DNA of 64,000 nt, taken from NCBI RefSeq assembly GCF_030295425.1, contig NZ_AP027081.1, forward strand, positions 992,001-1,056,000, read 5' to 3'. Shown piece by piece: positions 1-64,000 of this stretch. The DNA is from Mesoterricola sediminis (GTDB lineage Bacteria; Acidobacteriota; Holophagae; Holophagales; Holophagaceae). The position numbers were made by a program, and so were the translations under genes. Under the pieces are notes generated by a model. That model ran no database searches and was not told where the DNA came from. It was given only the letters and a program-made list of their open reading frames with translations. Every line of letters begins with the position of its first letter. The first letter of the stretch is position 1.

Positions 1-96
1 GTCCTCCGGAAGGAGGTGGCCCGCCTCATCCCGGTGCTGAAGGCCGCGGGGGCCACCGACATCCTGGAGTTCCCCTTCAGCAAGGTGGTCTCGTGA
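1..96 (+). CDS. hisG: ATP phosphoribosyltransferase HisG, C-terminal end
   Basis: Only the last 31 codons are inside the window. They read LKAAGATDILEFPFSKVV and then stop, the usual ending of HisG, which starts histidine synthesis by joining ATP to PRPP. The TGA overlaps the GTG start of hisC by 4 bp, so it is the first visible cistron of the his operon. Whether it is the long or the short (HisZ-dependent) form cannot be told from this fragment. Confidence 0.8.
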   Translation, partial: VLRKEVARLIPVLKAAGATDILEFPFSKVVS

Positions 97-1064
97 GCGC
101 CGCCTACGCGACCCGGGAAGGGCGGGGGGCCTTCGTGCGCATGGACTTCAACGAGGGGCCGCCCCCGCCGGCCCCGCTCCTGGCCGCGGACCTGGCCGGC
201 GCCCTCGCGATGTACCCCGAGTACGGGCCCCTGAAAGAGGCGGCCGCCCGGGCCTGGGGCGTGGACCCCGCCCGCATCGTCCCGGTGAACGGGGCCGACG
301 AGGGGATCTTCCTCGCCCTCCGCCTCCTGGGCGGGGGCGGGCTGGCCCTCCCCGTCCCGGCCTTCTCCATGTACCGCGTCTACGCGGACCAGCTGGGGAT
401 CCCCGTCGCCGAGGCGCCCATGGGGCCGGACTTCGAGGTGGACGTGGACGCGCTGCTGGCCGCGCCCGGCTCCGTCGTCGCCCTCACCACGCCCAACAAC
501 CCCACGGGCCGGGCCCTGCCCGCCGGGGCCGTCGAACGGGTCCTGGCCCAGGGGCGGACCGTGCTCCTGGACGAGACCTACGGCGCCTTCTGCGGCCAGG
601 ACTTCGCGCCGCTGCTCGAGCGCTGGCCCAACCTGGTCCTCCTGCGCACCCTCAGCAAGGCCTACGGCGTGCCGGGGCTGCGCTGCGGGTTCATCCTGGC
701 TTCCCCGGCGCGCGCCGGCGAGCTGGACGCCCTGCGCTCCCCCTTCAACGTGAACGCCGCGGCGGTGGTGCTGGGGGCGCGGCTCCTCGCGGAGGACCGC
801 ACCTTCCCGGACCGCGTGGCGGGGGCCGTGGCGGCCCGGGCCCGGGTCCAGGACGGCCTCCGCGCCGCCGGCTACGCCACCTTCCCCTCCGACGCCCACT
901 TCTTCCTGGCCCGCCTGGAGCCCGGCGCCGCCGGGCGCCTCGCCGCGGCCGGGATCCTCATCAAGGACTACCCCGCCCTGGGCGAGGGCATGGTCCGCAT
1001 CAGCGTCCCCGGTCCCGCCGAGGCCGAGGCCTTCGAAGCCGCCTTCCTGAAAGGACGCCCATGA
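93..1064 (+). CDS. hisC: Histidinol-phosphate aminotransferase HisC
   Basis: PLP-dependent class I/II aminotransferase of 323 aa that converts imidazole-acetol phosphate plus glutamate to histidinol phosphate. Visible family marks are the TTPNNPTGRALP motif near residue 133, LLDETYGAF near 155 and the LSKAYGVPGLRCGF segment near 188, which holds the PLP lysine. It is somewhat shorter than the usual ~350 aa. The GTG start overlaps the hisG stop (GTGA) and the stop overlaps hisB by 4 bp, so it is translationally coupled on both sides. Confidence 0.93.
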   Translation: MSAAYATREGRGAFVRMDFNEGPPPPAPLLAADLAGALAMYPEYGPLKEAAARAWGVDPARIVPVNGADEGIFLALRLLGGGGLALPVPAFSMYRVYADQLGIPVAEAPMGPDFEVDVDALLAAPGSVVALTTPNNPTGRALPAGAVERVLAQGRTVLLDETYGAFCGQDFAPLLERWPNLVLLRTLSKAYGVPGLRCGFILASPARAGELDALRSPFNVNAAAVVLGARLLAEDRTFPDRVAGAVAARARVQDGLRAAGYATFPSDAHFFLARLEPGAAGRLAAAGILIKDYPALGEGMVRISVPGPAEAEAFEAAFLKGRP

Positions 1065-1621
1065 CCGCCTTCGAGCGCATCACCCGCGAGACCCGGATCT
1101 CCGTCGAGCTGGGCCGGCCCGGTCCGGTCGAGACCTCCGTCCCCATGCTCACCCACTTCCTGGACCAGCTGAACCTCTACGGCGGGCTCGACCTCAGCCT
1201 CTCGGCCGAGGACCTCATGCCCCTGGGCGACGGCCACCACCTGGCCGAGGACGTGGCCATCGCCCTGGGCCGGGCCCTGGACAGGGACCTGGGCGACCGC
1301 TCCGGCCGCGCCCGGTACGGCCAGCGCCTGCTGCCCATGGACGAGGCCCTGGCCACGGTCGCGGTGGACATCGGGGGCCGGCCCTACCCCGTGGTGGACA
1401 TCCCGTTCCCCGCCGCGGCCCTGGGCGGCCTCGCCACCGAGAACATCGTCCACTTCTTCCGCACCCTGGCGCTGGAGGCCCGGTTCACCCTGCACGTGAA
1501 GGTGACCGGCGAGAACGCACACCACATGGCGGAGGCCGCCTTCAAGGGGGTCGGCCTGGCCCTCCGGGAGGCGCTGGGCTCCGCGTCGGGGCTCATGAGC
1601 ACCAAGGGGGTGCTGCGGTGA
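1061..1621 (+). CDS. hisB: Imidazoleglycerol-phosphate dehydratase HisB (monofunctional)
   Basis: 186-aa IGP dehydratase. The metal-binding histidine pattern is visible as LPMDEALATVAVDIGGRP, DGHHLAEDVA and ENAHHMAEAAFK. It dehydrates imidazole-glycerol phosphate to imidazole-acetol phosphate. It has no N-terminal HAD phosphatase domain, unlike the E. coli bifunctional enzyme, so histidinol-phosphate phosphatase must come from elsewhere. It overlaps hisC and hisH by 4 bp each. Confidence 0.95.
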   Translation: MTAFERITRETRISVELGRPGPVETSVPMLTHFLDQLNLYGGLDLSLSAEDLMPLGDGHHLAEDVAIALGRALDRDLGDRSGRARYGQRLLPMDEALATVAVDIGGRPYPVVDIPFPAAALGGLATENIVHFFRTLALEARFTLHVKVTGENAHHMAEAAFKGVGLALREALGSASGLMSTKGVLR

Positions 1622-2202
1622 TCGGCATCGTGGATTACGGCTGCGGCAACCTGCGCAGCCTCGAGAACGCCCTGGAAGCCCTGGCCCTCCCCCATCGGCG
1701 GGTCTCCACCCCCGGCGGGGTCCTGGAGGCGGGCCGCCTCATCCTCCCCGGCGTGGGCCACTTCGGCCACGCCGGCCGGGAGCTGCGGGCCCGCGGGCTG
1801 GAGGCGCCGCTGCGGGAGCGCGCGGCCATGGGGAGGCCCCTGCTGGGCATCTGCCTGGGCATGCAGCTCCTGTTCGAGGGTTCGGACGAGGCCCCCGACG
1901 TGCCCGGCCTGGCCCTGGTGGCGGGCCGGTGCGGGGCCTTCGACGCGCCGGGCCTCAAGGTGCCGCACATGGGCTGGAGCGCGGTGGACTTCGGCGACCG
2001 CGCCCTGGCGGCCTACTTCGTCCACTCCTACCGCATCCCGGCCTTCCCGGCGGAGCGCCCCGCCCAGGCCTTGGGCATGGCGGCCTACGGGGAGCCGTTC
2101 CTGGCCGCCTTCCGGAGCGGCCCCCTCGGCGGCTTCCAGTTCCACCCGGAGAAGAGCGGGAAGGCCGGCCTGGCCCTCCTGGGGGAGGCCCTGACATGGT
2201 GA
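1618..2202 (+). CDS. hisH: Imidazole glycerol phosphate synthase glutaminase subunit HisH
   Basis: 194-aa class I glutamine amidotransferase. The nucleophile elbow is LLGICLGMQLLFEGS (Cys near residue 80), the oxyanion strand is LPGVGHFGHA, and the C-terminal His/Glu pair lies in FQFHPEKSGKAGLALL. It supplies ammonia to HisF, encoded directly downstream with a 7-bp overlap, which fits the obligate HisH-HisF heterodimer. The GTG start overlaps the hisB stop. Confidence 0.95.
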   Translation: MIGIVDYGCGNLRSLENALEALALPHRRVSTPGGVLEAGRLILPGVGHFGHAGRELRARGLEAPLRERAAMGRPLLGICLGMQLLFEGSDEAPDVPGLALVAGRCGAFDAPGLKVPHMGWSAVDFGDRALAAYFVHSYRIPAFPAERPAQALGMAAYGEPFLAAFRSGPLGGFQFHPEKSGKAGLALLGEALTW

Positions 2203-2951
2203 TGAAGCGCGTGATTCCCTGCCTGGACGTGAAGGACGGGCGCGTGGTCAAGGGCGTCCAGTTCCAGGACCTGCGGGACAACGGCGACCCCGTCGAGCTG
2301 GCCTCCCGCTACGACGCGGAAGGGGCCGACGAGCTGGTCTTCCTGGACATCACCGCCGGCATCGAGCACCGGGACACCGCCCGCCGCATGGTGGAGGCCG
2401 TGGCCCGGCAGGTCTTCATCCCCTTCACGGTCGGGGGCGGCATCCGCTCCGTCGCCGACGCCGAGGCCCTCCTGATGGCGGGCTGCGACAAGGTGGCCGT
2501 GAACAGCGCGGCGGTGAGGCGCCCGGGCCTCCTCACGGAGCTGGCCTCCCGCTTCGGCAGCCAGTGCGTGGTCCTGGCCGCGGACGTGCGCCGCACCTAC
2601 GGCGGCGTCCGGATCGCCGTGGACGCGGGGCGGACCCTCACGGACCTCGTGATGGAGGATTGGCTCCGGGAGGCCCAGGACCGGGGCGCCGGCGAGGTGC
2701 TGCTCACCAGCATGGACCGGGACGGCACGGGTAACGGCTACGACCTGGAGGTCCTGGCGTCCGCCGCGGGGATCCTGCGGGTGCCCCTGATCGCCAGCGG
2801 CGGCTTCGGCGAGGCGCGCCATGCGGTGGAGGCCCTCGGGGCCGGGGCCGACGCGGTCCTCGCCGCCGGCGCCTTCCACGTGGGCGGCCTCACCGTGCGC
2901 GGACTCAAACAGCAGCTGGCCGAGGCCGGCGTGGAGGTGCGGGCATGCTGA
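2196..2951 (+). CDS. hisF: Imidazole glycerol phosphate synthase cyclase subunit HisF
   Basis: 251-aa (beta/alpha)8 barrel starting [20 protein letters not shown], with the catalytic Asp in IPCLD and the second catalytic Asp in VVLAADVRR. Phosphate-binding loops FTVGGGIRS and LIASGGFG are present. It closes the imidazole ring of IGP and releases AICAR. An ATG six bases downstream (2202) is an equal alternative start. The reading frame is open much further upstream, but that part only shadows hisH. It overlaps hisAIE by 7 bp. Confidence 0.95.
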
Positions 2952-4213
2952 TCCCGAGCATCGATCTCATGGGCGGCCGCGCCGTCCAGCTCGTGGGGGG
3001 CCGGGAGAAGGCCCTGGAGGTGGAGGACGTCCTGGGCCTCGCCCGGGCCTGGCGCCCCTACGGGGAACTGGCCGTCATCGACCTGGACGCCGCCCTGGGC
3101 ACCGGGGACAACCTGGCGCTGGTGAAGGCCCTGTGCGCGGAGGCCCGCTGCCGCGTGGGGGGCGGGATCCGCACCCCGGAGCGGGCCTTCGAGCTCCTGC
3201 GGGCCGGGGCCGCCTCCGTCATCCTGGGCACCGCGGCCTCGGAGGAGCTCCTCCGGAAGCTGCCCCGGGAACGGACCCTGGTGGCCGTGGACCAGCGCCA
3301 GGGGCGCCTCCAGGTGAAGGGCTGGACCGAGGACGCCGCCGAGTCCCCCCTGGACCGCATGCGGCGGCTGGGCCCCTTCTGCGGGGGCTTCCTGGCCACC
3401 GTGGTGGACAAGGAGGGCCGCCTGGGCGGAGTGGACTGGGAGGCCGCGGCGGCCTTCCGCGCCGCCACGGACCGGCCCGTGGTCTACGCCGGGGGCGTCA
3501 CGACGGTGGCTGACGTGGCGCGCCTGGACCGGATGGGCCTGGACGCCCAGGTGGGCATGGCCCTCTACCGGGGCCTCCTGGATCCGGGCGAAGCCTTCGT
3601 GGCCTGCCTGGACTGGGACAAGCAGGGGGGCCTTCTGCCCGTGGCCGTCCAGGACGAATCGGACCGCCTGCTCATGCTGGCCTACACCAACCGGGAGACC
3701 CTGCGGGAGGCGCTCGCCGCCGGCCGGGGGATCTACTGGTCCCGCTCCCGGGGGGCCCGCTGGGAAAAGGGGGCGATCAGCGGCCATGTCCAGACCCTGC
3801 TCCGGGCCGCGGCGGACTGCGACCGGGACACCCTGCGCTTCGTGGTCCGCCAGGCGGGCCCCGCCTGCCACACGGGCCAGGCCACCTGCTTCGGCCCGGC
3901 GGACTTCTCCCTGGAGGACCTGGAGGCCACCCTCCGGGCCCGGGCCCAGGACCCGGCGGAGGGCAGCTACACCGCCCGCCTGTTCCGGGAACCGGGGCTC
4001 CTGGAGGCCAAGCTGGTGGAGGAGGCCGGCGAACTGGCCCAGGCGCCCACCGCGGACGACCTCGTCTGGGAGGGGGCCGATCTCCTCTACTTCCTCATGG
4101 TGCGCCTCGCCCAGGGCGGGGTCCGCCTGGACCAGGTCCTCCGGGAACTGGAGCGCCGCCGCAAGACCGACACCCGGAAGCCCGGGAACGCCAAAGGAGT
4201 GAAGCCATGCTGA
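2945..4213 (+). CDS. hisAIE: Trifunctional HisA-HisI-HisE fusion
   Basis: One 422-aa frame carries three histidine enzymes. Residues 1-220 are HisA (ProFAR isomerase): [11 protein letters not shown] with Asp7, VAVDQRQGR with Asp116, and phosphate loops VGGGIRT and VVYAGGVTT. Residues about 225-320 are HisI (PR-AMP cyclohydrolase): GLLPVAVQDE, SGHVQ, the metal motif DCDRD (291-295) and Cys308/Cys315 in PACHTG and ATCF. Residues about 338-422 are HisE (PR-ATP pyrophosphohydrolase): KLVEEAGELA and EGADLLYFLMV. Fewer than about 10 residues separate HisA from HisI. HisIE fusions are common; HisA fused in front of HisIE is not something I know as standard. ATG start inside the hisF end; overlaps hisD by 7 bp. 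Confidence 0.93.
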   Translation: MLIPSIDLMGGRAVQLVGGREKALEVEDVLGLARAWRPYGELAVIDLDAALGTGDNLALVKALCAEARCRVGGGIRTPERAFELLRAGAASVILGTAASEELLRKLPRERTLVAVDQRQGRLQVKGWTEDAAESPLDRMRRLGPFCGGFLATVVDKEGRLGGVDWEAAAAFRAATDRPVVYAGGVTTVADVARLDRMGLDAQVGMALYRGLLDPGEAFVACLDWDKQGGLLPVAVQDESDRLLMLAYTNRETLREALAAGRGIYWSRSRGARWEKGAISGHVQTLLRAAADCDRDTLRFVVRQAGPACHTGQATCFGPADFSLEDLEATLRARAQDPAEGSYTARLFREPGLLEAKLVEEAGELAQAPTADDLVWEGADLLYFLMVRLAQGGVRLDQVLRELERRRKTDTRKPGNAKGVKPC

Positions 4214-5475
4214 CGATCCTGACCCTCGGGCAGGCCCTGGAGCGGGCCAGCCGCGCCTTCCCCGCCGTGCCCCCCGAGGTGCCCGTCATCCTGGAGGACA
4301 TCCGGGCCAAGGGCGACGCGGCGGTCTTCGCCTGGGCCGCCCAGCTGGACGCCTTCACCGGCGGCGCCTTCGAGGTGCCCGCCGCCCGGCTGAAGGCGGC
4401 GCCGGACCTCCTGGACCCGGCCCTGCGCGCCCACCTGGAGGCGGCGGTGCGCCGGGTGGACGCCTTCGCCCGGGCCCAGATGGCGGCCTTCCAGCCCCTG
4501 GAACTCACCCTCGAGGGCATGCGCCTGGGGCACCGGGCCGTGCCCGTGAGCCGGGCGGCCTGTTACGCCCCCGGCGGCCGCTATCCCCTCCCCAGTTCCG
4601 TGATCATGGGGGTGGTGCCCGCCCGGGTCGCCGGGGTGAAGGAGGTGGTGGTCCTGAGCCCCCGCCTGCACCCCGTCACCCTGGCCGCCGCGGCCCTCGC
4701 CGGGGCGGACCGGGTCTTCGACCTGGGCGGGGTCCATGGGGTGGCCGCCGCGGCCTGGGGCCTGGCGGGCGTGCCCCGGGTGGACCTCATCGCCGGGCCG
4801 GGCAACCGCTTTGTGACCGGCGCCAAGCGGCTCCTGTACGGGGACGTGGGCATCGACTTCCCCGCCGGCCCCAGCGAACTGCTCGTGGTCGCCGACGGGT
4901 CGGCGGACCCGGCCCTCGTCGCCGCCGACCTCCTGGCCCAGGCGGAGCACGACCCCGACGCCCTGCCCATGCTGGCCACCTTCGACGGGGGCCTGGTCCC
5001 CCGGGTGGCGGCGGAGCTGGAACGCCAGTTGGCCCTGCTGCCTGCGGGCACCCCCGCGGCCGAAAGCCTCCGCCAGGGCTTCGCCGTCGTCCTGGGCGAG
5101 GGCCCGGAGGCGGACGCCGACGCGGTGACCCTCGCGGACGCCCTGGCCCCGGAGCACCTGGAACTGCAGGGCCCCCGGGCGGAGGCCCTGGCGGGACGCT
5201 TCTCCTCGTACGGCAGCTTGTTCGTTGGGGCCGACGCCGCCGAGGTCTTCGGCGACTACGGCAGCGGCACCAACCACATCCTGCCCACCAGTGGGGCCGC
5301 CCGCTACACCGGGGGGGTGAGCGTGGCCACCTTCCTCAAGCTCCTCACCTGGCAGCGGACCCTGCCCGAGGGCCGGGAAGCGCTCGCCGCCCAGGCCGCC
5401 GCCATCGCCGACGCCGAGGGCCTCGCCGCCCACGCCGCCTCCGCCCGGCTTCGCGCGGGGCGGTCCTTGGCCTGA
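4207..5475 (+). CDS. hisD: Histidinol dehydrogenase HisD
   Basis: 422-aa zinc enzyme that oxidises histidinol to histidine in two NAD-dependent steps. Family motifs include AGPGNRFVTGAKRLLYG near residue 197, FPAGPSELLVVAD, AEHDPDA, LAPEHLEL and GSGTNHILPTSGAARYTGG. Its ATG lies within the hisAIE coding end. It is the last gene of the operon: a 119-bp spacer with its own promoter-like sequence follows. No clear hairpin-plus-T terminator is seen after it. Confidence 0.95.
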   Translation: MLTILTLGQALERASRAFPAVPPEVPVILEDIRAKGDAAVFAWAAQLDAFTGGAFEVPAARLKAAPDLLDPALRAHLEAAVRRVDAFARAQMAAFQPLELTLEGMRLGHRAVPVSRAACYAPGGRYPLPSSVIMGVVPARVAGVKEVVVLSPRLHPVTLAAAALAGADRVFDLGGVHGVAAAAWGLAGVPRVDLIAGPGNRFVTGAKRLLYGDVGIDFPAGPSELLVVADGSADPALVAADLLAQAEHDPDALPMLATFDGGLVPRVAAELERQLALLPAGTPAAESLRQGFAVVLGEGPEADADAVTLADALAPEHLELQGPRAEALAGRFSSYGSLFVGADAAEVFGDYGSGTNHILPTSGAARYTGGVSVATFLKLLTWQRTLPEGREALAAQAAAIADAEGLAAHAASARLRAGRSLA

Positions 5476-5545
5476 GGGGGAGCCTGTCTGACTGCCGTGT
5501 AACGGAAATTTCTAATTCGACTCCAATCTGGGTGGGGCTTTGGCA

Positions 5546-5574
5546 TTGACGGCCTCCGGGCCTTGGCCTATCTT
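5546..5574 (+). promoter_or_regulatory. Sigma70-type promoter for the diguanylate cyclase
   Basis: TTGACG (5546-5551), a 17-bp spacer, then TATCTT (5569-5574), 20 bp upstream of the cyclase ATG. This is one of the best -35/-10 matches in the window. It separates the cyclase from the his operon. Confidence 0.6.
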
Positions 5575-5594
5575 GAAGCATTCAAGGGTCCTGA

Positions 5595-6800
5595 ATGCCC
5601 GATCCCTTCTCCGCCCTTTTCCATCTGGATGTGCAGACCGTCCTGGTCCTCCTGTTCGCCGGCAACCTGGCGCTGGGGTGCCTGATCCTGCTCTTCCAGG
5701 GGATCGCCCGGGAATCCACCCATCACCTGGCCCTGCGCACCTACGCCCTGGCCCGCCTCATGCAGTCCCTCGGGTGGCTCTTCGTGCTGGAGCGGGAGCA
5801 CCTGCCGGAGCCCCTGGGGGTGCTGGCCGCCGACAACCTCCTCGTGCTGGGCTTCTTCCTGGAATCCCTCGTGGCCCTGGACCTGGCGGCCATCCGCCGG
5901 CCCGGGGCCCGGTGGGCCCACATCGGGGTGACGGGCGCCGCCCTGACGGTCATGAACGCCGTCCTCCTGACCCATCCGACGCCTGCGGTCCGGGTGGCGG
6001 CCGCCACCTTCGGCGTCGCGGGCAGCCTCCTCACCCCTTCCCTCCTCTTCTTCCTGGACCGCCTGGAATCCCCCTTCCGGCGGATCCTCGGCGCGGGCAA
6101 CCTGCTCTTCCTCGCCGTCCTGGGGGCGCGGACGGCCACCGGCCTGGTCTCCGGCGAGCCCGGCCTGGGCATCGCCGGCCTCACCCAGGGCCTGACCTTC
6201 CTCGTGCTCATCCTCATGCTGGTGCTCAGCGGCGCGGTGGTGCTCCTGATCGCCAAGGAGGACGCGGACCGGGAACTGCGGGAGATGGCCGTGAAGGACC
6301 CCCTCACCGGGCTCAGCAACCGGCGGGCCTTCATCCACCAGGCCTCCCGCGTCCTGGCCTACCACTGGCGGTACGGCCTGGACGCCTCGATGCTCTTCAT
6401 CGACATCGACCACTTCAAGGCCATCAACGACCAGTTCGGGCACGCCGCGGGCGACGCGGTCATCGTCCACCTGGCCGGCGTTCTCCGCCAGTCCATCCGG
6501 GAATTCGACCTCCACTGCCGCTACGGCGGGGAGGAGTTCGTGCTCCTCCTGCCCAACAGCAGCGAGGAGGAGGCCCTGGCCGTCGCCGGCCGCATCCGGG
6601 AGGGGGTGGCCCGCCGCGAGGATGGGGTCCTGCCGGCGGCCTACACGGTGAGCGTGGGCGTGGCCTCCCGGCTGGAGGACCCCGCCGATCCCCTGGAGGA
6701 CCTCCTGCGGCGCAGCGACGCCGCCCTCTACCGGGCCAAGCAGGCCGGCCGGGACCGCGTCGAAGTCCACGCCCCCATCGCCGGCGCCCAGTCGGCCTAG
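5595..6800 (+). CDS. Membrane-bound diguanylate cyclase (GGDEF)
   Basis: 401 aa. The N-terminal ~220 residues are six or seven hydrophobic segments forming an integral membrane sensor. The C-terminal ~170 residues are a GGDEF domain: DPLTGLSNRRAF, then GGEEF at 311-315, an active variant of the signature. An RxxD inhibitory site (REFD) sits exactly five residues before GGEEF, so product inhibition by c-di-GMP is expected. It synthesises c-di-GMP from two GTP. The signal sensed by the membrane part is unknown. A PilZ candidate effector lies at 61114-61740. Confidence 0.92.
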   Translation: MPDPFSALFHLDVQTVLVLLFAGNLALGCLILLFQGIARESTHHLALRTYALARLMQSLGWLFVLEREHLPEPLGVLAADNLLVLGFFLESLVALDLAAIRRPGARWAHIGVTGAALTVMNAVLLTHPTPAVRVAAATFGVAGSLLTPSLLFFLDRLESPFRRILGAGNLLFLAVLGARTATGLVSGEPGLGIAGLTQGLTFLVLILMLVLSGAVVLLIAKEDADRELREMAVKDPLTGLSNRRAFIHQASRVLAYHWRYGLDASMLFIDIDHFKAINDQFGHAAGDAVIVHLAGVLRQSIREFDLHCRYGGEEFVLLLPNSSEEEALAVAGRIREGVARREDGVLPAAYTVSVGVASRLEDPADPLEDLLRRSDAALYRAKQAGRDRVEVHAPIAGAQSA

Positions 6801-6801
6801 A

Positions 6802-6850
6802 CAGCGTCCGCAACGCTGCCTGAATCCTCCGAGGGGAGCGGACGCGGCAC
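6802..6850 (+). repeat. Short palindromic interspersed repeat, copy A
   Basis: 49 bp directly after the cyclase stop. Its ends are inverted repeats, AGCGTCCGC at the start and GCGGACGC towards the end. It matches, in opposite orientation, the repeat at 17922-17973 with about 43 of 49 positions identical by hand alignment. Both copies are intergenic, so this looks like a REP-type element and not conserved coding sequence. Confidence 0.7.
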
Positions 6851-6946
6851 CCGGTCTGCGGGCAATTCCCGGGCGAAGGGCTATACTTGGGGCGAAATCC
6901 CCCCGCAGGTTCCCGGCTTCGCCATCGCTCGAAGGGGAGGTGCGCC

Positions 6947-7645
6947 ATGGCAACCCACTCCACGCTGCCCGCCACGGTCGAGGAAAGGCTGGCGGGCTGG
7001 GCCCAGATCCAGGAGCGCCGGGCCCAGGCGCCCCAACCGGCCCACCCTCCGGCGACGATCACCCTGTCCCGGCAGTTCGGCTGCGAGGGCTTCCCCCTGG
7101 CCCTGCGCCTCCAGGCACGGCTGGAGGCCGCCACCGGGCTCTCCTGGAGCGTCCTCGACAAGGCCCTCCTGGAGAAGGTGGCCCAGGACGAGGGCATCTC
7201 CATGCGCCTGCTCACCGACCTGGGGGGCGCGACCCGGTACCTCGAGGCCTTCGGCTTCCATCCCCTCGGCCGGGTGACCCAGACCCAGGCCTTCGAGAAG
7301 GTCGCCCGCGCCCTGGTGCAGGTCGCCCGGCAGGGCCGGGCCATCATCGTGGGGCAGGGGGGGGCGGTGCTCTGCCGGGGCCTGGACAACGCCTTCCACT
7401 TCCGCCTGGAAGCGGGGTTCGAATGGCGGGTGGCCTCGTACATGCGGTTCACGGGGCTGGGCCGGGAGGCGGCGGAGCACGAAGTGAAGGTCCAGACCCG
7501 CATGCGGGACCAGTTCATCCGGCAGGCCCTGGACGCGGACGTCACCGACACCGGCTACTACGATGCCGTCTTCAACAACGAGCGCCACGGCGTCGACGCC
7601 ATGGCCGCCGCCATCGAGGCCTACGTGGGCGGGGCCCTGGTCTGA
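6947..7645 (+). CDS. Cytidylate kinase-like family protein
   Basis: 232 aa. TITLSRQFGCEGFPLALRLQ near residue 35 and the later RAIIVGQGGAVLCRG segment fit the cytidylate-kinase-like family (PF13189). The degenerate P-loop, SRQFGCEG in place of GxxxxGK[ST], is the usual form there. The real substrate of this family is poorly defined. The ATG at 6947 is preceded by GGGGAGG; a frame-open ATG at 6887 lacks such a site and lies on a TATACT box (6882-6887), so I take 6947. It stands alone between two spacers. Confidence 0.75.
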   Translation: MATHSTLPATVEERLAGWAQIQERRAQAPQPAHPPATITLSRQFGCEGFPLALRLQARLEAATGLSWSVLDKALLEKVAQDEGISMRLLTDLGGATRYLEAFGFHPLGRVTQTQAFEKVARALVQVARQGRAIIVGQGGAVLCRGLDNAFHFRLEAGFEWRVASYMRFTGLGREAAEHEVKVQTRMRDQFIRQALDADVTDTGYYDAVFNNERHGVDAMAAAIEAYVGGALV

Positions 7646-7648
7646 CCC

Positions 7649-7837
7649 TCAGTACCGGATGCCCGGGCGCAGACCCTCCCGGGTGGCGGGGGCTGGGAGG
7701 GGGGCGGGGGTTGGTGAATCTTTCATGGAAACGGCCCGGGTCGGAGCCCGGCGGGGGGCGGCATGGGGCCGGGCCCCGGCGTGGAAGGTCCATGCGGTGA
7801 TCAGGCCGAGCAGGAGCCGGCCCTTGAGGGCGGACAT
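7649..7837 (-). CDS. Possible small secreted proline-rich protein
   Basis: 62-aa frame beginning MSALKGRLLLGLITAWTFHA, which looks like a short signal peptide, followed by a Pro/Ala/Arg-rich tail. Support comes from the signals: GGAGG four bases before the ATG, and a perfect TATAAT 46 bp further upstream (7884-7889). I recognise no family. It is the only gene candidate in the 7646-8013 spacer. Coding status is uncertain because GC-rich DNA readily gives open frames. Confidence 0.4.
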   Translation of the reverse strand: MSALKGRLLLGLITAWTFHAGARPHAAPRRAPTRAVSMKDSPTPAPLPAPATREGLRPGIRY

Positions 7838-7883
7838 GGGGCCTCCGGAAGGGGGGAAGGGGGCGGCAAAGCCGAATGAATGA

Positions 7884-7889
7884 ATTATA
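7884..7889 (-). promoter_or_regulatory. Perfect TATAAT -10 box on the minus strand
   Basis: An AT-rich island in otherwise >70% GC DNA carries TATAAT reading towards the small ORF at 7649-7837. No good -35 is seen 16-18 bp upstream. Expected transcript start about 7877, about 40 nt before the ATG. Confidence 0.4.
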
Positions 7890-8013
7890 GTTTTTTGGGT
7901 CTTCCTGGCGAGGGGGGAGGGAACAAATTTTCCCATCCCGGCACTCCGGCCCTTCCCGCCCGGTGGGGGGACGGGGTTGGGTATCCTGGAGACGCCGCTT
8001 CCGCGAGGCTCCC

Positions 8014-8976
8014 ATGACCCCAGGCCAGCCCGTCCCGCCCTCCTCTCCGGCCCCCCTGGGGCCCGTGCTGGATTCCCTCTGTTCGGCGGGCATGGGCTGG
8101 GAGGGCGCCCACTCCAGGCCGACCCTGCGCCGGGAGTTCCCCTCCCGCCAGGCCGTGGCGGACCTGGTGGAGGATCTGCGGTCGGTGCTCTTCCCCGGAT
8201 TCTTCGGGCCCTCGGAGCTCACGGCCGAGACCCTGCGCTTCCACACGGGCGCGACCCTCGACCGGATCCTCCTGGCGCTGCGGGAGCAGGTGAAGCGCGG
8301 CATGGGCGCGGTCTGCGCCTCGGGCGAGGACGTTCCGGCCTGCCGGGAGCGGGCCCAGGCCGCGGCCGAGGCGTTCCTGGCGCGCCTGCCCGAGGTCCGC
8401 CGCAAGCTCGGCACCGACGTCGAGGCGGCCTACAACGGCGACCCCGCCCTCACCAACCCCGACGAGGCGATCTTCTGCTACCCGGGGATCCTGGCCATCA
8501 CGAGCCAGCGGCTCGCCCACGAGCTCCACGTGCTGGGCGTGCCCCTCATCCCCCGCATGATCACCGAGCACGCCCACAGCGTCACCGGCATCGACATCCA
8601 CCCCGGGGCCCGGATCGGGGAGGGCTTCTTCATCGACCACGGCACCGGCGTCGTCATCGGCGAGACGACGATCATCGGCCGCAACGTGCGGATCTACCAG
8701 GGCGTGACCCTCGGCGCCAAGAGCTTCCCCCTGGACGAGCACGGGAACCCCATCAAGGGCGTCGACCGGCACCCCATCGTGGAGGACGACGTCACCATCT
8801 ACTCCAACGCCACCATCCTGGGCCGCATCACCCTGGGCCGGGGCGCCGTCATCGGCGGCAACGTCTGGCTCACCCAGAGCGTGCCCGCCGGCGCCGTGGT
8901 CACCCAGAGCAGCCAGTGGGCCTCCTTCCAGATCCACGGCGTCCAGGAAGGGGAGTGGTCCGCCTGGTCCATCTGA
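8014..8976 (+). CDS. cysE: Serine O-acetyltransferase (CysE/EpsC type)
   Basis: 320-aa protein making O-acetylserine from serine and acetyl-CoA, the first step of cysteine synthesis. The N-terminal ~170 residues are helical. The C-terminal half is a left-handed beta-helix with the family core TEHAHSVTGIDIHPGARIGEGFFIDHGTGVVIGET and QGVTLGAKSF. An insertion, LDEHGNPIKGVDRHP, precedes the last turns, as in the longer plant/EpsC-like enzymes. Start at ATG 8014 behind GAGG; the upstream frame to 7963 has no support. It faces marC tail to tail. Confidence 0.92.
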   Translation: MTPGQPVPPSSPAPLGPVLDSLCSAGMGWEGAHSRPTLRREFPSRQAVADLVEDLRSVLFPGFFGPSELTAETLRFHTGATLDRILLALREQVKRGMGAVCASGEDVPACRERAQAAAEAFLARLPEVRRKLGTDVEAAYNGDPALTNPDEAIFCYPGILAITSQRLAHELHVLGVPLIPRMITEHAHSVTGIDIHPGARIGEGFFIDHGTGVVIGETTIIGRNVRIYQGVTLGAKSFPLDEHGNPIKGVDRHPIVEDDVTIYSNATILGRITLGRGAVIGGNVWLTQSVPAGAVVTQSSQWASFQIHGVQEGEWSAWSI

Positions 8977-8988
8977 AGGGGCGGCCCC

Positions 8989-9660
8989 TCAGGAGCGCGC
9001 CTCCGCCCCGGCCGGGTGCGCGGACCGGATGTCGGCGGCCACCTCCTTGACGCCGTTGATGAGGAACTGCATCGCCACGGCCGCGAGGATGAGGCCCATG
9101 AGCTTGGTGACGATGCGGGTGCCGGTGCCCCCGAGCCGGGCCGTGATCCGCCGGGACTGGAGCATGAAGACGTGGATGATGAAGCCGTTCAGGAGGATCA
9201 CGGCCAGGATGGCCAGGACCTCGGAGAGGCTCAGGCCCGCCACCAGGCCCATCACCGTGGACAGGGTCCCCGGGCCGGCCAGCATGGGGATGCCCAGGGG
9301 GATGATGGCCAGATCGGTGCGGCCCGCGGCCTCCTGGCTGGAATCCGTGAGGTGGGGGTCCTCCCCGTAGAGCATCCGGAAGGCCGAGACCGCCACGACG
9401 ATGCCGCCCACGAAGCGCATGGCCAGGGCCGTGAACCCGAAGAAGCTGAAGATGAGCCGGCCCAGGAGGGCGAAGCCCAGCATGGCGACCGTGGCGGTGA
9501 AGCTGGCGCGGAACGCCGCCTGGCGGAACCGGGGCCGGTCCATCCCGGCCGTCATGCCGGAGAAGATCACCGAGGCGCTCGGGGGGTTGATCACCGAGAA
9601 CAGGGAGGTGAAGGCGCCCAGGAGGAAGGCCCAGGTGGGGAAGGGGCGGAGGTGCAGCAT
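8989..9660 (-). CDS. MarC/UPF0056 family inner-membrane protein
   Basis: 223 aa with about six hydrophobic segments. SLFSVINPPSASVIF at the start and IIPLGIPMLAGPGTLSTVMGL in the middle are typical of the MarC family. E. coli MarC was once linked to antibiotic resistance, but its function is unproven, so no substrate is assigned. The ATG is only six bases downstream of a TATACT box, which suggests a leaderless mRNA. Confidence 0.88.
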   Translation of the reverse strand: MLHLRPFPTWAFLLGAFTSLFSVINPPSASVIFSGMTAGMDRPRFRQAAFRASFTATVAMLGFALLGRLIFSFFGFTALAMRFVGGIVVAVSAFRMLYGEDPHLTDSSQEAAGRTDLAIIPLGIPMLAGPGTLSTVMGLVAGLSLSEVLAILAVILLNGFIIHVFMLQSRRITARLGGTGTRIVTKLMGLILAAVAMQFLINGVKEVAADIRSAHPAGAEARS

Positions 9661-9666
9661 GCCCCG

Positions 9667-9672
9667 AGTATA
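9667..9672 (-). promoter_or_regulatory. -10 box giving a probable leaderless marC mRNA
   Basis: TATACT on the minus strand ends six bases before the marC ATG (9658-9660), so transcription would begin at or next to the A of the start codon. No convincing -35 is visible. Confidence 0.4.
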
Positions 9673-9733
9673 GGCGGGGCCGGAAGGGGGCGGCGGGAGT
9701 TCGCCTGCCTGGGTGCCTTCCTCCGTACGCGGC

Positions 9734-9764
9734 GGGGCCCCGGACGGTGGGCGTCCGGGGCCCC
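9734..9764 (-). terminator. Perfect 13-bp hairpin after tRNA-Thr
   Basis: GGGGCCCCGGACG and its exact complement CGTCCGGGGCCCC enclose a 5-nt loop, four bases beyond the tRNA 3' end on the minus strand. No T-run follows, so it may be a stability or processing structure as well as a terminator. It also lies between the tRNA and marC, which run the same way. Confidence 0.6.
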
Positions 9765-9768
9765 GAAC

Positions 9769-9843
<75 letters not shown>

Positions 9844-9977
9844 TGGGTCCTGGCGACAGGAACCTCCAGCCTAGCCGGTCCCGGGGGCCCAGGGCAAGCG
9901 GGCAATTGGTCCGCGCGCGGGGGAGCCACCGGTGCTAGGCTTCACCTGTCCAGTTCTTTCAGAGGGAGGTCTCCGCG

Positions 9978-11306
9978 ATGGTCGCTTCCAGCAAGAAGGT
10001 GTTCGTACTCGACACCAATGTCCTCCTCCACGATCCGTCGGCCATCTTCCATTTCCAGGAACATGAGGTCGTCATTCCGATCGTGGTGATCGAGGAGATC
10101 GACACCTTCAAGAAGGACCAGACCGAGATCGGCCGGAACGCCCGCAATGTCAGCCGCCAGCTGGACAAGCTCCGCTCCCAGGGCAACCTGAGCGCGGGGG
10201 TGCCCCTGGAGGCCGGCGGCTCCCTCAAGGTGGACGTGGCCCATCACGTCCAGGACATCTCCTTCTCCTCCCTGGACAAGCACAAGGCGGACAACCAAAT
10301 CCTCGGCTGCTGCATGGACCTGCTCAAGACCCGCAAGGAGCGGGTGGTCCTGGTCACCAAGGACACCAACCTGCGCATCAAGGCCGACGCCCTGGGCATG
10401 AGCGCCGAGGACTACACCACCGACCGGGTGGCCATGGACGTCCTCTACACGGGCACGGCCACCTGGACCGTGGACCCGGTGAAGCTGGACATGCTCTTCG
10501 ACGGGGGCCTGCTCCCGGACGAGGCCGATCCCCTCCTCCCCAACCAGTTCGTCACCCTGGTGGACGCCACCAACGACACCCACACCGCCGTGGGCCGCTT
10601 CACGGCCTCCGACGGCCGGATCCATCCCCTGAAGCGCCTGGAGGCGCCCCCCTGGGGGGTCAAGCCCCGCAACCGGGAGCAGCAGTTCGCCCTGGAGCTC
10701 CTGCTGGACGACAGCGTCCAGGTGGTGACCCTCATGGGCAAGGCCGGCACGGGCAAGACCCTGCTGGCCATCGCCGCGGGGCTCCAGCAGGTGGTGGACG
10801 ACGAGCGCTACAACAAGCTCCTGGTGAGCCGGCCCGTCATGCCCCTGGGCCGCGACCTGGGCTTCCTGCCCGGGGACGTCAACGAGAAGCTCCGGCCCTA
10901 CATGCAGCCCATCTACGACAACCTGGACTTCATCGTGGCCGCCAACATGGAGCAGCGGCGCCGCTCCTCCATGACGCCCGCCCAGCTGGAGGAGGGCGGC
11001 TACATGAGCGTCGAGCCCCTCACCTACATCCGCGGCCGGTCCATCCCCAACCAGTACATCATCGTGGACGAGGCCCAGAACCTCACCCCCCACGAGGTGA
11101 AGACGATCCTCACCCGCGCCGGCGACGGCACCAAGATGGTCTTCACCGGGGACCCCTTCCAGATCGACAACCCCTACGTGGATGCCTCCAGCAACGGCCT
11201 CAGCTACCTGGCGGAGCACTTCAAGCACCAGGACCTGAGCGGACACGTGACCCTGGTGAAGGGGGAACGCAGCAGAATGGCCGAATTGGCCAGCAACCTT
11301 CTCTAG
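9978..11306 (+). CDS. PIN domain-PhoH family ATPase
   Basis: 442 aa. Residues 1-140 are a PIN-type nuclease domain (VFVLDTNVLLHDP, then VIEEIDTFK, LVTKDTNLRIKA). Residues about 220-442 are the PhoH ATPase with Walker A LMGKAGTGKTLLA, Walker B YIIVDEAQNLTPHE and the motif MVFTGDPFQID. PIN-PhoH fusions are thought to be ATP-driven RNA-unwinding ribonucleases. GGGAGG precedes the ATG by ten bases. The small membrane protein downstream follows after 9 bp, probably co-transcribed. Confidence 0.9.
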   Translation: MVASSKKVFVLDTNVLLHDPSAIFHFQEHEVVIPIVVIEEIDTFKKDQTEIGRNARNVSRQLDKLRSQGNLSAGVPLEAGGSLKVDVAHHVQDISFSSLDKHKADNQILGCCMDLLKTRKERVVLVTKDTNLRIKADALGMSAEDYTTDRVAMDVLYTGTATWTVDPVKLDMLFDGGLLPDEADPLLPNQFVTLVDATNDTHTAVGRFTASDGRIHPLKRLEAPPWGVKPRNREQQFALELLLDDSVQVVTLMGKAGTGKTLLAIAAGLQQVVDDERYNKLLVSRPVMPLGRDLGFLPGDVNEKLRPYMQPIYDNLDFIVAANMEQRRRSSMTPAQLEEGGYMSVEPLTYIRGRSIPNQYIIVDEAQNLTPHEVKTILTRAGDGTKMVFTGDPFQIDNPYVDASSNGLSYLAEHFKHQDLSGHVTLVKGERSRMAELASNLL

Positions 11307-11315
11307 GAGGCCACC

Positions 11316-11822
11316 GTGGTCGCCGACGCCTCCTGGGACCAGCCCCTTCCCCCCCCCCGGAAGAAGGGCCTTTCCATCTTCGGGAAAGTGGCCATCGGGT
11401 GCGGGGGCGCCTTCCTCTGCTTCCTCCTCGCCATCGGGGCCCTCGTCTGGGTCGTCGTCTCCAAGGCGACCGGGGTCCTGGACCGGGGCTGGACGGAGGT
11501 CCGGGCCCGGGTGGAGAGCCTGCGCACCGATGACGGGGCCCGGCGCCTCTACCGGGAGAACCCGGGCCTGGCCCAGGCCTACCCCACCGAGGCCGATTTC
11601 CTGAAGGCCTGCGCCGAGTGGCGGCCGCGGCTGGGGCACATCCCCGAGAAGCGGCCGGAGCTGCTGGACCTCGCCAAGGGGAAGGGGCCGGGGGGCGTCA
11701 GCCTCCGGAGCCGGGAGGTGGACGGCAGGCAGCTCCTCACCATCCGCATGCGCATGGACACCGGCGCCAGGCTGGTCGTGGACCTGGAGGACGACAAGCT
11801 CACCGACATCCAGGTGGAGTGA
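11316..11822 (+). CDS. Hypothetical single-pass membrane protein
   Basis: 168 aa, GTG start with TAGGAGG five bases upstream. A basic, proline-rich N-terminus (PPPRKKG) precedes one strong transmembrane helix (about residues 22-50, GKVAIGCGGAFLCFLLAIGA...). The remaining ~115 residues are a soluble mixed alpha/beta domain that I do not recognise. It would sit outside the cytoplasm by the positive-inside rule. Nine bases separate it from phoH. Confidence 0.65.
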   Translation: MVADASWDQPLPPPRKKGLSIFGKVAIGCGGAFLCFLLAIGALVWVVVSKATGVLDRGWTEVRARVESLRTDDGARRLYRENPGLAQAYPTEADFLKACAEWRPRLGHIPEKRPELLDLAKGKGPGGVSLRSREVDGRQLLTIRMRMDTGARLVVDLEDDKLTDIQVE

Positions 11823-11879
11823 GGCACATCCTGCCCGCGCCCTCTGGTTAAAAGCGTTCGATTGAGCCAATATGGCTGC

Positions 11880-13073
11880 ATGGTCAATGCTTCTCCCCAG
11901 GACGCCCTGGAACTGCTCAAGAAAGGCACGGTGACGTGCCACACGGAGGACCTCCTCCTCACCAAGCTGAAGTCCGGCAAGCCCATGCGGGTCAAGGCCG
12001 GTTTCGACCCGACGGCCCCCGACCTGCACCTCGGCCACGGGGTGCTGCTCCGCAAGATGGCCCAGTTCCAGGAACTCGGGCACACGGTGGTCTTCCTCAT
12101 CGGCGACTTCACCGGGCTCATCGGGGACCCCACGGGCAAGAAGGCCACCCGGCCCCCCCTCACCCGGGACGAGGTGCTGGCCAATGCCGAGACCTACAAG
12201 AACCAGGTGTTCCGGATCCTGGACCCGGCGCGCACGGAGATCCGCTTCAACAGCGAATGGATGGGCCCCTTCCGCGGGGAGGACTGGATCCGCCTCACGA
12301 GCCGCTTCACCCTGGCCCAGATGCTGGAGCGCAACGACTTCCAGAAGCGCATGGGCGCCAACGAGCCCATCGCCTTCCACGAGCTGCTCTACCCCATGGT
12401 GCAGGCCTACGACTCCGTCGCCCTGAAGGCCGACGTGGAGCTGGGGGGCAACGACCAGCTCTTCAACCTCATGCGCGGCCGGGACCTCATGGCGGCCACC
12501 GGCATGACCCCCCAGGTCGTCCTCACCGTGCCCCTCCTGCTGGGCCTGGACGGCGTGGAGAAGATGTCCAAGTCCCTGGGCAACTACGTCGGGTTCTTCG
12601 AAGACGCCGACACCCAGTTCGGCAAGGTCATGAGCATCACCGACGAGAACATGTGGAGCTGGTGGCTCCTGCTCACCGACCTGCTGCCCCGCGAGATCGA
12701 GGCCCTGAAGGCCGGCCATCCCATGGACGCCAAGAAGGGGCTGGCCCGGGAGATCGTCGCCCAGTTCCACGGCCAGGCCGCGGCCCGCGAGGCCGAGGAG
12801 CGGTGGATCCGGCGCTTCTCCGAGCGCAAGACCGAGGACGCCCCCGAGGTGGAGGTGGCGCCGACGGCCGGGCCCGAGTCCCTCGCCAAGCTCCTGGTGG
12901 AGCGGGGCATGGCCGGCTCCCGCAAGGAGGCCGAGCGGCTCATCCAGCAGGGCGCCGTCAGCCTTGACGGGGCCAAGGCCGCCGAGCCCCGCATGACCGT
13001 GGAGCTCCGGCCCGGCGACAGCGTGCTGGTGAAGGCCGGCAAACTGAAACTTCAGAGGTGGGTGGTGCGATGA
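11880..13073 (+). CDS. tyrS: Tyrosyl-tRNA synthetase
   Basis: 397-aa class I aminoacyl-tRNA synthetase. The HIGH-type motif is APDLHLGHGVLLRKM near residue 50 and the KMSKS loop is GVEKMSKSLGNYVG near 230. GGNDQLFN of the tyrosine pocket is visible, and an S4 RNA-binding domain forms the C-terminus (SLAKLLVERGMAGSRKEAERL). The length and KMSKS context fit the TyrZ-like branch. ATG 11880 is taken; a TTG at 11862 is possible. Its TGA overlaps the next gene's ATG by 4 bp. Confidence 0.95.
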   Translation: MVNASPQDALELLKKGTVTCHTEDLLLTKLKSGKPMRVKAGFDPTAPDLHLGHGVLLRKMAQFQELGHTVVFLIGDFTGLIGDPTGKKATRPPLTRDEVLANAETYKNQVFRILDPARTEIRFNSEWMGPFRGEDWIRLTSRFTLAQMLERNDFQKRMGANEPIAFHELLYPMVQAYDSVALKADVELGGNDQLFNLMRGRDLMAATGMTPQVVLTVPLLLGLDGVEKMSKSLGNYVGFFEDADTQFGKVMSITDENMWSWWLLLTDLLPREIEALKAGHPMDAKKGLAREIVAQFHGQAAAREAEERWIRRFSERKTEDAPEVEVAPTAGPESLAKLLVERGMAGSRKEAERLIQQGAVSLDGAKAAEPRMTVELRPGDSVLVKAGKLKLQRWVVR

Positions 13074-15004
13074 GCCTGCTGGCCCTCCAGGATCTTTTCC
13101 GCCGTTACCGGGACCGGAGCACGGGGGTCTGGAAACTGGGCCAGGAACCAAGCCGCACCATCTATTTCGACTACGGCGACACCGTCTTCGCCTCCAGCAC
13201 CCACCTCCAGGACCGGCTGACCACCATCCTGGTGGAGCGGGGCCGGGTCACCCAGGCGCAGATGGACTATGCCCTGACCAACCTCAAGCCCGGCATCAGC
13301 ATCGGCAAGAACCTCATCGAGATGGGCTTCATCACCCAGCGGGACCTGCTGGACGTGGCCAAGATCCAGGTGGAGCGCATCATCCTGGGGGCCATGGGCC
13401 AGCCGGACGTCATGCCGGTCTTCGAGACCCGCGAGCTGGACGCCAACGTGGTCCGCCTCCCCCTGTCCACCCCCCAGCTGCTGCTGGCCGGCATCCTGGG
13501 CATCCAGGACCGGGAGTGGCTGCTGGAGCTGCTGGGCCCCCTCAACCAGGTGGTGGTCCTCCAGGGCCGGAGCCTCCAGGACCTGAGCCTGCCCCCGGAC
13601 CTGGCCAAGCTCTCGCCCCTCCTGGACGGCACCCACACCCTGCTGGAGCTGAGCCGCGAGGCCGCGGCCGAGCCCATGCGCGTGGGGGCCTTCGCCCTCT
13701 TCCTCCGGGAGATGGGCTGGGCCCGGCTCCACGAGATGCCGCCCCTGGACCGCCAGGCCCTGGACCTGGCCCTGACGCCCGAGCCCGAGCCCCTGTCGGC
13801 GCCGCTGCCCGATCCGCCCCTGGATCCCACCCCCCAGCCCAGCCTGTTCGAGAGCATCCAGGAGGCCGCACGACCGACCACCAACCTGGAACACCTCTCC
13901 CTGGCCCTGGACGAGGAGGTCCCGCCCGCCCCGCCCGGGCTCGCGGGCCTGGACGCCCTGCCCGACCTGGAAGAGGCCGAGCCGGAGCCCTCGCCGGAGC
14001 CGCCGTCCGCGCCGGCCCCCGAACCCCTCTACCTCCCCGACGAGGTGCAGGTTCCCGGGTTCCAGGACGCCGAGCCGACCATCCGGGTGGAATCCGGCCA
14101 TGCCCAGGTGCCGACCCCTTCGGTCGAACTGCCGCCCCTCCCCGAGGACGCGCTGGAGCTCACCGCGCCGCCCGTGACCCTCGCGGCGCCCCCGGACCCG
14201 ACGGCGGAGCCGGACCGTGAACCCGCCGGCGAAACCCCGGCGCCCCCCGAGGAGCCCGAAGCCCCCCGGAGCGGCGCCCGGCTCTACGCCCTGGTGGGGA
14301 TCGGCCTTGCCGTGCTGCTCCTCGTCGGCGCCTTCTGGGTGCGCCGCCGCCGCCATCCCGCCCCCAAGCCGCTCCCCGGCGCCCCCGTCCAGCCCGCCCC
14401 GGAGGTGAAGGGGCCAGCCGGACCGACCATCGCCGTGCCCCCCGCCCAGGAGACGCCCGCGCAGGAGGCCCCGGCGGCGGAACCCGCCGCCGCCGAAGCG
14501 TCCCCGGCCTCGGAGGCGCCGAAGGCGAAGGAGGCGCCCAAGGGTGAGGAGACCCCGAAGGCGAAGGAGGCGCCCAGGGGCAAGGAGGCCCCGAAGGCGA
14601 AGGAGGAGCCCAAGGGCAAGGGGGCCGCGCCGGAAACGGGGAAGGCGGCCACCGTGGCCGAGCGCCTCGAAGCCCTCCGCCGGGGTGATCTGGGCAAGGC
14701 CGTGGCCCAGGGCCAGCAGCGGGTGAAGGGAACGCCGGGTGGGCACTGGGCCCTGCGCCTGGAGATCGCGTGCCAGGGCGACACCATCCGGCACGTGGCC
14801 GACCTCTTCAAGGACGGCAAGCCGGACCTGTTCCTGATGCCCATGACCCTCCGGGACGGCCGGGCCTGCTACCAGGTGCTCTACGGGGACTTCCCGAGCC
14901 GGGAGGCCGCCGAGAAGGAAATCCGGCGCCTGCCGCCCACCTTCAGCGCCGACAAGAACCGGCCCAAGGCCTTCAAGTACGCCGAGATCCCCGCGAAGCA
15001 ATAA
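13070..15004 (+). CDS. DUF4388/GspE-N-like protein with central TM and SPOR-like C-terminus
   Basis: 644 aa. Residues 1-230 resemble the DUF4388 (PatA N-terminal) fold: GVWKLGQEPSRTIYFDYGDTVFASS, then a MshEN-like helical stretch (LTTILVERGRVTQAQMDYAL, IGKNLIEMGFITQRDLLD). An acidic Pro/Glu-rich linker (about 235-400) leads to one TM helix (404-424), an Ala/Glu/Lys repeat stretch (about 484-521) and a C-terminal ~100 aa module with the look of a SPOR domain (YQVLYGDFPSREAAEKEIRRLP). If SPOR is right, the tail binds denuded glycan at the septum. ATG overlaps the tyrS stop; the next gene is RlpA, also SPOR-bearing. Confidence 0.7.
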   Translation: MSLLALQDLFRRYRDRSTGVWKLGQEPSRTIYFDYGDTVFASSTHLQDRLTTILVERGRVTQAQMDYALTNLKPGISIGKNLIEMGFITQRDLLDVAKIQVERIILGAMGQPDVMPVFETRELDANVVRLPLSTPQLLLAGILGIQDREWLLELLGPLNQVVVLQGRSLQDLSLPPDLAKLSPLLDGTHTLLELSREAAAEPMRVGAFALFLREMGWARLHEMPPLDRQALDLALTPEPEPLSAPLPDPPLDPTPQPSLFESIQEAARPTTNLEHLSLALDEEVPPAPPGLAGLDALPDLEEAEPEPSPEPPSAPAPEPLYLPDEVQVPGFQDAEPTIRVESGHAQVPTPSVELPPLPEDALELTAPPVTLAAPPDPTAEPDREPAGETPAPPEEPEAPRSGARLYALVGIGLAVLLLVGAFWVRRRRHPAPKPLPGAPVQPAPEVKGPAGPTIAVPPAQETPAQEAPAAEPAAAEASPASEAPKAKEAPKGEETPKAKEAPRGKEAPKAKEEPKGKGAAPETGKAATVAERLEALRRGDLGKAVAQGQQRVKGTPGGHWALRLEIACQGDTIRHVADLFKDGKPDLFLMPMTLRDGRACYQVLYGDFPSREAAEKEIRRLPPTFSADKNRPKAFKYAEIPAKQ

Positions 15005-15051
15005 AGAATTTACTCCAGTATATTAAGCCTCATACTGCAACAAGGGCCCGA

Positions 15052-15116
15052 ATTTGTAAAATGACGGATGCCTCGGCGCGGGTGTCCATTTACAAATGGT
15101 GGATTTTGGTTATTAT
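15052..15116 (+). promoter_or_regulatory. rlpA promoter with flanking 9-bp inverted repeat
   Basis: TTTACA (15089-15094), a 16-bp spacer and TATTAT (15111-15116) form a good promoter 45 bp before the RlpA start. The -35 is the right half of a perfect inverted repeat: ATTTGTAAA at 15052-15060 and TTTACAAAT at 15089-15097. The whole 15005-15160 spacer is unusually AT-rich for this genome. Confidence 0.5.
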
Positions 15117-15160
15117 GGAGGACTGGGTTATTCGACAACCCAAGATCTTTCCGGAGAACC

Positions 15161-16021
15161 ATGGATTTCAACGTGCTGTCCACCCAGAACTGGAGCAGGG
15201 CTTTCAACGTTTGGATCGAAGACATCCAAGTTGTCTGCCACCCCGTGGTGGCCGCGCCGCAGGACATCCAGCACAGCCTCCTCCGGAAGATCCGGACCCT
15301 GGTGCGCTACCCCTCCCTGGTCGTGATGCTGTTCTTCACCCTGCACTGCACCCGGCCCCAGGCCGTGCCCGTCACGCCCCTGAGCGAGCCGGCCGAGCCG
15401 ACGGAGGATAGCAAGGAGCCGGTGGGCGGCCAGGTCTACGCCGAGACGGGCGAGGCCAGCTGGTACGGCGGCGCCGACGGCTTCGCCGGGCGGGAGACCG
15501 CCAGCGGCGAGCCCTTCAACCCCCAGGAACTCACCTGCGCCCACCGCACCCTCCCCTTCGGGACCCGGGTGGAGGTGCGCAGCCTCGCCACCAACCGCAA
15601 GGTCATCCTCCGGGTCAACGACCGGGGCCCCTTCGTCAAGGGCCGCATGCTGGACGTCAGCGAGAAGGCCGCCCACGCCCTGGGCATGCAGGGGGTGGGG
15701 ACCGCCCGGGTGCGGATCAAGTCCGTGGACGCCCAGGGCCGGCCCGCGCCCCTGGACGCCGATGTGCTCCGGGGCAACCCCTACACCATCCAGGTGGCCG
15801 CCCTCCGGGATCCCGGCAACATCCAGCGGCTGAGCCAGGAACTCCTGAAGGTGGTCGGCCCCGTGAACCTGCAGGAGGCCCAGACCAAGGGCGGCGTCAC
15901 CGTGAAGCGGGTCCGGGTGGGGAGCTTCGACCGCCTGGAAGACGCCCAGCGCACCGCCGAGGAGATCGCCCTGCTCCTGAAGGGCCGGGGCCTGGATCCC
16001 TTCATCACCCGGGAACATTGA
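15161..16021 (+). CDS. rlpA: RlpA-family septal ring lytic transglycosylase (DPBB + SPOR)
   Basis: 286 aa. After a hydrophobic segment ending VVMLFFTLHC comes a double-psi beta-barrel (GEASWYGGADGFAGRETASGE, VNDRGPFVKGRMLDVSEKAA) and a C-terminal SPOR domain (PYTIQVAALRDPGNIQRLSQEL). RlpA cleaves glycan strands that lack stem peptides at the division site. The ATG 15161 has CGGAG five bases upstream, giving an unusual ~45-residue N-terminal extension before the hydrophobic segment. A GTG at 15302 would give a normal short signal peptide but has a poorly spaced ribosome site. The Cys is a weak lipobox match (TLHC). Confidence 0.88.
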   Translation: MDFNVLSTQNWSRAFNVWIEDIQVVCHPVVAAPQDIQHSLLRKIRTLVRYPSLVVMLFFTLHCTRPQAVPVTPLSEPAEPTEDSKEPVGGQVYAETGEASWYGGADGFAGRETASGEPFNPQELTCAHRTLPFGTRVEVRSLATNRKVILRVNDRGPFVKGRMLDVSEKAAHALGMQGVGTARVRIKSVDAQGRPAPLDADVLRGNPYTIQVAALRDPGNIQRLSQELLKVVGPVNLQEAQTKGGVTVKRVRVGSFDRLEDAQRTAEEIALLLKGRGLDPFITREH

Positions 16022-16022
16022 C

Positions 16023-16763
16023 GTGCGCGGGGGGGAGGGTCCGGCCCGGGTCTTCCTGGTGATCCCCGCCGGGGGCAGCGGCGCCCGCATGGGCGGCGGC
16101 GTCCCCAAGCAGTTCCGCGACTGGGGGGGTGTCACCCTCCTGGAGGCCACCCTGGCCGCCTTCTTTCAGCCGGGCATGCCCGCCCTGGCGGGGGTGGCCC
16201 TGGCCGTGCCGACCGACCGGCTGGCCGAGGTCCGCGGCTGGCGCCTGCCCGTACCCCTGTGGGTGACGGAGGGCGGCGCCACCCGCCAGGCCTCCGTCGC
16301 CCAGGCCCTCGCCCTGCTGCCGGAGGCCCCGGAGGCCGCCGTCCTCATTCACGACGGGGTCCGCCCCTTCCCGCCCGCGGGCCCGGTGGGGGAGGCCATC
16401 GCCGCCCTGGCCACCTGGGATGGCGCCGTGCTGGGGGAGGCCTCCACGGATACCCTCAAGCGGGTGGATCCGGCGGGCCGCATCCTCGCCACCGAGCCCC
16501 GGGAGGGGATCTTCCGGGCCCAGACCCCCCAGGTCGCTCGTCTGGATACCTGGCGGCGCGCCTTCGCCTGGGCCCGGGAGACGGGCTTCCAGGGCACCGA
16601 CGACGTGAGCCTGCTGGAGGCCCAGGGCCTGCGGGTGTTGCTCGTCCCTTCGCCCTCCACCAACCTCAAATTGACGACCCCGGAGGACTGGGCGCGGTGG
16701 CACCCCGCCGCCACAGCCTGTGGTGGATCGGCCCACACCTCCCGGGCGGGTGGGAAGGCCTAA
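16023..16763 (+). CDS. ispD: 2-C-methyl-D-erythritol 4-phosphate cytidylyltransferase IspD
   Basis: 246 aa. Nucleotide-binding signature VIPAGGSGARMGGGVPKQF at residues 13-31, then VLIHDGVRPFPP, and the C-terminal TDDVSLLEAQGLRVLLVPSPSTNLKLTTPED typical of IspD. It makes CDP-methylerythritol in the MEP isoprenoid pathway. GTG start one base after the rlpA stop. No ispF is fused or adjacent in the window. The last ~20 residues (ACGGSAHTSRAGGKA) go beyond the usual end. Confidence 0.92.
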   Translation: MRGGEGPARVFLVIPAGGSGARMGGGVPKQFRDWGGVTLLEATLAAFFQPGMPALAGVALAVPTDRLAEVRGWRLPVPLWVTEGGATRQASVAQALALLPEAPEAAVLIHDGVRPFPPAGPVGEAIAALATWDGAVLGEASTDTLKRVDPAGRILATEPREGIFRAQTPQVARLDTWRRAFAWARETGFQGTDDVSLLEAQGLRVLLVPSPSTNLKLTTPEDWARWHPAATACGGSAHTSRAGGKA

Positions 16764-16827
16764 TCCTTAGTAGAATCAAGGTCTTGTTGGTTGGCCTGGT
16801 TTTTGCTCATGGAAGAGCGAGGACCGT

Positions 16828-17739
16828 ATGCACCGCAACCGCCACGCCCAGACCCTTCGCCGCGCCGTGACCCTCACGGGGCGGGGCCTGCATGGCAACC
16901 AGCCCTGCACCGTCACCCTCCTGCCTGCCGATCACGCGACCGGCCTCGTCTTCCGCCACACCCCCACGGGCGTGGAGATCCCGGCCCTGGCCGAGCACGT
17001 GGGCGACTGCAGCCTGGCCACCTCCCTGACCAAGGACGGCGTCCGGCTCCAGACCATCGAGCACCTCCTCTCCGCCCTCGTCGGGCTGGGGGTGGATCAC
17101 CTGGTCATCGAGGTGGACGGCGAGGAACTCCCCATCCTGGACGGCAGCGCCGAGCCCTGGGTGCGCCTGATCCAGGAGGCCGGCCTCCGCGCCATGGCCA
17201 TCTGGCCCCGCGCCCTCCGGATCCTCAAGCCCATCGAGGTCCGCCGGGGCGACAAGTGGATGCGCGTCTCCCCCTGGGACGGCCTCCGCCTGGCCTACAC
17301 CATCGTCTACGACAACCCTTACATCGGCCGCCAGAGCCGGGAGCTCACCCTGACCCCCGACAAGTACCTGGCCGAGCTGGGCCGGGCCCGGACCTTCTGC
17401 CTCGAGAGCGACATCGCCTTCATGCGCAGCCGCGGGCTGGCCCTGGGCGGCAGCCTCGAGAACGCCGTGGTCTTCGGCGCCGACGGCCCCCTGAACGACG
17501 CCCTCCGGTTCGAGGACGAAGCCGTCCGCCACAAGATGATGGACCTGGTGGGCGACCTGGCCCTCCTGGGCGCGCACCTGGAGGGGTTCGTCGAGGCCCA
17601 CTGCGCCGGCCACGCCCTCCACGTCGAACTGGCCCGCGCCATCCTGGCGGACCCCACCGCCTGGACCTGGGCTGACGCGGCGACGCCTGCTCGCCCGCGC
17701 CACCTCTTCCTCGGCGCCGCCGAGCCCGTCCCGGCCTGA
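16828..17739 (+). CDS. lpxC: UDP-3-O-acyl-N-acetylglucosamine deacetylase LpxC
   Basis: 303-aa zinc deacetylase, the committed step of lipid A synthesis. Motifs: GRGLHGNQPCTVTLLPA, TIEHLLSALVGLGVDHL (zinc His), LDGSAEPWV, and C-terminal HKMMDLVGDLALLGAHLEG with AHCAGHALHVELARAI carrying the remaining zinc and catalytic residues. Its presence shows that the host makes lipopolysaccharide. A TAGAAT box lies at 16771-16776 with no clear -35. A strongly structured spacer follows the stop. Confidence 0.95.
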   Translation: MHRNRHAQTLRRAVTLTGRGLHGNQPCTVTLLPADHATGLVFRHTPTGVEIPALAEHVGDCSLATSLTKDGVRLQTIEHLLSALVGLGVDHLVIEVDGEELPILDGSAEPWVRLIQEAGLRAMAIWPRALRILKPIEVRRGDKWMRVSPWDGLRLAYTIVYDNPYIGRQSRELTLTPDKYLAELGRARTFCLESDIAFMRSRGLALGGSLENAVVFGADGPLNDALRFEDEAVRHKMMDLVGDLALLGAHLEGFVEAHCAGHALHVELARAILADPTAWTWADAATPARPRHLFLGAAEPVPA

Positions 17740-17744
17740 TTTCA

Positions 17745-17914
17745 GGCCCCGGGGCCCGTGCCCTGGGCTCGTGCCGCGTCCGCCAAGTCCCTTGGATCAT
17801 CCGTACGCGATGGGAGCGGCACGTGCCGGGGGTCTGGGGGCCCGGCATGGGGCCCCCAGGGGGCGACAGTCGGGAAGGCACCGCCTTCCCGACGCCATAG
17901 GGGGCGATGCCCCC
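17745..17914. other. Hairpin-rich spacer after lpxC
   Basis: Four stable hairpins in a row with no gene: the palindrome GGCCCCGGGGCC (17745-17756), CTGGGGGCCC with its complement (17834-17859), GTCGGGAAGGC with its complement around a 3-nt loop (17869-17893), and GGGGGC/GCCCCC (17900-17914). The first could end lpxC transcription, though no T-run follows. A 13-bp sequence at 17771-17783 also matches, with one mismatch, the end of the repeat at 17922-17973 in inverted orientation. A structured RNA or a small non-coding element is possible. Confidence 0.5.
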
Positions 17915-17921
17915 GATGGAA

Positions 17922-17973
17922 GTGCAGCGGCCGCTCCCCTCGGATTATTCAGGCAACTTTGCGGACGCTGCAC
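17922..17973 (-). repeat. Short palindromic interspersed repeat, copy B
   Basis: 52 bp whose ends are the inverted sequences GTGCAGCGG...GCACTGC-like (GTGCAGCGTCCGC when read on the minus strand). It matches copy A at 6802-6850, about 88% over 49 bp by hand alignment, in the opposite orientation. It lies just before the HAD gene and next to the hairpin series at 17745-17914. Confidence 0.7.
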
Positions 17974-17985
17974 TAGGCTTGAAGG

Positions 17986-19284
17986 ATGGAGATGACGGAC
18001 GGAGCACCTGTGCCATCGTGGGCGGCCCGGCTGGGGGCGCCCGAAGGGGGCGTCCTCGCCGGGCGCGACCTGTCGGGATTCCTGGAAGCCCTGCTGGACC
18101 CGGGCGCCACCCCCCGCATCCACGTGGCGGGGTCCCTCCAGGGCCAGTGGGCCGCGCGGATCCAGGGGGCGGGCATCGCCTGCGAGGTGCTGCGCCTGGA
18201 AACCGGAAGCGTCCTGGACACCCTCATGGACGCCCTCGCCGCGCCGGCGCCGGGGGAGCAGGTCTGGCTGGACCTGGACCGGCGCCTGGGGCCCCTGGAT
18301 CTGAAGAGCCTCGATGCCTTCCTGGCCTTCGCCGCCACCCGGACCCACCCCCCCCTGGTGGTGCTCCTGCGGGACGACGCCCCCGGCCTGGTCCGGACCC
18401 AGCGGCTGGCCGTGGACCGCCAGGGGCCCGTCCTCCTCCTGAGGGAATCGGGCGAAGGGGCCTATGCCCTGGGCGCCCCCGAACACCTCGCTCGGCTGGC
18501 AGCCCGGGGCGCCGGCGGCGGGGCGCTGCCTTCGGGGTTCCGTCGGCCAGGCTCCCCGGCCCGCGACCTCCTGGTCCTGGACATCGACGGGGTGCTCATC
18601 GACCCGGGGCGCTCCTTCCACGAGGCCGTCGCCCTCGCCCTCAACGAGCTGGCCCCGGCCCTCCCGTGGGATGACGAGCACTACACGGCCTTCAAGCGCG
18701 TCGGCGGGTTCAACAACGACTTCCGGCTGGCGGCCGCGGCCCTGGCCCTGGCGGAGCGGAACGAGCTGGGCGGGCTCCGGGACGCGGCGGGGCGGGGGGG
18801 CTTCCCCCACCTGGAGGCCCGGATCCAGGCCCTGGAACCCCTGTGCCAGACGGCGATCCAGAAACACTACGTGCGCACCCGGCGCCTGGAGCGCCCCATC
18901 ATCACCCGGGCGGAGCTGGAGACCTTCCCCGGGGACGTGGCCATCTTCACCGGGCGCCCGCCGGAGGAGCTCCTCCTGGCCTACCAGGTCCTGGGCTTCC
19001 GCCTCCCGGCCGTCTCCGACGCGGCCCCCCACCTGCGCAAGCCCCGGCCCGAGGGGCTGCTCCAACTGGCCGATGCCTTCCGGGCCAGCCGGGTGATCTT
19101 CGTGGGGGACACCTGCGACGACGCGTCGGCCCTCCGGGACGCCCGGGCCCTGAACCCGGAGGTGGACTGGGTCTTCGCCGCCGTGGGCCCCGACCGCCAG
19201 TGGATCGCCGCCGAGGGCGACCTGACGGCCCCCCGCCTCCGGGATCTCCTCCCCCGGCTCGCCGGAGGTCCGGGGCTTCCCTGA
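17986..19284 (+). CDS. HAD-superfamily hydrolase with unknown N-terminal domain
   Basis: 432 aa. The C-terminal ~250 residues are a subfamily IA HAD phosphatase: LLVLDIDGVLIDPGRSF (motif I, DxDGV), VAIFTGRPPEE (motif II), LRKPRPEGLL (motif III Lys) and VIFVGDTCDDASAL (motif IV). GGFNNDF after the cap start is characteristic of one IA subgroup. The first ~185 residues are a Rossmann-like alpha/beta region I cannot name. A TAGGCT box ends at 17980. GTG 18010 with GGAG five bases upstream is an alternative start. The substrate is unknown; histidinol phosphate is one guess, as the his operon lacks that phosphatase. Confidence 0.75.
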   Translation: MEMTDGAPVPSWAARLGAPEGGVLAGRDLSGFLEALLDPGATPRIHVAGSLQGQWAARIQGAGIACEVLRLETGSVLDTLMDALAAPAPGEQVWLDLDRRLGPLDLKSLDAFLAFAATRTHPPLVVLLRDDAPGLVRTQRLAVDRQGPVLLLRESGEGAYALGAPEHLARLAARGAGGGALPSGFRRPGSPARDLLVLDIDGVLIDPGRSFHEAVALALNELAPALPWDDEHYTAFKRVGGFNNDFRLAAAALALAERNELGGLRDAAGRGGFPHLEARIQALEPLCQTAIQKHYVRTRRLERPIITRAELETFPGDVAIFTGRPPEELLLAYQVLGFRLPAVSDAAPHLRKPRPEGLLQLADAFRASRVIFVGDTCDDASALRDARALNPEVDWVFAAVGPDRQWIAAEGDLTAPRLRDLLPRLAGGPGLP

Positions 19285-19459
19285 CCCCCGGCTTCCGCGC
19301 GGGGCTCCAGACCCGGGGCCTGCGCCATGGTCAGGCCGCCAGGAGCACCGGTGACACCTTGTCCGGCCCCCTCATCCCCGGGTCCAGGTCAGGGCTTCGC
19401 GGGGGCGCGCCGCCTGATGCCCCCTCCTGGAGGGGCCCGTCCTGCTTCGGTACACTCAG

Positions 19460-19563
19460 CCTCCCCAGCGCCTCGGCGATGGGCTTCTCGACAGGGGCTT
19501 CGGCGCAGGTCATCCTTGCGCCGACAGGCCCTTGAGCAAGCCATCACCGAGGCGCTGAGGAGG
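19460..19563. repeat. Long imperfect inverted repeat between convergent genes
   Basis: Two ~50-nt arms meet around a very short centre at about 19510. CAGCGCCTCGG (left) pairs with CCGAGGCGCTG (right) and further out CCTCC pairs with GGAGG; arms match at roughly 80%. It would form a large hairpin in RNA from either strand. It lies in the 331-bp gap between the HAD gene (+) and a small basic protein (-), where I find no gene. It may be a bidirectional terminator, a small RNA, or two inverted copies of a repeat. Confidence 0.6.
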
Positions 19564-19615
19564 CGCGAACGGCAGCTTCGCCTTCAACCCTGGATAGGGG
19601 TCGTCCGAATGGCTG

Positions 19616-20023
19616 CTAGAAGATCGGGTCGCCCGGCTTCCGGCGCCACGCTTCCGTGCGCTGCTTGCCTTCCTTCTGGGCCTTGGCGTCCTTGGCGGCG
19701 TTGGCCAGGGTCTCCAGGAGGTTGCCGCCCACGCGGGTGGCGGCGGCCTTGGTCAGCTCGGGGGTGTGCGGACGATCGGGAGCCTTGGGCTCGCCGGCCT
19801 TCTCGCGGATGACCTCCGCCTGCTCCTTGAGGCGCTTCTCGTACCACACCTTGCGCTTCGGATCCAGGACCCGGACCTTCTTGGGCTGGCCGCCCTTGCG
19901 GAGGGCGGACGCCTTGGGCTTGGTCTCGCGCCGGTCCTCGCGGTGGGTGGATTCGGGGTTGGTGGCTTCTTCCAGGATCTTGGCGAGGTCCGCCAGGCTT
20001 CCAAGGCCGCGCTGATTGCTCAT
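19616..20023 (-). CDS. Small basic hypothetical protein
   Basis: 135 aa, strongly charged and basic: GLGSLADLAKILEEATNPE, then a Lys/Arg-rich stretch (GGQPKKVRVLDPKRKVWYEKRLKEQAEVIREKA) and LTKAAATRVGGNLLETLANAAKDAKAQKEG. No TM segment or signal peptide. I do not recognise a family; a nucleic-acid or ribosome-associated role is only a guess from charge. The start is uncertain: ATG 20023 has AGGAG 12 bases upstream, rather far; the frame is open to 20062. Confidence 0.6.
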   Translation of the reverse strand: MSNQRGLGSLADLAKILEEATNPESTHREDRRETKPKASALRKGGQPKKVRVLDPKRKVWYEKRLKEQAEVIREKAGEPKAPDRPHTPELTKAAATRVGGNLLETLANAAKDAKAQKEGKQRTEAWRRKPGDPIF

Positions 20024-20133
20024 GTGTAGACGAGACTCCTTCAGGGCCTCACCTTGGCCCAATCATCAAGTTTAGCGCCGCAGGTGGGCCGGGGCCAAGC
20101 TGAATTGCTCGGAAATGCAGGGGGACCTGCGGA

Positions 20134-21441
20134 TCACCGCATGGCCTCCATGGGACTCAGGCGCATGGCGCGGAAGGCGGGATAGAGGCCGAAGACGAGG
20201 GAGAGGGCGAGGGCCACCACCCAGGCCATGATCAGTCCATAGGGGTTGACCACGAGGCCGTAGGGGAAGTTGGCGCCCAGGGCCTTGCAGAGCCCGGCTC
20301 CCGCCAGGGTCCCGGCCAGGGCGCCCAGGGCGGCCAGCACCGCGGCCTCCAGGAGGAACTGGACGAAGATCTCCTTGTCGGTGGCGCCGAGGGCCTTCCG
20401 GAGGCCGATCTCGTACCTGCGATCGGAGAATGAAATAAGCATGACTGAGAGGACGCCCACCCCCCCCACCAGGAGCACGGTGCCGGCCAGGCTGAGGAGC
20501 ACCACGGTCCAGCCGTGCATCTGGTTCATGAAGTTCTGCCAGCTCCGGGCGGCCTCGGCCTCCAGGTCCACGATCTCCACATCCCGGATGCCGTGGTGGG
20601 CCTGCTTGGCGCGCCCGACGAGGAGGGCCGACACGTCCTTGAGGTCGGACTTGGATTTCAGCTTCACGGAGAGCTGGCTCAGCTTGTGGGTGGCGTCGAG
20701 GCGGTCCATGTAGGCCTCGAGGGGCACCAGCATGCCGTTGGCGTCCATCCAGGTGTCCTCGTTGAAGATCATGAGCGGCGCGAGGACGCCCACCACCCGG
20801 AAGGGGATGCCGTCGACGAGGATGTCCTTCCCGACCGGGTCGGCTCCGCCCAGGACCTTGGAGGCGAGGCTCGCGCCCAGGACGGCCACGGTGGAGCGCC
20901 GCCTCTGGTCGTCCTCGGTGAGGCCGCGGCCGGAGGCGATGCGCCGGTTCATGACGGGGATCCAGTCCGGGACGTTGCCGGTGACGAAGATGCGCTCGGT
21001 CCCGCCCGCGACGCGGACGCTGACCTGCTTGGAGGCGCGGGGCATGAAGGCCAGCACGGAAGGGTAGGGGGCCGTGAGGCGAGGCACGTCCTCCATGCGG
21101 AGGCCGGGGCTCATGGCGAAGCGCTTCTGCTCCTCGGAGGTCTCCGGGGACTTCTGCCGGATGACCACGGTGCCGTCCCAGCTCATGCCGGCGAAGCCGG
21201 TCGAGATCTTGTCCATGATGCCGTCGAGCACGGAGGTCATCACCACGAGGGCGAAGACGCCCAGCATCAGCAGGGTCAGCGTGAGGATGCTGCGCATCTT
21301 GTGGGCCCAGAGCTCGGTCAAGCCGCTGGAGACCACCTCGAGGGCCAGGGCGAGGCTGTGGCGCAGGCCGGTCCGGGGGACGGCGGGAACGGCCGTGACG
21401 CGGTTCTCCTCGCCGAGGAGGCTGAGGACGGGCTCACTCAT
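20134..21441 (-). CDS. MacB-type ABC transporter permease (second)
   Basis: 435 aa. One TM helix near residue 50 (MRSILTLTLLMLGVFALVVM), a large periplasmic MacB_PCD domain (about 75-300), then a FtsX-type C-terminal bundle of three TM helices with YEIGLRKALGATDKEIFVQFLLEA and the ending RAMRLSPMEAMR. Such permeases transmit energy to a periplasmic adaptor and do not carry substrate across the membrane themselves. It overlaps the other permease by 8 bp and is last in the export operon. Confidence 0.9.
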   Translation of the reverse strand: MSEPVLSLLGEENRVTAVPAVPRTGLRHSLALALEVVSSGLTELWAHKMRSILTLTLLMLGVFALVVMTSVLDGIMDKISTGFAGMSWDGTVVIRQKSPETSEEQKRFAMSPGLRMEDVPRLTAPYPSVLAFMPRASKQVSVRVAGGTERIFVTGNVPDWIPVMNRRIASGRGLTEDDQRRRSTVAVLGASLASKVLGGADPVGKDILVDGIPFRVVGVLAPLMIFNEDTWMDANGMLVPLEAYMDRLDATHKLSQLSVKLKSKSDLKDVSALLVGRAKQAHHGIRDVEIVDLEAEAARSWQNFMNQMHGWTVVLLSLAGTVLLVGGVGVLSVMLISFSDRRYEIGLRKALGATDKEIFVQFLLEAAVLAALGALAGTLAGAGLCKALGANFPYGLVVNPYGLIMAWVVALALSLVFGLYPAFRAMRLSPMEAMR

Positions 21442-22684
21442 AGCGCAGGGCCTCCATGGGGGAAAGGCGGCTGGCCTTCCAGGCGGGGTAGAGGGCGAAG
21501 GCGAAGCCGAAGACGCCGGCCAGCATGATGGCCCAGAGGAAGCTGGAGGGGCTCATGGCGAGGGGCACGCCGAGGTTGTAGGTGATGGTCCAGGAGAAGG
21601 CGATGCCGACGGTGAGGCCCGCGGCGGCGCCCAGGGCGGTGAGGAGCAGGGCCTCGGTCATGAAGGTCTTGAAGACCTCCAGGCCGCTGGCGCCGATGGC
21701 CATCTTCACGCCGACCTCGCGCACGCGCTCCTTGAGGGAGGCCATCTGGATGTTGACGTTGACGATGCCGCCCCCGATCAGCGCGAGCACGCCGGAGAGG
21801 AGGAAGACGATGTTGTAGACGGACTCCTGGCTCTCCTGCTTCCGGAGGCGGGCCGAGACGTCGTCGAGGCGGAAGTCGTCCTGCAGGCGGTGGTTGGCCT
21901 TGAGGAGGCTCGTGAGGTCCCGGCTGAAGGCCCGGATCGCGCCCATCTCGGGCAGGCGGAAGGTGACGCGGTCCGTGCGCTGGTAGCGGTCGCCCTGGAG
22001 CCGCTTCTGGACGAAGGAGGCGGGGGTGGCGATGATGCGGTTCCGCCACTGGAAGATGTTGTGCTGGTCCTCCCGGAACCGGAAGACCCGCTCCTGGAAG
22101 GTGCCCACGACCGTGAGGGGCTTGCCGCCCACGGTGATCACCCGCCCGACGGCGTCGCCGTCCGGGAAGAAGGTCTCGACGGCCTCCGCGCCGAGGATGG
22201 CGACTGGGTCGCCCTGCTCCAGCTCGGTGGCGCTGAAGGCCCGGCCCTGGGCGATGGCGTAGCCCTCCAGGGGGATGAAATCCGCGCCGATGCCGGTGAT
22301 CTGGCGGTCCTGGTCGGCGGTGGGGGTCTGGGTGCGGGCGCGGGCCATGCGGCGGACCGCGACGCCGGCCACGGACTTGGCGCCGAGGTCGGCGCCCTCC
22401 TCCGCGTCCGCGTGGCGGAGGCCCAGGTTCGCGGCCTGGAGGGCCGTGGGCTGGCCGTCCTTCACGATGGCGTTGGGCTGGATGTTGAGCTTGTCGAGGC
22501 CGCCGAGCTTGACGTAGAGGCGGCTGCTCTGGGCGCGCATGCTGTCGGAGATGGAGAACCCGCCCAGCACCGAGGCCACGCCCAGGATCACGCCCAGCGC
22601 CTGGAGGACGGACCTGCCGAGGTTCTCCCGGATCTCCGCCCAGGCCTCCAGCAGCCGCTCCCGGAATGCGCCGGAAACGATCAT
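21434..22684 (-). CDS. MacB-type ABC transporter permease (first)
   Basis: 416 aa with the same plan: TM near residue 25, a MacB_PCD periplasmic domain, and a FtsX C-terminal region (KERVREVGVKMAIGASGLEVFKTFMTEALLLTALGAAAG) ending SRLSPMEALRYE. With the downstream permease it would form a heterodimeric MacB-like membrane core. Its ATG overlaps the ATPase stop by 4 bp. Confidence 0.9.
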   Translation of the reverse strand: MIVSGAFRERLLEAWAEIRENLGRSVLQALGVILGVASVLGGFSISDSMRAQSSRLYVKLGGLDKLNIQPNAIVKDGQPTALQAANLGLRHADAEEGADLGAKSVAGVAVRRMARARTQTPTADQDRQITGIGADFIPLEGYAIAQGRAFSATELEQGDPVAILGAEAVETFFPDGDAVGRVITVGGKPLTVVGTFQERVFRFREDQHNIFQWRNRIIATPASFVQKRLQGDRYQRTDRVTFRLPEMGAIRAFSRDLTSLLKANHRLQDDFRLDDVSARLRKQESQESVYNIVFLLSGVLALIGGGIVNVNIQMASLKERVREVGVKMAIGASGLEVFKTFMTEALLLTALGAAAGLTVGIAFSWTITYNLGVPLAMSPSSFLWAIMLAGVFGFAFALYPAWKASRLSPMEALRYE

Positions 22685-23364
22685 TCGGCGCCTCCGTTGG
22701 CGATGAGGCCGTCCCTGATCTCGACGCGGCGCTGGGCCATGGCGGCGATGCCCAGGTCGTGGGTGACGAGCAGGACGGTGTTGCCCTGCCGGTTGAGGTC
22801 CTTGAAGAGGTCCAGGATCTCGGCCCCGGTGTGGGAGTCGAGGGCCCCGGTGGGCTCGTCGGCCAGGAGCATGGTGGGGCGGTTGGCCAGGGCCCGGGCG
22901 ATGGAGACGCGCTGCTTCTGGCCGCCGCTGAGCTCACCGGGGAGCTTCGTGGCCTTGTCGGCCAGCCCCACCCGCTCCAGGAGCTCGAGGGCGCGCTGGC
23001 GGCGCTCCCGCCGGCCGACGCCGGCGTAGAGCATGGGGAGCTCCACGTTGCGGACGACGGAGGCCTTGGGCAGGAGGTTGTAGGCCTGGAACACGAAGCC
23101 GATCTTGGTGTTCCGGATCCGGGCCAGGTCCGAGCCGGAGAGGCCGTGGACGGGCTTGCCGTCCAGGGCGTACTCGCCCGCCGTGGGGCGGTCGAGACAG
23201 CCCAGGATGGCCATGAGGGTGGACTTGCCCGAGCCGCTGGGGCCGATGAGGGCGATGAACTCGCCGGGCTCGACGGTGAGGTCGATGCCGTTCAGGGCGT
23301 GGACGGCCGTGCCGTTGCTGCCGAAGACCTTGGTGATCTTCGTGGTCTGGATGACGGGGATCAT
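22681..23364 (-). CDS. ABC transporter ATP-binding protein (MacB/LolD type)
   Basis: 227 aa. Walker A LIGPSGSGKSTLMAIL, Q-loop FVFQAYNLLPKAS, signature LSGGQKQRVSIARAL, Walker B TMLLADEPTGALD and the H-loop TVLLVTHDLG are all intact. DEPTGALDS and the short length fit the MacB/LolD branch. The ATPase is a separate protein, unlike E. coli MacB where it is fused to the permease. It drives the two permeases encoded directly downstream. Confidence 0.95.
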   Translation of the reverse strand: MIPVIQTTKITKVFGSNGTAVHALNGIDLTVEPGEFIALIGPSGSGKSTLMAILGCLDRPTAGEYALDGKPVHGLSGSDLARIRNTKIGFVFQAYNLLPKASVVRNVELPMLYAGVGRRERRQRALELLERVGLADKATKLPGELSGGQKQRVSIARALANRPTMLLADEPTGALDSHTGAEILDLFKDLNRQGNTVLLVTHDLGIAAMAQRRVEIRDGLIANGGAE

Positions 23365-23382
23365 GATCCTGCTCCGGCTGCG

Positions 23383-24597
23383 TCAGAAGTTGTCTTCGTC
23401 CTTCTCGACCTTCTTGCGGGTGGGATCCTCGAGGCTGACCTGGTCATCCTTGCCGAGGCCCGAGACGATCTCCACGCGCTCGAGGGTGGCGATGCCGGCC
23501 TTGACGGGGACGACCTCGAAGTAGTCCTTCCAGTGGTCGGAGAGCCACACGAACTTGGACCGGCCCGAGAGGCCTTCCTTGGCGGCGGCCACCTTCTCGG
23601 GGGGGACGTCCTTCTTCAGGCGGTAGACCACGGTCTGGCCGTCGCGGCGCTGCAGGGCCTCCAGCGGCACGCTGACCGCCTTCTCCCGCTTGTCGCCGAG
23701 GATCTCGACATTGGCGCTCATGCCGGTGCGGTAGGCCTCGTTCAGCTCGTCGAGCTTGACCTCGACCTTGAACACCTTGATCTTGTCCACCAGCTCGGCG
23801 GCGGGGGAGACGAAGCGGACCTTGCCCGTGAAGGTCTTCTGCGGGAAGGCGTCCAGGGTGATGCGGACCGGCTGGCCCACCGCGACCTTGGCCACGTCCA
23901 CCTCGTTGACGTTGACCTTGATGATGAGGCTCTTGAGGTCGGCCACGGTGTAGACCACCGTGCCGGAGTTGAAGCTGTTGACGCCGGACATGATGGTGTC
24001 GCCCAGCTCCACGCCCTTCTTGATGATCATGCCCGACATGGGGCTGATGACCTTGGCCCGCTGGGTGGAGGCGTTGCCGGCGATGGGGATGCCGCGGTCC
24101 TCGACGATCTGGTAGCGGGTCTGGGCCGCCTTCAGCGTCTCGGAGGCCAGGTCGCGGGAGACCTTGGCGGCGCGGAAGGCCTGGTCGGAGACGAGGCCTT
24201 CCTTGTAGAGGGCCTCCTGCTGGCGGAAGTCCTTGTCGGCGTTCTGGAAGGAGACCCGCGCCTGGGAGACGCTGCCCTGGACGTCGGAGAGGGTCTGGGC
24301 CTGGTTCACGTCGGGCTCGACCTCGGCGAGCACCTCGCCCTGGGAGACCATGTCCCCCTCGCGGACCTTGTAGGAGAGGACCCGGCCGGAGACGGTGGAC
24401 TTGATGTCGACCTTCACGAAGGGATCGACGACGCCCACCTCGCGGACGCTGACCTGGAGGTCCTCGGCCTGGACCTTGCCGAGCCGGAACGGGAGTTCCT
24501 GTCCGCCCTTGGGCTTCTGGGTGCTCTTGGCGGCGATGAGCAGTCCGCCCACCGCGACGAACCCCACGACGCCTGCGATCCACCAGATCTTTTTCAT
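23383..24597 (-). CDS. MacA/HlyD-type periplasmic adaptor protein
   Basis: 404 aa. N-terminal membrane anchor (MKKIWWIAGVVGFVAVGGLLIA), a lipoyl half (VSGRVLSYKVREGDMVSQGEVLAEVE), an alpha-helical hairpin (about 95-170), the second lipoyl half (VISPMSGMIIKKGVELGDTI) and beta-barrel/membrane-proximal domains. It would link the MacB-like complex to an outer-membrane TolC-like channel, not found in the window. First gene of the export operon, 18 bp before the ATPase; GGGGGAA precedes the ATG. Confidence 0.92.
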   Translation of the reverse strand: MKKIWWIAGVVGFVAVGGLLIAAKSTQKPKGGQELPFRLGKVQAEDLQVSVREVGVVDPFVKVDIKSTVSGRVLSYKVREGDMVSQGEVLAEVEPDVNQAQTLSDVQGSVSQARVSFQNADKDFRQQEALYKEGLVSDQAFRAAKVSRDLASETLKAAQTRYQIVEDRGIPIAGNASTQRAKVISPMSGMIIKKGVELGDTIMSGVNSFNSGTVVYTVADLKSLIIKVNVNEVDVAKVAVGQPVRITLDAFPQKTFTGKVRFVSPAAELVDKIKVFKVEVKLDELNEAYRTGMSANVEILGDKREKAVSVPLEALQRRDGQTVVYRLKKDVPPEKVAAAKEGLSGRSKFVWLSDHWKDYFEVVPVKAGIATLERVEIVSGLGKDDQVSLEDPTRKKVEKDEDNF

Positions 24598-24824
24598 GGA
24601 TTCCCCCGTCTGTCGAATATCCAGTCCTCGATTGTCCTTGAGAGGTCGGTGAGGCTACGGGTCCATGATCCGCCCGTTTAGGTGGATGGAGGGCCGGCAT
24701 TCGGCGGAGCCCGCGCCGCGATCGGCGAACGCCCGGCCCCGGCCGGTGAACGCCGGCCCCCGGCCACCGGGACCGGCTAAGCTGGTGACCGGGGCGGGAG
24801 GCGGGAAGCGGTGGAGATCCGGGC
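24598..24824. other. Spacer between divergent export operon and lipoprotein gene
   Basis: 227 bp with no gene. The half near macA contains TATTCG (minus) without a good -35. The half near 24720-24790 is made of GCCGG/CCGGC-rich inverted repeats (for example GGCCGGTGAACGCCGGCC) and could fold strongly. No recognisable operator. Confidence 0.35.
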
Positions 24825-25964
24825 GTGAGCGGCAGGGGTGTGAACCGGGGGCGGGGCCTCCTGGCGGCAGCCCTGGCCGGGCTGCTGATGGGGTCCGCCT
24901 GCCGCCGGGAGGATCCCCGGATCGGGGAGATGACCGTGCGCGCCGCCGAGGCGGACGAGGCCGCCCAGCAACTGCGGGAGGCCTGGCGGGCGCAGCTCCT
25001 CCGGCTGCCACGCCTGGGCCGGGACCGGCCGGGGCCCGGCGGCCCCTACGCCATCCCCTTCACGCCTGAGCAGATCCGCTTCCTGCAAGCCCGCATCAAC
25101 GCGGAGCGGGATGTGTCCCGCCGGGCCCTGCTCCAGGAGGCCCTGGACCAGGACCGCCTGATCCGGACCCTGGGCGCGCGCCTGGAGCAGTTGAAGCGGG
25201 ACCTGCCCGTGCCCGACATCGCCGGCCCCCACGACAGCCACCACGGCCTGGCGCTGCGCTTCCTGAAGGGACGCGGCCTCCCGGATGGCGAGGCCCGGCG
25301 CCTGCTGGCCGGGGTGCCCCTCCTGGGCCGCCTGGCACCGGGCTTCGAGGTGTACCACGTCCTGGCCGGGGGCCAGTACGCCACCTGGGTGGCCCAGGGC
25401 GGGTCGCCCCTCTCGCCCCGGGACCTGAACGCCTCCGACGACCTGGAGGCCCTCCGGGCCACCCGGGACAGCGCCCGGGCCCGGCGGGGCCGGCTCGACC
25501 AGGCCGCCACCGCCCTGCTGGCCCAGAAGCGGGCCCTGGACCTGGAGGTCTCCGAATTGCGCCTCCAGCGGGAGCAGCTGTTGGAGGAACAGGCCGACCT
25601 CCAGGCTGAGGCGGCCGCCCACGCCGGGGACCTGAACGCCCTCCATTACCGGGTGGGCCTCCGGACCGACCTGGAGCAGGCGGGGATCATCGTGCTGCCC
25701 GTCCTGGGCCGGGGCCGGGCGGGCATCGCCTGGTCGGACGCCGCTTTCACCCAGCGCCTGGATCTCCGGCGGACCCAGCGCCTCGTCCTCCGGGCCGAGG
25801 ACCTGGGGCTGCGGCGCATCGAGGACGTGGACGTGGTGCCCGGCTCCTGCGTGGAGGGGGTCCACTACCGGTTGACCTACGCCCCCGACCGGCGGGAGGT
25901 CGCCGTGGACCTGCTGACGCCCGCTCGCTTCCGCAACGACAAGGTGGTGTTCGCGGTCCACTGA
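24825..25964 (+). CDS. Coiled-coil lipoprotein, unknown function
   Basis: 379 aa, GTG start. An N-terminal signal ends LLMGSAC, a probable though imperfect lipobox (G-S-A-C). Residues about 40-130 and 200-265 are charged heptad-like coiled coil (LDQAATALLAQKRALDLEVSELRLQREQLLEEQADLQAEAAAH). Between them PGFEVYHVLAGGQYATWVAQG is vaguely LysM-like. The last ~100 residues look beta-rich (VLRAEDLGLRRIEDVDVVPG). I cannot name the family. Divergent from the MacAB-like operon, with which it might act. Confidence 0.65.
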   Translation: MSGRGVNRGRGLLAAALAGLLMGSACRREDPRIGEMTVRAAEADEAAQQLREAWRAQLLRLPRLGRDRPGPGGPYAIPFTPEQIRFLQARINAERDVSRRALLQEALDQDRLIRTLGARLEQLKRDLPVPDIAGPHDSHHGLALRFLKGRGLPDGEARRLLAGVPLLGRLAPGFEVYHVLAGGQYATWVAQGGSPLSPRDLNASDDLEALRATRDSARARRGRLDQAATALLAQKRALDLEVSELRLQREQLLEEQADLQAEAAAHAGDLNALHYRVGLRTDLEQAGIIVLPVLGRGRAGIAWSDAAFTQRLDLRRTQRLVLRAEDLGLRRIEDVDVVPGSCVEGVHYRLTYAPDRREVAVDLLTPARFRNDKVVFAVH

Positions 25965-26008
25965 TCCCCCCACCTCGCGTACCCTGGAGGACCGGGAAAG
26001 GAGCCGCT

Positions 26009-26566
26009 CTGCCCTCTGTGTTTGGACATGCCCTCGCGGGCCTCGCGGTGGGCTCGGCCTTCGCCGGGCGGGAGACGGACCGCCGGACCCGCGCCCTGGC
26101 CCTCGTCTGCGCCGTGGCGCCGGACCTGGACTGGTTCACGGGCTTCCTGGACCCCCAGGACCGCTACGGCCTGGCCCACCGGGGCCTCTTCCATTCGTTC
26201 CTGGCCGCCGGCGCGCTCACCGTCCTCGCCATGGCCCTGGGGAACCGGGTCCGGTGGCGCCATCCCCGGGCCTGGGCCTGCCTGGCCGTGGCCACCTTCT
26301 CCCACGGCCTCCTGGACGCCTTCACCTTCGGCGGGCGGGGGGTCGCCTTCCTGGAGCCCTTTTCCAGCGTCCACTTCGTATCGGCCTGGCAGCCCATCTT
26401 CGTGTCGCCGATCCCCCTTTCAGGGCGACTGACCGACTGGTTGTTCTTTTCCTTGGGCACCGAGCTGCTGGTGATCGGCCTGCCCGCCATGGCCGTGCTC
26501 CTGGCCACCCGGACCCTGCGGGCCCGGCGGGCGCAGGCGTCCTGCGCCGTCCGCGACGACGGATAA
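26009..26566 (+). CDS. YdjM/DUF457-type metal-dependent membrane hydrolase
   Basis: About 185 aa, starting (M)PSVFGHALAGLAVGSAFAG. Conserved HALAG, APDLDWF, HRGLFHSFLAA and FSHGLLDAFT give the spaced His/Asp pattern of the family, among several TM helices. Function is uncertain; members are annotated as membrane-bound metal-dependent hydrolases. I place the start at CTG 26009: AAAGGAG lies five bases upstream and it yields the family's usual MPSxFxHA beginning. GTG 26018 is the conventional alternative but has the ribosome site 14 bases away. Confidence 0.78.
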   Translation: MPSVFGHALAGLAVGSAFAGRETDRRTRALALVCAVAPDLDWFTGFLDPQDRYGLAHRGLFHSFLAAGALTVLAMALGNRVRWRHPRAWACLAVATFSHGLLDAFTFGGRGVAFLEPFSSVHFVSAWQPIFVSPIPLSGRLTDWLFFSLGTELLVIGLPAMAVLLATRTLRARRAQASCAVRDDG

Positions 26567-26621
26567 AGGACGGACGCCACCGGCGGTTGATGGCGTCCGT
26601 CCTGGCGAAGGCTGACGGGGA

Positions 26622-27809
26622 TCAGGCGTTGGCGGTGAGGCGCTGGGCTTCCCGGGCGATCATGAGCTCCTCGTTGGTCGGGATGACCGCGACGGGGAGG
26701 CGGGAATCGGGGGTGCTGATGAAGCGGCCGCTCTTGCTGCGCACCTTGTTGGCCTCGGCGTCCAGCTTGACGCCCAGGTAGGTGAGCCGGTCGCAGACCC
26801 AGGCGCGCAGGTCGGCGGAGTTCTCGCCGATGCCGGCGGTGAAGACGATGGCGTCCACGCCGTTCATGGCGGCGGCGTAGGCGCCCACATACTTCAGGAC
26901 GCCGTAGCAGAGGACCTCGTGGGCGAGCCGGGCGCGCCGGTTCTTGCCCATGGCCTCCTCCACCTCGCGGCAGTCGGAGGAGACGCCGGAGATGCCCAGC
27001 AGGCCGGACTTCTTGTTGAGGAGGGCCGACAGGCCGGCGGCATCCAGCTGCTCCTGCTCCATGACGGTGGTGAGGACGCCCGGATCCAGGTTGCCGCTGC
27101 GGGTGCCCATGACGACGCCCTCGAGGGGGGTCAGGCCCATGGAGGTGTCCACGCTGCGGCCGTTGTGGACGGCGGTGATGCTGCTGCCGTTGCCCAGGTG
27201 GCACACGATGATCTTGCAGGCGTCGAAGGGCCGGCCCAGGAGCTCGGCGGTCTTCTCGGCCACGTACTTGTGGCTGGTGCCGTGGAAGCCGTAGCGGCGC
27301 AGGCCCAGCTTCTGGCACAGCTCGTAGGGCAGGCCGTAGGTGTAGGCGTAGTCCGGCATGCTGTGGTGGAAGGCCGTGTCGAACACGGCGACCTGGGGCA
27401 CGCCGGGGAAGATCTCCTGGGCGGTGCGGATGCCGGAAGCCGCCGGGGGATTGTGCAGCGGGGCGTAGAAGGCCAGGTCCTCGATCTCCTTGAGGACGGC
27501 GGGGGTGATCACTTCGGAATCGCCGAAGTTGGGACCGCCGTGGGCCACGCGGTGACCGACCGCGTCCACCTCGGCGCCCGGAGGCAGGACGGTGTCGCGC
27601 AGCTGGTCCATGATGGCGCTGAGGGCCACCTTGTGGTTGGCCATGTCCAGTTCGAGGCGGCCCTTCTCGCCCTGGATGGTCCACCGGATGAAGCCTTCGG
27701 ACAGACCGATGCGCTCGGCGATGCCATCGGCGAGGGTCTTCTCCTCGCTCATGTCCACAAGGTTGAACTTGAGGGAGGATGAACCGGCGTTGAGGACGAG
27801 GATCAGCAC
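26622..27809 (-). CDS. ackA: Acetate kinase AckA
   Basis: 395 aa. Opens (M)LILVLNAGSSSLKF, the ASKHA phosphate-binding motif, with HRVAHGG near 95, FDTAFHHSMP near 150, RYGFHGTSHKYV near 170 and HLGNGSSITAV near 205. It interconverts acetyl phosphate plus ADP and acetate plus ATP. GTG 27809 is preceded by GGAG at good spacing; the open frame running on to 29309 is a shadow of the neighbouring genes. No pta is beside it. Confidence 0.95.
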   Translation of the reverse strand: MLILVLNAGSSSLKFNLVDMSEEKTLADGIAERIGLSEGFIRWTIQGEKGRLELDMANHKVALSAIMDQLRDTVLPPGAEVDAVGHRVAHGGPNFGDSEVITPAVLKEIEDLAFYAPLHNPPAASGIRTAQEIFPGVPQVAVFDTAFHHSMPDYAYTYGLPYELCQKLGLRRYGFHGTSHKYVAEKTAELLGRPFDACKIIVCHLGNGSSITAVHNGRSVDTSMGLTPLEGVVMGTRSGNLDPGVLTTVMEQEQLDAAGLSALLNKKSGLLGISGVSSDCREVEEAMGKNRRARLAHEVLCYGVLKYVGAYAAAMNGVDAIVFTAGIGENSADLRAWVCDRLTYLGVKLDAEANKVRSKSGRFISTPDSRLPVAVIPTNEELMIAREAQRLTANA

Positions 27810-27898
27810 AGTGGACTCCTGCAATTTTTCACGATTGGTCCAGTGTAGTCGGTTTCGGTCTGCGCCGGGCCCACTGGTAGGACCACTTATGCTCCAGA

Positions 27899-28756
27899 TC
27901 ACCGCTTGGCCCGGCAGAGGTCCACGAGCGGGCACCGGGCGCACCCGGGGAGGCTCCGGACCCCGGGGCAGTCCCCCAGGATGCCCAGGTGGGCCAGGGC
28001 GAAGTCGTAGCGGAGGGGGTCCTCGGGGCAGAGGGCCCGGAGGGTCCGGGTGATCTCCTGCGCCAGGGCCCCGTCCGGGGTGCGCCGGGTGCCCAGGCCG
28101 ATGAAGCGGGAAATGCGGGCCACATGGGTGTCCAGGGGGATCACCAGGGCCCCCGGGGGGTAGGCCGTCCACAGGCCCAGGTCCGGCCAGCCGGTCCGAA
28201 CCATCCACCGGAGGAACATGCGCCAGCGCTTGCAGGCGGCCCCCTCCCGGGGATCGGGCAGGTTGAAGCGCAGGCCCCGGGTGGGGGGCAGTTCCCGCCG
28301 GAGGCGCTGCACCAGGGCGGAAAGTCGGTCGTCTGCTTCTTCGCCCGGGCCGGGCGCCAGGTGGGGCTCCAGTCCCCGCCCGCCGCTCTCCCGGTCCAGG
28401 GTCGCCCAGGCGGCGATCCAGTGGGCCATGTCCTCGCCGGTGTGGAAGCGCCAGGTCCAGGCCCCCAGTTCCCGGCCCAGCCGGGCCGCGGTTTCGGCGG
28501 GCGGGACGGCGCGGAGCTGGGCGGCCGGCGCCGGGCCCAGGGGCGCGAGGGCGGCGCGGATGGCCTGGAGCATGGGGGCCACCCGGCCATAGGCCAGATG
28601 GGCCGCCACGAAGGCGGTCACTTCCCGGTCCGCGCCACCGGGGTACGCGAGGGCGACGGCCAGGGGGTCCATGGCCAGGGCGCCGGGATCCTGGTACTGG
28701 TCGTGGAGGCGGTCCAGCCGGGGACGGAGCCGCGCCGGCGCGGGGCGGCGGGTCAC
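27899..28756 (-). CDS. TIGR02757-family protein (DUF2400)
   Basis: 285 aa. Segments such as DPLAVALAYPGGADREVTAFVAAHLAYGRV, ACKRWRMFLRWMVR and VIPLDTHVARISRFIGLGTRR match the TIGR02757 family, which resembles HhH-GPD DNA glycosylases. The end has a Cys cluster (CPGVRSLPGCARCPLVDLC) like the iron-sulphur loop of endonuclease III. Function is not established. GTG start overlaps the preceding gene's stop (GTGA), so the two are coupled. Confidence 0.85.
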   Translation of the reverse strand: MTRRPAPARLRPRLDRLHDQYQDPGALAMDPLAVALAYPGGADREVTAFVAAHLAYGRVAPMLQAIRAALAPLGPAPAAQLRAVPPAETAARLGRELGAWTWRFHTGEDMAHWIAAWATLDRESGGRGLEPHLAPGPGEEADDRLSALVQRLRRELPPTRGLRFNLPDPREGAACKRWRMFLRWMVRTGWPDLGLWTAYPPGALVIPLDTHVARISRFIGLGTRRTPDGALAQEITRTLRALCPEDPLRYDFALAHLGILGDCPGVRSLPGCARCPLVDLCRAKR

Positions 28757-29361
28757 GGCCGGGGAATCCGGCAGGTGAGGCCTTCCCCGTCCTGGACCAG
28801 GGTGAGGCCCAGGGCGCCGGCGACCCGCTGGGTCCACCGGGCGTTGATATCCAGGGGCTGGCCCGCCCGGACCTCCCCGGCGGGCTGCAGGGCCTCCGGC
28901 AGGGTCGGGGCCGGGGTGAAGCGGAGTTCCCAGGCGCCCTCGGCGGCGCGGGTCTGGATGCGCAGGCCCTCCCGCGCGTAGGGGAGGAGCTGGCGCGCGG
29001 CACTCCGGGCGAAGGAGCGCAGCAGGTCCCCGGGCCAGGTGTCGGGGCCGGGCCCGGGCAGGGCCTCCACCTCCACCGGCGCACGGTAGAGCAGGGCCAT
29101 GGGCCGGAGCTCGCCCGCGAGGCGGGCCCGCCAGTCCTCGCCGGGTTCGGCGGCGCCCTCGGGCAGCGTGCCCATGGCCAGATGGCGGGCGCGGCCCAGG
29201 AGGGCCTGGCCTTCGGCGAGCACCGCCTCGAGGCGCGCCCGGTTCCTCGGCGACAGGGGGGCGCCCTCAGGGGTGAGGTCTGCAACTCCCTGTACGCCGG
29301 CGAGCACATTGGCCAGGTCGTGCAACGCGGCCCTCATCAACAATTCGGATTCTTTCTCCAT
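28753..29361 (-). CDS. Histidine-phosphotransferase-like protein (DHp + degenerate ATPase fold)
   Basis: 202 aa, cytoplasmic. LLMRAALHDLANVLAGVQGVADL (His14) resembles the H-box helix of histidine kinases and ChpT-type phosphotransferases. A second helix (RARLEAVLAEGQALLGRARHL) completes a possible four-helix dimer. The C-terminal ~120 residues look like a Bergerat-like fold (VAGALGLTLVQDGEGLTCRIP) without clear N, G1 or G2 boxes, so ATP binding is doubtful. Divergent from the GspE-N-like gene and coupled to the TIGR02757 gene. Assignment is tentative. Confidence 0.5.
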   Translation of the reverse strand: MEKESELLMRAALHDLANVLAGVQGVADLTPEGAPLSPRNRARLEAVLAEGQALLGRARHLAMGTLPEGAAEPGEDWRARLAGELRPMALLYRAPVEVEALPGPGPDTWPGDLLRSFARSAARQLLPYAREGLRIQTRAAEGAWELRFTPAPTLPEALQPAGEVRAGQPLDINARWTQRVAGALGLTLVQDGEGLTCRIPRP

Positions 29362-29388
29362 GCACGTAAACTTTCTCTTGAGCGGGAC

Positions 29389-29394
29389 TATACT
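29389..29394 (+). promoter_or_regulatory. TATACT -10 in a divergent spacer
   Basis: TATACT reads towards the gene at 29442. The overlapping minus-strand sequence TATAGT (29388-29393) reads towards the gene ending at 29361. No good -35 on either strand. Confidence 0.35.
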
Positions 29395-29441
29395 TCACCC
29401 TGAGATTTTGCTCGGATCTTACCCTGAAAGGCGTTTTCTTT

Positions 29442-30290
29442 ATGCCCCATCCTAAGAAATTGGGAGAAATGCTGGTCGAGGCGGGGCTGATCACCGTCGC
29501 GCAGCTCCAGGAGGCGCTGCGCTACCAGAAGTCCGCCGGCGGCCGCATGGGGAGCAACCTGGTGGCCATGGGCATGATCACCGAAGCATCCTTGATGGAC
29601 TTCCTCGCGGTACAGACCGGGGTTCCCCGCCTGGACGTGAAGAACCTGGAGATCGCGGGGGCGGTCCTGGAGCGGATCCCCCGGCGCCTGGCGGAACAGA
29701 TGACCATCCTGCCGGTGGCCTTCAAGGAGCCCAAGTCCCTGGTCCTGGCCATGGCGGACCCCTCCGACCTCAACGCGGTGGACAGCGCGCGGTTCGCCTC
29801 GGGCCTCAACATCGAGCCCATGGTGGCCTCCCACAGCTCCCTCCGCCTCGCCATCGCCGACCAGTACCGGAAGCTGGAATCCGGCCTCATCGGGGTGACC
29901 GTCGAGGTGGGCAAGGACCCCCTCGAGGATGGGCTGCCGGTCAACTTCGACGCCCTGCCCGAACCGGTGGCGATCACGGCATCCTCCCCCTGGGTCAAGC
30001 GGGATCCCTTCTTCGACGGCAACGCCTACAAGGAGGAGCCGGCCAACCCCTTCCAGTTCTTCACCGAGGCGCCCCCCGAGCCCAGGCCCACCGACAGCCA
30101 GGGCATGATCATCCCCGCCCGGTCCGCGGCGTCCCAGGTGGTGCCGCCCATCGAGAACTACGGCACCCGGGCGCTGGTCCTGGGCCTGATCCGGAACCTG
30201 CAGCGCCGCGGCATCCTCGGTTCGGACGAGATCCAGCGCCTGATCATCAACCTCGTGGAAACCGGCGAGATCTCCGACCCCTCCCGGTAG
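29442..30290 (+). CDS. GspE/PilB N-terminal-domain (MshEN) protein
   Basis: 282 aa. Residues 1-150 match the type II secretion/type IV pilus ATPase N-domain: KLGEMLVEAGLITVAQLQEALRYQ, GSNLVAMGMITEASLMDFLAVQTGVP, LVLAMADPSDLNAVD. The ATPase domain is missing. A ~90-aa linker leads to a C-terminal helix pair (TRALVLGLIRNLQRRGILGSDEIQRLI). MshEN domains can bind c-di-GMP, so it could be an effector, but this is inference. Monocistronic, with no pilus genes nearby. Confidence 0.75.
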   Translation: MPHPKKLGEMLVEAGLITVAQLQEALRYQKSAGGRMGSNLVAMGMITEASLMDFLAVQTGVPRLDVKNLEIAGAVLERIPRRLAEQMTILPVAFKEPKSLVLAMADPSDLNAVDSARFASGLNIEPMVASHSSLRLAIADQYRKLESGLIGVTVEVGKDPLEDGLPVNFDALPEPVAITASSPWVKRDPFFDGNAYKEEPANPFQFFTEAPPEPRPTDSQGMIIPARSAASQVVPPIENYGTRALVLGLIRNLQRRGILGSDEIQRLIINLVETGEISDPSR

Positions 30291-30296
30291 CGGGCC

Positions 30297-30455
30297 CTAT
30301 CGCTTGTCCGCGATCCGCTGGAGCTTGCGGGCGGGGCATTCCCTGGACCCGCAGGAGCCGCAGCCGGAGGCGCAGGAGGCGCGCAGGAGGCTGCGCACGA
30401 GGTAGGCGGCGGCCAGGGTGGCGGTGGCGAGGACGAGGGCGAGCTGGACGGTCAT
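30297..30455 (-). CDS. FeoB-associated Cys-rich membrane protein
   Basis: 52-aa peptide: MTVQLALVLATATLAAAYLV forms one TM helix, followed by SCASGCGSCGSREC with four cysteines and a basic tail ending ADKR. This is the layout of the small FeoB-associated proteins (PF12669 type) found after feoB. It begins 7 bp beyond the feoB stop, the third gene of the iron operon. A role as FeoB partner, perhaps binding iron or a cluster through its cysteines, is inferred. Confidence 0.8.
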   Translation of the reverse strand: MTVQLALVLATATLAAAYLVRSLLRASCASGCGSCGSRECPARKLQRIADKR

Positions 30456-30462
30456 GGGCGCC

Positions 30463-32628
30463 TCACACGAAGCCGAGGAAGTGTCCGGCGACCACGGTGA
30501 GCCAGGCCGTGACCCAGGCCAGGACGGAGCCGTAGACGATGGTGAAGCCCGCCCACCGGAAGCTGCGGGTCTCCTTGTAGATCATCCCCACCGTGCCCAG
30601 GCAGGGGGTGTAGATGAGGGTGAAGACCATGAAGGCCAGGGCGGTGAGGGGGGTGAGGCCGGACCGGGTGCGGAGGGCCTCCTGCAGGGCGCCGGGGCCC
30701 TTCGCCTCGCCGTCGTCGGTCCTGGCCTGGTGGATGACCGCCATCGTGCTGACGACGATCTCCTTGGCCACGAAGCCGGCGGTGAGGGCGACGGTGTCCT
30801 TCCAGGCCTCGGGCCGCGTCCGGTAGGGGTCCAGGATGGGGGCCAGGGTGGGCTGCATGACCTTGCCGAACCGCGCGGCGAGGCTGGTGTTGACGACGCG
30901 GCTCTCGTGGGCCAGCTCCAGCTGGGCGAGGGCGGCCTCCTTCTCGGCCTGGGGCATGGCGGAGGAGGTGATGACGGCCTGCTGGTGGCGCAGGTCCGCG
31001 CGCCATTCGGCGTTGGCGATGCCCGGGTAGTGGGAGAGGAACCACACGAGGGTGGCGCCCGCGAGGATGACCGTCCCGGCCCGGTTCAGGAAGACGCTGC
31101 CCTTCTCCCACATGTGGATGAGCGTGCTCTTCAGCACCGGGAGGCGGTAGGGCGGCAGCTCCATGACGAAGGGGGCGTTCTCCCCCTTGAAGAGGGTCAG
31201 GCGCAGGAGCTTGCCCATGCCCATGGCCAGGAAGAAGCCCAGGAAGTGCATGCCCAGGATGACGAAGGCGGCCGCGACGGGCTTGAAGAAGGTGCCGGCG
31301 ATGACGATGTAGATCTGGAGCCGGGCCGAGCAGCTCACCAGGGGCGCCACGAGGATGGTGATGAAGCGGTCCTCGCGGGACTCGATGGTGCGGGTGGCCT
31401 GGACCGCGGGGACGTTGCAGCCGGTGCCCATCACCAGGGGGATGAAGCTCTTGCCGTGGAGGCCCATGAGATGCATCAGGCGGTCCATGATGAAGGCGGC
31501 CCGCGCCATGTAGCCCGTGTCCTCCAGGAAGGCGATGCAGCCCATGAGGAGCATGATCACGGGCACGAACACGATGACGGCCCCCACGCCGGGGATGATG
31601 CCGTCCACCAGGAGGCTGGAGAGCTCCCCGGCGGGGAGCTTGGCGGCGGCCGCGTCATGGAGCCAGGCGAAACCGGCGGCGATCCAGTCCTGGGGGATCT
31701 TGCCCACCACGAAGGTGACCGTGTACACGGCGATCATGATGGCGATGAAGATGGGGATGCCCAGCCAGCGGTGGGTGAGGAAGGCGTCCAGGCGGCCGGT
31801 GATGTCCCGCTGCCGCTGGCCCGTGTGATGGACCACCTCTTCCACGAGGCCATGGGCGAACCCGTAGCGGCCCTCGGCGACCAGGGTCCCGGTGTCGGCG
31901 CCCAGGTGGGCTTCCAGGAAGGCGGCGCTGGCCGCGGCCTGGGCCTGGATGGCCTTGCGGGCGTGGCTCTTCTCGACGGCCTCCTCGGCATGGGGCACCG
32001 ATTCCAGGATCATGAGCGCCAGGCGGCGGGAGGGATGGGCCTGGGCCAGGGCCTCGTCCCGCTCGATCTCCCGGGCGAGCTTCCGGATCTCGTCCTCCAG
32101 GTCGTGGCCATAGTTGACGGTGGCCAACGGGGGGCCGCCCGGCGCGGCCGCCTTCCGCACGGCCTCCCGCAGGGCCTGGATGCCCTCCTCCCGGTTGCCC
32201 ACGGTGGGAACCACGGGACCGCCCAGGAGGCGCTCGAAGGTCGCCACATCGATCTTCATGCCGGCGGCTTCGGCGTCGTCCATCATGTTGAGGACGAAGA
32301 CCACGGGCCGGCCCAGTTCCAGGAGCTGGGTCGTCAGGTAGAGGTTGCGCTCCAGGTTGGAGGCGTCGAGGACATTGACGATGACGTCGATGGAGGGGTC
32401 GGAGAGGAACTGGCTGGCGATGCGCTCATCCTCTGACCGGGCGGCCAGGGAGTACGTGCCGGGCAGGTCCACCACCTCCACGGTGGTCCCCTCGTCCTCG
32501 TAGGTGCCGCTCCGGCGCTCGACCGTGACGCCGGGCCAGTTCCCCACGTGGTGCCGGGACCCGGTCAGCGCATTGAAAATCGTCGTCTTGCCGCAATTGG
32601 GATTGCCGGCGAGCGCCAGGACCGTCAC
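30463..32628 (-). CDS. feoB: Ferrous iron transporter FeoB
   Basis: 721 aa. G-protein domain at the N-terminus: LAGNPNCGKTTIFNALTG (G1), DLPGTYSLA (G3), FVLNMMDDAE (G4). Two gate regions follow in the membrane part (PLVMGTGCNVPAVQATRTIESREDR and APLVSCSARLQIYI). It imports Fe2+ across the inner membrane. The start is GTG 32628, overlapping the feoA stop by 4 bp; the frame is open to 32655 only inside feoA. Confidence 0.96.
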   Translation of the reverse strand: MTVLALAGNPNCGKTTIFNALTGSRHHVGNWPGVTVERRSGTYEDEGTTVEVVDLPGTYSLAARSEDERIASQFLSDPSIDVIVNVLDASNLERNLYLTTQLLELGRPVVFVLNMMDDAEAAGMKIDVATFERLLGGPVVPTVGNREEGIQALREAVRKAAAPGGPPLATVNYGHDLEDEIRKLAREIERDEALAQAHPSRRLALMILESVPHAEEAVEKSHARKAIQAQAAASAAFLEAHLGADTGTLVAEGRYGFAHGLVEEVVHHTGQRQRDITGRLDAFLTHRWLGIPIFIAIMIAVYTVTFVVGKIPQDWIAAGFAWLHDAAAAKLPAGELSSLLVDGIIPGVGAVIVFVPVIMLLMGCIAFLEDTGYMARAAFIMDRLMHLMGLHGKSFIPLVMGTGCNVPAVQATRTIESREDRFITILVAPLVSCSARLQIYIVIAGTFFKPVAAAFVILGMHFLGFFLAMGMGKLLRLTLFKGENAPFVMELPPYRLPVLKSTLIHMWEKGSVFLNRAGTVILAGATLVWFLSHYPGIANAEWRADLRHQQAVITSSAMPQAEKEAALAQLELAHESRVVNTSLAARFGKVMQPTLAPILDPYRTRPEAWKDTVALTAGFVAKEIVVSTMAVIHQARTDDGEAKGPGALQEALRTRSGLTPLTALAFMVFTLIYTPCLGTVGMIYKETRSFRWAGFTIVYGSVLAWVTAWLTVVAGHFLGFV

Positions 32629-32873
32629 TGCCCGCCCCCTTCCACGAGGATGCACTGGCCCTCTTCGCGGCGCAGGGAGAGGTGGTAGCCCTTGATCACG
32701 AGCTCCATGGGATCGCCCATGGGCGCGAGCTTCTCCACCTTCAGCCGGGCGCCCCGGATGAAGCCCATCTCCAGCAGGCGGTGGCGGATCCGGCCCGTGG
32801 CGAGCACCTGGGCGACGATCGCCTCCTCCCCCGGTTGGAGGTCGCTCAAGGGTCGCGCGTGAACATGAGACAT
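32625..32873 (-). CDS. feoA: Ferrous iron transport protein FeoA
   Basis: 82 aa, SH3-like: MSHVHARPLSDLQPGEEAIVAQV, then RHRLLEMGFIRGARLKVEKLAPMGDPMELVIKGYHLSLRREEG. It is thought to bind FeoB and modulate its GTPase. ATG 32873 with GGAG eight bases upstream fits the family start better than the open frame to 32939. First gene of the feoA-feoB-Cys-rich peptide operon. Confidence 0.93.
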   Translation of the reverse strand: MSHVHARPLSDLQPGEEAIVAQVLATGRIRHRLLEMGFIRGARLKVEKLAPMGDPMELVIKGYHLSLRREEGQCILVEGGGQ

Positions 32874-32893
32874 GATCTCAACTCCGTCCTTCC

Positions 32894-32926
32894 AGGATAG
32901 AGCATGCGCTTGCTGAAACAAGCATG
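32894..32926 (-). promoter_or_regulatory. feo promoter with overlapping palindrome
   Basis: On the minus strand TTGTTT (32916-32921), a 16-bp spacer and TATCCT (32894-32899) precede feoA by 20 bp. An imperfect palindrome, CATGCGCTTG facing CAAGCATG (32903-32926), covers the -35 and most of the spacer. That is where a repressor operator would sit. It does not match the Fur or DtxR consensus sequences. Confidence 0.5.
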
Positions 32927-32995
32927 AATACTGAGACACTTATCACAAGCCTGCGCCAAGCCCTTGCTACAATGCCACCAAGCCCCCGTGCGCCC

Positions 32996-33559
32996 ATGGT
33001 GATGACCTTCCCCAACATCCTGACGCTGCTGCGCATCTGCGCGGTACCCTTCTTCGCGATCGCGGTCTGGTACGGCCGCACCGCGGAGGCCTGCCTCCTC
33101 TTCGCCGCGGCGGGGATGACGGACCTCCTGGACGGGTGGATCGCGCGGCGCTTCAACCAGCGCTCCACGGTCGGGGCGGTCCTGGACCCGGCCGCGGACA
33201 AGCTGCTGATGACCACCGCCTTCGTGATGCTGGCCTTCCCCCGGGAGACCTACGCGGTGAGGATCCCCGCCTGGGTCTCCATCCTGGCCATCTCCCGGGA
33301 CGTCATCATCTCCCTGGTGGCCCTGGTGGCCTACGAGCGCCTGGACCCGAGCAAGTTCATGCCCAGCCTCCTGGGCAAGGCCACCACGTTCGTGGAACTG
33401 GTGGCCATCTCCGTGGCGCTCCTGTTCAACCACCTGGGGCCCCGGCCCTGGTACCGGTTCCTGGTGCCCTGGGTCTTCTACCTGATCGCGGCCATGGTGG
33501 TCGCCTCGGGCATCCACTACTTCTTCCGGGCCACGCACGCAAGCTCGGAGCCGGCTTGA
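32996..33559 (+). CDS. pgsA: CDP-diacylglycerol-glycerol-3-phosphate phosphatidyltransferase-like (PgsA)
   Basis: 187 aa integral membrane enzyme. The CDP-alcohol phosphotransferase signature is complete: DLLDGWIARRFNQRSTVGAVLDPAADK, with its Asp residues spaced as in the family. N-terminal FPNILTLLRICAVPFFA is typical of PgsA, which makes phosphatidylglycerophosphate. ATG 32996 (or 33002) matches the family start; TACAAT lies at 32968-32973. It overlaps the next gene by 4 bp. Another CDP-alcohol transferase specificity cannot be excluded. Confidence 0.85.
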   Translation: MVMTFPNILTLLRICAVPFFAIAVWYGRTAEACLLFAAAGMTDLLDGWIARRFNQRSTVGAVLDPAADKLLMTTAFVMLAFPRETYAVRIPAWVSILAISRDVIISLVALVAYERLDPSKFMPSLLGKATTFVELVAISVALLFNHLGPRPWYRFLVPWVFYLIAAMVVASGIHYFFRATHASSEPA

Positions 33560-34595
33560 GCGGCCGGGACGGCCGCGCCCGGATCCCCCTGGGGTTCGCC
33601 CTGGCGGGGGCGGGGGCGCTGGCCGCGCTGTGGTTCCTCCGGGAGGCCCTGGCGCCCTTCTTCGTGGCCCTGGTGCTCACCTACCTGCTGGAACCCCTCG
33701 TCTCGCGCCTCTCGCGCCGCATGAGCCGGTCCCTGGCCTCGGTCCTGGTGATCCTGGTCTCCCTGGCCGTCTTCATCCTGGTGCTCTGGGCGGTGCTGCC
33801 GGTGCTCTACGGCCAGGTGGAGCGCCTCGTCCACGCGCTCCCCGATCTGCGGGCCCGGGCGGAGGGGCGGTTCCTGCCCTGGCTCCAGGCCCACCCGGCC
33901 GTGGCGGCGAAGTACCGGAGCGCCCTGGAGGGCATCGACCCCATGGCCGTCCTCAAGGGGGCCGGCACGGCCGGGGCGGGCCTGGTGGGGGTCCTGCTGG
34001 ACGCCATCACCCTCATCCTGGTCCCGCTCATCGTCTACTACCTCCTGCTGGAGGGGCCCCGGCTCCACCAGGCCCTGGACGATCTGGTGCCGCGCCGGCA
34101 CCTGGCCGCGGCGCGCCGCTTCGCGGAGGACGTCAACGGCCGGCTCGGGGGCTACATCCGGGGCCAGCTCGGGGTCTCCGCGGTCATGTCCGTCCTCCAG
34201 GCGGTGGGATTCGCGGCGGCGGGGGTCCCCTACGCCTGGCTCCTGGGGCTCGTGGCCGGGTGCTCCAACGTGGTCCCCTACTCGCCCTACATCACCGCCC
34301 TGCCGGCGGCCCTGGTGGTCGCGGCCGCGGACGGGGCGGGGGGGAGCCGGCTCCTGGCCGTGGCCGTGGTCTTCACGCTGGTGCAGAAGGTGGAGGCCCT
34401 CTACCTCACCCCGGTCTGGGTGGGGCGCGCCAGCGGGCTGCATCCGCTGGAGGTCCTGCTGGGCATCCTCTGCTTCGGCTTCGTCTTCGGGTTCCCGGGC
34501 CTGGTCTTCGCCGTGCCCCTCACCATCGTGCTGAAGGTGGCCGGGAAGGCCGCCCTGAAGGCCTACACGTCCCATCCCTGGTTCACGGCGGCCCC

Positions 34596-34599
<4 letters not shown>
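33556..34599 (+). CDS. AI-2E family (PerM/TqsA) membrane permease
   Basis: 347 aa with about seven or eight TM helices: ALAPFFVALVLTYLLEPLVSRL near the start, a soluble segment, VPLIVYYLLLEGPRL, LGGYIRGQLGVSAVMSVLQAVG and LVQKVEALYLTPVWVGRASGLHP. These are family hallmarks. Substrate unknown; only some members act in AI-2 export. The TTG start at 33556 overlaps the pgsA stop (TTGA). It overlaps the sensor kinase by 4 bp, so the three genes form one unit. Confidence 0.85.
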
Positions 34600-38507
<3,908 letters not shown>

Positions 38508-38525
38508 AGGCGCCGTCGGGCGCTC

Positions 38526-39176
38526 ATGAGGCTGCTAGACTGGTTCAACCCCGAGCGTCCCATGCCCGACCTCCCCGCCCACCTCCTCATCGTGGACGAC
38601 CTGCCGAAGAACCTGCAGGTCCTGGCCCTCCTGCTGGACAAGGCCGGCTACCGGGTCTCCATGGCCATGGATGGGGCCCAGGCGCTGGCCATGGTCCAGG
38701 CCGAGCCGCCGGACCTGATCCTCCTGGACATCATGATGGCGGGCATGGACGGCCTGGAGGTGTGCCGCCGCCTGAAGGCCGACGAGGCCTTCCGCGACAT
38801 CCCGGTCATCTTCCTCACGGCCAAGGCCGAGCTGGAGGACCTCCAGGAGGGGTTCCGGCTGGGGGCCGTGGACTACGTGACCAAGCCCTTCCGGGGCGGG
38901 GAGCTCCTGGCCCGGGTGGCCACCCACGTGCAGTTGAAGCGCGCCCTTGAGCGGGAGCGGGACCTGCGGCGCAGCCTGGAGGCCTCCCTGGCCCAGGTGC
39001 GGACCCTCTCCGGCATGCTCCCCATCTGCGCCCGCTGCAAGAAGATCCGCGACGACAAGGGCTACTGGAACCAGATCGAGACCTACATCGAGGCCCACTC
39101 GGACGTGGACTTCACCCACGGCATCTGCCCGGAGTGCAGCCGGGCGCTCTACCCCGAGATGGGGGATCCGAGCTGA
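38526..39176 (+). CDS. Response regulator with C-terminal Cys4 motif
   Basis: 216 aa. Receiver domain (HLLIVDDLPKNLQVL, phosphoacceptor in LILLDIMMAGMDG, VIFLTAKAE, YVTKPFRG) followed by a coiled coil and the module LPICARCKKIRDDKGYWNQIE...HGICPECSRALYPE. Two CxxC pairs suggest a metal or redox site. There is no DNA-binding or enzymatic output domain. It lies 18 bp after the hybrid kinase and probably forms its phosphorelay partner. Confidence 0.88.
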   Translation: MRLLDWFNPERPMPDLPAHLLIVDDLPKNLQVLALLLDKAGYRVSMAMDGAQALAMVQAEPPDLILLDIMMAGMDGLEVCRRLKADEAFRDIPVIFLTAKAELEDLQEGFRLGAVDYVTKPFRGGELLARVATHVQLKRALERERDLRRSLEASLAQVRTLSGMLPICARCKKIRDDKGYWNQIETYIEAHSDVDFTHGICPECSRALYPEMGDPS

Positions 39177-39259
39177 GGCCCGGGCGTCATCCGCTTGCCA
39201 GGACGAATAAAATGTTTATCGTTGTGGCCGCATGCATCCCCGTTTCCTCCGCCCGAACG

Positions 39260-39306
39260 CCCCCGCGCCCGGACCCGCCGCGGGGCGGCGGATCCGGGCG
39301 CGGGGG
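39260..39306. terminator. Bidirectional terminator-like hairpin
   Basis: A perfect 14-bp stem, CCCCCGCGCCCGGA pairing with TCCGGGCGCGGGGG, and a further GC-rich inner helix. It lies between the converging response regulator and ndk genes. No T-run follows on either side. Confidence 0.65.
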
Positions 39307-39318
39307 TGCGGGACCGGC

Positions 39319-39738
39319 TCAGGCCAGGTCGAAGGCGTTGAAGAAGTAGGCGACTTCGCGGGCGGCGGAGGCGGGGGAATCGGAGCCGTGGGTGGCGTTC
39401 CGGCCCATGCTCTCGCCGAACTTCTTCCGGAGGGTGCCCTCGGCGGCCTTGGCCGGATCGGTGGCGCCCATGACCTCCCGCCAGCGGGCGATGGCGTTCT
39501 CGCGCTCCAGGCACAGGAGGACGACGGGGGACTCGGTCATGAAATTCTCAAGTTCGGGGTAGAAACCCTTGCCCACGTGTTCGGCGTAGAAGCCCTGGCA
39601 GATGGCGGGGGTGAGGCGGGTGAGGCGCAGGCCGCGGATGGTGAAACCGTCCTTCTCAATGGCCGTGATGATCTCGCCGATGTTGCCGTTCTGGACGGCG
39701 TTGGGCTTGATGATCGCGAAGGTCCTCTCGATGCTCAT
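39319..39738 (-). CDS. ndk: Nucleoside diphosphate kinase
   Basis: 139 aa, normal length. MSIERTFAIIKPNAVQNGNIGEIITAIE at the start, YAEHVGKGFYPELENFM in the middle and the active-site His in GRNATHGSDSPASAAREVAYFF. It equilibrates NTP and NDP pools by a phosphohistidine. ATG 39738 fits the family start; the frame open to 39813 has no support. Convergent with the response regulator. Confidence 0.96.
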   Translation of the reverse strand: MSIERTFAIIKPNAVQNGNIGEIITAIEKDGFTIRGLRLTRLTPAICQGFYAEHVGKGFYPELENFMTESPVVLLCLERENAIARWREVMGATDPAKAAEGTLRKKFGESMGRNATHGSDSPASAAREVAYFFNAFDLA

Positions 39739-39891
39739 TGGCACTCCATGGTCAATCCTCCAGTGTGCCCGGGCCGGCCCGGTCCCACAAGGGACCCGCC
39801 GCGGGCGGCCCACCCCATGAATTCACAGCCCCGGCTGGGAAATTCCCACCGATGCCAGTAGAATGGATGGTTTGACGGAACTGGATCCAGC

Positions 39892-42537
<2,646 letters not shown>

Positions 42538-42549
42538 CCGACCGCGCCT

Positions 42550-42597
42550 GGACAGCCGGGGCCCACGGGCCCCGGCTGTCCGCGTACGGCGGGTTTT
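42550..42597 (+). terminator. secA terminator
   Basis: GGACAGCCGGGGCCC and its exact complement GGGCCCCGGCTGTCC (42550-42581) form a perfect stem 12 bp after the secA stop, followed at 42594-42597 by TTTT. The best Rho-independent candidate in the window. Confidence 0.8.
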
Positions 42598-42636
42598 CCC
42601 CTGACAAATCCCGGGACTTCATGTTCTGCTAGGGCC

Positions 42637-43491
42637 ATGGAACTGGTCATCGTCACTGGCATGTCGGGTGCGGGCAGACGCTCGGTGCTCAGCGCCCTGG
42701 AGGACGCGGGCTGCACGGCCCTGGACAACGTTCCTGCTCGTCTGCTTGAGCCGCTGCTGGAACTGGAGGCCAAGCTCAACCCGAGCCGGCCCCGGCTGGC
42801 CGTGGGCATGGACAACCGGCACCCGGAGTTCGCGGACGAGTTGCCGCCCCTGGTGGAGCGCCTCCTGGACGGCAGCATTCCCGTCTATGTGGTGTTCGTG
42901 GAGGCCGACGACGAGACCCTGCTCCGCCGCTACTCCGAATCCCGCCGCCCCCACTTCCTGGCCCGGGAGGGCAGCCTCCTGGAGGCCATCCACCGGGAAC
43001 GGGAGATGCTGTCGCCCGTGCGGGGCATGGCCACGGCGATCATCGACACCAGCAACCTGACGCTCAGCCAGATGCGCAAGCGCATCGCCGACCTGCTGCC
43101 GGACCTGCCCGTGGAGGGCACGACCCTGCGCCTCATCAGCTTCGGCTTCAAGCACGGCGTGCCCCAGGAATCCGACATGATCCTGGACGCCCGCTTCCTG
43201 CCCAACCCCCACTACGTGGCCGAACTCAAGGCCCTGACGGGGAAGGACAGCGCCGTGAAGGACTTCCTGCTCAAGTCGGACCTCTTCGGGACCTTCCTGG
43301 CCCTGGCGGAGAACTGGGTCCAGTGGGCCTGGCCCTACATCCAGCAGGAGGGCCGCGCCTACCACACCATCAGCATCGGCTGCACCGGCGGCCAGCACCG
43401 CAGCGTGGCCCTGGTGGAGATGCTCGCCCAGCGGTTGCGCCGGGACATCCCCAAGCTCGTGGTCACGCACCGGGAGCTGAACGGCGACTAG
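42637..43491 (+). CDS. rapZ: RapZ-family protein with degenerate Walker A
   Basis: 284 aa. The C-terminal half is a clear RapZ/YvcJ domain: ISFGFKHGVPQESDMILDARFLPNP and ISIGCTGGQHRSVALVEMLA, the sugar-phosphate-sensing part. The N-terminal P-loop domain has TGMSGAGRRSVLSALEDAG, so the Walker A Lys-Ser/Thr is Arg14-Arg15. ATP/GTP hydrolysis by this domain is therefore doubtful. In E. coli RapZ steers RNase E to small RNAs controlling GlmS. No PTS genes are next to it. Its 3' end overlaps the convergent permease by 29 bp. Confidence 0.88.
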   Translation: MELVIVTGMSGAGRRSVLSALEDAGCTALDNVPARLLEPLLELEAKLNPSRPRLAVGMDNRHPEFADELPPLVERLLDGSIPVYVVFVEADDETLLRRYSESRRPHFLAREGSLLEAIHREREMLSPVRGMATAIIDTSNLTLSQMRKRIADLLPDLPVEGTTLRLISFGFKHGVPQESDMILDARFLPNPHYVAELKALTGKDSAVKDFLLKSDLFGTFLALAENWVQWAWPYIQQEGRAYHTISIGCTGGQHRSVALVEMLAQRLRRDIPKLVVTHRELNGD

Positions 43492-44917
43492 GCCGGCTCC
43501 CTTCGTCCAGCGGCGCGGCGGAGGCCGGGCGGCGGAGGAAGGCGACGTAGACGGGGAGGCCCAGGAGCACGAGGGCCATGCCGGGCCAGGTGTACGAGGG
43601 GCGCCACAGGAGCAGGGCGCCCAGGACGGCGGCGCCGCCCGCCAGGTACAGGAGGGGGGGCAGGGGGTAGGCGAAGATCCGTACGGGCCTGTGAAGATCG
43701 GGCCGGCGCAGGCGGAGGCGGAAGACGCCGGCCACGGTGAGCATGTGGAAGAGCAGGGCGGCGGCCATGCAGAATTCCACGAGCTGGGTGAAGCTGCCCG
43801 TGAGGGTGAGGAGGGCGGCCCAGGCGGCCTGGAGGGCCAAGGCCCACCCCGGCACCCCGGCCCGGTTCAGCCGGGCGGCTGCGGGGAAGAACAGGCCCTC
43901 CTCGGCCATGGCCTGGTAGAGGCGGCTGCCGGATAGGCTGAGGCCATTGGCGCAGCCGGCGGTGCTCACGAGGATGGCGAGGGCCATGAGGAGGTCCCCG
44001 TGGGGGCCCAGGATGGCCTCCAGGGCGGCGGTGCCCACCCGGTCCCCGGGCGCGCCGGCGATGGCCACGGGGCCCAGCACCCGGAGGTAGATGGCGTTGG
44101 CCAGCAGGTACAGGGACATGACGATCAGGGGCCCCGCCAGGAGGGCGAGGGGGATGGTGCGCCGGGGCTCCCGCACCTCGCCGGCGATGAAGGTGATGCT
44201 GTTCCAGGCGTCGCAGGCGAAGAGGCTGCCGCATTGGGCCACCAGGAGGGCGGCGAAGAAGGGGAGGGGGGCCGCCTGGACGGGGGCCGCGGCCACGGCC
44301 GGCGGCACGGCGGGGGCCAGCAGGCCGCAGAGGACCAGGGCGGCCAGGCTCCCCAGCTTGGCCACGGTGAAGGCGTTCTGGATCCCCACCCCGAGCCGGG
44401 TGCCCCGGGCGTTGAGCAGGGCCAGGCCCCCCAGGAGGAGGATGGCGGCGAGGCGGGCCGGGGTCAGGCCGAGGACGTAGGGACCGATGGTGAGGGGCCC
44501 CAGGTGGAGCGGGCCGGTCTCGAAGGGGCCCACGAGGAACCGGTGCTCGTTCACGGCCGGCACCACGGCCCCCAGGAACTTGCCGAAGGCCATGGCCACG
44601 GCCGCCAGGCTCCCGCACTCGATGATGAGGAACATGGTCCAGCCGTACAGGAAGGCCACGGGACGGCCCCAGGCCTCCCGCAGGTAGACGAACTGCCCGC
44701 CGCCCCGGGGGAAGAGGCCCGCCAGCTCGGAGAAGGCATGGGCGCCCAGGAGGGTGAGGGCCGCGGTGAGGGTCCAGGCCAGGAGGAGGAAGCCGCCGGA
44801 TCCGCCGATCCGCAGGATCTCAGCCGGCACGATGAAGATGCCGCTGCCGATCATGGAGCCGGCGATCAGCATGGTGGCGGAGAAAGGACCGATGGTGCGG
44901 AGGGGGGCGTAATTCAT
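43463..44917 (-). CDS. APC-superfamily amino acid permease
   Basis: 484 aa with about 12 TM helices. N-terminal PFSATMLIAGSMIGSGIFIVPAEI carries the GSGIF motif of the amino acid-polyamine-organocation family; FSELAGLFPRGGGQFVYLREAWG and ACDAWNSITFIAGEVREPRRTIP are also family-typical. It most resembles the LAT/serine-threonine exchanger-like branch, but substrate cannot be read from sequence. ATG 44917 has AGGTG six bases upstream, in a tandemly duplicated start region (44915-44936). Confidence 0.88.
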   Translation of the reverse strand: MNYAPLRTIGPFSATMLIAGSMIGSGIFIVPAEILRIGGSGGFLLLAWTLTAALTLLGAHAFSELAGLFPRGGGQFVYLREAWGRPVAFLYGWTMFLIIECGSLAAVAMAFGKFLGAVVPAVNEHRFLVGPFETGPLHLGPLTIGPYVLGLTPARLAAILLLGGLALLNARGTRLGVGIQNAFTVAKLGSLAALVLCGLLAPAVPPAVAAAPVQAAPLPFFAALLVAQCGSLFACDAWNSITFIAGEVREPRRTIPLALLAGPLIVMSLYLLANAIYLRVLGPVAIAGAPGDRVGTAALEAILGPHGDLLMALAILVSTAGCANGLSLSGSRLYQAMAEEGLFFPAAARLNRAGVPGWALALQAAWAALLTLTGSFTQLVEFCMAAALLFHMLTVAGVFRLRLRRPDLHRPVRIFAYPLPPLLYLAGGAAVLGALLLWRPSYTWPGMALVLLGLPVYVAFLRRPASAAPLDEGSRPSRRSAPGA

Positions 44918-44936
44918 TAGCACCTCATTAGCACCT
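44915..44936 (-). repeat. Tandem 11-bp duplication of the permease start region
   Basis: Two perfect adjacent copies of AGGTGCTAATG on the minus strand (44936-44926, 44925-44915), each with a ribosome-site-like AGGTG and an ATG. The upstream ATG opens a three-codon frame (Met-Arg-Cys-stop) whose TAA overlaps the permease ATG as TAATG. Confidence 0.8.
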
Positions 44937-44990
44937 GCGCCCGCGACCCTTCGGGTTCCAGGAATCCCCGCGTCCCATTAGTCTGGAATC

Positions 44991-46007
44991 ATGGCCAAGT
45001 CCCGCACCTCGCTCCGGCTCGCCGCCGCCACCCTGCTCCTCGCCCTGATCCCCCTGTCGGGGCTCTGGATGTGGAAGGGGCGGGGGCCCCTCACCGCCCA
45101 GGCCACCCTGCTGGTGAAGCGGGGGGCCACGGTGGACGCCCTGGCGGACCAGATGGAGCGGGAGGGCCTGATCCGCAACGCCGCCCTCTTCAAGCTCTGG
45201 GCCCGGGCGCGCAAGCTGCAGCTCATCCGGGGCGAGTACACCCTCGAGCCGGGGGCGAGCCTGTCCGATGTGGCCAACAAGTTGAAACGGGCCGATATCC
45301 ACTACACGAACCTGGTCGTCCCCGTGGGCGCCCACGCCTGGATGCTCCAGGCCCGCCTGAAGAGCTTCATGCCCGAGGACGTGTTCTGGACCCTCTGGAA
45401 GAGCCCCCGGCTGGCCAAGACCGCCGGGTTCCCCGACGCCGAGAGCCTGGAGGGGCTCGTGGCGCCGGCCACCTACAAGCTCCACCACGCCATGGAGCCG
45501 GAGGAGATCCTGCTGACCCTCGTGGAGGCCTTCCGGGACAAGGTGCTGCCCTCCCTGGACGGGGGGGCCCTGCCGCCTTACGAAACGCTCATTCTCGCCA
45601 GCCTGGCGGAAAAGGAGACCCGGGTGCCAACCGAGCTGCCGAAGGTGGCCGGGGTGTACGCCCAGCGCCTGCGCATCGGCATGCGCCTCCAGTGCGACCC
45701 GACCACGCTGTACGCCCGGTGGCTCAGCGGCGACCTTCGCTACACCGCGCCCACCGCCGAGGACCTGCACCGGACGAGCCGCTTCAACACGTACACCCGC
45801 GCGGGCCTGCCCCCCACCCCCATCGCCGTGCCCAGCCCGGCGGCCATCGAGGCGGCCAAGGTGCCCTCCCTGGGCAAGGACCTGTTCTTCGTGGCCACCG
45901 GCAAGGGGGGGCACGCCTTCGCCCCCAGCCTCTCGGAGCACAACCGCAACGTGGGGGCCTACCGGCGGGAGATCCGCCGCCAGAAGAAGGCCCTCGCCCA
46001 TGGCTAA
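44991..46007 (+). CDS. mltG: Endolytic murein transglycosylase MltG
   Basis: 338 aa. One N-terminal TM helix (LRLAAATLLLALIPLSGLWMW), a LysM-like subdomain (ATVDALADQMEREGLIRNAALF) and the YceG catalytic part with the essential Glu in LILASLAEKETRVPTELP, CDPTTLYAR and SRFNTYTRAGLPPTPI. It cuts nascent glycan strands and sets their length. It overlaps tlyA by 8 bp. Confidence 0.94.
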   Translation: MAKSRTSLRLAAATLLLALIPLSGLWMWKGRGPLTAQATLLVKRGATVDALADQMEREGLIRNAALFKLWARARKLQLIRGEYTLEPGASLSDVANKLKRADIHYTNLVVPVGAHAWMLQARLKSFMPEDVFWTLWKSPRLAKTAGFPDAESLEGLVAPATYKLHHAMEPEEILLTLVEAFRDKVLPSLDGGALPPYETLILASLAEKETRVPTELPKVAGVYAQRLRIGMRLQCDPTTLYARWLSGDLRYTAPTAEDLHRTSRFNTYTRAGLPPTPIAVPSPAAIEAAKVPSLGKDLFFVATGKGGHAFAPSLSEHNRNVGAYRREIRRQKKALAHG

Positions 46008-46734
46008 GGTGCGCCTGGATGTCCTGCTGGTCCAGCGGGGGCTCGTGGAGACCCGCGCCCGGGCCGCGGCCCGCATCATGGCCGGGGACGTGCTGGTGGA
46101 CGACCGCCCCGTGACCAAGGCGGGCACCCTCGTGGCCGAGGCGGCCCCCCTGCGCCTCCGGGGCGAGGCGCTGCCCTATGTGAGCCGGGGGGGCCTCAAG
46201 CTGGCCCATGGGCTGGAGGTCTTCCGGGTGGATCCCGCCGGCCGGGTGGCCTTCGACGCGGGCGCCTCCACGGGCGGGTTCACGGACTGCCTCCTGCAGC
46301 GCGGGGCCCTGCGGGTCTATGCGGTGGACGTGGGCACCAACCAGCTCCACTGGAAGCTGCGCAGCGATCCGCGGGTGGTCTCCATGGAGCAGGTGAACCT
46401 GCGCCTCTGGGATCCGGCCTCCATCCCGGAGCCCTGCTCCCTCCTGGTGGCGGACCTGAGCTTCATCTCCCTGCGCCTGGCCATACCGCCGATCCTGCCG
46501 AGCCTGGCGCCCGGCGCCGACGCCATCCTCCTCGTGAAGCCCCAGTTCGAGGCTGGGCGGGACGATGTGGGCGGGGGCGGCATCGTGCGGGACCCCGCCG
46601 TCCACGACCGGGTGCGGGCGGAGATCCAGGCCTTCTTCGAGGCGACGCCGCTGCGGCCCGTCGCCTGGGACGAGAGCCCCATCCTCGGCGGCGAGGGGAA
46701 CAAGGAATTCCTTCTCCACCTGAAGCGGGTGTAG
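46000..46734 (+). CDS. tlyA: TlyA-family rRNA 2'-O-methyltransferase
   Basis: 244 aa. N-terminal S4 RNA-binding domain (RLDVLLVQRGLVETRARAAARIMAGDVLVDD) and an FtsJ-like Rossmann methyltransferase (VAFDAGASTGGFTDCLLQRGA as SAM loop, LVADLSFISLRLAIPP, LLVKPQFEAGRDDVGGGGIVRD). Characterised members methylate 16S and 23S rRNA cytidines. Translationally coupled to mltG. Confidence 0.93.
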   Translation: MAKVRLDVLLVQRGLVETRARAAARIMAGDVLVDDRPVTKAGTLVAEAAPLRLRGEALPYVSRGGLKLAHGLEVFRVDPAGRVAFDAGASTGGFTDCLLQRGALRVYAVDVGTNQLHWKLRSDPRVVSMEQVNLRLWDPASIPEPCSLLVADLSFISLRLAIPPILPSLAPGADAILLVKPQFEAGRDDVGGGGIVRDPAVHDRVRAEIQAFFEATPLRPVAWDESPILGGEGNKEFLLHLKRV

Positions 46735-46755
46735 CTTAGGGGCTGGAGACCCCCC

Positions 46756-47274
46756 ATGGACCTCAGCCAAGCCCTCACCCAGGCCATCGAGCACGAGCGG
46801 AACATCCGGGACCACTACGCGAACGCCTCGCGCCAGACCGAGGATCCCCACGGCAAGCGCATCTTCGCCATCCTCGCCCGGGAGGAGCAGGGCCACCTGG
46901 AGCACCTGGAATCGCGGCTGGCCGAATGGCAGACCACGGGCGCCGTCACCGCGGCGGAGGTGCCCACCCTGCTGCCGCCCCCGTCCCAGCTGGCGGAGGC
47001 CGCCCAGAAGGCCGCGGCCGCGCCCCGGCCCGCGACCCCGCCGGGGAGCGGGTTCCCCGAACTGGAATTCCTCAAGGAAGCCCTGGAGCTGGAGCGCACC
47101 ACCAGCGCCTTCTACCAGCGCATGGTGGCCGGCCTGGAACCCCGGCACCGGCCCCTCTTCGACCGGTTCCTGGACATCGAGGACGGCCACGTGACCCTCG
47201 TCCAGGCGGAGATCGACGCCCTGGTGGGCCACGGCCACTGGTTCGACTTCATGGAGTTCAGCCTGGAACTGTGA
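46756..47274 (+). CDS. Rubrerythrin-like ferritin-family diiron protein
   Basis: 172 aa in two helical halves separated by an Ala/Pro linker (about 75-98). The first has AIEHERNIRDHY and REEQGHLEHLES; the second ALELERTTSAFY and DIEDGHVTLVQAE. These give the paired E and ExxH ligands of a ferritin-like diiron site. No rubredoxin Cys4 domain is present. A peroxide- or iron-handling role is likely but unproven. Follows tlyA by 21 bp. Confidence 0.85.
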   Translation: MDLSQALTQAIEHERNIRDHYANASRQTEDPHGKRIFAILAREEQGHLEHLESRLAEWQTTGAVTAAEVPTLLPPPSQLAEAAQKAAAAPRPATPPGSGFPELEFLKEALELERTTSAFYQRMVAGLEPRHRPLFDRFLDIEDGHVTLVQAEIDALVGHGHWFDFMEFSLEL

Positions 47275-47287
47275 CGGGGCCGCCCCC

Positions 47288-48490
47288 ATGGTCCCGGCCG
47301 CGCCCCCCGAGCACCTGCCGCCGCTGACGCCGGAGGCCTGGGAGCTGCTGCTCCTGGCCGGTCGTCTGGACCTCGCCCCGGGCGACGCGACCCGTCTCGC
47401 CGCCCTGGCCCGGACGGCCCTGCCCTGGGCGAACCTCCTGGCCTGGGGGGAGCGCCTCGGGGCGCTGCCCCTCCTCCACCACCACCTCGCCGCGCAGCCG
47501 GAGGCCGCGCCGGCGGAGGTGCTGACGCGGCTGGAAGCGGCCTACCGGAAGACCTCCCTGCGCAACCTGCGGAGCTTCGCCCTCCTCCGGGAGATCCTGG
47601 CGAAGGCGGAGGCGGCGGGGGTGCCGGTCCTCTGCCTCAAGGGCTCGGTGCTCGCGCCGGACCTCTACGGGGACCTGGGCCTGCGGCCCATGGGCGACCT
47701 GGACCTCCTGGTCCGGCCCGCGGACGCCCCCGGCCTGGAGGCGATCCTCGCCGGCATGGGCGCCTTCCGTTCCCCGGATGGCCGCCGCCGCGACCCCGCG
47801 GAGGTCCCCGCCTCCGTCCAGGAGGTGATCGGGCACGGCCTGCCCTGGTTCTTCCCGTCCGTGTGCCGGGTGGAGATCCACCGCCACCTCCTGGCGGAGG
47901 GGATCCGGGACGACGGGTGGCTTCAGGCCGACCTGTGGGCCGGCGCCCGCACCCGGGACCTGGACGGGGTGCCCCAGCGGGGGCTTGGCCGGGAGCACCT
48001 GGTCCTCCACCTGGCCAGCCACCTGGCCCATCACCTGGAGGAGGGCGCCGTCCACCTGTACTGGTTCACGGACCTGGGGGCCCTCCTCCACCGGGAGGGG
48101 CCGGCCCTGGACCGGGCCGCCCTGGCCGCCCTGGCCCGGCGCCTGGGCCTGGAGGCCGGGTGCCGGGAGGTCTTCGGCCTCCTGGGCGCCGCCTGGGACG
48201 GCCCGGGACCGGACGATGCCCGGGGGGCCTTCCCGCGCCTCGCCGCGGCCCTGTCCGTCCAGACCGTGGTCCCGGCCGGCCTGCCGGGGCTGACGGGCCT
48301 GGGCGCCATCCGGCGCGTCCGGGGCCTGCGGAACCGGGTCCGCTACCTGGGCGAGGTGTTCCTGCCCGCGCCCTGGAAGCTGGAGGTGGCCTTCGGCCGC
48401 AGCCGGCCTCGCCCGCTCCTGCTGCTGGCCTGGCCCTGGGCGAAGGCCTGGCGCCTGGCGCGGACCCTGGTGCGCCGGGCGGTGGGCTGA
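47288..48490 (+). CDS. Nucleotidyltransferase family protein (NTP_transf_5-like)
   Basis: 400 aa. The core is VPVLCLKGSVLAPDLYGDLGLRPMGDLDLLVRPADAPGLEAIL, the KG...RxMxDxDLL pattern of the NTP_transf_5 family (PF14907), in which the two Asp residues bind metal. LVLHLASHLAHH and HLYWFTDLGALL in the middle are also usual. Members are found in exopolysaccharide and peptide-modification clusters, often with PqqD-like proteins. That matches here, as the next gene encodes one. Function is unknown. Confidence 0.78.
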   Translation: MVPAAPPEHLPPLTPEAWELLLLAGRLDLAPGDATRLAALARTALPWANLLAWGERLGALPLLHHHLAAQPEAAPAEVLTRLEAAYRKTSLRNLRSFALLREILAKAEAAGVPVLCLKGSVLAPDLYGDLGLRPMGDLDLLVRPADAPGLEAILAGMGAFRSPDGRRRDPAEVPASVQEVIGHGLPWFFPSVCRVEIHRHLLAEGIRDDGWLQADLWAGARTRDLDGVPQRGLGREHLVLHLASHLAHHLEEGAVHLYWFTDLGALLHREGPALDRAALAALARRLGLEAGCREVFGLLGAAWDGPGPDDARGAFPRLAAALSVQTVVPAGLPGLTGLGAIRRVRGLRNRVRYLGEVFLPAPWKLEVAFGRSRPRPLLLLAWPWAKAWRLARTLVRRAVG

Positions 48491-48500
48491 CCCTTCCGCC

Positions 48501-48764
48501 TCAGGCGAGTCCCTGGGCCGCCAGATCGGCGAGGGTCCGCCGCACGTCCGCGGCCACATCCTGGCCGTCCGGAATGCGGAACCGCGTCCGGAGGGCGGCC
48601 TCGATGGCCTCGGGGGCGGCGCCCTCCCGGTGGAGTTCGTACACGACCCGGGCCGTGGGGTTGAGGATGCGCACCGCGTCCTCGGCGGCATCGTAGATCA
48701 TCAGGTCCCGGCCGACGGGCTTCTCGGATCTTGAGGTCATGGGGCTCCCGGGCTGGTGGTCCAT
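48501..48764 (-). CDS. PqqD-family small protein
   Basis: 87 aa. LMIYDAAEDAVRILNPTARVVYELHREGAAPEAIEAAL is the PqqD-like core: a short beta unit with LN-x-TA-x-x-V-x-E-L, then winged helices. PqqD-like domains deliver peptides to modifying enzymes, usually radical SAM proteins; none is seen here. ATG 48764 or 48740 may be used; the longer open frame belongs to the shadow of the FemAB gene. Convergent with the nucleotidyltransferase, 10 bp apart. Confidence 0.75.
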   Translation of the reverse strand: MDHQPGSPMTSRSEKPVGRDLMIYDAAEDAVRILNPTARVVYELHREGAAPEAIEAALRTRFRIPDGQDVAADVRRTLADLAAQGLA

Positions 48765-48796
48765 CTTCCGTCCCTCTCCTGGCTTTGGCAACGGCC

Positions 48797-49837
48797 TCAG
48801 GCCCGGCGGTACGCGGGGAAGAAGTCGGCCTCGTCCTCCGGCGGGCAGCCGGTGAGCGCGTGGTGGACCTCGGGGATGAGCACGCGCCGGAAGGTGGTGA
48901 ACTCCGCGGTGAGCGGGGAGAAGAGGCGCTTGAAGGCGAAGAGGGAATCCTGGCGGGCGCCGAGCCCCCCGCCCAGGTTGAGCAGCCGGTGGCCCTGGGC
49001 CGCCCCCCAGGCGCGCAGGGCGTCGATGAGGAGCTTGCCCGGCGAGAGGGCGGCGGCCTCCTCGCGGGTGCCGGTGAGGAAGTAGTGGACCAGGCCGCCC
49101 ACCGCCGTGAAGAAGGCGCCGCCCGTGATCGTCCCGTCCGGGGCCAGGCTGGTGGCCAGGTGGAAGCCGCCGCCGGGGGCCTGGCGCAGACGCTGGAACC
49201 AGGTCTCCGGGAAGAAGTAGGCCGGCGGCGCCTCCCGCCGCCGCATGGTGGCGTGGTAGGCCTCGACGACGGCGGGCAGGGTCTCCCAGGCGTCGTAGAC
49301 CACGGAGCAGCCCAGCTTCTCCAGGTGCCGGATGGTGGTGCGCAGCCGCCGCTGCATGCCCCGCTGGCCAGCCTCCCCGTCCTGGAGGTCCAGCCACACC
49401 GCGGGTCCGTGCACGCGGGTCTCCCCCAGGAGGGCGCGGGCCCAGGCGGGTGTCGGGAGGAAGGGGTTCGCCCGGGCGAAGAGGTTGACGATGCGGGCGC
49501 TTCGGAAGGCGGCCTGGAGGGCTTCGTCCATCGCCTGGACCGCCGCCGGGCCCGGATCGCCCCAGGCGAGGGGGCCCGGGTAGCCGTAGGGCGAGGCCGC
49601 GTCGAAGTGGCCGGGCTCGCCGAAGGCGTCCAGGGGCTGGCGGAGCAGGGGGACCAGGAAGCCCGCGTCCCCGGCCTCGGCCAGGAAGAGCAGGGGGTCG
49701 CCCTCGCCCGTTTCCGCGCAGGCCCGCAGGTAGGCGGGCGTGTGGAAGAAGTCATGGGGCAACTGGGCCAGCACCCGCGGCCACTGGACATCGTCGGCGG
49801 CGAGGAAGGTGGCGCGCTGGGGGGTGAGAATCCGCAA
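48797..49837 (-). CDS. FemAB/GNAT-type acyl- or aminoacyltransferase, first copy
   Basis: About 346 aa. The second half has the FemAB-like GNAT core: MQRRLRTTIRHLEKLGC, TITGGAFFTAVGGLVHYFLTGTREE, SPGKLLIDALRAWGAAQGHRLLNLGGGLG and a closing SLFAFKRLFSP. Such proteins transfer amino acids or acyl groups, in peptidoglycan or in exopolysaccharide systems. TTG 49837 is chosen because AGGA precedes it and a TATAAT (49886-49891) lies upstream; ATGs at 49942 and 49912 would lie upstream of that promoter. Confidence 0.75.
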   Translation of the reverse strand: MRILTPQRATFLAADDVQWPRVLAQLPHDFFHTPAYLRACAETGEGDPLLFLAEAGDAGFLVPLLRQPLDAFGEPGHFDAASPYGYPGPLAWGDPGPAAVQAMDEALQAAFRSARIVNLFARANPFLPTPAWARALLGETRVHGPAVWLDLQDGEAGQRGMQRRLRTTIRHLEKLGCSVVYDAWETLPAVVEAYHATMRRREAPPAYFFPETWFQRLRQAPGGGFHLATSLAPDGTITGGAFFTAVGGLVHYFLTGTREEAAALSPGKLLIDALRAWGAAQGHRLLNLGGGLGARQDSLFAFKRLFSPLTAEFTTFRRVLIPEVHHALTGCPPEDEADFFPAYRRA

Positions 49838-49885
49838 GGGCAGTCCTGTCAGACGTCGGGCGGAGGGCGAGGGAAGGTGAGGATT

Positions 49886-49924
49886 ATTATAGAGGGTTGG
49901 TTTCCGATTCATTGGGTCTAATAT
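49886..49924. promoter_or_regulatory. Divergent promoter pair between FemAB-like and sugar transferase genes
   Basis: Minus strand: TATAAT at 49886-49891 towards the FemAB-like gene. Plus strand: TTGGTT (49897-49902), 16 bp, TAATAT (49919-49924) towards the sugar transferase. The AT-rich stretch stands out sharply. The closeness of the two boxes would allow shared control. Confidence 0.55.
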
Positions 49925-49977
49925 GAGGTATTTTCCAATCATGCCCCTGTTGCTGGGGGCTTTTCAGGCGGATCTCC

Positions 49978-50658
49978 ATGGAGACAACCTCAGCCAGCCC
50001 GGCCACGCTCCCGCGTAACTTCTACAGGGTCGTGGGTAAGCGCCTTTTCGACGTGGCGGCCGCCGGCCTCCTGCTCCTCCTCACGACCCCGTTCTGGGTG
50101 CTCACGGCGATCCTCGTCCGCCTCAAAATGGGGTCGCCCGTGCTCTTCCGGCAGCAACGGCCCGGGTACGGCGGTAAGCCCTTTATGATGATCAAGTTCC
50201 GTTCCATGAGCGATGAGCGGGGATCCGATGGAGAGCTCCTGCCCGACGCCCAGCGCCTGGGGCGTTTCGGCAGCATTCTGCGATCCAGCAGCCTGGATGA
50301 GCTGCCCGAGCTGCTGAATGTGCTCAAAGGGGACATGAGCCTCGTGGGACCCCGGCCCCTCCTCATGCAGTACCTGCCTCTCTACACCCCCGAACAGGCC
50401 CGGCGGCACCACGCGCTCCCGGGCATCACGGGGTGGGCCCAGATCAACGGGCGCAACGTCATCAAGCTCAGCCGCCGGGTCGAGCTGGACGTGTGGTACG
50501 TGGACCACCAGAGCTTCCTCCTGGACCTCAAGATCCTGGCCCTCACCCTGCCGCGGGTGCTCTCGAGCCGGGGGGTCATCGTGGCCGAGACCTACGAGGA
50601 GATGATGGACCTGGGCCGCGGGGACGATCAGGGCGCGGGGGCCGGCAGGGACCGGTAG
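49978..50658 (+). CDS. Initiating sugar-1-phosphate transferase (bacterial sugar transferase family)
   Basis: 226 aa, monotopic PglC-like size. KRLFDVAAAGLLLLLTTPFWVL is the re-entrant membrane helix, followed by GSPVLFRQQRPGYGGKPFMMIKFRSM, SLDELPELLNVLKGDMSLVGPRPLL with the catalytic Asp-Glu, and PGITGWAQINGRN. It attaches the first sugar phosphate to undecaprenyl phosphate and so starts a glycan. The sugar used cannot be read. It has its own promoter and overlaps the convergent FemAB-like gene by 31 bp. Confidence 0.92.
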   Translation: METTSASPATLPRNFYRVVGKRLFDVAAAGLLLLLTTPFWVLTAILVRLKMGSPVLFRQQRPGYGGKPFMMIKFRSMSDERGSDGELLPDAQRLGRFGSILRSSSLDELPELLNVLKGDMSLVGPRPLLMQYLPLYTPEQARRHHALPGITGWAQINGRNVIKLSRRVELDVWYVDHQSFLLDLKILALTLPRVLSSRGVIVAETYEEMMDLGRGDDQGAGAGRDR

Positions 50659-51686
50659 GCGGGGAAGTAGCCGTCCGCCGGGCGCTGGCCCGGGTGGGCT
50701 TCCGCCCAGGCGTCCACGCACGCCTGGTACCGGGCCGGGTCGTGGATGCGCTGGAAGACGCTGAAGATCACCCGCAGGGGGGAGAACCCGGCCTTGAAGC
50801 GGAAGATGCCGTCGCCGGGCTGGTAGCCGCCGCCGCAGAGGAGCCGGCGCCGGCCCTCCCGGGCGCACCGCTTCATGGCCTCGAAGTGGTAGGCGTTCAC
50901 GGGGCGCACCCGGGCCTGGTCCAGGTCCGCGGCCGACAGGTGCCAGTAGACGTTGGCGTCGTCCTGGAAGTAGAGGCCCCCGGCGACCACGCGGCCCTCG
51001 TGCTCGGCCAGGAGGGTGAAGGCGTGGGGCCCCAGGGTCCGGTGGATCTCCAGGAAGTAGTCCGGGGGGAGGTAGTACCGGTCCAGGGCCGCCCGCCGCA
51101 CCATGGTTTCGTGGTGGAGGGCGTGGAAGGCCAGCACGTCCGCGTCGGTCTCGGCCTGCCGGACCTCCACCCCCGCCTCCATGGCCTGGCGCGTCTGGCG
51201 CCGGGTGTCCGAGGAGAGGGACTGGCTCCAGAGGGCGGCCTCGCCCAGGGTGAGATCGATGTAGACCAGTTCGCGGTTCACCCGGAGGCCCTCGGCGGGG
51301 AGGAGGTCCTCCTGGGCCTGCCAGGGGTTCAGGTGGGCGAACTCCGCCACGATCCCTTCCTGGTCGCACCAGGCGTCGAAGGCGGCCTGGAAGGCCCCGG
51401 GCTCGGGTCCCGTCGTCGTGCCCACGAGGATGGGGCCCGTGTACTCCGGCGTGGTCGTGTCCCAGAGGGGGGGCGTGGCGGCGCCCGCCTGGGGTTCCAC
51501 GGACCGGAGGAAGCAGGGGTAGGCCACGTGGCCGCCGGGGCAGGGCATCACGAAGAGCCGCCCCACCTGCCCGAAGTACCGCTCCTGGAGCCGCACGTAC
51601 TCCAGCGAGCCCAGCACGCTGACGGAGGCGGGCAGGGCCTCGCGCCAGGCGGCCTCGTCCCGGGTGGTCAACACGCGCCAGGTCAC
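50628..51686 (-). CDS. FemAB/GNAT-type acyl- or aminoacyltransferase, second copy
   Basis: 352 aa. LSSDTRRQTRQAMEAGVEVRQAETDADVLAFHALHHETMVRR and LLAEHEGRVVAGGLYFQDDANVYWHLSAADLDQARVRPVNAYHFEAMKRCA match the same family as the protein at 48797-49837; FRFKAGFSPLRV parallels its FAFKRLFSP. Whole-length similarity between the two is low by eye. It is translationally coupled to the proline dehydrogenase upstream (ATGA overlap). Confidence 0.75.
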   Translation of the reverse strand: MTWRVLTTRDEAAWREALPASVSVLGSLEYVRLQERYFGQVGRLFVMPCPGGHVAYPCFLRSVEPQAGAATPPLWDTTTPEYTGPILVGTTTGPEPGAFQAAFDAWCDQEGIVAEFAHLNPWQAQEDLLPAEGLRVNRELVYIDLTLGEAALWSQSLSSDTRRQTRQAMEAGVEVRQAETDADVLAFHALHHETMVRRAALDRYYLPPDYFLEIHRTLGPHAFTLLAEHEGRVVAGGLYFQDDANVYWHLSAADLDQARVRPVNAYHFEAMKRCAREGRRRLLCGGGYQPGDGIFRFKAGFSPLRVIFSVFQRIHDPARYQACVDAWAEAHPGQRPADGYFPAYRSLPAPAP

Positions 51687-52591
51687 CGGAGCCCTCCCTT
51701 GGGGCCCAGGGCCGCGGCGGGGTCCTGGCGGATGCAGCCCAGGACGTATTCGTACCAGTGGGTGCCGAAGGGCACGTAGGCCCGCACCCGGAAGCCCCGG
51801 GCGACCAGGGACCGCGCCAGCTCAGGCTTGACGCCGTAGAGGAGCTGGAATTCGAAGCTGCGGGGATCGCGTCCCGCCCGGGCCGCGACCTCGATGGCCC
51901 GTTCGATCGCGGCCGGGTCGTGGCTCGCCAGCGCCAGGGCCCCGCCCCGGACCAGGATCGTCTCCAGGTCGGCGAGGAAGGCCCGGTCCACCTCGGGGCG
52001 GCTCCGCAGGGCCACCTCCGGGGACTCCCAGTAGCCGCCCTTCACGAGGCGGATGCCCGCCCCGGCGCCGAGCATCCGCTCGAGGTCGGCGGGATTGCGC
52101 TTGAGGTAGGACTGGAGCACGACGCCGACGCCGCCCGGGTGGGACGCCAGGGCCGCCTCCACCAGGTCCAGGGTCGCGTCCACGTAGGCCGACTCCTCCA
52201 TGTCCACCCGCACGAAGACCTGGGCCTCCCGGGCCGCGTCGAGGATCCGGGCGAGCTGCTGCCGGGCCAGGTCCAGGTCCACGTCCAGGCCGATCTGGGT
52301 GAGCTTGAGGGAGAGGTGGGCGTCCAGGCCTTCGGCGCGGATGGCCTGGACGCAGGCGATGACGCGGCCGGCGGCGGCCTCCGCCTCCGCCCGGTCACGC
52401 ACGTGGGTGCCGATGACGTTGAGGGTGCCAGCGATCCCCTGGGCGTTCAGGGTCCGCACGGCCGCGAGCCCCGCCTCCAGGTTCTCCCCGGCCACGAACC
52501 GCCAGGCGAGATCCCGGAGGAAGGGCGTGCTCATGGCGAATTTGCGAAGCCAAGGTTGGCGGGCGAACCTCGACACCAACGTTCGGAACAC
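51683..52591 (-). CDS. Proline dehydrogenase
   Basis: 302-aa FAD-dependent barrel of the monofunctional type. Motifs: HLSLKLTQIGLDVD, VRVDMEESAYVDATLDL, GVVLQSYLKRNPADLERM, IRLVKGGYWESPEVA and FEFQLLYGVKPELA. It oxidises proline to pyrroline-5-carboxylate and passes electrons to quinone. GTG 52591 has GGAGG seven bases upstream; the frame open to 52660 is not needed. No P5C dehydrogenase is in the window. Confidence 0.93.
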   Translation of the reverse strand: MFRTLVSRFARQPWLRKFAMSTPFLRDLAWRFVAGENLEAGLAAVRTLNAQGIAGTLNVIGTHVRDRAEAEAAAGRVIACVQAIRAEGLDAHLSLKLTQIGLDVDLDLARQQLARILDAAREAQVFVRVDMEESAYVDATLDLVEAALASHPGGVGVVLQSYLKRNPADLERMLGAGAGIRLVKGGYWESPEVALRSRPEVDRAFLADLETILVRGGALALASHDPAAIERAIEVAARAGRDPRSFEFQLLYGVKPELARSLVARGFRVRAYVPFGTHWYEYVLGCIRQDPAAALGPKGGLR

Positions 52592-52831
52592 CCTGGATCC
52601 TCCACTGGTCGCTTGTGTGATCGGCAAAACCACCATGGCAGGGATGGCACGGGGTTGCATCCATTATTTCCAGGTCGGGGTCATGAGCCGCCAGTCGAAC
52701 TCCCCGGCGGAAGGTGGATCGGGTCCCGGATCGCTCGGTTGATCTTTCTCGAAGCACCCGAGGCCCTTTTATGTCATATGTGGAGAAGATACCGGCCGGA
52801 CAACCCTTGCCTGCCGTGTCCAGGAGGCGGG
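52592..52831. other. Spacer between divergent proline dehydrogenase and ATP-grasp genes
   Basis: 240 bp, less GC-rich than its surroundings, with AT-rich patches at 52610-52680 and 52735-52785. TTGATC (52739) and TTATGT (52768) face the ATP-grasp gene but are too far apart for one standard promoter. I see no gene here. Confidence 0.35.
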
Positions 52832-53797
52832 TTGAACATCCTGATCACCAGCGCTGGCCGGCGATCCTCCCTCGTGGAGGCCTTCAAGGCGGCTGCCCAT
52901 CCGCGCGGAGGGCGGGTCCTCGTCGCGGACGTGGATGCCCTGGCGCCCACCTGCGCCCTGGCGGACGGCGCCTTCCAGGTGCCCAAGGTGACCCACCCCG
53001 ACTACCTGGCCACCCTCCTGGCGCTTTGCCGGGCCGAGGGCGTGCGGGTGGTGGTCCCCACCATCGACACCGAACTGCCGGTGCTCGCCCATGAGGCCCA
53101 GGTCTTCCGGTCCGCGGGGATCCTGCCCGTGATCTCCCAGCCGGCCTTCATCGAGATCTGCATGGACAAGTGGCGGACCGCCGAAGTCTTCGCGGGCGCG
53201 GGGGTGGCGGTGCCGCGCTCCTGGCTGCCCGGGATGCCCGCGCCCCCGGATCTGGACCAGGTCTTCGTGAAGCCCCGCCGGGGCAGCGCCAGTCTGCACG
53301 CCTATGCGGCGCCCGCGGCGGACCTCCCGCGCCTCCTGCCCCAGGTGCCCGATCCCATCCTCCAGGAACTCCTGGACGGCCGGGAAGTGACCATCGACGC
53401 CTTCCTCGATTTCGACGGGCGGCCCCTCCACTACGTCCCCCGGGAGCGCATCCGGACCCTGGGCGGCGAATCCATCCAGGGGGTCACCCTGGACCTCCCG
53501 GACCTGGACGCGTGGCTGGGGGGGATCCTCGGGGTGTGCTCCCGGCTGGGCGCCCGGGGGCCCCTGACCCTGCAGGCCTTCCTCACGGCCCGGGGGCCCG
53601 TGCTCACCGAGATCAACCCGCGCTTCGGAGGCGGCTTCCCCCTGGCCCGGGCCGCCGGAGGCGACTACCCCGCCTGGATCCTGGACCTGGCTGAAGGGCG
53701 CCCCGTGGCGCCGAGCCTGGGGGCGTACCGGCGCGGCCTCTACATGACCCGCCACTACACGGAGATCTTCCTGGACCGGCTCCCGTGGCCCCTGTGA
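52832..53797 (+). CDS. ATP-grasp ligase (carbamoyl-phosphate-synthase-like)
   Basis: 321 aa. N-terminal pre-ATP-grasp Rossmann domain (NILITSAGRRSSLVEAFKAA, VVVPTIDTELPVLA), ATP-binding part (VFVKPRRGSASLHAY, ILQELLDGREVTIDAFLDFDG) and metal ligands in LTEINPRFGGGFPLARAAGGDYPAWIL. The architecture is that of small CarB-like ligases found in polysaccharide and peptide clusters, joining a carboxylate to an amine. TTG 52832 with AGGAGG four bases upstream is the start. It overlaps the HAD gene by 4 bp. Confidence 0.85.
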   Translation: MNILITSAGRRSSLVEAFKAAAHPRGGRVLVADVDALAPTCALADGAFQVPKVTHPDYLATLLALCRAEGVRVVVPTIDTELPVLAHEAQVFRSAGILPVISQPAFIEICMDKWRTAEVFAGAGVAVPRSWLPGMPAPPDLDQVFVKPRRGSASLHAYAAPAADLPRLLPQVPDPILQELLDGREVTIDAFLDFDGRPLHYVPRERIRTLGGESIQGVTLDLPDLDAWLGGILGVCSRLGARGPLTLQAFLTARGPVLTEINPRFGGGFPLARAAGGDYPAWILDLAEGRPVAPSLGAYRRGLYMTRHYTEIFLDRLPWPL

Positions 53798-54486
53798 AGG
53801 CCCTCGTCTTCGACCTGGACGACACGCTCTACCCGGAGGCCGCGTACGTGCGCAGCGGGTTCCAGGCCGTCGCCCGGTTCCTCCGGGCGGAGGCGGGGCT
53901 GGACCCGGAGGCGGTGTTCCTCCGGCTCTGGACCGCCCACTTGCGGGGCGATCGTGGCCGCCTCTTCGACGACCTCCTGGCCGGCCACCCGGAGGTGACC
54001 TGCGGGCCGGCCCGCCTCGTGGAGGTCTACCGGACCCACGTCCCCGGCCTCCGGCTCTACCCGGGCATGGCGCGCCTCCTGGACGCGGCCGCCGCCCGGG
54101 GCCTCCGCCTGGCCCTCATCAGCGACGGCTGGCTCGACGCCCAGGTCCGCAAGGCGGCGGCCCTGGACCTCCCCCGCTGGTTCGACCCGGTGCGGTTCAC
54201 CGATACCTGGGGCCGGGCCTACTGGAAGCCCCATCCCCGGGCCTTCGAGGAGGCGGAGCGGCGCCTGGGGCTGCCGCCGGAGGCCCTGGTCTACGTCGCC
54301 AACAACCCCGCCAAGGATTTCGAGGCCCCCCGCGCCCGGGGCTGGCGCACCGTCCGGGTGGTCCATCCGGGCCAGGTGCCCTGCGGCCCGGCCACGGTGG
54401 AGGCGGACGCGGTCGGCCGGGGTGCGGCCGGTCTCCAGGCCATTCTGGCGAGCTGGGATGCGGGGTGGCTTGTAAATACACGCTAA
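53794..54486 (+). CDS. HAD-family hydrolase
   Basis: 230 aa. (M)KALVFDLDDTLYPEAAYV (motif I with both catalytic Asp), LRLALISDGWLDAQ (motif II), YWKPHPRAFEEAERRLG (motif III) and VYVANNPAKDFEAPRARGW (motif IV). Subfamily IA with an alpha-helical cap; YVANNPAKDF resembles the sugar-phosphatase-like group common in glycan clusters. GTG 53794 overlaps the ATP-grasp stop; GTG 53785 is possible. Confidence 0.85.
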   Translation: MKALVFDLDDTLYPEAAYVRSGFQAVARFLRAEAGLDPEAVFLRLWTAHLRGDRGRLFDDLLAGHPEVTCGPARLVEVYRTHVPGLRLYPGMARLLDAAAARGLRLALISDGWLDAQVRKAAALDLPRWFDPVRFTDTWGRAYWKPHPRAFEEAERRLGLPPEALVYVANNPAKDFEAPRARGWRTVRVVHPGQVPCGPATVEADAVGRGAAGLQAILASWDAGWLVNTR

Positions 54487-54565
54487 AGTGTTGAAAAAAT
54501 CGATGGGAAAGCCGGTCGGCTTTCGCTAAGGTACCCCCAGCGGAACCACCCCCAGCGAAGGAACC

Positions 54566-55768
54566 ATGAACGGACAACCCGCCTCCCCCGTCACCCGGAT
54601 CTCCCCCTACGCGCCCTGGCCCTTCTACGCGCCCGATGAGGTGGACGCCGTGACCCGGGCCCTGGCCTCCGGCAAGGTGAACTACTGGACCGGGGACGAG
54701 ACGCGCGCCTTCGAGCGGGAGTACGCGGCGGCCGCCGGCGTCCCCCACGCGGTGGCCGTCTGCAACGGCACCTCGGCCCTGGAACTGGCCCTCTACGCCC
54801 TGGACATCCCGCCCGGCTCGGAGATCATCACCACGCCCCGCACCTTCATCGCGAGCGCCAGCTGCATCGTCATGCGCGGCTGCGTGCCCGTCCTGGCGGA
54901 CGTGGATCCCGTCAGTCAGAACATCACGGCGGAGACGATCGCCCGCGTGATCACCCCCCGCACCCGGGCCGTCATTCCTGTTCATTTGGCCGGCTGGCCC
55001 TGCGACATGGATCCCATCCTGGAGCTGGCCGAGCGCCATGGGCTCAAGGTCATCGAGGACTGCGCCCAGGCCAACGGCGCCACGTACAAGGGCCGTCCGG
55101 TGGGATCCCTCGGCCACATGGCCGCCTTCTCCTTCTGCCAGGACAAGATCATCACCACCGGCGGGGAGGGCGGCATGGTCACCACCTCCGACCGCGCCCT
55201 CTGGGAGCGGGCCTGGAGCTTCAAGGACCACGGCAAGAGCTGGGACGCCGTGTACAACCGGACCCACGCCCCCGGGTTCCGGTGGCTCCACGAAAGCTTC
55301 GGCACGAACTGGCGCATGACCGAGCTCCAGGCCGCCATCGGCCGCGTCCAGCTCGCCAAGCTGCCGGAGTGGACCCGCCTCCGCCGGGCCAACCTGGCGC
55401 GCTTCAACGCCCTCTGGAGCCGCTTCGCCTGCCTGCGCACCACCCCCGCCCCGGCGGAGATCGGGCACGCGGCCTACAAGGCCTACGTGTTCGTCCGGCC
55501 CGAAGGCCTGAAGCCCGGCTGGACCCGGGACCGGATCCTGGCGGAACTGACCGAGCGGGGCGTGCCCAGCTTCAGCGGCTCCTGCAGCGAGATCTACCTG
55601 GAGAAGGCCTTCACGGACAGCCCCTACGGGCCCTTCCCCACCCTGCCCGTGGCCCGGGAGCTGGGGGAGACGAGCCTCATGTTCCAGATCCACCCCAACC
55701 TGACGGAGACGAACCTGGGCGAGACCGAGGCCGCCATGGCCGAGGTCTTCGGGCAGGCCTCGCGCTGA
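54566..55768 (+). CDS. DegT/DnrJ/EryC1/StrS-type sugar aminotransferase
   Basis: 400 aa PLP enzyme. VAVCNGTSALELALYALDIPPGSEIITTPRTFIASA, VIEDCAQANGATYKGRPVGSLGHMAAFSFCQDKIITTGGEGGMVTT with the PLP Lys in CQDK, and GTNWRMTELQAAIGRVQLAKLPEW are family marks. It aminates a nucleotide-linked 3- or 4-keto sugar. The 80-bp spacer upstream is AT-rich and holds the hairpin GAAAGCC/GGCTTTC. Together with the sugar transferase it suggests an amino-deoxysugar in the glycan. Confidence 0.9.
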   Translation: MNGQPASPVTRISPYAPWPFYAPDEVDAVTRALASGKVNYWTGDETRAFEREYAAAAGVPHAVAVCNGTSALELALYALDIPPGSEIITTPRTFIASASCIVMRGCVPVLADVDPVSQNITAETIARVITPRTRAVIPVHLAGWPCDMDPILELAERHGLKVIEDCAQANGATYKGRPVGSLGHMAAFSFCQDKIITTGGEGGMVTTSDRALWERAWSFKDHGKSWDAVYNRTHAPGFRWLHESFGTNWRMTELQAAIGRVQLAKLPEWTRLRRANLARFNALWSRFACLRTTPAPAEIGHAAYKAYVFVRPEGLKPGWTRDRILAELTERGVPSFSGSCSEIYLEKAFTDSPYGPFPTLPVARELGETSLMFQIHPNLTETNLGETEAAMAEVFGQASR

Positions 55769-55774
55769 ACGGAT

Positions 55775-56317
55775 CTACTGCGGCTTCCGGGAACGGAGGA
55801 GCCGGGCCGGGTTGCCGCCCACGATGGCGTAGGGGGGGACGTCCTTGGTCACCACGGCGCCGGCGGCGATGATGGACCCGCGGCCCAGGCGGCGCCCGGG
55901 CAGGATGATGGCGTTGGTGCCGATCCACACATCGTCCTCGATGACCACGGCCCCGCCGCCCACGTAGCCCTGGTCCAGCATGGGCACGGTCAGGTCGTCG
56001 AAGCGGTGGTTCTGGGTGAGGATCACCACCCCGGGGGCCATCATCACGTCATCGCCGATGTCCAGGGGCCCGCCCACCCGGCAGTTGACGCCGATGCCGG
56101 ATCGCTTGCCCACGCGGATGCCGCGCCCGCTGCCGAAGTCGGCCCCGTGTTCGATGTTGGCCCCGGCGCCCACCCCGTCCAGGAGGAATCGGGCCAGGAA
56201 GCGGCGAAGGGCGCCCGCGCCGAAGGCATAGGCCCGGGCCGAGCCGGGCAGGTGCCGGGCGAACGCGTAGTACAGCATGAACGCGGGCAGGCGGAGCAGG
56301 GCTTTCATGGGAGGCAT
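55775..56317 (-). CDS. Hexapeptide-repeat acyltransferase (WbbJ/WcaF-like)
   Basis: 180 aa. Left-handed beta-helix repeats: [32 protein letters not shown], then [50 protein letters not shown]. The NH pair in TQNHRF is the usual catalytic His of O-acetyltransferases in sugar clusters. It likely acetylates a sugar. ATG 56308 is an alternative start. Convergent with the aminotransferase, 6 bp apart. Confidence 0.88.
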
Positions 56318-56348
56318 GGTCCCATGAGGCCGGCCCGCCTGCCAGGGA

Positions 56349-59300
56349 TTACTGGCACTCCGCCACCCAGGCGGAATTCACGGAGAGGTTGCTCTTCAGG
56401 GTGTTGTAGAGGGTCGTCGTGTTGAACAGGTTGTCCAGCGTCGTCGTGCCCTTGTAGACGTTGATGGCGTTGGTGAGGCAGGTCTGCCAGCTGGCGGGCA
56501 TGTTGCTCACGGTGCCGGTGAGGCCCCACGGATCGTAGTTCTCCACGTAGAGGCCCGGCATGAAGCCCGCGGGCGTCTGTTGCAGGCAGTAGACCAGGTT
56601 GCGGGTGAAGTAGTTCTGCTGGTCGGTGGTGGACTTCACGAAGTAGGCGCCGGGGTAGATGGTGCCGTAGCTGGCGTCGAAATAGGGGTTCGCGAAGATG
56701 AGGGGCACCGGCACCCAGCAGGTCGCGCTCTTGGCGATGGCGTCGGTCTCGGTGGGGAAGAAGATCGAGACCCAGTTCTTGCTGGCCGTCATGTTGCGCT
56801 TGATGGAAGCCAGGCCGCTGAAGTTGTAGTAGCTCAGCTCCACGTAGTCCACGATGCGGCCCGTGGAGGGGCAGGCGTCGAGGAGGCCGAGGCAGAAGTA
56901 GGGCAGCATGTTGTACCAGGGGTCGGTGGCGAAGGCCGAATCGGGCATGGACGACGGGATCCCGGTTCCGCCGTTGGTCCAGTCGATGACGGCGGTGCTG
57001 CCGAAGAAGAGGTAGAGCCGGGCGTTGGGCACGCGGCTCCAGAGGCTCGTCCCGAAGGCCTTGCCGAAGGCCCGCATGTTGGCGCACATGGTGGCGCGGG
57101 AGACCGTGGGGCTGTTGAGGATGGGACTGCCGCCGGAGGTCTGGTTGTAGTTGTACATCATCACGGTGGTCTGGTAGTTCTCGCAGTCCAGCATGAAGCT
57201 CTGGGAGCCGGCGGCCTTGGCCACGTTCACCACGCCCGCGACCACGTTGTCCATGTAGGTGGTGGAGTTGGCGTTCTGGATGTTCCAGGTGGAGGAGGGA
57301 TTGGAGGTCATGCGGACCATCACCTCGTCCAGGGGGCTGGTGTAGCCGGAGACATTGGCCGCGTCGCTGTTCCAGGTGGCCAGGGAGTAGGAGGTCTCCA
57401 TGGTGAGGTTCTCCACCCCCACCCAGTAGCGGGCGCCGCGCATCCAGGGATTGGCGGTCATGGCGGCCGGGGTCCTGGACGAGGCGTACATCGAGGTGGA
57501 GGGGAAGTGCTGGAAGAGGCCCATGAAGCCGGCGATCCCGCCGCTGCTGGAGGAGCCGGTCACGGCGGAGACGGTGATCGTCGTGCTCGTGTAGCCGGCG
57601 CTGTTGGTGGCGGTGACGGTGTACGAGGCCGCCGAGGCGGTGGCGAGGGCCGTTCCGCTGATGACGCCCGTGGTGGCGCTGATGGAGAGGCCCGCGGGCA
57701 GGGTCGGCGTCACCGAATAGGAGGTGACGGTCCCGGTGACGGTCGGCGCCGCCGAGGCGAAGGCCGTGCCCACCGTGGCGGTCAGGGTGGGCTGGGCGTA
57801 GACCAGGTTCGTGGGCGCGACGAGGACGGCGGCCACCGAGATCGTCACGGTCGCGTTGGTGGAGCCCGTGATGTTGGCGGCGGTCACGGTGTAGGTCGCG
57901 GCGGCGGAGGCCGCGCTGGGCGTGCCGGAGATGGCGCCGGTGGTCGTGCTGAAGGAAAGGCCGGCGGGCAGGGCCGGCGAGATGGACCAGGCGGTCACCG
58001 TGCCGGTGACGGTGGGGACGTCGGCGGTGATCGGGCTGTTCTGGGTGGCGGCGATCGTGGTCTGGGGATAGCTCAGGGAGGTGGGAGCGGCCGGATTGAC
58101 CGTGATCGTGAGGTTCGCGGTGGTGGACCCGGCGGTGTTGGTGGCCGTGACGGTGTAGGCGGTGGCGGCCGTGGCCGTGGCCGGGATGCCGGAGATGGTG
58201 CCGGTGGAGGCGCTGAAGCCCAGGCCCGAGGGCAGGGCGGGGGAGGCGGTGTAGTAGTCCACCGTGCCCGTCACGGTGGGGGTCTGGGCGGCGAGGGTCT
58301 GGCCCACGACGGCGACGATGCTGGTCTTCGGATAGACGAGGGAGGTGGGGGCCTGGAGGGCGCTGGCCACCGAGATGGTGAGGGTCGTGGTGGTGGAGCC
58401 GGCCGCGTTGGCGGCGGTGACGGTGTAGGCGGCCGAGGCCGTGACCGTCGTCGGCGTGCCGGTGATCACGCCGGTCGAGGCGTTGAGGACCAGGCCTCCG
58501 GGGAGGGCCGGGGACACGCTCCAGCTGGAGACCGTGCCCGTGACCGTCGGGTTGTCCTGGGTGATGGCCTTGCCTACCGTGGCGGCCAGGACCGGCTGCG
58601 CGTAGCTGAGGCCGGAGGGAGCGGCCACCTGGACCGTGAGCGACAGGGTGGCCCGGGCCGAGCCCGTGGCGTTGGTGGCCGTGACGGTGTACGAGGCGGT
58701 GGCGGCGGCGGCGGTGGGGGTGCCCGAGATGACGCCCGTGGACGTGCTGAGGGCGAGGCCCGCGGGAAGGGCGGGGGAGATGGCGTAGGACGTGACGGTG
58801 CCCGTCACGGTGGGCGCGGCCGACGCGAAGGCCGTGCCGACGGTGGCCGTCAGCGTGGAAGGCGCATAGGCGAGGCCGGAGGGGGCGGCCACCTGGACCG
58901 TGAGCGACAGGGTGGCCCGGGCCGAGCCCGTGGCGTTGGAGGCGGTGACGGTGTACGAGGCGGTGGCGGCGGCGGCGGTGGGGGTGCCCGAGATGACGCC
59001 CGTGGACGCGCTGAGGGCGAGGCCGGCGGGCAGGGCGGGGGAGATGGCGTAGGACGTGACGGTGCCCGTCACGGTGGGCGCGGACGAGGTGAAGGCCGTG
59101 CCGACGGTGGCCGTCAGCGTGGAGGGTGCATAGGCGAGGCCCGAAGGCGCGGGGATCTGCACCGCGAAGGTCAGGGTCGTCGAGGTCGACCCGGCGGCAT
59201 TGGTGGCGGTGACGGTGTAGGTCGCCGCGGCGGAGGCCGCCGTCGGCGTTCCGGAGATCACGCCGTTGGCCGCGTTGAGGGCGAGGCCCGCGGGGAGGGC

Positions 59301-60893
59301 GGGGGAGATGGTGTAGGACGCGACGGTCCCCGTCACCGCGGGCGCCGCCGACGCGAAGGGCGTGCCGACGGTGGCCGTGAGGGTCGCCGGCGTGTAGGCC
59401 AGGGCGGTGGGGGCGCTGAGGGCCGTGGCGACGGAAACCGTGACCGGGGCGGTGGTCGACCCGGCGGCATTGGCGGCCGTGACCGTGTAGACGGCCGCGG
59501 GCGTGGCCGTCGTGGGCGTGCCGGTGAGGATGCCGGTGACCGGGTCGAGGGCCAAGCCCGCCGGCAGCGACGGGGCCACGGCGTACGAGGCCACGGTGCC
59601 GGTCACCGTGGGCACGTCGGGGTTGACGGGCGTGCCCACCGTGGCGGCCAGGGTCGGCTGGGCGTACGTCAGGCCCGAGGGCGGGGCCAGGGCGGGGGCG
59701 ACGGTGATGGACAGGGTGGCGGTGGCCTGGCCGGCTGAGTTGGAGGCAATGACCGAGTAGGCGGCAGTGGCCGCCGCGGCGGTGGGTGTGCCGGACAGGG
59801 TGCCCGTTCGACTATCCAGGCTGAGGCCCGCCGGCAGGCCGGGCGACGTGGTGTAGGCGGTCACGGTGCCCACGACGGTGGGCGTGAGGGGCGGGATGGC
59901 CTGGCCCACGGTGGCCGCCACCGTGCCGGTGGGGTAGGTGAGGGCGGAGGGGGCGGCGAGGGCGGCGGCCACGGAGAGGGTCACCTGGGCGGTGGTGCTC
60001 CCCGAGGCGTTGGCGGCGGTGATGGTGTAGACCGTGCTGGGGGAGGTGGCCGCCGGCGTGCCCGAAATCAGGCCGCTGGCGGGGTCGAAGGTAAGCCCGG
60101 CCGGCAGGGCGGGACTGATGGACCAGGAAGCGACCGAGCCCGTGACGGCGGGCACGTCGGGCGTGAGGGGCACCCCGACCGTGCCGGCCACGACGGGCTG
60201 CGCGTAGGCCAGCCCCGAGGGCGCGGCGAGGGCGGCGGCGACGGTGATGGCGAGGGTGGCCGTCGCTTGGCCGGATGAGTTGGAGGCGATGATGGAATAG
60301 TTGGCCGTGGCCGAGGCCGCGCTGGGGGTACCGGACAGGGTGCCGGTCGTGCTGTTCAGCTGGATGCCCGCTGGTAGGGCCGGCTTGCTGGTATACGAGG
60401 TCACCGTGCCGACCACCGTCGGCGTGATCGGGGGCAGGGCCTGGCCCACGGTGCCGGACACCACGCCCGTGGGGTAGGTGAGGGCCGACGGCGCGGCGGA
60501 GGAGACCCGGATCCGCACCTTGGCGGAGGCGGACGTGGTGCTGCTGGTGACCGTCACCGTGTACTCGATGGCGTCCGTGGTGACGGCGGGGGTACCGGAA
60601 ATGACCCCGGTGGTGGGGTCCAGGGTGAGACCGGCCGGGAGGGCGGGCGTGATGGAGACCGAGGTGTAGGTGCCCGTGATGGTGGGCACCAGGATGGGGC
60701 TCATGGGCTCGCCTTCCGTGATGGTCACGGAGGTCTGCGGGAAGGTGAGGGTAAGCGTGCTGACGGGCGTCGGGGTGGTGGCGATGGTCGCCGTTCCTCC
60801 GGTTCCTCCCCCGCCGCTGCAGGCGATGATGGAGCAGGCCGCGCCGATCGCAAGAATTCCAAGCAGTCTGATTTGAATGCTTCCAGCGCGCAT
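56349..60893 (-). CDS. Giant lipoprotein: 12 He_PIG (putative Ig) repeats plus C-terminal hydrolase-like domain
   Basis: 1514 aa. Signal ends [10 protein letters not shown], a good lipobox. Residues about 45-1110 are 12 repeats of 84-88 aa of the type AP-x-x-L-x-Y...VTGTV...PALPAGL...TGVISGTP...YTVTATN. Residues about 1115-1514 form a separate domain with Trp/Tyr-rich motifs: FMLDCENYQ (Asp1236, Glu1238), [26 protein letters not shown] and [11 protein letters not shown]. Strands ending in acidic residues suggest a TIM-barrel, glycoside-hydrolase-like fold; this is inference. GGAGG lies four bases before the ATG. A smaller relative is at 61741-63765. Confidence 0.85.
58621..59148 (-). repeat. 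Near-identical tandem 264-bp units in the He_PIG gene
   Basis: Units 58621-58884 and 58885-59148 (88 codons each) are almost the same at the DNA level, far closer than any other pair of repeats in the gene. They correspond to two consecutive Ig-like repeats with [20 protein letters not shown]. This indicates a recent in-frame duplication. Confidence 0.8.
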
Positions 60894-60928
60894 ATGCCCT
60901 CCGGAGCGGGTACCCGGCTGCGAACCTC

Positions 60929-60934
60929 TATATA
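60929..60934 (-). promoter_or_regulatory. TATATA -10 box of the giant lipoprotein gene
   Basis: TATATA 36 bp upstream of the ATG, in the AT-rich 60894-61083 spacer shared with the PilZ gene. No standard -35 is seen, although TTAATGTTAATG (minus strand, about 60956-60967) is a noticeable direct repeat upstream. TAGGAT at 61049-61054 could serve the PilZ gene on the other strand. Confidence 0.4.
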
Positions 60935-61113
60935 TCGGCCAGAAAAACAGGCGCCATTAACATTAAGGGATTATTGTGGTTTCCGCCCGCTTTTTTCTTT
61001 GAATCTCGAAGTCCTCTCATGGTTTTAGCTTTTTATGCCGAAATGACCTAGGATGTGCCAGGCCCTGTCCGGCCGGATTCGGAATGGACAGTTCAAAGCC
61101 CCCGGAGGTTCCC

Positions 61114-61740
61114 GTGAGCTCCCCCGTCGACAAGCGCCGCCATGAACGCCTCCCCGCCCACGGAGAGATCCGCATCAAGGGCAAGGGACGCCTCGGCATC
61201 TACGCCGTGGTCCTCAACGTCAGCCTCGGCGGCGTGCTGCTCAGCGCGACGCCCTCCCTGCCCGTCGGAAGCCAGTGGAACGTGAGCCTGCGCACGCTGG
61301 CCGCCCAGCGCGTCCAGGCGATGGGGACGGTGGTCCGCAACGACGACGGCGGCACGGCCCTCAAGTTCGCGCAGGAGCTGAGCCCCTCCAGCCTGAAGAT
61401 CCTCACGGGCGCGCCGGAGAAGGCGGGCGGCGTGATCAGCGCCTACCTCACCTACTTCCAGGTGGGGCGCAACGAGCGGAACGCCGGCTGCGAGCACCTG
61501 CTGGGCGTCAGCCGCCGCACCTTCAAGACGGTCTTCTATTCGACCTTCTCCGCCTCCCTGCCCCTGGCGGTCGCGCCGGTGTGGTTCGCCCGGGCCGCCT
61601 TCCAGCCGTGGCCCGTGTGGCTCAAGATCTCCCTGAGCTTCCTGTACGCCGGGTTCTGGCTCTTCGTCCTGCAGCCCACGATGGATGTGGCGATCCTCGG
61701 CTTCATCCGCAAGCTCAGGGCCGCGAAGCAGCCCGCCTGA
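61114..61740 (+). CDS. PilZ-domain membrane protein
   Basis: About 208 aa. KRRHERLPAHGEIRI provides the RxxxR motif and LNVSLGGVLLSATPSLPVGSQW the [D/N]xSxxG motif of c-di-GMP-binding PilZ domains (residues about 7-100). The C-terminal half has two TM helices (ASLPLAVAPVWFARAAF and ISLSFLYAGFWLFVLQP) and a basic end. GTG 61114 is chosen because GGAGG lies five bases upstream; ATG 61084 in frame lacks a ribosome site. It lies between the two He_PIG lipoproteins, and its stop abuts the stop of the second. Confidence 0.85.
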   Translation: MSSPVDKRRHERLPAHGEIRIKGKGRLGIYAVVLNVSLGGVLLSATPSLPVGSQWNVSLRTLAAQRVQAMGTVVRNDDGGTALKFAQELSPSSLKILTGAPEKAGGVISAYLTYFQVGRNERNAGCEHLLGVSRRTFKTVFYSTFSASLPLAVAPVWFARAAFQPWPVWLKISLSFLYAGFWLFVLQPTMDVAILGFIRKLRAAKQPA

Positions 61741-63765
61741 TCACCACTCCAACCCGCCCGCGGCCGCGGCGGCCTGGAGGACCGGATCCAGGTTCATGCC
61801 GAGGGGCTGCCCGTTGGCGACCTTGGCGCGGGCGTCCAGGAGGGCGGCTTCCGCCCCGTCCGGAATGCCCGACCGGTTCACCCAGTCCGTGGATTCGGCA
61901 TAGACCCAGACGACCCGGGAGGTGTCGGTGAGGCACCAGAAGGCCTGGTAGTCCAGGAACCTTGGCCGGTCGGACGCGGCCAGCCAGTGGGCCAGATCCG
62001 CGGCGCTGTTGTTCTGGTCGAAGGTCGCGTCCAGGTAGATGGCCATGCCCAGCCGGACCTGGGCCGCGTAGCGGTCGCGCACCGCGGCGTCCAGGAGGGA
62101 GGGGCCCGTGGTCAGGACGAGGTTTCGGAGGTTGGCGTACCAGGTGCTCCGATAGAAGTTGTACGTCGCCTCGAACCCGTCCGTGACGGTCATGCCGCCG
62201 GCGGCCACGTCCAGGATCCCGTTCAGGAAGTCGGGCATGAGCCCGTAGGGGTGGGTCGGGAAGGCGCTGCTGGCCCAGAACTGGAGGGTCCCGTTGCGCA
62301 GCAGGCTCAGGGAGCCGAAGCAGAAGAGATCGCAGCCGGGATAGGCGGTCTGGATGGCCGTCATGAACTGCTGGCCCCGGCGCCGCGCGTTGGCCTGGCA
62401 GGCCTGGAAGGTGTGGGCGGAGGCGTCGTAGGCGCGGTAGTCGAAGAAGCTGGTCTGGCCCTGGTTGGGGTAGGCCTCCGGGTCGAAGGCGACCCCCGCC
62501 AGGCCGCCGGCCTTCGCCTGCTGGGCGAAGGCCGTCACGTTGGCCAGGGCCGTGGTCCAGTGGGCATCGCTGAAGGGATCGAAGCCCGCGTCCAGGCCGC
62601 CCCGCATCAGCAGGTAGTTGGTGGTCAGCTTCGCCGAGTTGATCTGGGGCACGTTCACGGTGTCGGCGGCCAGGGACGACGCGGTGTAGGCCGTAGTGCG
62701 GAAGACCACCCGGCCCGCCTTGAGGGCGAAGACGAGGCCATCGAAGGGGGCGGCCTCCAGGTTGGCCCGCTTGGCCAGGACCACGTCCGAGGTGGGCGGG
62801 ACGCCCTGGATGAGCAGCAGCCGCTGGGAGGGCGCGGGGGCCGCCGACACCTGGATCTGCAGGGTCGCCTGGGTGGCTCCGTAGGGGTTGGAGGCCGTCA
62901 CGGTGTAGGCGGCCAGGGCCGAGGCGGCGGTGGGGGTGCCGGCGAGGACGCCGGTGGCCGCATCGAGGGTGAGGCCCGCCGGCAGCGCCGGCTGGACCGC
63001 GTAGGCCGTCACCGAGCCCGTCACCGTGGGCGCGAGGGGGCTGAGGGCGACGCCCACCGTCGCGGCCACGGGCCCCGCCGCGTAGGCCAGGCCCGAGGGG
63101 GCGGTGCCGGCCGCGGCCACCTGGATGCGCAGGGTGGCCGTGGTGGATCCGTACGCGTTCAGGGCGGTGGCGGTGTAGGCGGCCAGGGCCGAGGGGGCGG
63201 TGGGGGTGCCCGACAGCACGCCGGTCGTCGGGTCCAGGGCCAGACCCGCCGGCGGGTCGGGCGTAAGGGTGAAGCGCGTGACCGTGCCCGACACCGTGGG
63301 GACATCCGGGGCGATGGGCAGGCCGGCCGTGGCGCTGATGAGGGCCGTCGGGTAGGTGAGGGCGCTGGGGGGCGCGTTGGCGGCGGCCACCTGGATCTGC
63401 ACCTGGGTGGAGGTCGCCCCGTGGCTGTTGCGGGCCGTGACGGTGTACGCGGCCAGGGGGGAGGCGGCGGTGGGGGTGCCCGACAGGGTCCCGGTGGCGG
63501 AGGCCAGACTCAGCCCCGCGGGGAGGCTGGGGGAGACGGCGAAGGCGTCCACGGTGCCCTGGACGGTGGGGACGACGGGGGTGATGGCCGTGCCCACCGT
63601 GGCCTGCAGGGTGCCCGATGGATAGGCCAGGCCGCTGGGCGCCGTGCCGCCGGCGTCGCCGGACCCGCAGGCGGCGAGGAAGGCCAGGCCGGCCAGGAGG
63701 AGCGCCCGCCCCCCCTGGCTCAGGCGCCTGCGCAGGTGGCCCCCCCCGAACATGGTTCCTGACAT
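61741..63765 (-). CDS. Lipoprotein: 3 He_PIG repeats plus C-terminal hydrolase-like domain
   Basis: 674 aa. Signal ends LLAGLAFLAACGSGD, a perfect lipobox (LAAC). Three 85-aa He_PIG repeats (about 40-300) precede a ~370-aa domain: GLAGVAFDPEAYPNQ (Asp428, Glu430), DLFCFGSLSLLRNG, GMAIYLDATFDQNN, RFLDYQAFWCLT and VVWVYAESTDWVNRSGIP. The D-x-E strand end and later Tyr-Ala-Glu parallel the C-terminus of the 1514-aa neighbour. A secreted glycan-active barrel is inferred; I do not recognise a named family. ATG 63753 is an alternative start. Confidence 0.82.
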   Translation of the reverse strand: MSGTMFGGGHLRRRLSQGGRALLLAGLAFLAACGSGDAGGTAPSGLAYPSGTLQATVGTAITPVVPTVQGTVDAFAVSPSLPAGLSLASATGTLSGTPTAASPLAAYTVTARNSHGATSTQVQIQVAAANAPPSALTYPTALISATAGLPIAPDVPTVSGTVTRFTLTPDPPAGLALDPTTGVLSGTPTAPSALAAYTATALNAYGSTTATLRIQVAAAGTAPSGLAYAAGPVAATVGVALSPLAPTVTGSVTAYAVQPALPAGLTLDAATGVLAGTPTAASALAAYTVTASNPYGATQATLQIQVSAAPAPSQRLLLIQGVPPTSDVVLAKRANLEAAPFDGLVFALKAGRVVFRTTAYTASSLAADTVNVPQINSAKLTTNYLLMRGGLDAGFDPFSDAHWTTALANVTAFAQQAKAGGLAGVAFDPEAYPNQGQTSFFDYRAYDASAHTFQACQANARRRGQQFMTAIQTAYPGCDLFCFGSLSLLRNGTLQFWASSAFPTHPYGLMPDFLNGILDVAAGGMTVTDGFEATYNFYRSTWYANLRNLVLTTGPSLLDAAVRDRYAAQVRLGMAIYLDATFDQNNSAADLAHWLAASDRPRFLDYQAFWCLTDTSRVVWVYAESTDWVNRSGIPDGAEAALLDARAKVANGQPLGMNLDPVLQAAAAAGGLEW

Positions 63766-63878
63766 GGGGCCCCCCAGGTGATGTGCAAGTCTAGCCGCGA
63801 CGGGTGCGTTTCGTGGCTATGATTATGAACATTCCAGCATCCGCGTCCGGGATCTCCGGTCCTTTCCTGGGAGCGCCA

Positions 63879-64000
63879 TTGCGTATCCTGCCGTTTCTAG
63901 CGTGGTTGGCCCTGGTGCCGGCTGTTTGGCTGAGCGCCCAGGCCCCGGACGCCTCCGCGGAGATCCAGCGGCGGGTGGACGCCCTCCCTCCCGGCGGGAC
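63879..64000 (+). CDS. Secreted protein, N-terminal part only
   Basis: TTG start with GGGAG five bases upstream, running off the window end after 40 complete codons. (M)RILPFLAWLALVPAVWLSAQA is a clear signal peptide with cleavage likely after AQA; the mature part begins PDASAEIQRRVDALPPGG. Too short to name. Divergent from the 674-aa lipoprotein. Confidence 0.6.
   Translation, partial: MRILPFLAWLALVPAVWLSAQAPDASAEIQRRVDALPPGG

Follow-up and report, generated by a model that had tools for sequence, protein, structure and literature searches.

PilZ proteins that control polysaccharide synthesis are well known. Biofilm control in Acidobacteriota is, to our knowledge, little studied. Two kinds of described system are among those closest to the locus analysed here. 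In LapD-LapG-LapA and its relatives a large surface adhesin is retained under c-di-GMP control (PMC3032545, PMC6890996), and the exopolysaccharide (EPS) hydrolases PgaB (GH153, PMC5933820), PelA (PMC9894940, PMC12022489) and PslG (PMC9075953) are biosynthetic enzymes.

We analysed a 64,000-nucleotide stretch of the Mesoterricola sediminis genome (the window), in which two lipoproteins, A and B, enclose a PilZ gene (Table 1). As in LapD-LapG-LapA, the gene for an inner-membrane protein of the c-di-GMP-receptor type accompanies one for a surface protein on a very long repeat stalk, an arrangement that plausibly couples the second messenger to surface display. The receptor here is a PilZ protein, in contrast to the degenerate GGDEF-EAL/HAMP protein of the Lap system; the stalked protein is a lipoprotein rather than an adhesin secreted via an outer-membrane pore, and conservation sits in the signal peptide, with no protease gene recognised nearby. 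No GGDEF-EAL receptor, BTLCP protease or type 1 secretion adhesin of the Lap type was found among the neighbours scanned. Like PgaB, PelA and PslG, A and B have a barrel-type glycoside hydrolase-like domain, as low-confidence models suggest, and are encoded within an EPS cluster. Those enzymes, however, belong to the synthesis machinery, are present in single copy and have no long Ig stalk, whereas the A/B domain has no Pfam or PDB family sequence match and the cluster here is of the Wzx/Wzy type.

The explanation that we favour on balance is a conserved PilZ-lipoprotein module combined with a new family of EPS-acting, barrel-like heads. A and the PilZ gene would be the local copy of a two-gene module of the Holophagaceae, made of an inner-membrane PilZ protein and an outer-surface lipoprotein in which a near-fixed signal and an Ig-like stalk precede a polysaccharide-acting head that can be exchanged, and often placed at or near EPS gene clusters. 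The heads of A and B would most likely bind, then cleave or trim, the EPS of the surrounding cluster, and B and the neighbouring beta-helix protein would probably target the polymer handled by A.

Table 1. Features of the window discussed in the text
Feature	Position	Strand	Remarks
NTP_transf_5 nucleotidyltransferase-like protein	47288..48490	+	
Bacterial sugar transferase	49978..50658	+	initiating glycosyltransferase type
FemAB/GNAT-like acyltransferase	50628..51686	-	
DegT/DnrJ/EryC1 aminotransferase	54566..55768	+	
Hexapeptide-repeat acetyltransferase-type protein	55775..56317	-	immediately downstream of A, same strand
Protein A, 1514-aa lipoprotein	56349..60893	-	conserved signal peptide, 12 He_PIG repeats, new C-terminal domain
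C-terminal domain of A, TIM-barrel-like (predicted)	56352..57569	-	D-x-E, D-x-x-E, D, E motifs
Stalk of A, 12 He_PIG (Ig-like) repeats	57567..60740	-	
Signal peptide of A, 25 aa	60819..60893	-	common to PilZ-adjacent lipoproteins in 14 other genomes
PilZ domain protein	61084..61740	+	RxxxR, NxSxxG, two C-terminal hydrophobic segments; 190 bp from the divergently read A, convergent with B
Protein B, 674-aa lipoprotein	61741..63765	-	ordinary signal peptide, 3 He_PIG repeats, C-terminal domain family as in A
C-terminal domain of B	61744..62829	-	49% identity to L012 domain
Stalk of B, 3 He_PIG repeats	62848..63627	-	
Right-handed beta-helix protein, 5' end	63804..64000	+	divergent from B; extends beyond the window (L025:805-2298)

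A shared C-terminal domain on two stalked lipoproteins

An earlier note, made from the DNA alone, had described A and B as He_PIG-repeat lipoproteins enclosing a PilZ gene and sharing an apparently undescribed C-terminal domain. The gene positions, lengths and lipoboxes (SIIAC in A, FLAAC in B) were all confirmed, and 12 and three stretches, respectively, exceeded the curated Pfam cut-off for He_PIG (PF05345). Repeat type and lipid anchor are those of other He_PIG/Ig-like stalked surface proteins, and both proteins are presumably surface-located; the He_PIG label is uninformative on their heads. The motifs LDCEN and GLYVEN of A and their counterparts FDPEA and WVYAES in B were likewise present.

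The two C-terminal domains are homologous (BLASTP E=4e-7). An HMM built from the other six members picked A out of 3712 ORFs with E=1.2e-14, and one built from four distant members alone recovered B (6e-53) as well as A (2e-11), so that profile comparison places both in one homologous domain family. A recent tandem duplication giving rise to A and B was rejected, as the two are 18% identical and B is instead 49% identical to the L012 protein. No Pfam match was obtained at E<=10 for the seven members, nor any PDB sequence match with phmmer or a profile, including to the PelA, PgaB or PslG families; NCBIfam matches were sporadic and unrelated, and no significant sequence match to a known glycoside hydrolase family appeared in Pfam or NCBIfam. 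Viral-contig scans and plasmid tblastn searches gave no matches, and a profile search of genome contigs with the three-row alignment returned a UBA1801 locus only. The heads of A and B represent an apparently undescribed secreted domain family with a predicted (beta/alpha)8-like fold.

Within this family D129, E131, Y133, R162, D230, E233, Y236 and D280 are invariant (7/7 homologues), and D-x-E, D-x-x-E and a further D are retained in five scattered acidobacterial homologues. The earlier note had made its proposal of a TIM-barrel hydrolase depend in part on conservation of the acids, and the five acids among these residues are kept throughout; the acid of the last strand is replaced by Q in one homologue (L008). 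Two AlphaFold models show alternating beta/alpha topology, with seven or eight alternating elements each, and returned mainly TIM-barrel matches. The models are shallow because they were built from three-row alignments, and confidence is low (pTM 0.56 and 0.52; mean pLDDT 50 and 45). In these low-confidence models D-x-E ends strand 4, D-x-x-E lies at strand 6, strand 7 is followed by the D, and the E is at strand 8. Foldseek matches had E above 0.005 and TM of about 0.2-0.35 (below 0.4), and among PDB structures included Endo H, BT_3987, GH5, GH6, GH18, O-GlcNAcase and PslG with weak statistics; E was about 0.02 for Endo H and BT_3987, both among the matches of B. Barrels other than glycoside hydrolases, such as Old Yellow Enzyme and isocitrate lyase, were matched as well. 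The models give fair grounds for a TIM fold, the part of the earlier proposal that topology, strand-end acids and seven homologues favour. A D-x-E ending strand 4 recalls GH18 and the endo-beta-N-acetylglucosaminidases (Endo H, BT_3987), as far as models of this confidence allow; the domain differs from GH18 in lacking a Pfam GH18 match, in its weak match statistics and in the further acids that strands 6 and 7 keep without exception.

Hydrolase activity can be proposed with moderate confidence, and putative surface glycan processing, as the earlier note suggested, is the best reading of the domain. Gene context points to it, as do fusions of the domain to a beta-helix in L012 and to a CBM9-like module in L007. 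Alternatively, the heads may be non-catalytic, binding glycan or anchoring the matrix, with a barrel that lost hydrolase activity or never had it, and A and B would be adhesins tethering the cell to its own EPS. Lipid anchors and long Ig stalks fit adhesins, the PilZ-partner lipoproteins of G018/G068 have sandwich-like heads with no recognised catalytic family, and one acid is replaced in L008. We regard this as unlikely, since five or more acidic positions never vary among members that mostly share only 18-30% identity with the domain of B, as is typical where a site catalyses a reaction or binds metal. The apparently undescribed domain family that these heads define is a good candidate for a glycan hydrolase acting on self-made EPS.

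Glycan gene context

Rather than lying at the end of a glycan gene cluster, as had been supposed, A and B lie inside one, a location shared with the biosynthetic EPS hydrolases. The cluster runs at least 14 kb past B, with the beta-helix protein, glycosyltransferases and genes for Wzy, Wzx, Wzc-like, Wza and PglF-like proteins. A Wzy polymerase gene lies within 6 kb at 3/6 domain loci (chance P about 5e-5). Homologues adjoin Wzy/Wzx/Wzc (L028), the GDP-mannose dehydratase/reductase genes gmd/fcl (L029) and glycosyltransferases/Wzy (L030), and two of the six loci (L009, L012) lie outside glycan clusters.

These two loci, and beta-helix heads that look like pectate lyase or rhamnogalacturonase-type folds, would suit enzymes acting on foreign polysaccharides for nutrition, with an incidental position in the EPS cluster. 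We consider this improbable: no SusCD/TonB uptake genes were found among the neighbours scanned, and the recurrence of Wzy, with gmd/fcl at one more locus, argues for action on the cell's own EPS.

A PilZ gene and its lipoprotein neighbour

The PilZ domain (PF07238) was found above its cut-off (E=4.1e-10, 40.3 bits vs 22.5), with the ligand motifs RRHER at 18 and NVSLGG at 45, from which c-di-GMP binding may be expected; in 8/17 orthologues the Ser of NxSxxG is Gly. The protein is conserved across Holophagaceae, and at 15/17 loci its gene adjoins that of a lipoprotein with a conserved signal, in divergent (nine), co-directional (three) or convergent (three) arrangement. A carries this signal and belongs with PilZ. 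The PilZ gene and its stalked lipoprotein form a conserved, apparently undescribed gene pair of the family, and their linkage suggests that PilZ may control the production, processing or display of A. This pairing is the stronger result and lay outside what the earlier note had claimed.

Joint c-di-GMP control of A and B had been proposed at first; across the family the PilZ gene pairs with the lipoprotein at the position of A, and not obviously with B, whose signal peptide groups with unrelated ones (partner-vs-other identities average 0.21). That PilZ travels with the hydrolase-like domain was rejected, as none was detected near L028-L031 or L026-L027, in scans of which the first had also overlooked the PilZ gene of the window. 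What PilZ accompanies is the class of lipoprotein and not the domain. Since the pair signal is missing from B, and homologues elsewhere had no detected PilZ neighbour, A and PilZ are the pair and B, not obviously a member, is a bystander relative.

PilZ might instead regulate EPS synthesis only, the lipoprotein being co-inherited with the EPS locus without functional contact. PglF, Wza or Wzc adjoin PilZ in several relatives without A/B domains, and PilZ proteins with such a role are familiar elsewhere. This seems to us rather unlikely, as the lipoprotein neighbour is retained across three orientations, PilZ itself is less conserved than the signal peptide of that neighbour, and the lipoprotein is kept even where PilZ lies at SecA-RapZ rather than EPS genes (G066, G070); L055 is an example of a PilZ locus away from EPS genes. 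A functional PilZ-lipoprotein pair would, if the two proteins make contact, provide a new c-di-GMP route to choosing the surface enzymes or adhesins displayed.

A near-fixed signal peptide with changeable heads

Signal peptides as a rule drift freely. Those of the PilZ-adjacent lipoproteins follow a nearly fixed consensus, GSIQxRLLGxLxIGxxCSxIAC, with R-16, G-13, G-8 and S-4 invariant and a mean identity of 0.67-0.70; the PilZ domain reaches 0.48, and the signals of lipoproteins outside the pair 0.23. It is absent from the other He_PIG loci of the genome. Conservation of a nucleic-acid element, such as a translational or promoter signal for divergent genes, could be suspected from the many divergent pairs and from nearly single codons at a few positions (GCC at -1, ATC at -2). 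It is very unlikely, however, given that identical residues are encoded by different codons in 49% of comparisons, that the signal is equally conserved in co-directional and convergent pairs, and that the upstream 70 nt have no obvious common motif.

If conservation instead serves the protein, the two-TM PilZ protein might recognise the signal peptide as a transmembrane helix through the four invariant residues, with c-di-GMP gating processing or delivery to the outer surface; the signal would be a second-messenger export licence and the head freely swappable. We offer this mechanism as a long shot. The heads of the PilZ-paired lipoproteins are unrelated between groups, being beta-helices, a sandwich-like type (G018/G068) or the domain of A. 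Across genera one signal peptide keeps 67% identity, whereas the mature parts that follow it become unrelated, and whatever the gene orientation its neighbour is one kind of PilZ protein.

A C-terminal domain shared by two lipoproteins

The earlier note described two He_PIG-repeat lipoproteins, here called A and B, around a PilZ gene, and their reading frames, coordinates and lengths are as described there; Pfam searches bore out the repeat counts. Both begin with a lipoprotein signal peptide. Their C-terminal portions (~400 aa in A, ~375 aa in B) have no sequence match in Pfam or PDB, and NCBIfam gave just sporadic, unrelated matches. That the domain is common to both proteins was confirmed. 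BLASTP between the two gives E=4e-7, a profile HMM built without A recovers A at E=1.2e-14 (51.7 bits), and one made from distant members alone recovers both; the domains are homologous.

Features of the window and of related stretches
Feature	Position	Strand	Description
A	56349-60893	-	1514 aa lipoprotein; 12 He_PIG stretches; lipobox SIIAC
PilZ protein	61084-61740	+	218 aa; Pfam PilZ domain, E=4e-10
B	61741-63765	-	674 aa lipoprotein; 3 He_PIG stretches; lipobox FLAAC
Beta-helix protein	L025:805-2298 (starts at window 63804 and runs on beyond the window)		Stand-alone, right-handed; C-terminal hydrophobic/arginine tail
SecA and RapZ genes	39892-43491
Hybrid two-component sensor	33630-38507		1625 aa; Reg_prop propeller, Y_Y_Y, HisKA, response regulator
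Response-regulator gene	38526
UBA1801 giant proteins	L026:2387-16568		1292 and 1414 aa, followed by the 1450-aa protein with the domain

We modelled each domain with AlphaFold2 from a three-row alignment. In these low-confidence models (B, pTM 0.56, mean pLDDT 50; A, pTM 0.52, mean pLDDT 45) the alternating order of strands and helices is identical, and in both a D-x-E ends strand 4, a D-x-x-E lies at strand 6, a D just past strand 7 and an E at strand 8. Foldseek against PDB returned mainly TIM barrels, none with E below 0.001; matches to the B model included isocitrate lyase, Old Yellow Enzyme, Cwp19, Endo H and BT_3987, and those to the A model GH5, GH6, GH18, O-GlcNAcase and PslG among others. 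The models are weak; with their matches they favour a barrel, as proposed in the earlier note, without pointing to a family.

Across the several hundred Acidobacteriota genomes in which its distribution was assessed, the domain was found in only six, the window's included, and is absent from the other genomes of the same genus. Members elsewhere are encoded at L006, L008, L009, L007 (with a marginal CBM9-like C-terminus) and L012/L003 of the Holophagaceae UBA1801, where Ig repeats, a beta-helix and the domain form a single 1450-aa protein. Two giant proteins precede the latter, and the first of them has at its end a beta-helix of the type seen in the PilZ-partner lipoprotein of genome G066. 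Alignment of seven members showed D129, E131, Y133, R162, G165, D230, E233, Y236 and D280 (B-domain numbering) to be invariant; the final acid, E325, is E in six and Q in L008.

PilZ and its partner lipoproteins

A search with the PilZ protein found essentially full-length orthologues (34-45% identity) in 16 further Holophagaceae genomes, all of them lacking the A/B domain; in several the PilZ gene adjoins PglF, Wza or Wzc. The window protein has both an RxxxR and an NxSxxG motif, and its C-terminal part contains two hydrophobic segments, so that c-di-GMP sensing at the inner membrane is plausible; the NxSxxG Ser is Gly in 8 of 17 orthologues. At their C-terminal ends the orthologues share a well conserved extension with two TM segments (YxxYFxVS...LLGVS...QPxxD), which has no Pfam match and may represent an undescribed PilZ architecture. 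Same-genus G066 and G070 have SecA and RapZ genes (L049/L050) directly next to PilZ, against a distance of ~17 kb in the window; at this syntenic site the stretch separating RapZ from PilZ appears to have acquired (or lost) EPS and other genes.

A large lipoprotein with a common 30-residue N-terminus, or one near it, neighbours PilZ in 15 of 17 loci, the window's counted: nine pairs are divergent, three co-directional with PilZ first and three convergent. A beta-helix gene intervenes in G066 and apparently also in G067. Genomes G015 and G037 (L055, L062) keep PilZ without an adjacent signal-matched lipoprotein; a further PilZ copy, split at contig ends in G038, was left out of the count.

The 22 signal residues ending at the lipid-modified Cys have a mean identity of 0.67 (15 sequences), above the PilZ TM region (0.52) and PilZ domain (0.48), with R-16, G-13, G-8, S-4, I-2, A-1 and C0 invariant in the 14 sequences tabulated by codon. 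Where residues are identical, 49% of the comparisons show different codons, which places the constraint on the protein. A small set of control lipoprotein signals from the same regions (n=5) averaged 0.23 mutually and 0.21 against the partner signal. Wza showed the opposite trend between the window genome and G014 (signal 18%, mature part 64%), which is the usual pattern. Distances between signals track those between PilZ proteins (Mantel r 0.58-0.62), as co-inheritance would lead one to expect, and the correlation is not specific to the TM region. The invariant small residues suggest, as a hypothesis only, that the signal contacts another membrane helix.

The four other He_PIG loci of the window genome lack the partner signal, and B's signal does not match it. 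Of the two lipoproteins suggested to be under c-di-GMP control, A is thus linked with PilZ, which might act on it, and B shows no sign of such a link. Nor was co-occurrence of the domain with PilZ seen in other genomes: a PilZ family search, insensitive enough to miss the window's own protein, placed none near the domain, and phmmer of its neighbourhoods found none.

The partner lipoproteins carry heads of unrelated groups: a common beta-helix (G006/G036/G020), a pectate-lyase-type beta-helix (G066/G070), a head without a Pfam match that we read as sandwich-like (G018/G068), a short beta-helix (G012) and, in A, the new domain. A is thus the window strain's form of a PilZ-partnered, variable-head surface lipoprotein, its head a member of a new barrel-like family that is probably glycan-active. 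B, the other lipoprotein, has a head related to that of A and shows no sign of PilZ pairing. Among open-licence papers, judged by titles and abstract openings, none was found to describe this PilZ-lipoprotein pair; the Lap system (PMC3032545) is nearest in logic, and PgaB (PMC5933820), PelA and PslG are nearest for an enzymatic role of the heads.

Exopolysaccharide gene context

Left of A lie genes for NTP_transf_5, a Bac_transf sugar transferase, a FemAB/GNAT protein, HAD, a DegT aminotransferase and a hexapeptide transferase. Right of B, beyond the window, follow the beta-helix protein (divergent from B, and possibly a third EPS-processing surface protein), a GT-like reading frame, Wzy, two GTs, Wzx, a Wzc-like protein, Wza and a PglF-like dehydratase. 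A and B therefore sit inside a Wzx/Wzy-type EPS cluster, and not at the end of a glycan cluster as first described. Most likely their heads would bind this cluster's EPS or process it. Elsewhere, Wzy lies 3.5 kb from the domain at L006, with Wzx and Wzc; L008 neighbours GTs, an epimerase and Wzy, L007 adjoins gmd and fcl, and the neighbourhoods of L009 and L012 are not EPS-type clusters. Wzy is within 6 kb of the domain in three of six genomes (chance probability ~5e-5, given the Wzy gene count per genome). The window also encodes a hybrid two-component sensor with a response-regulator gene downstream.
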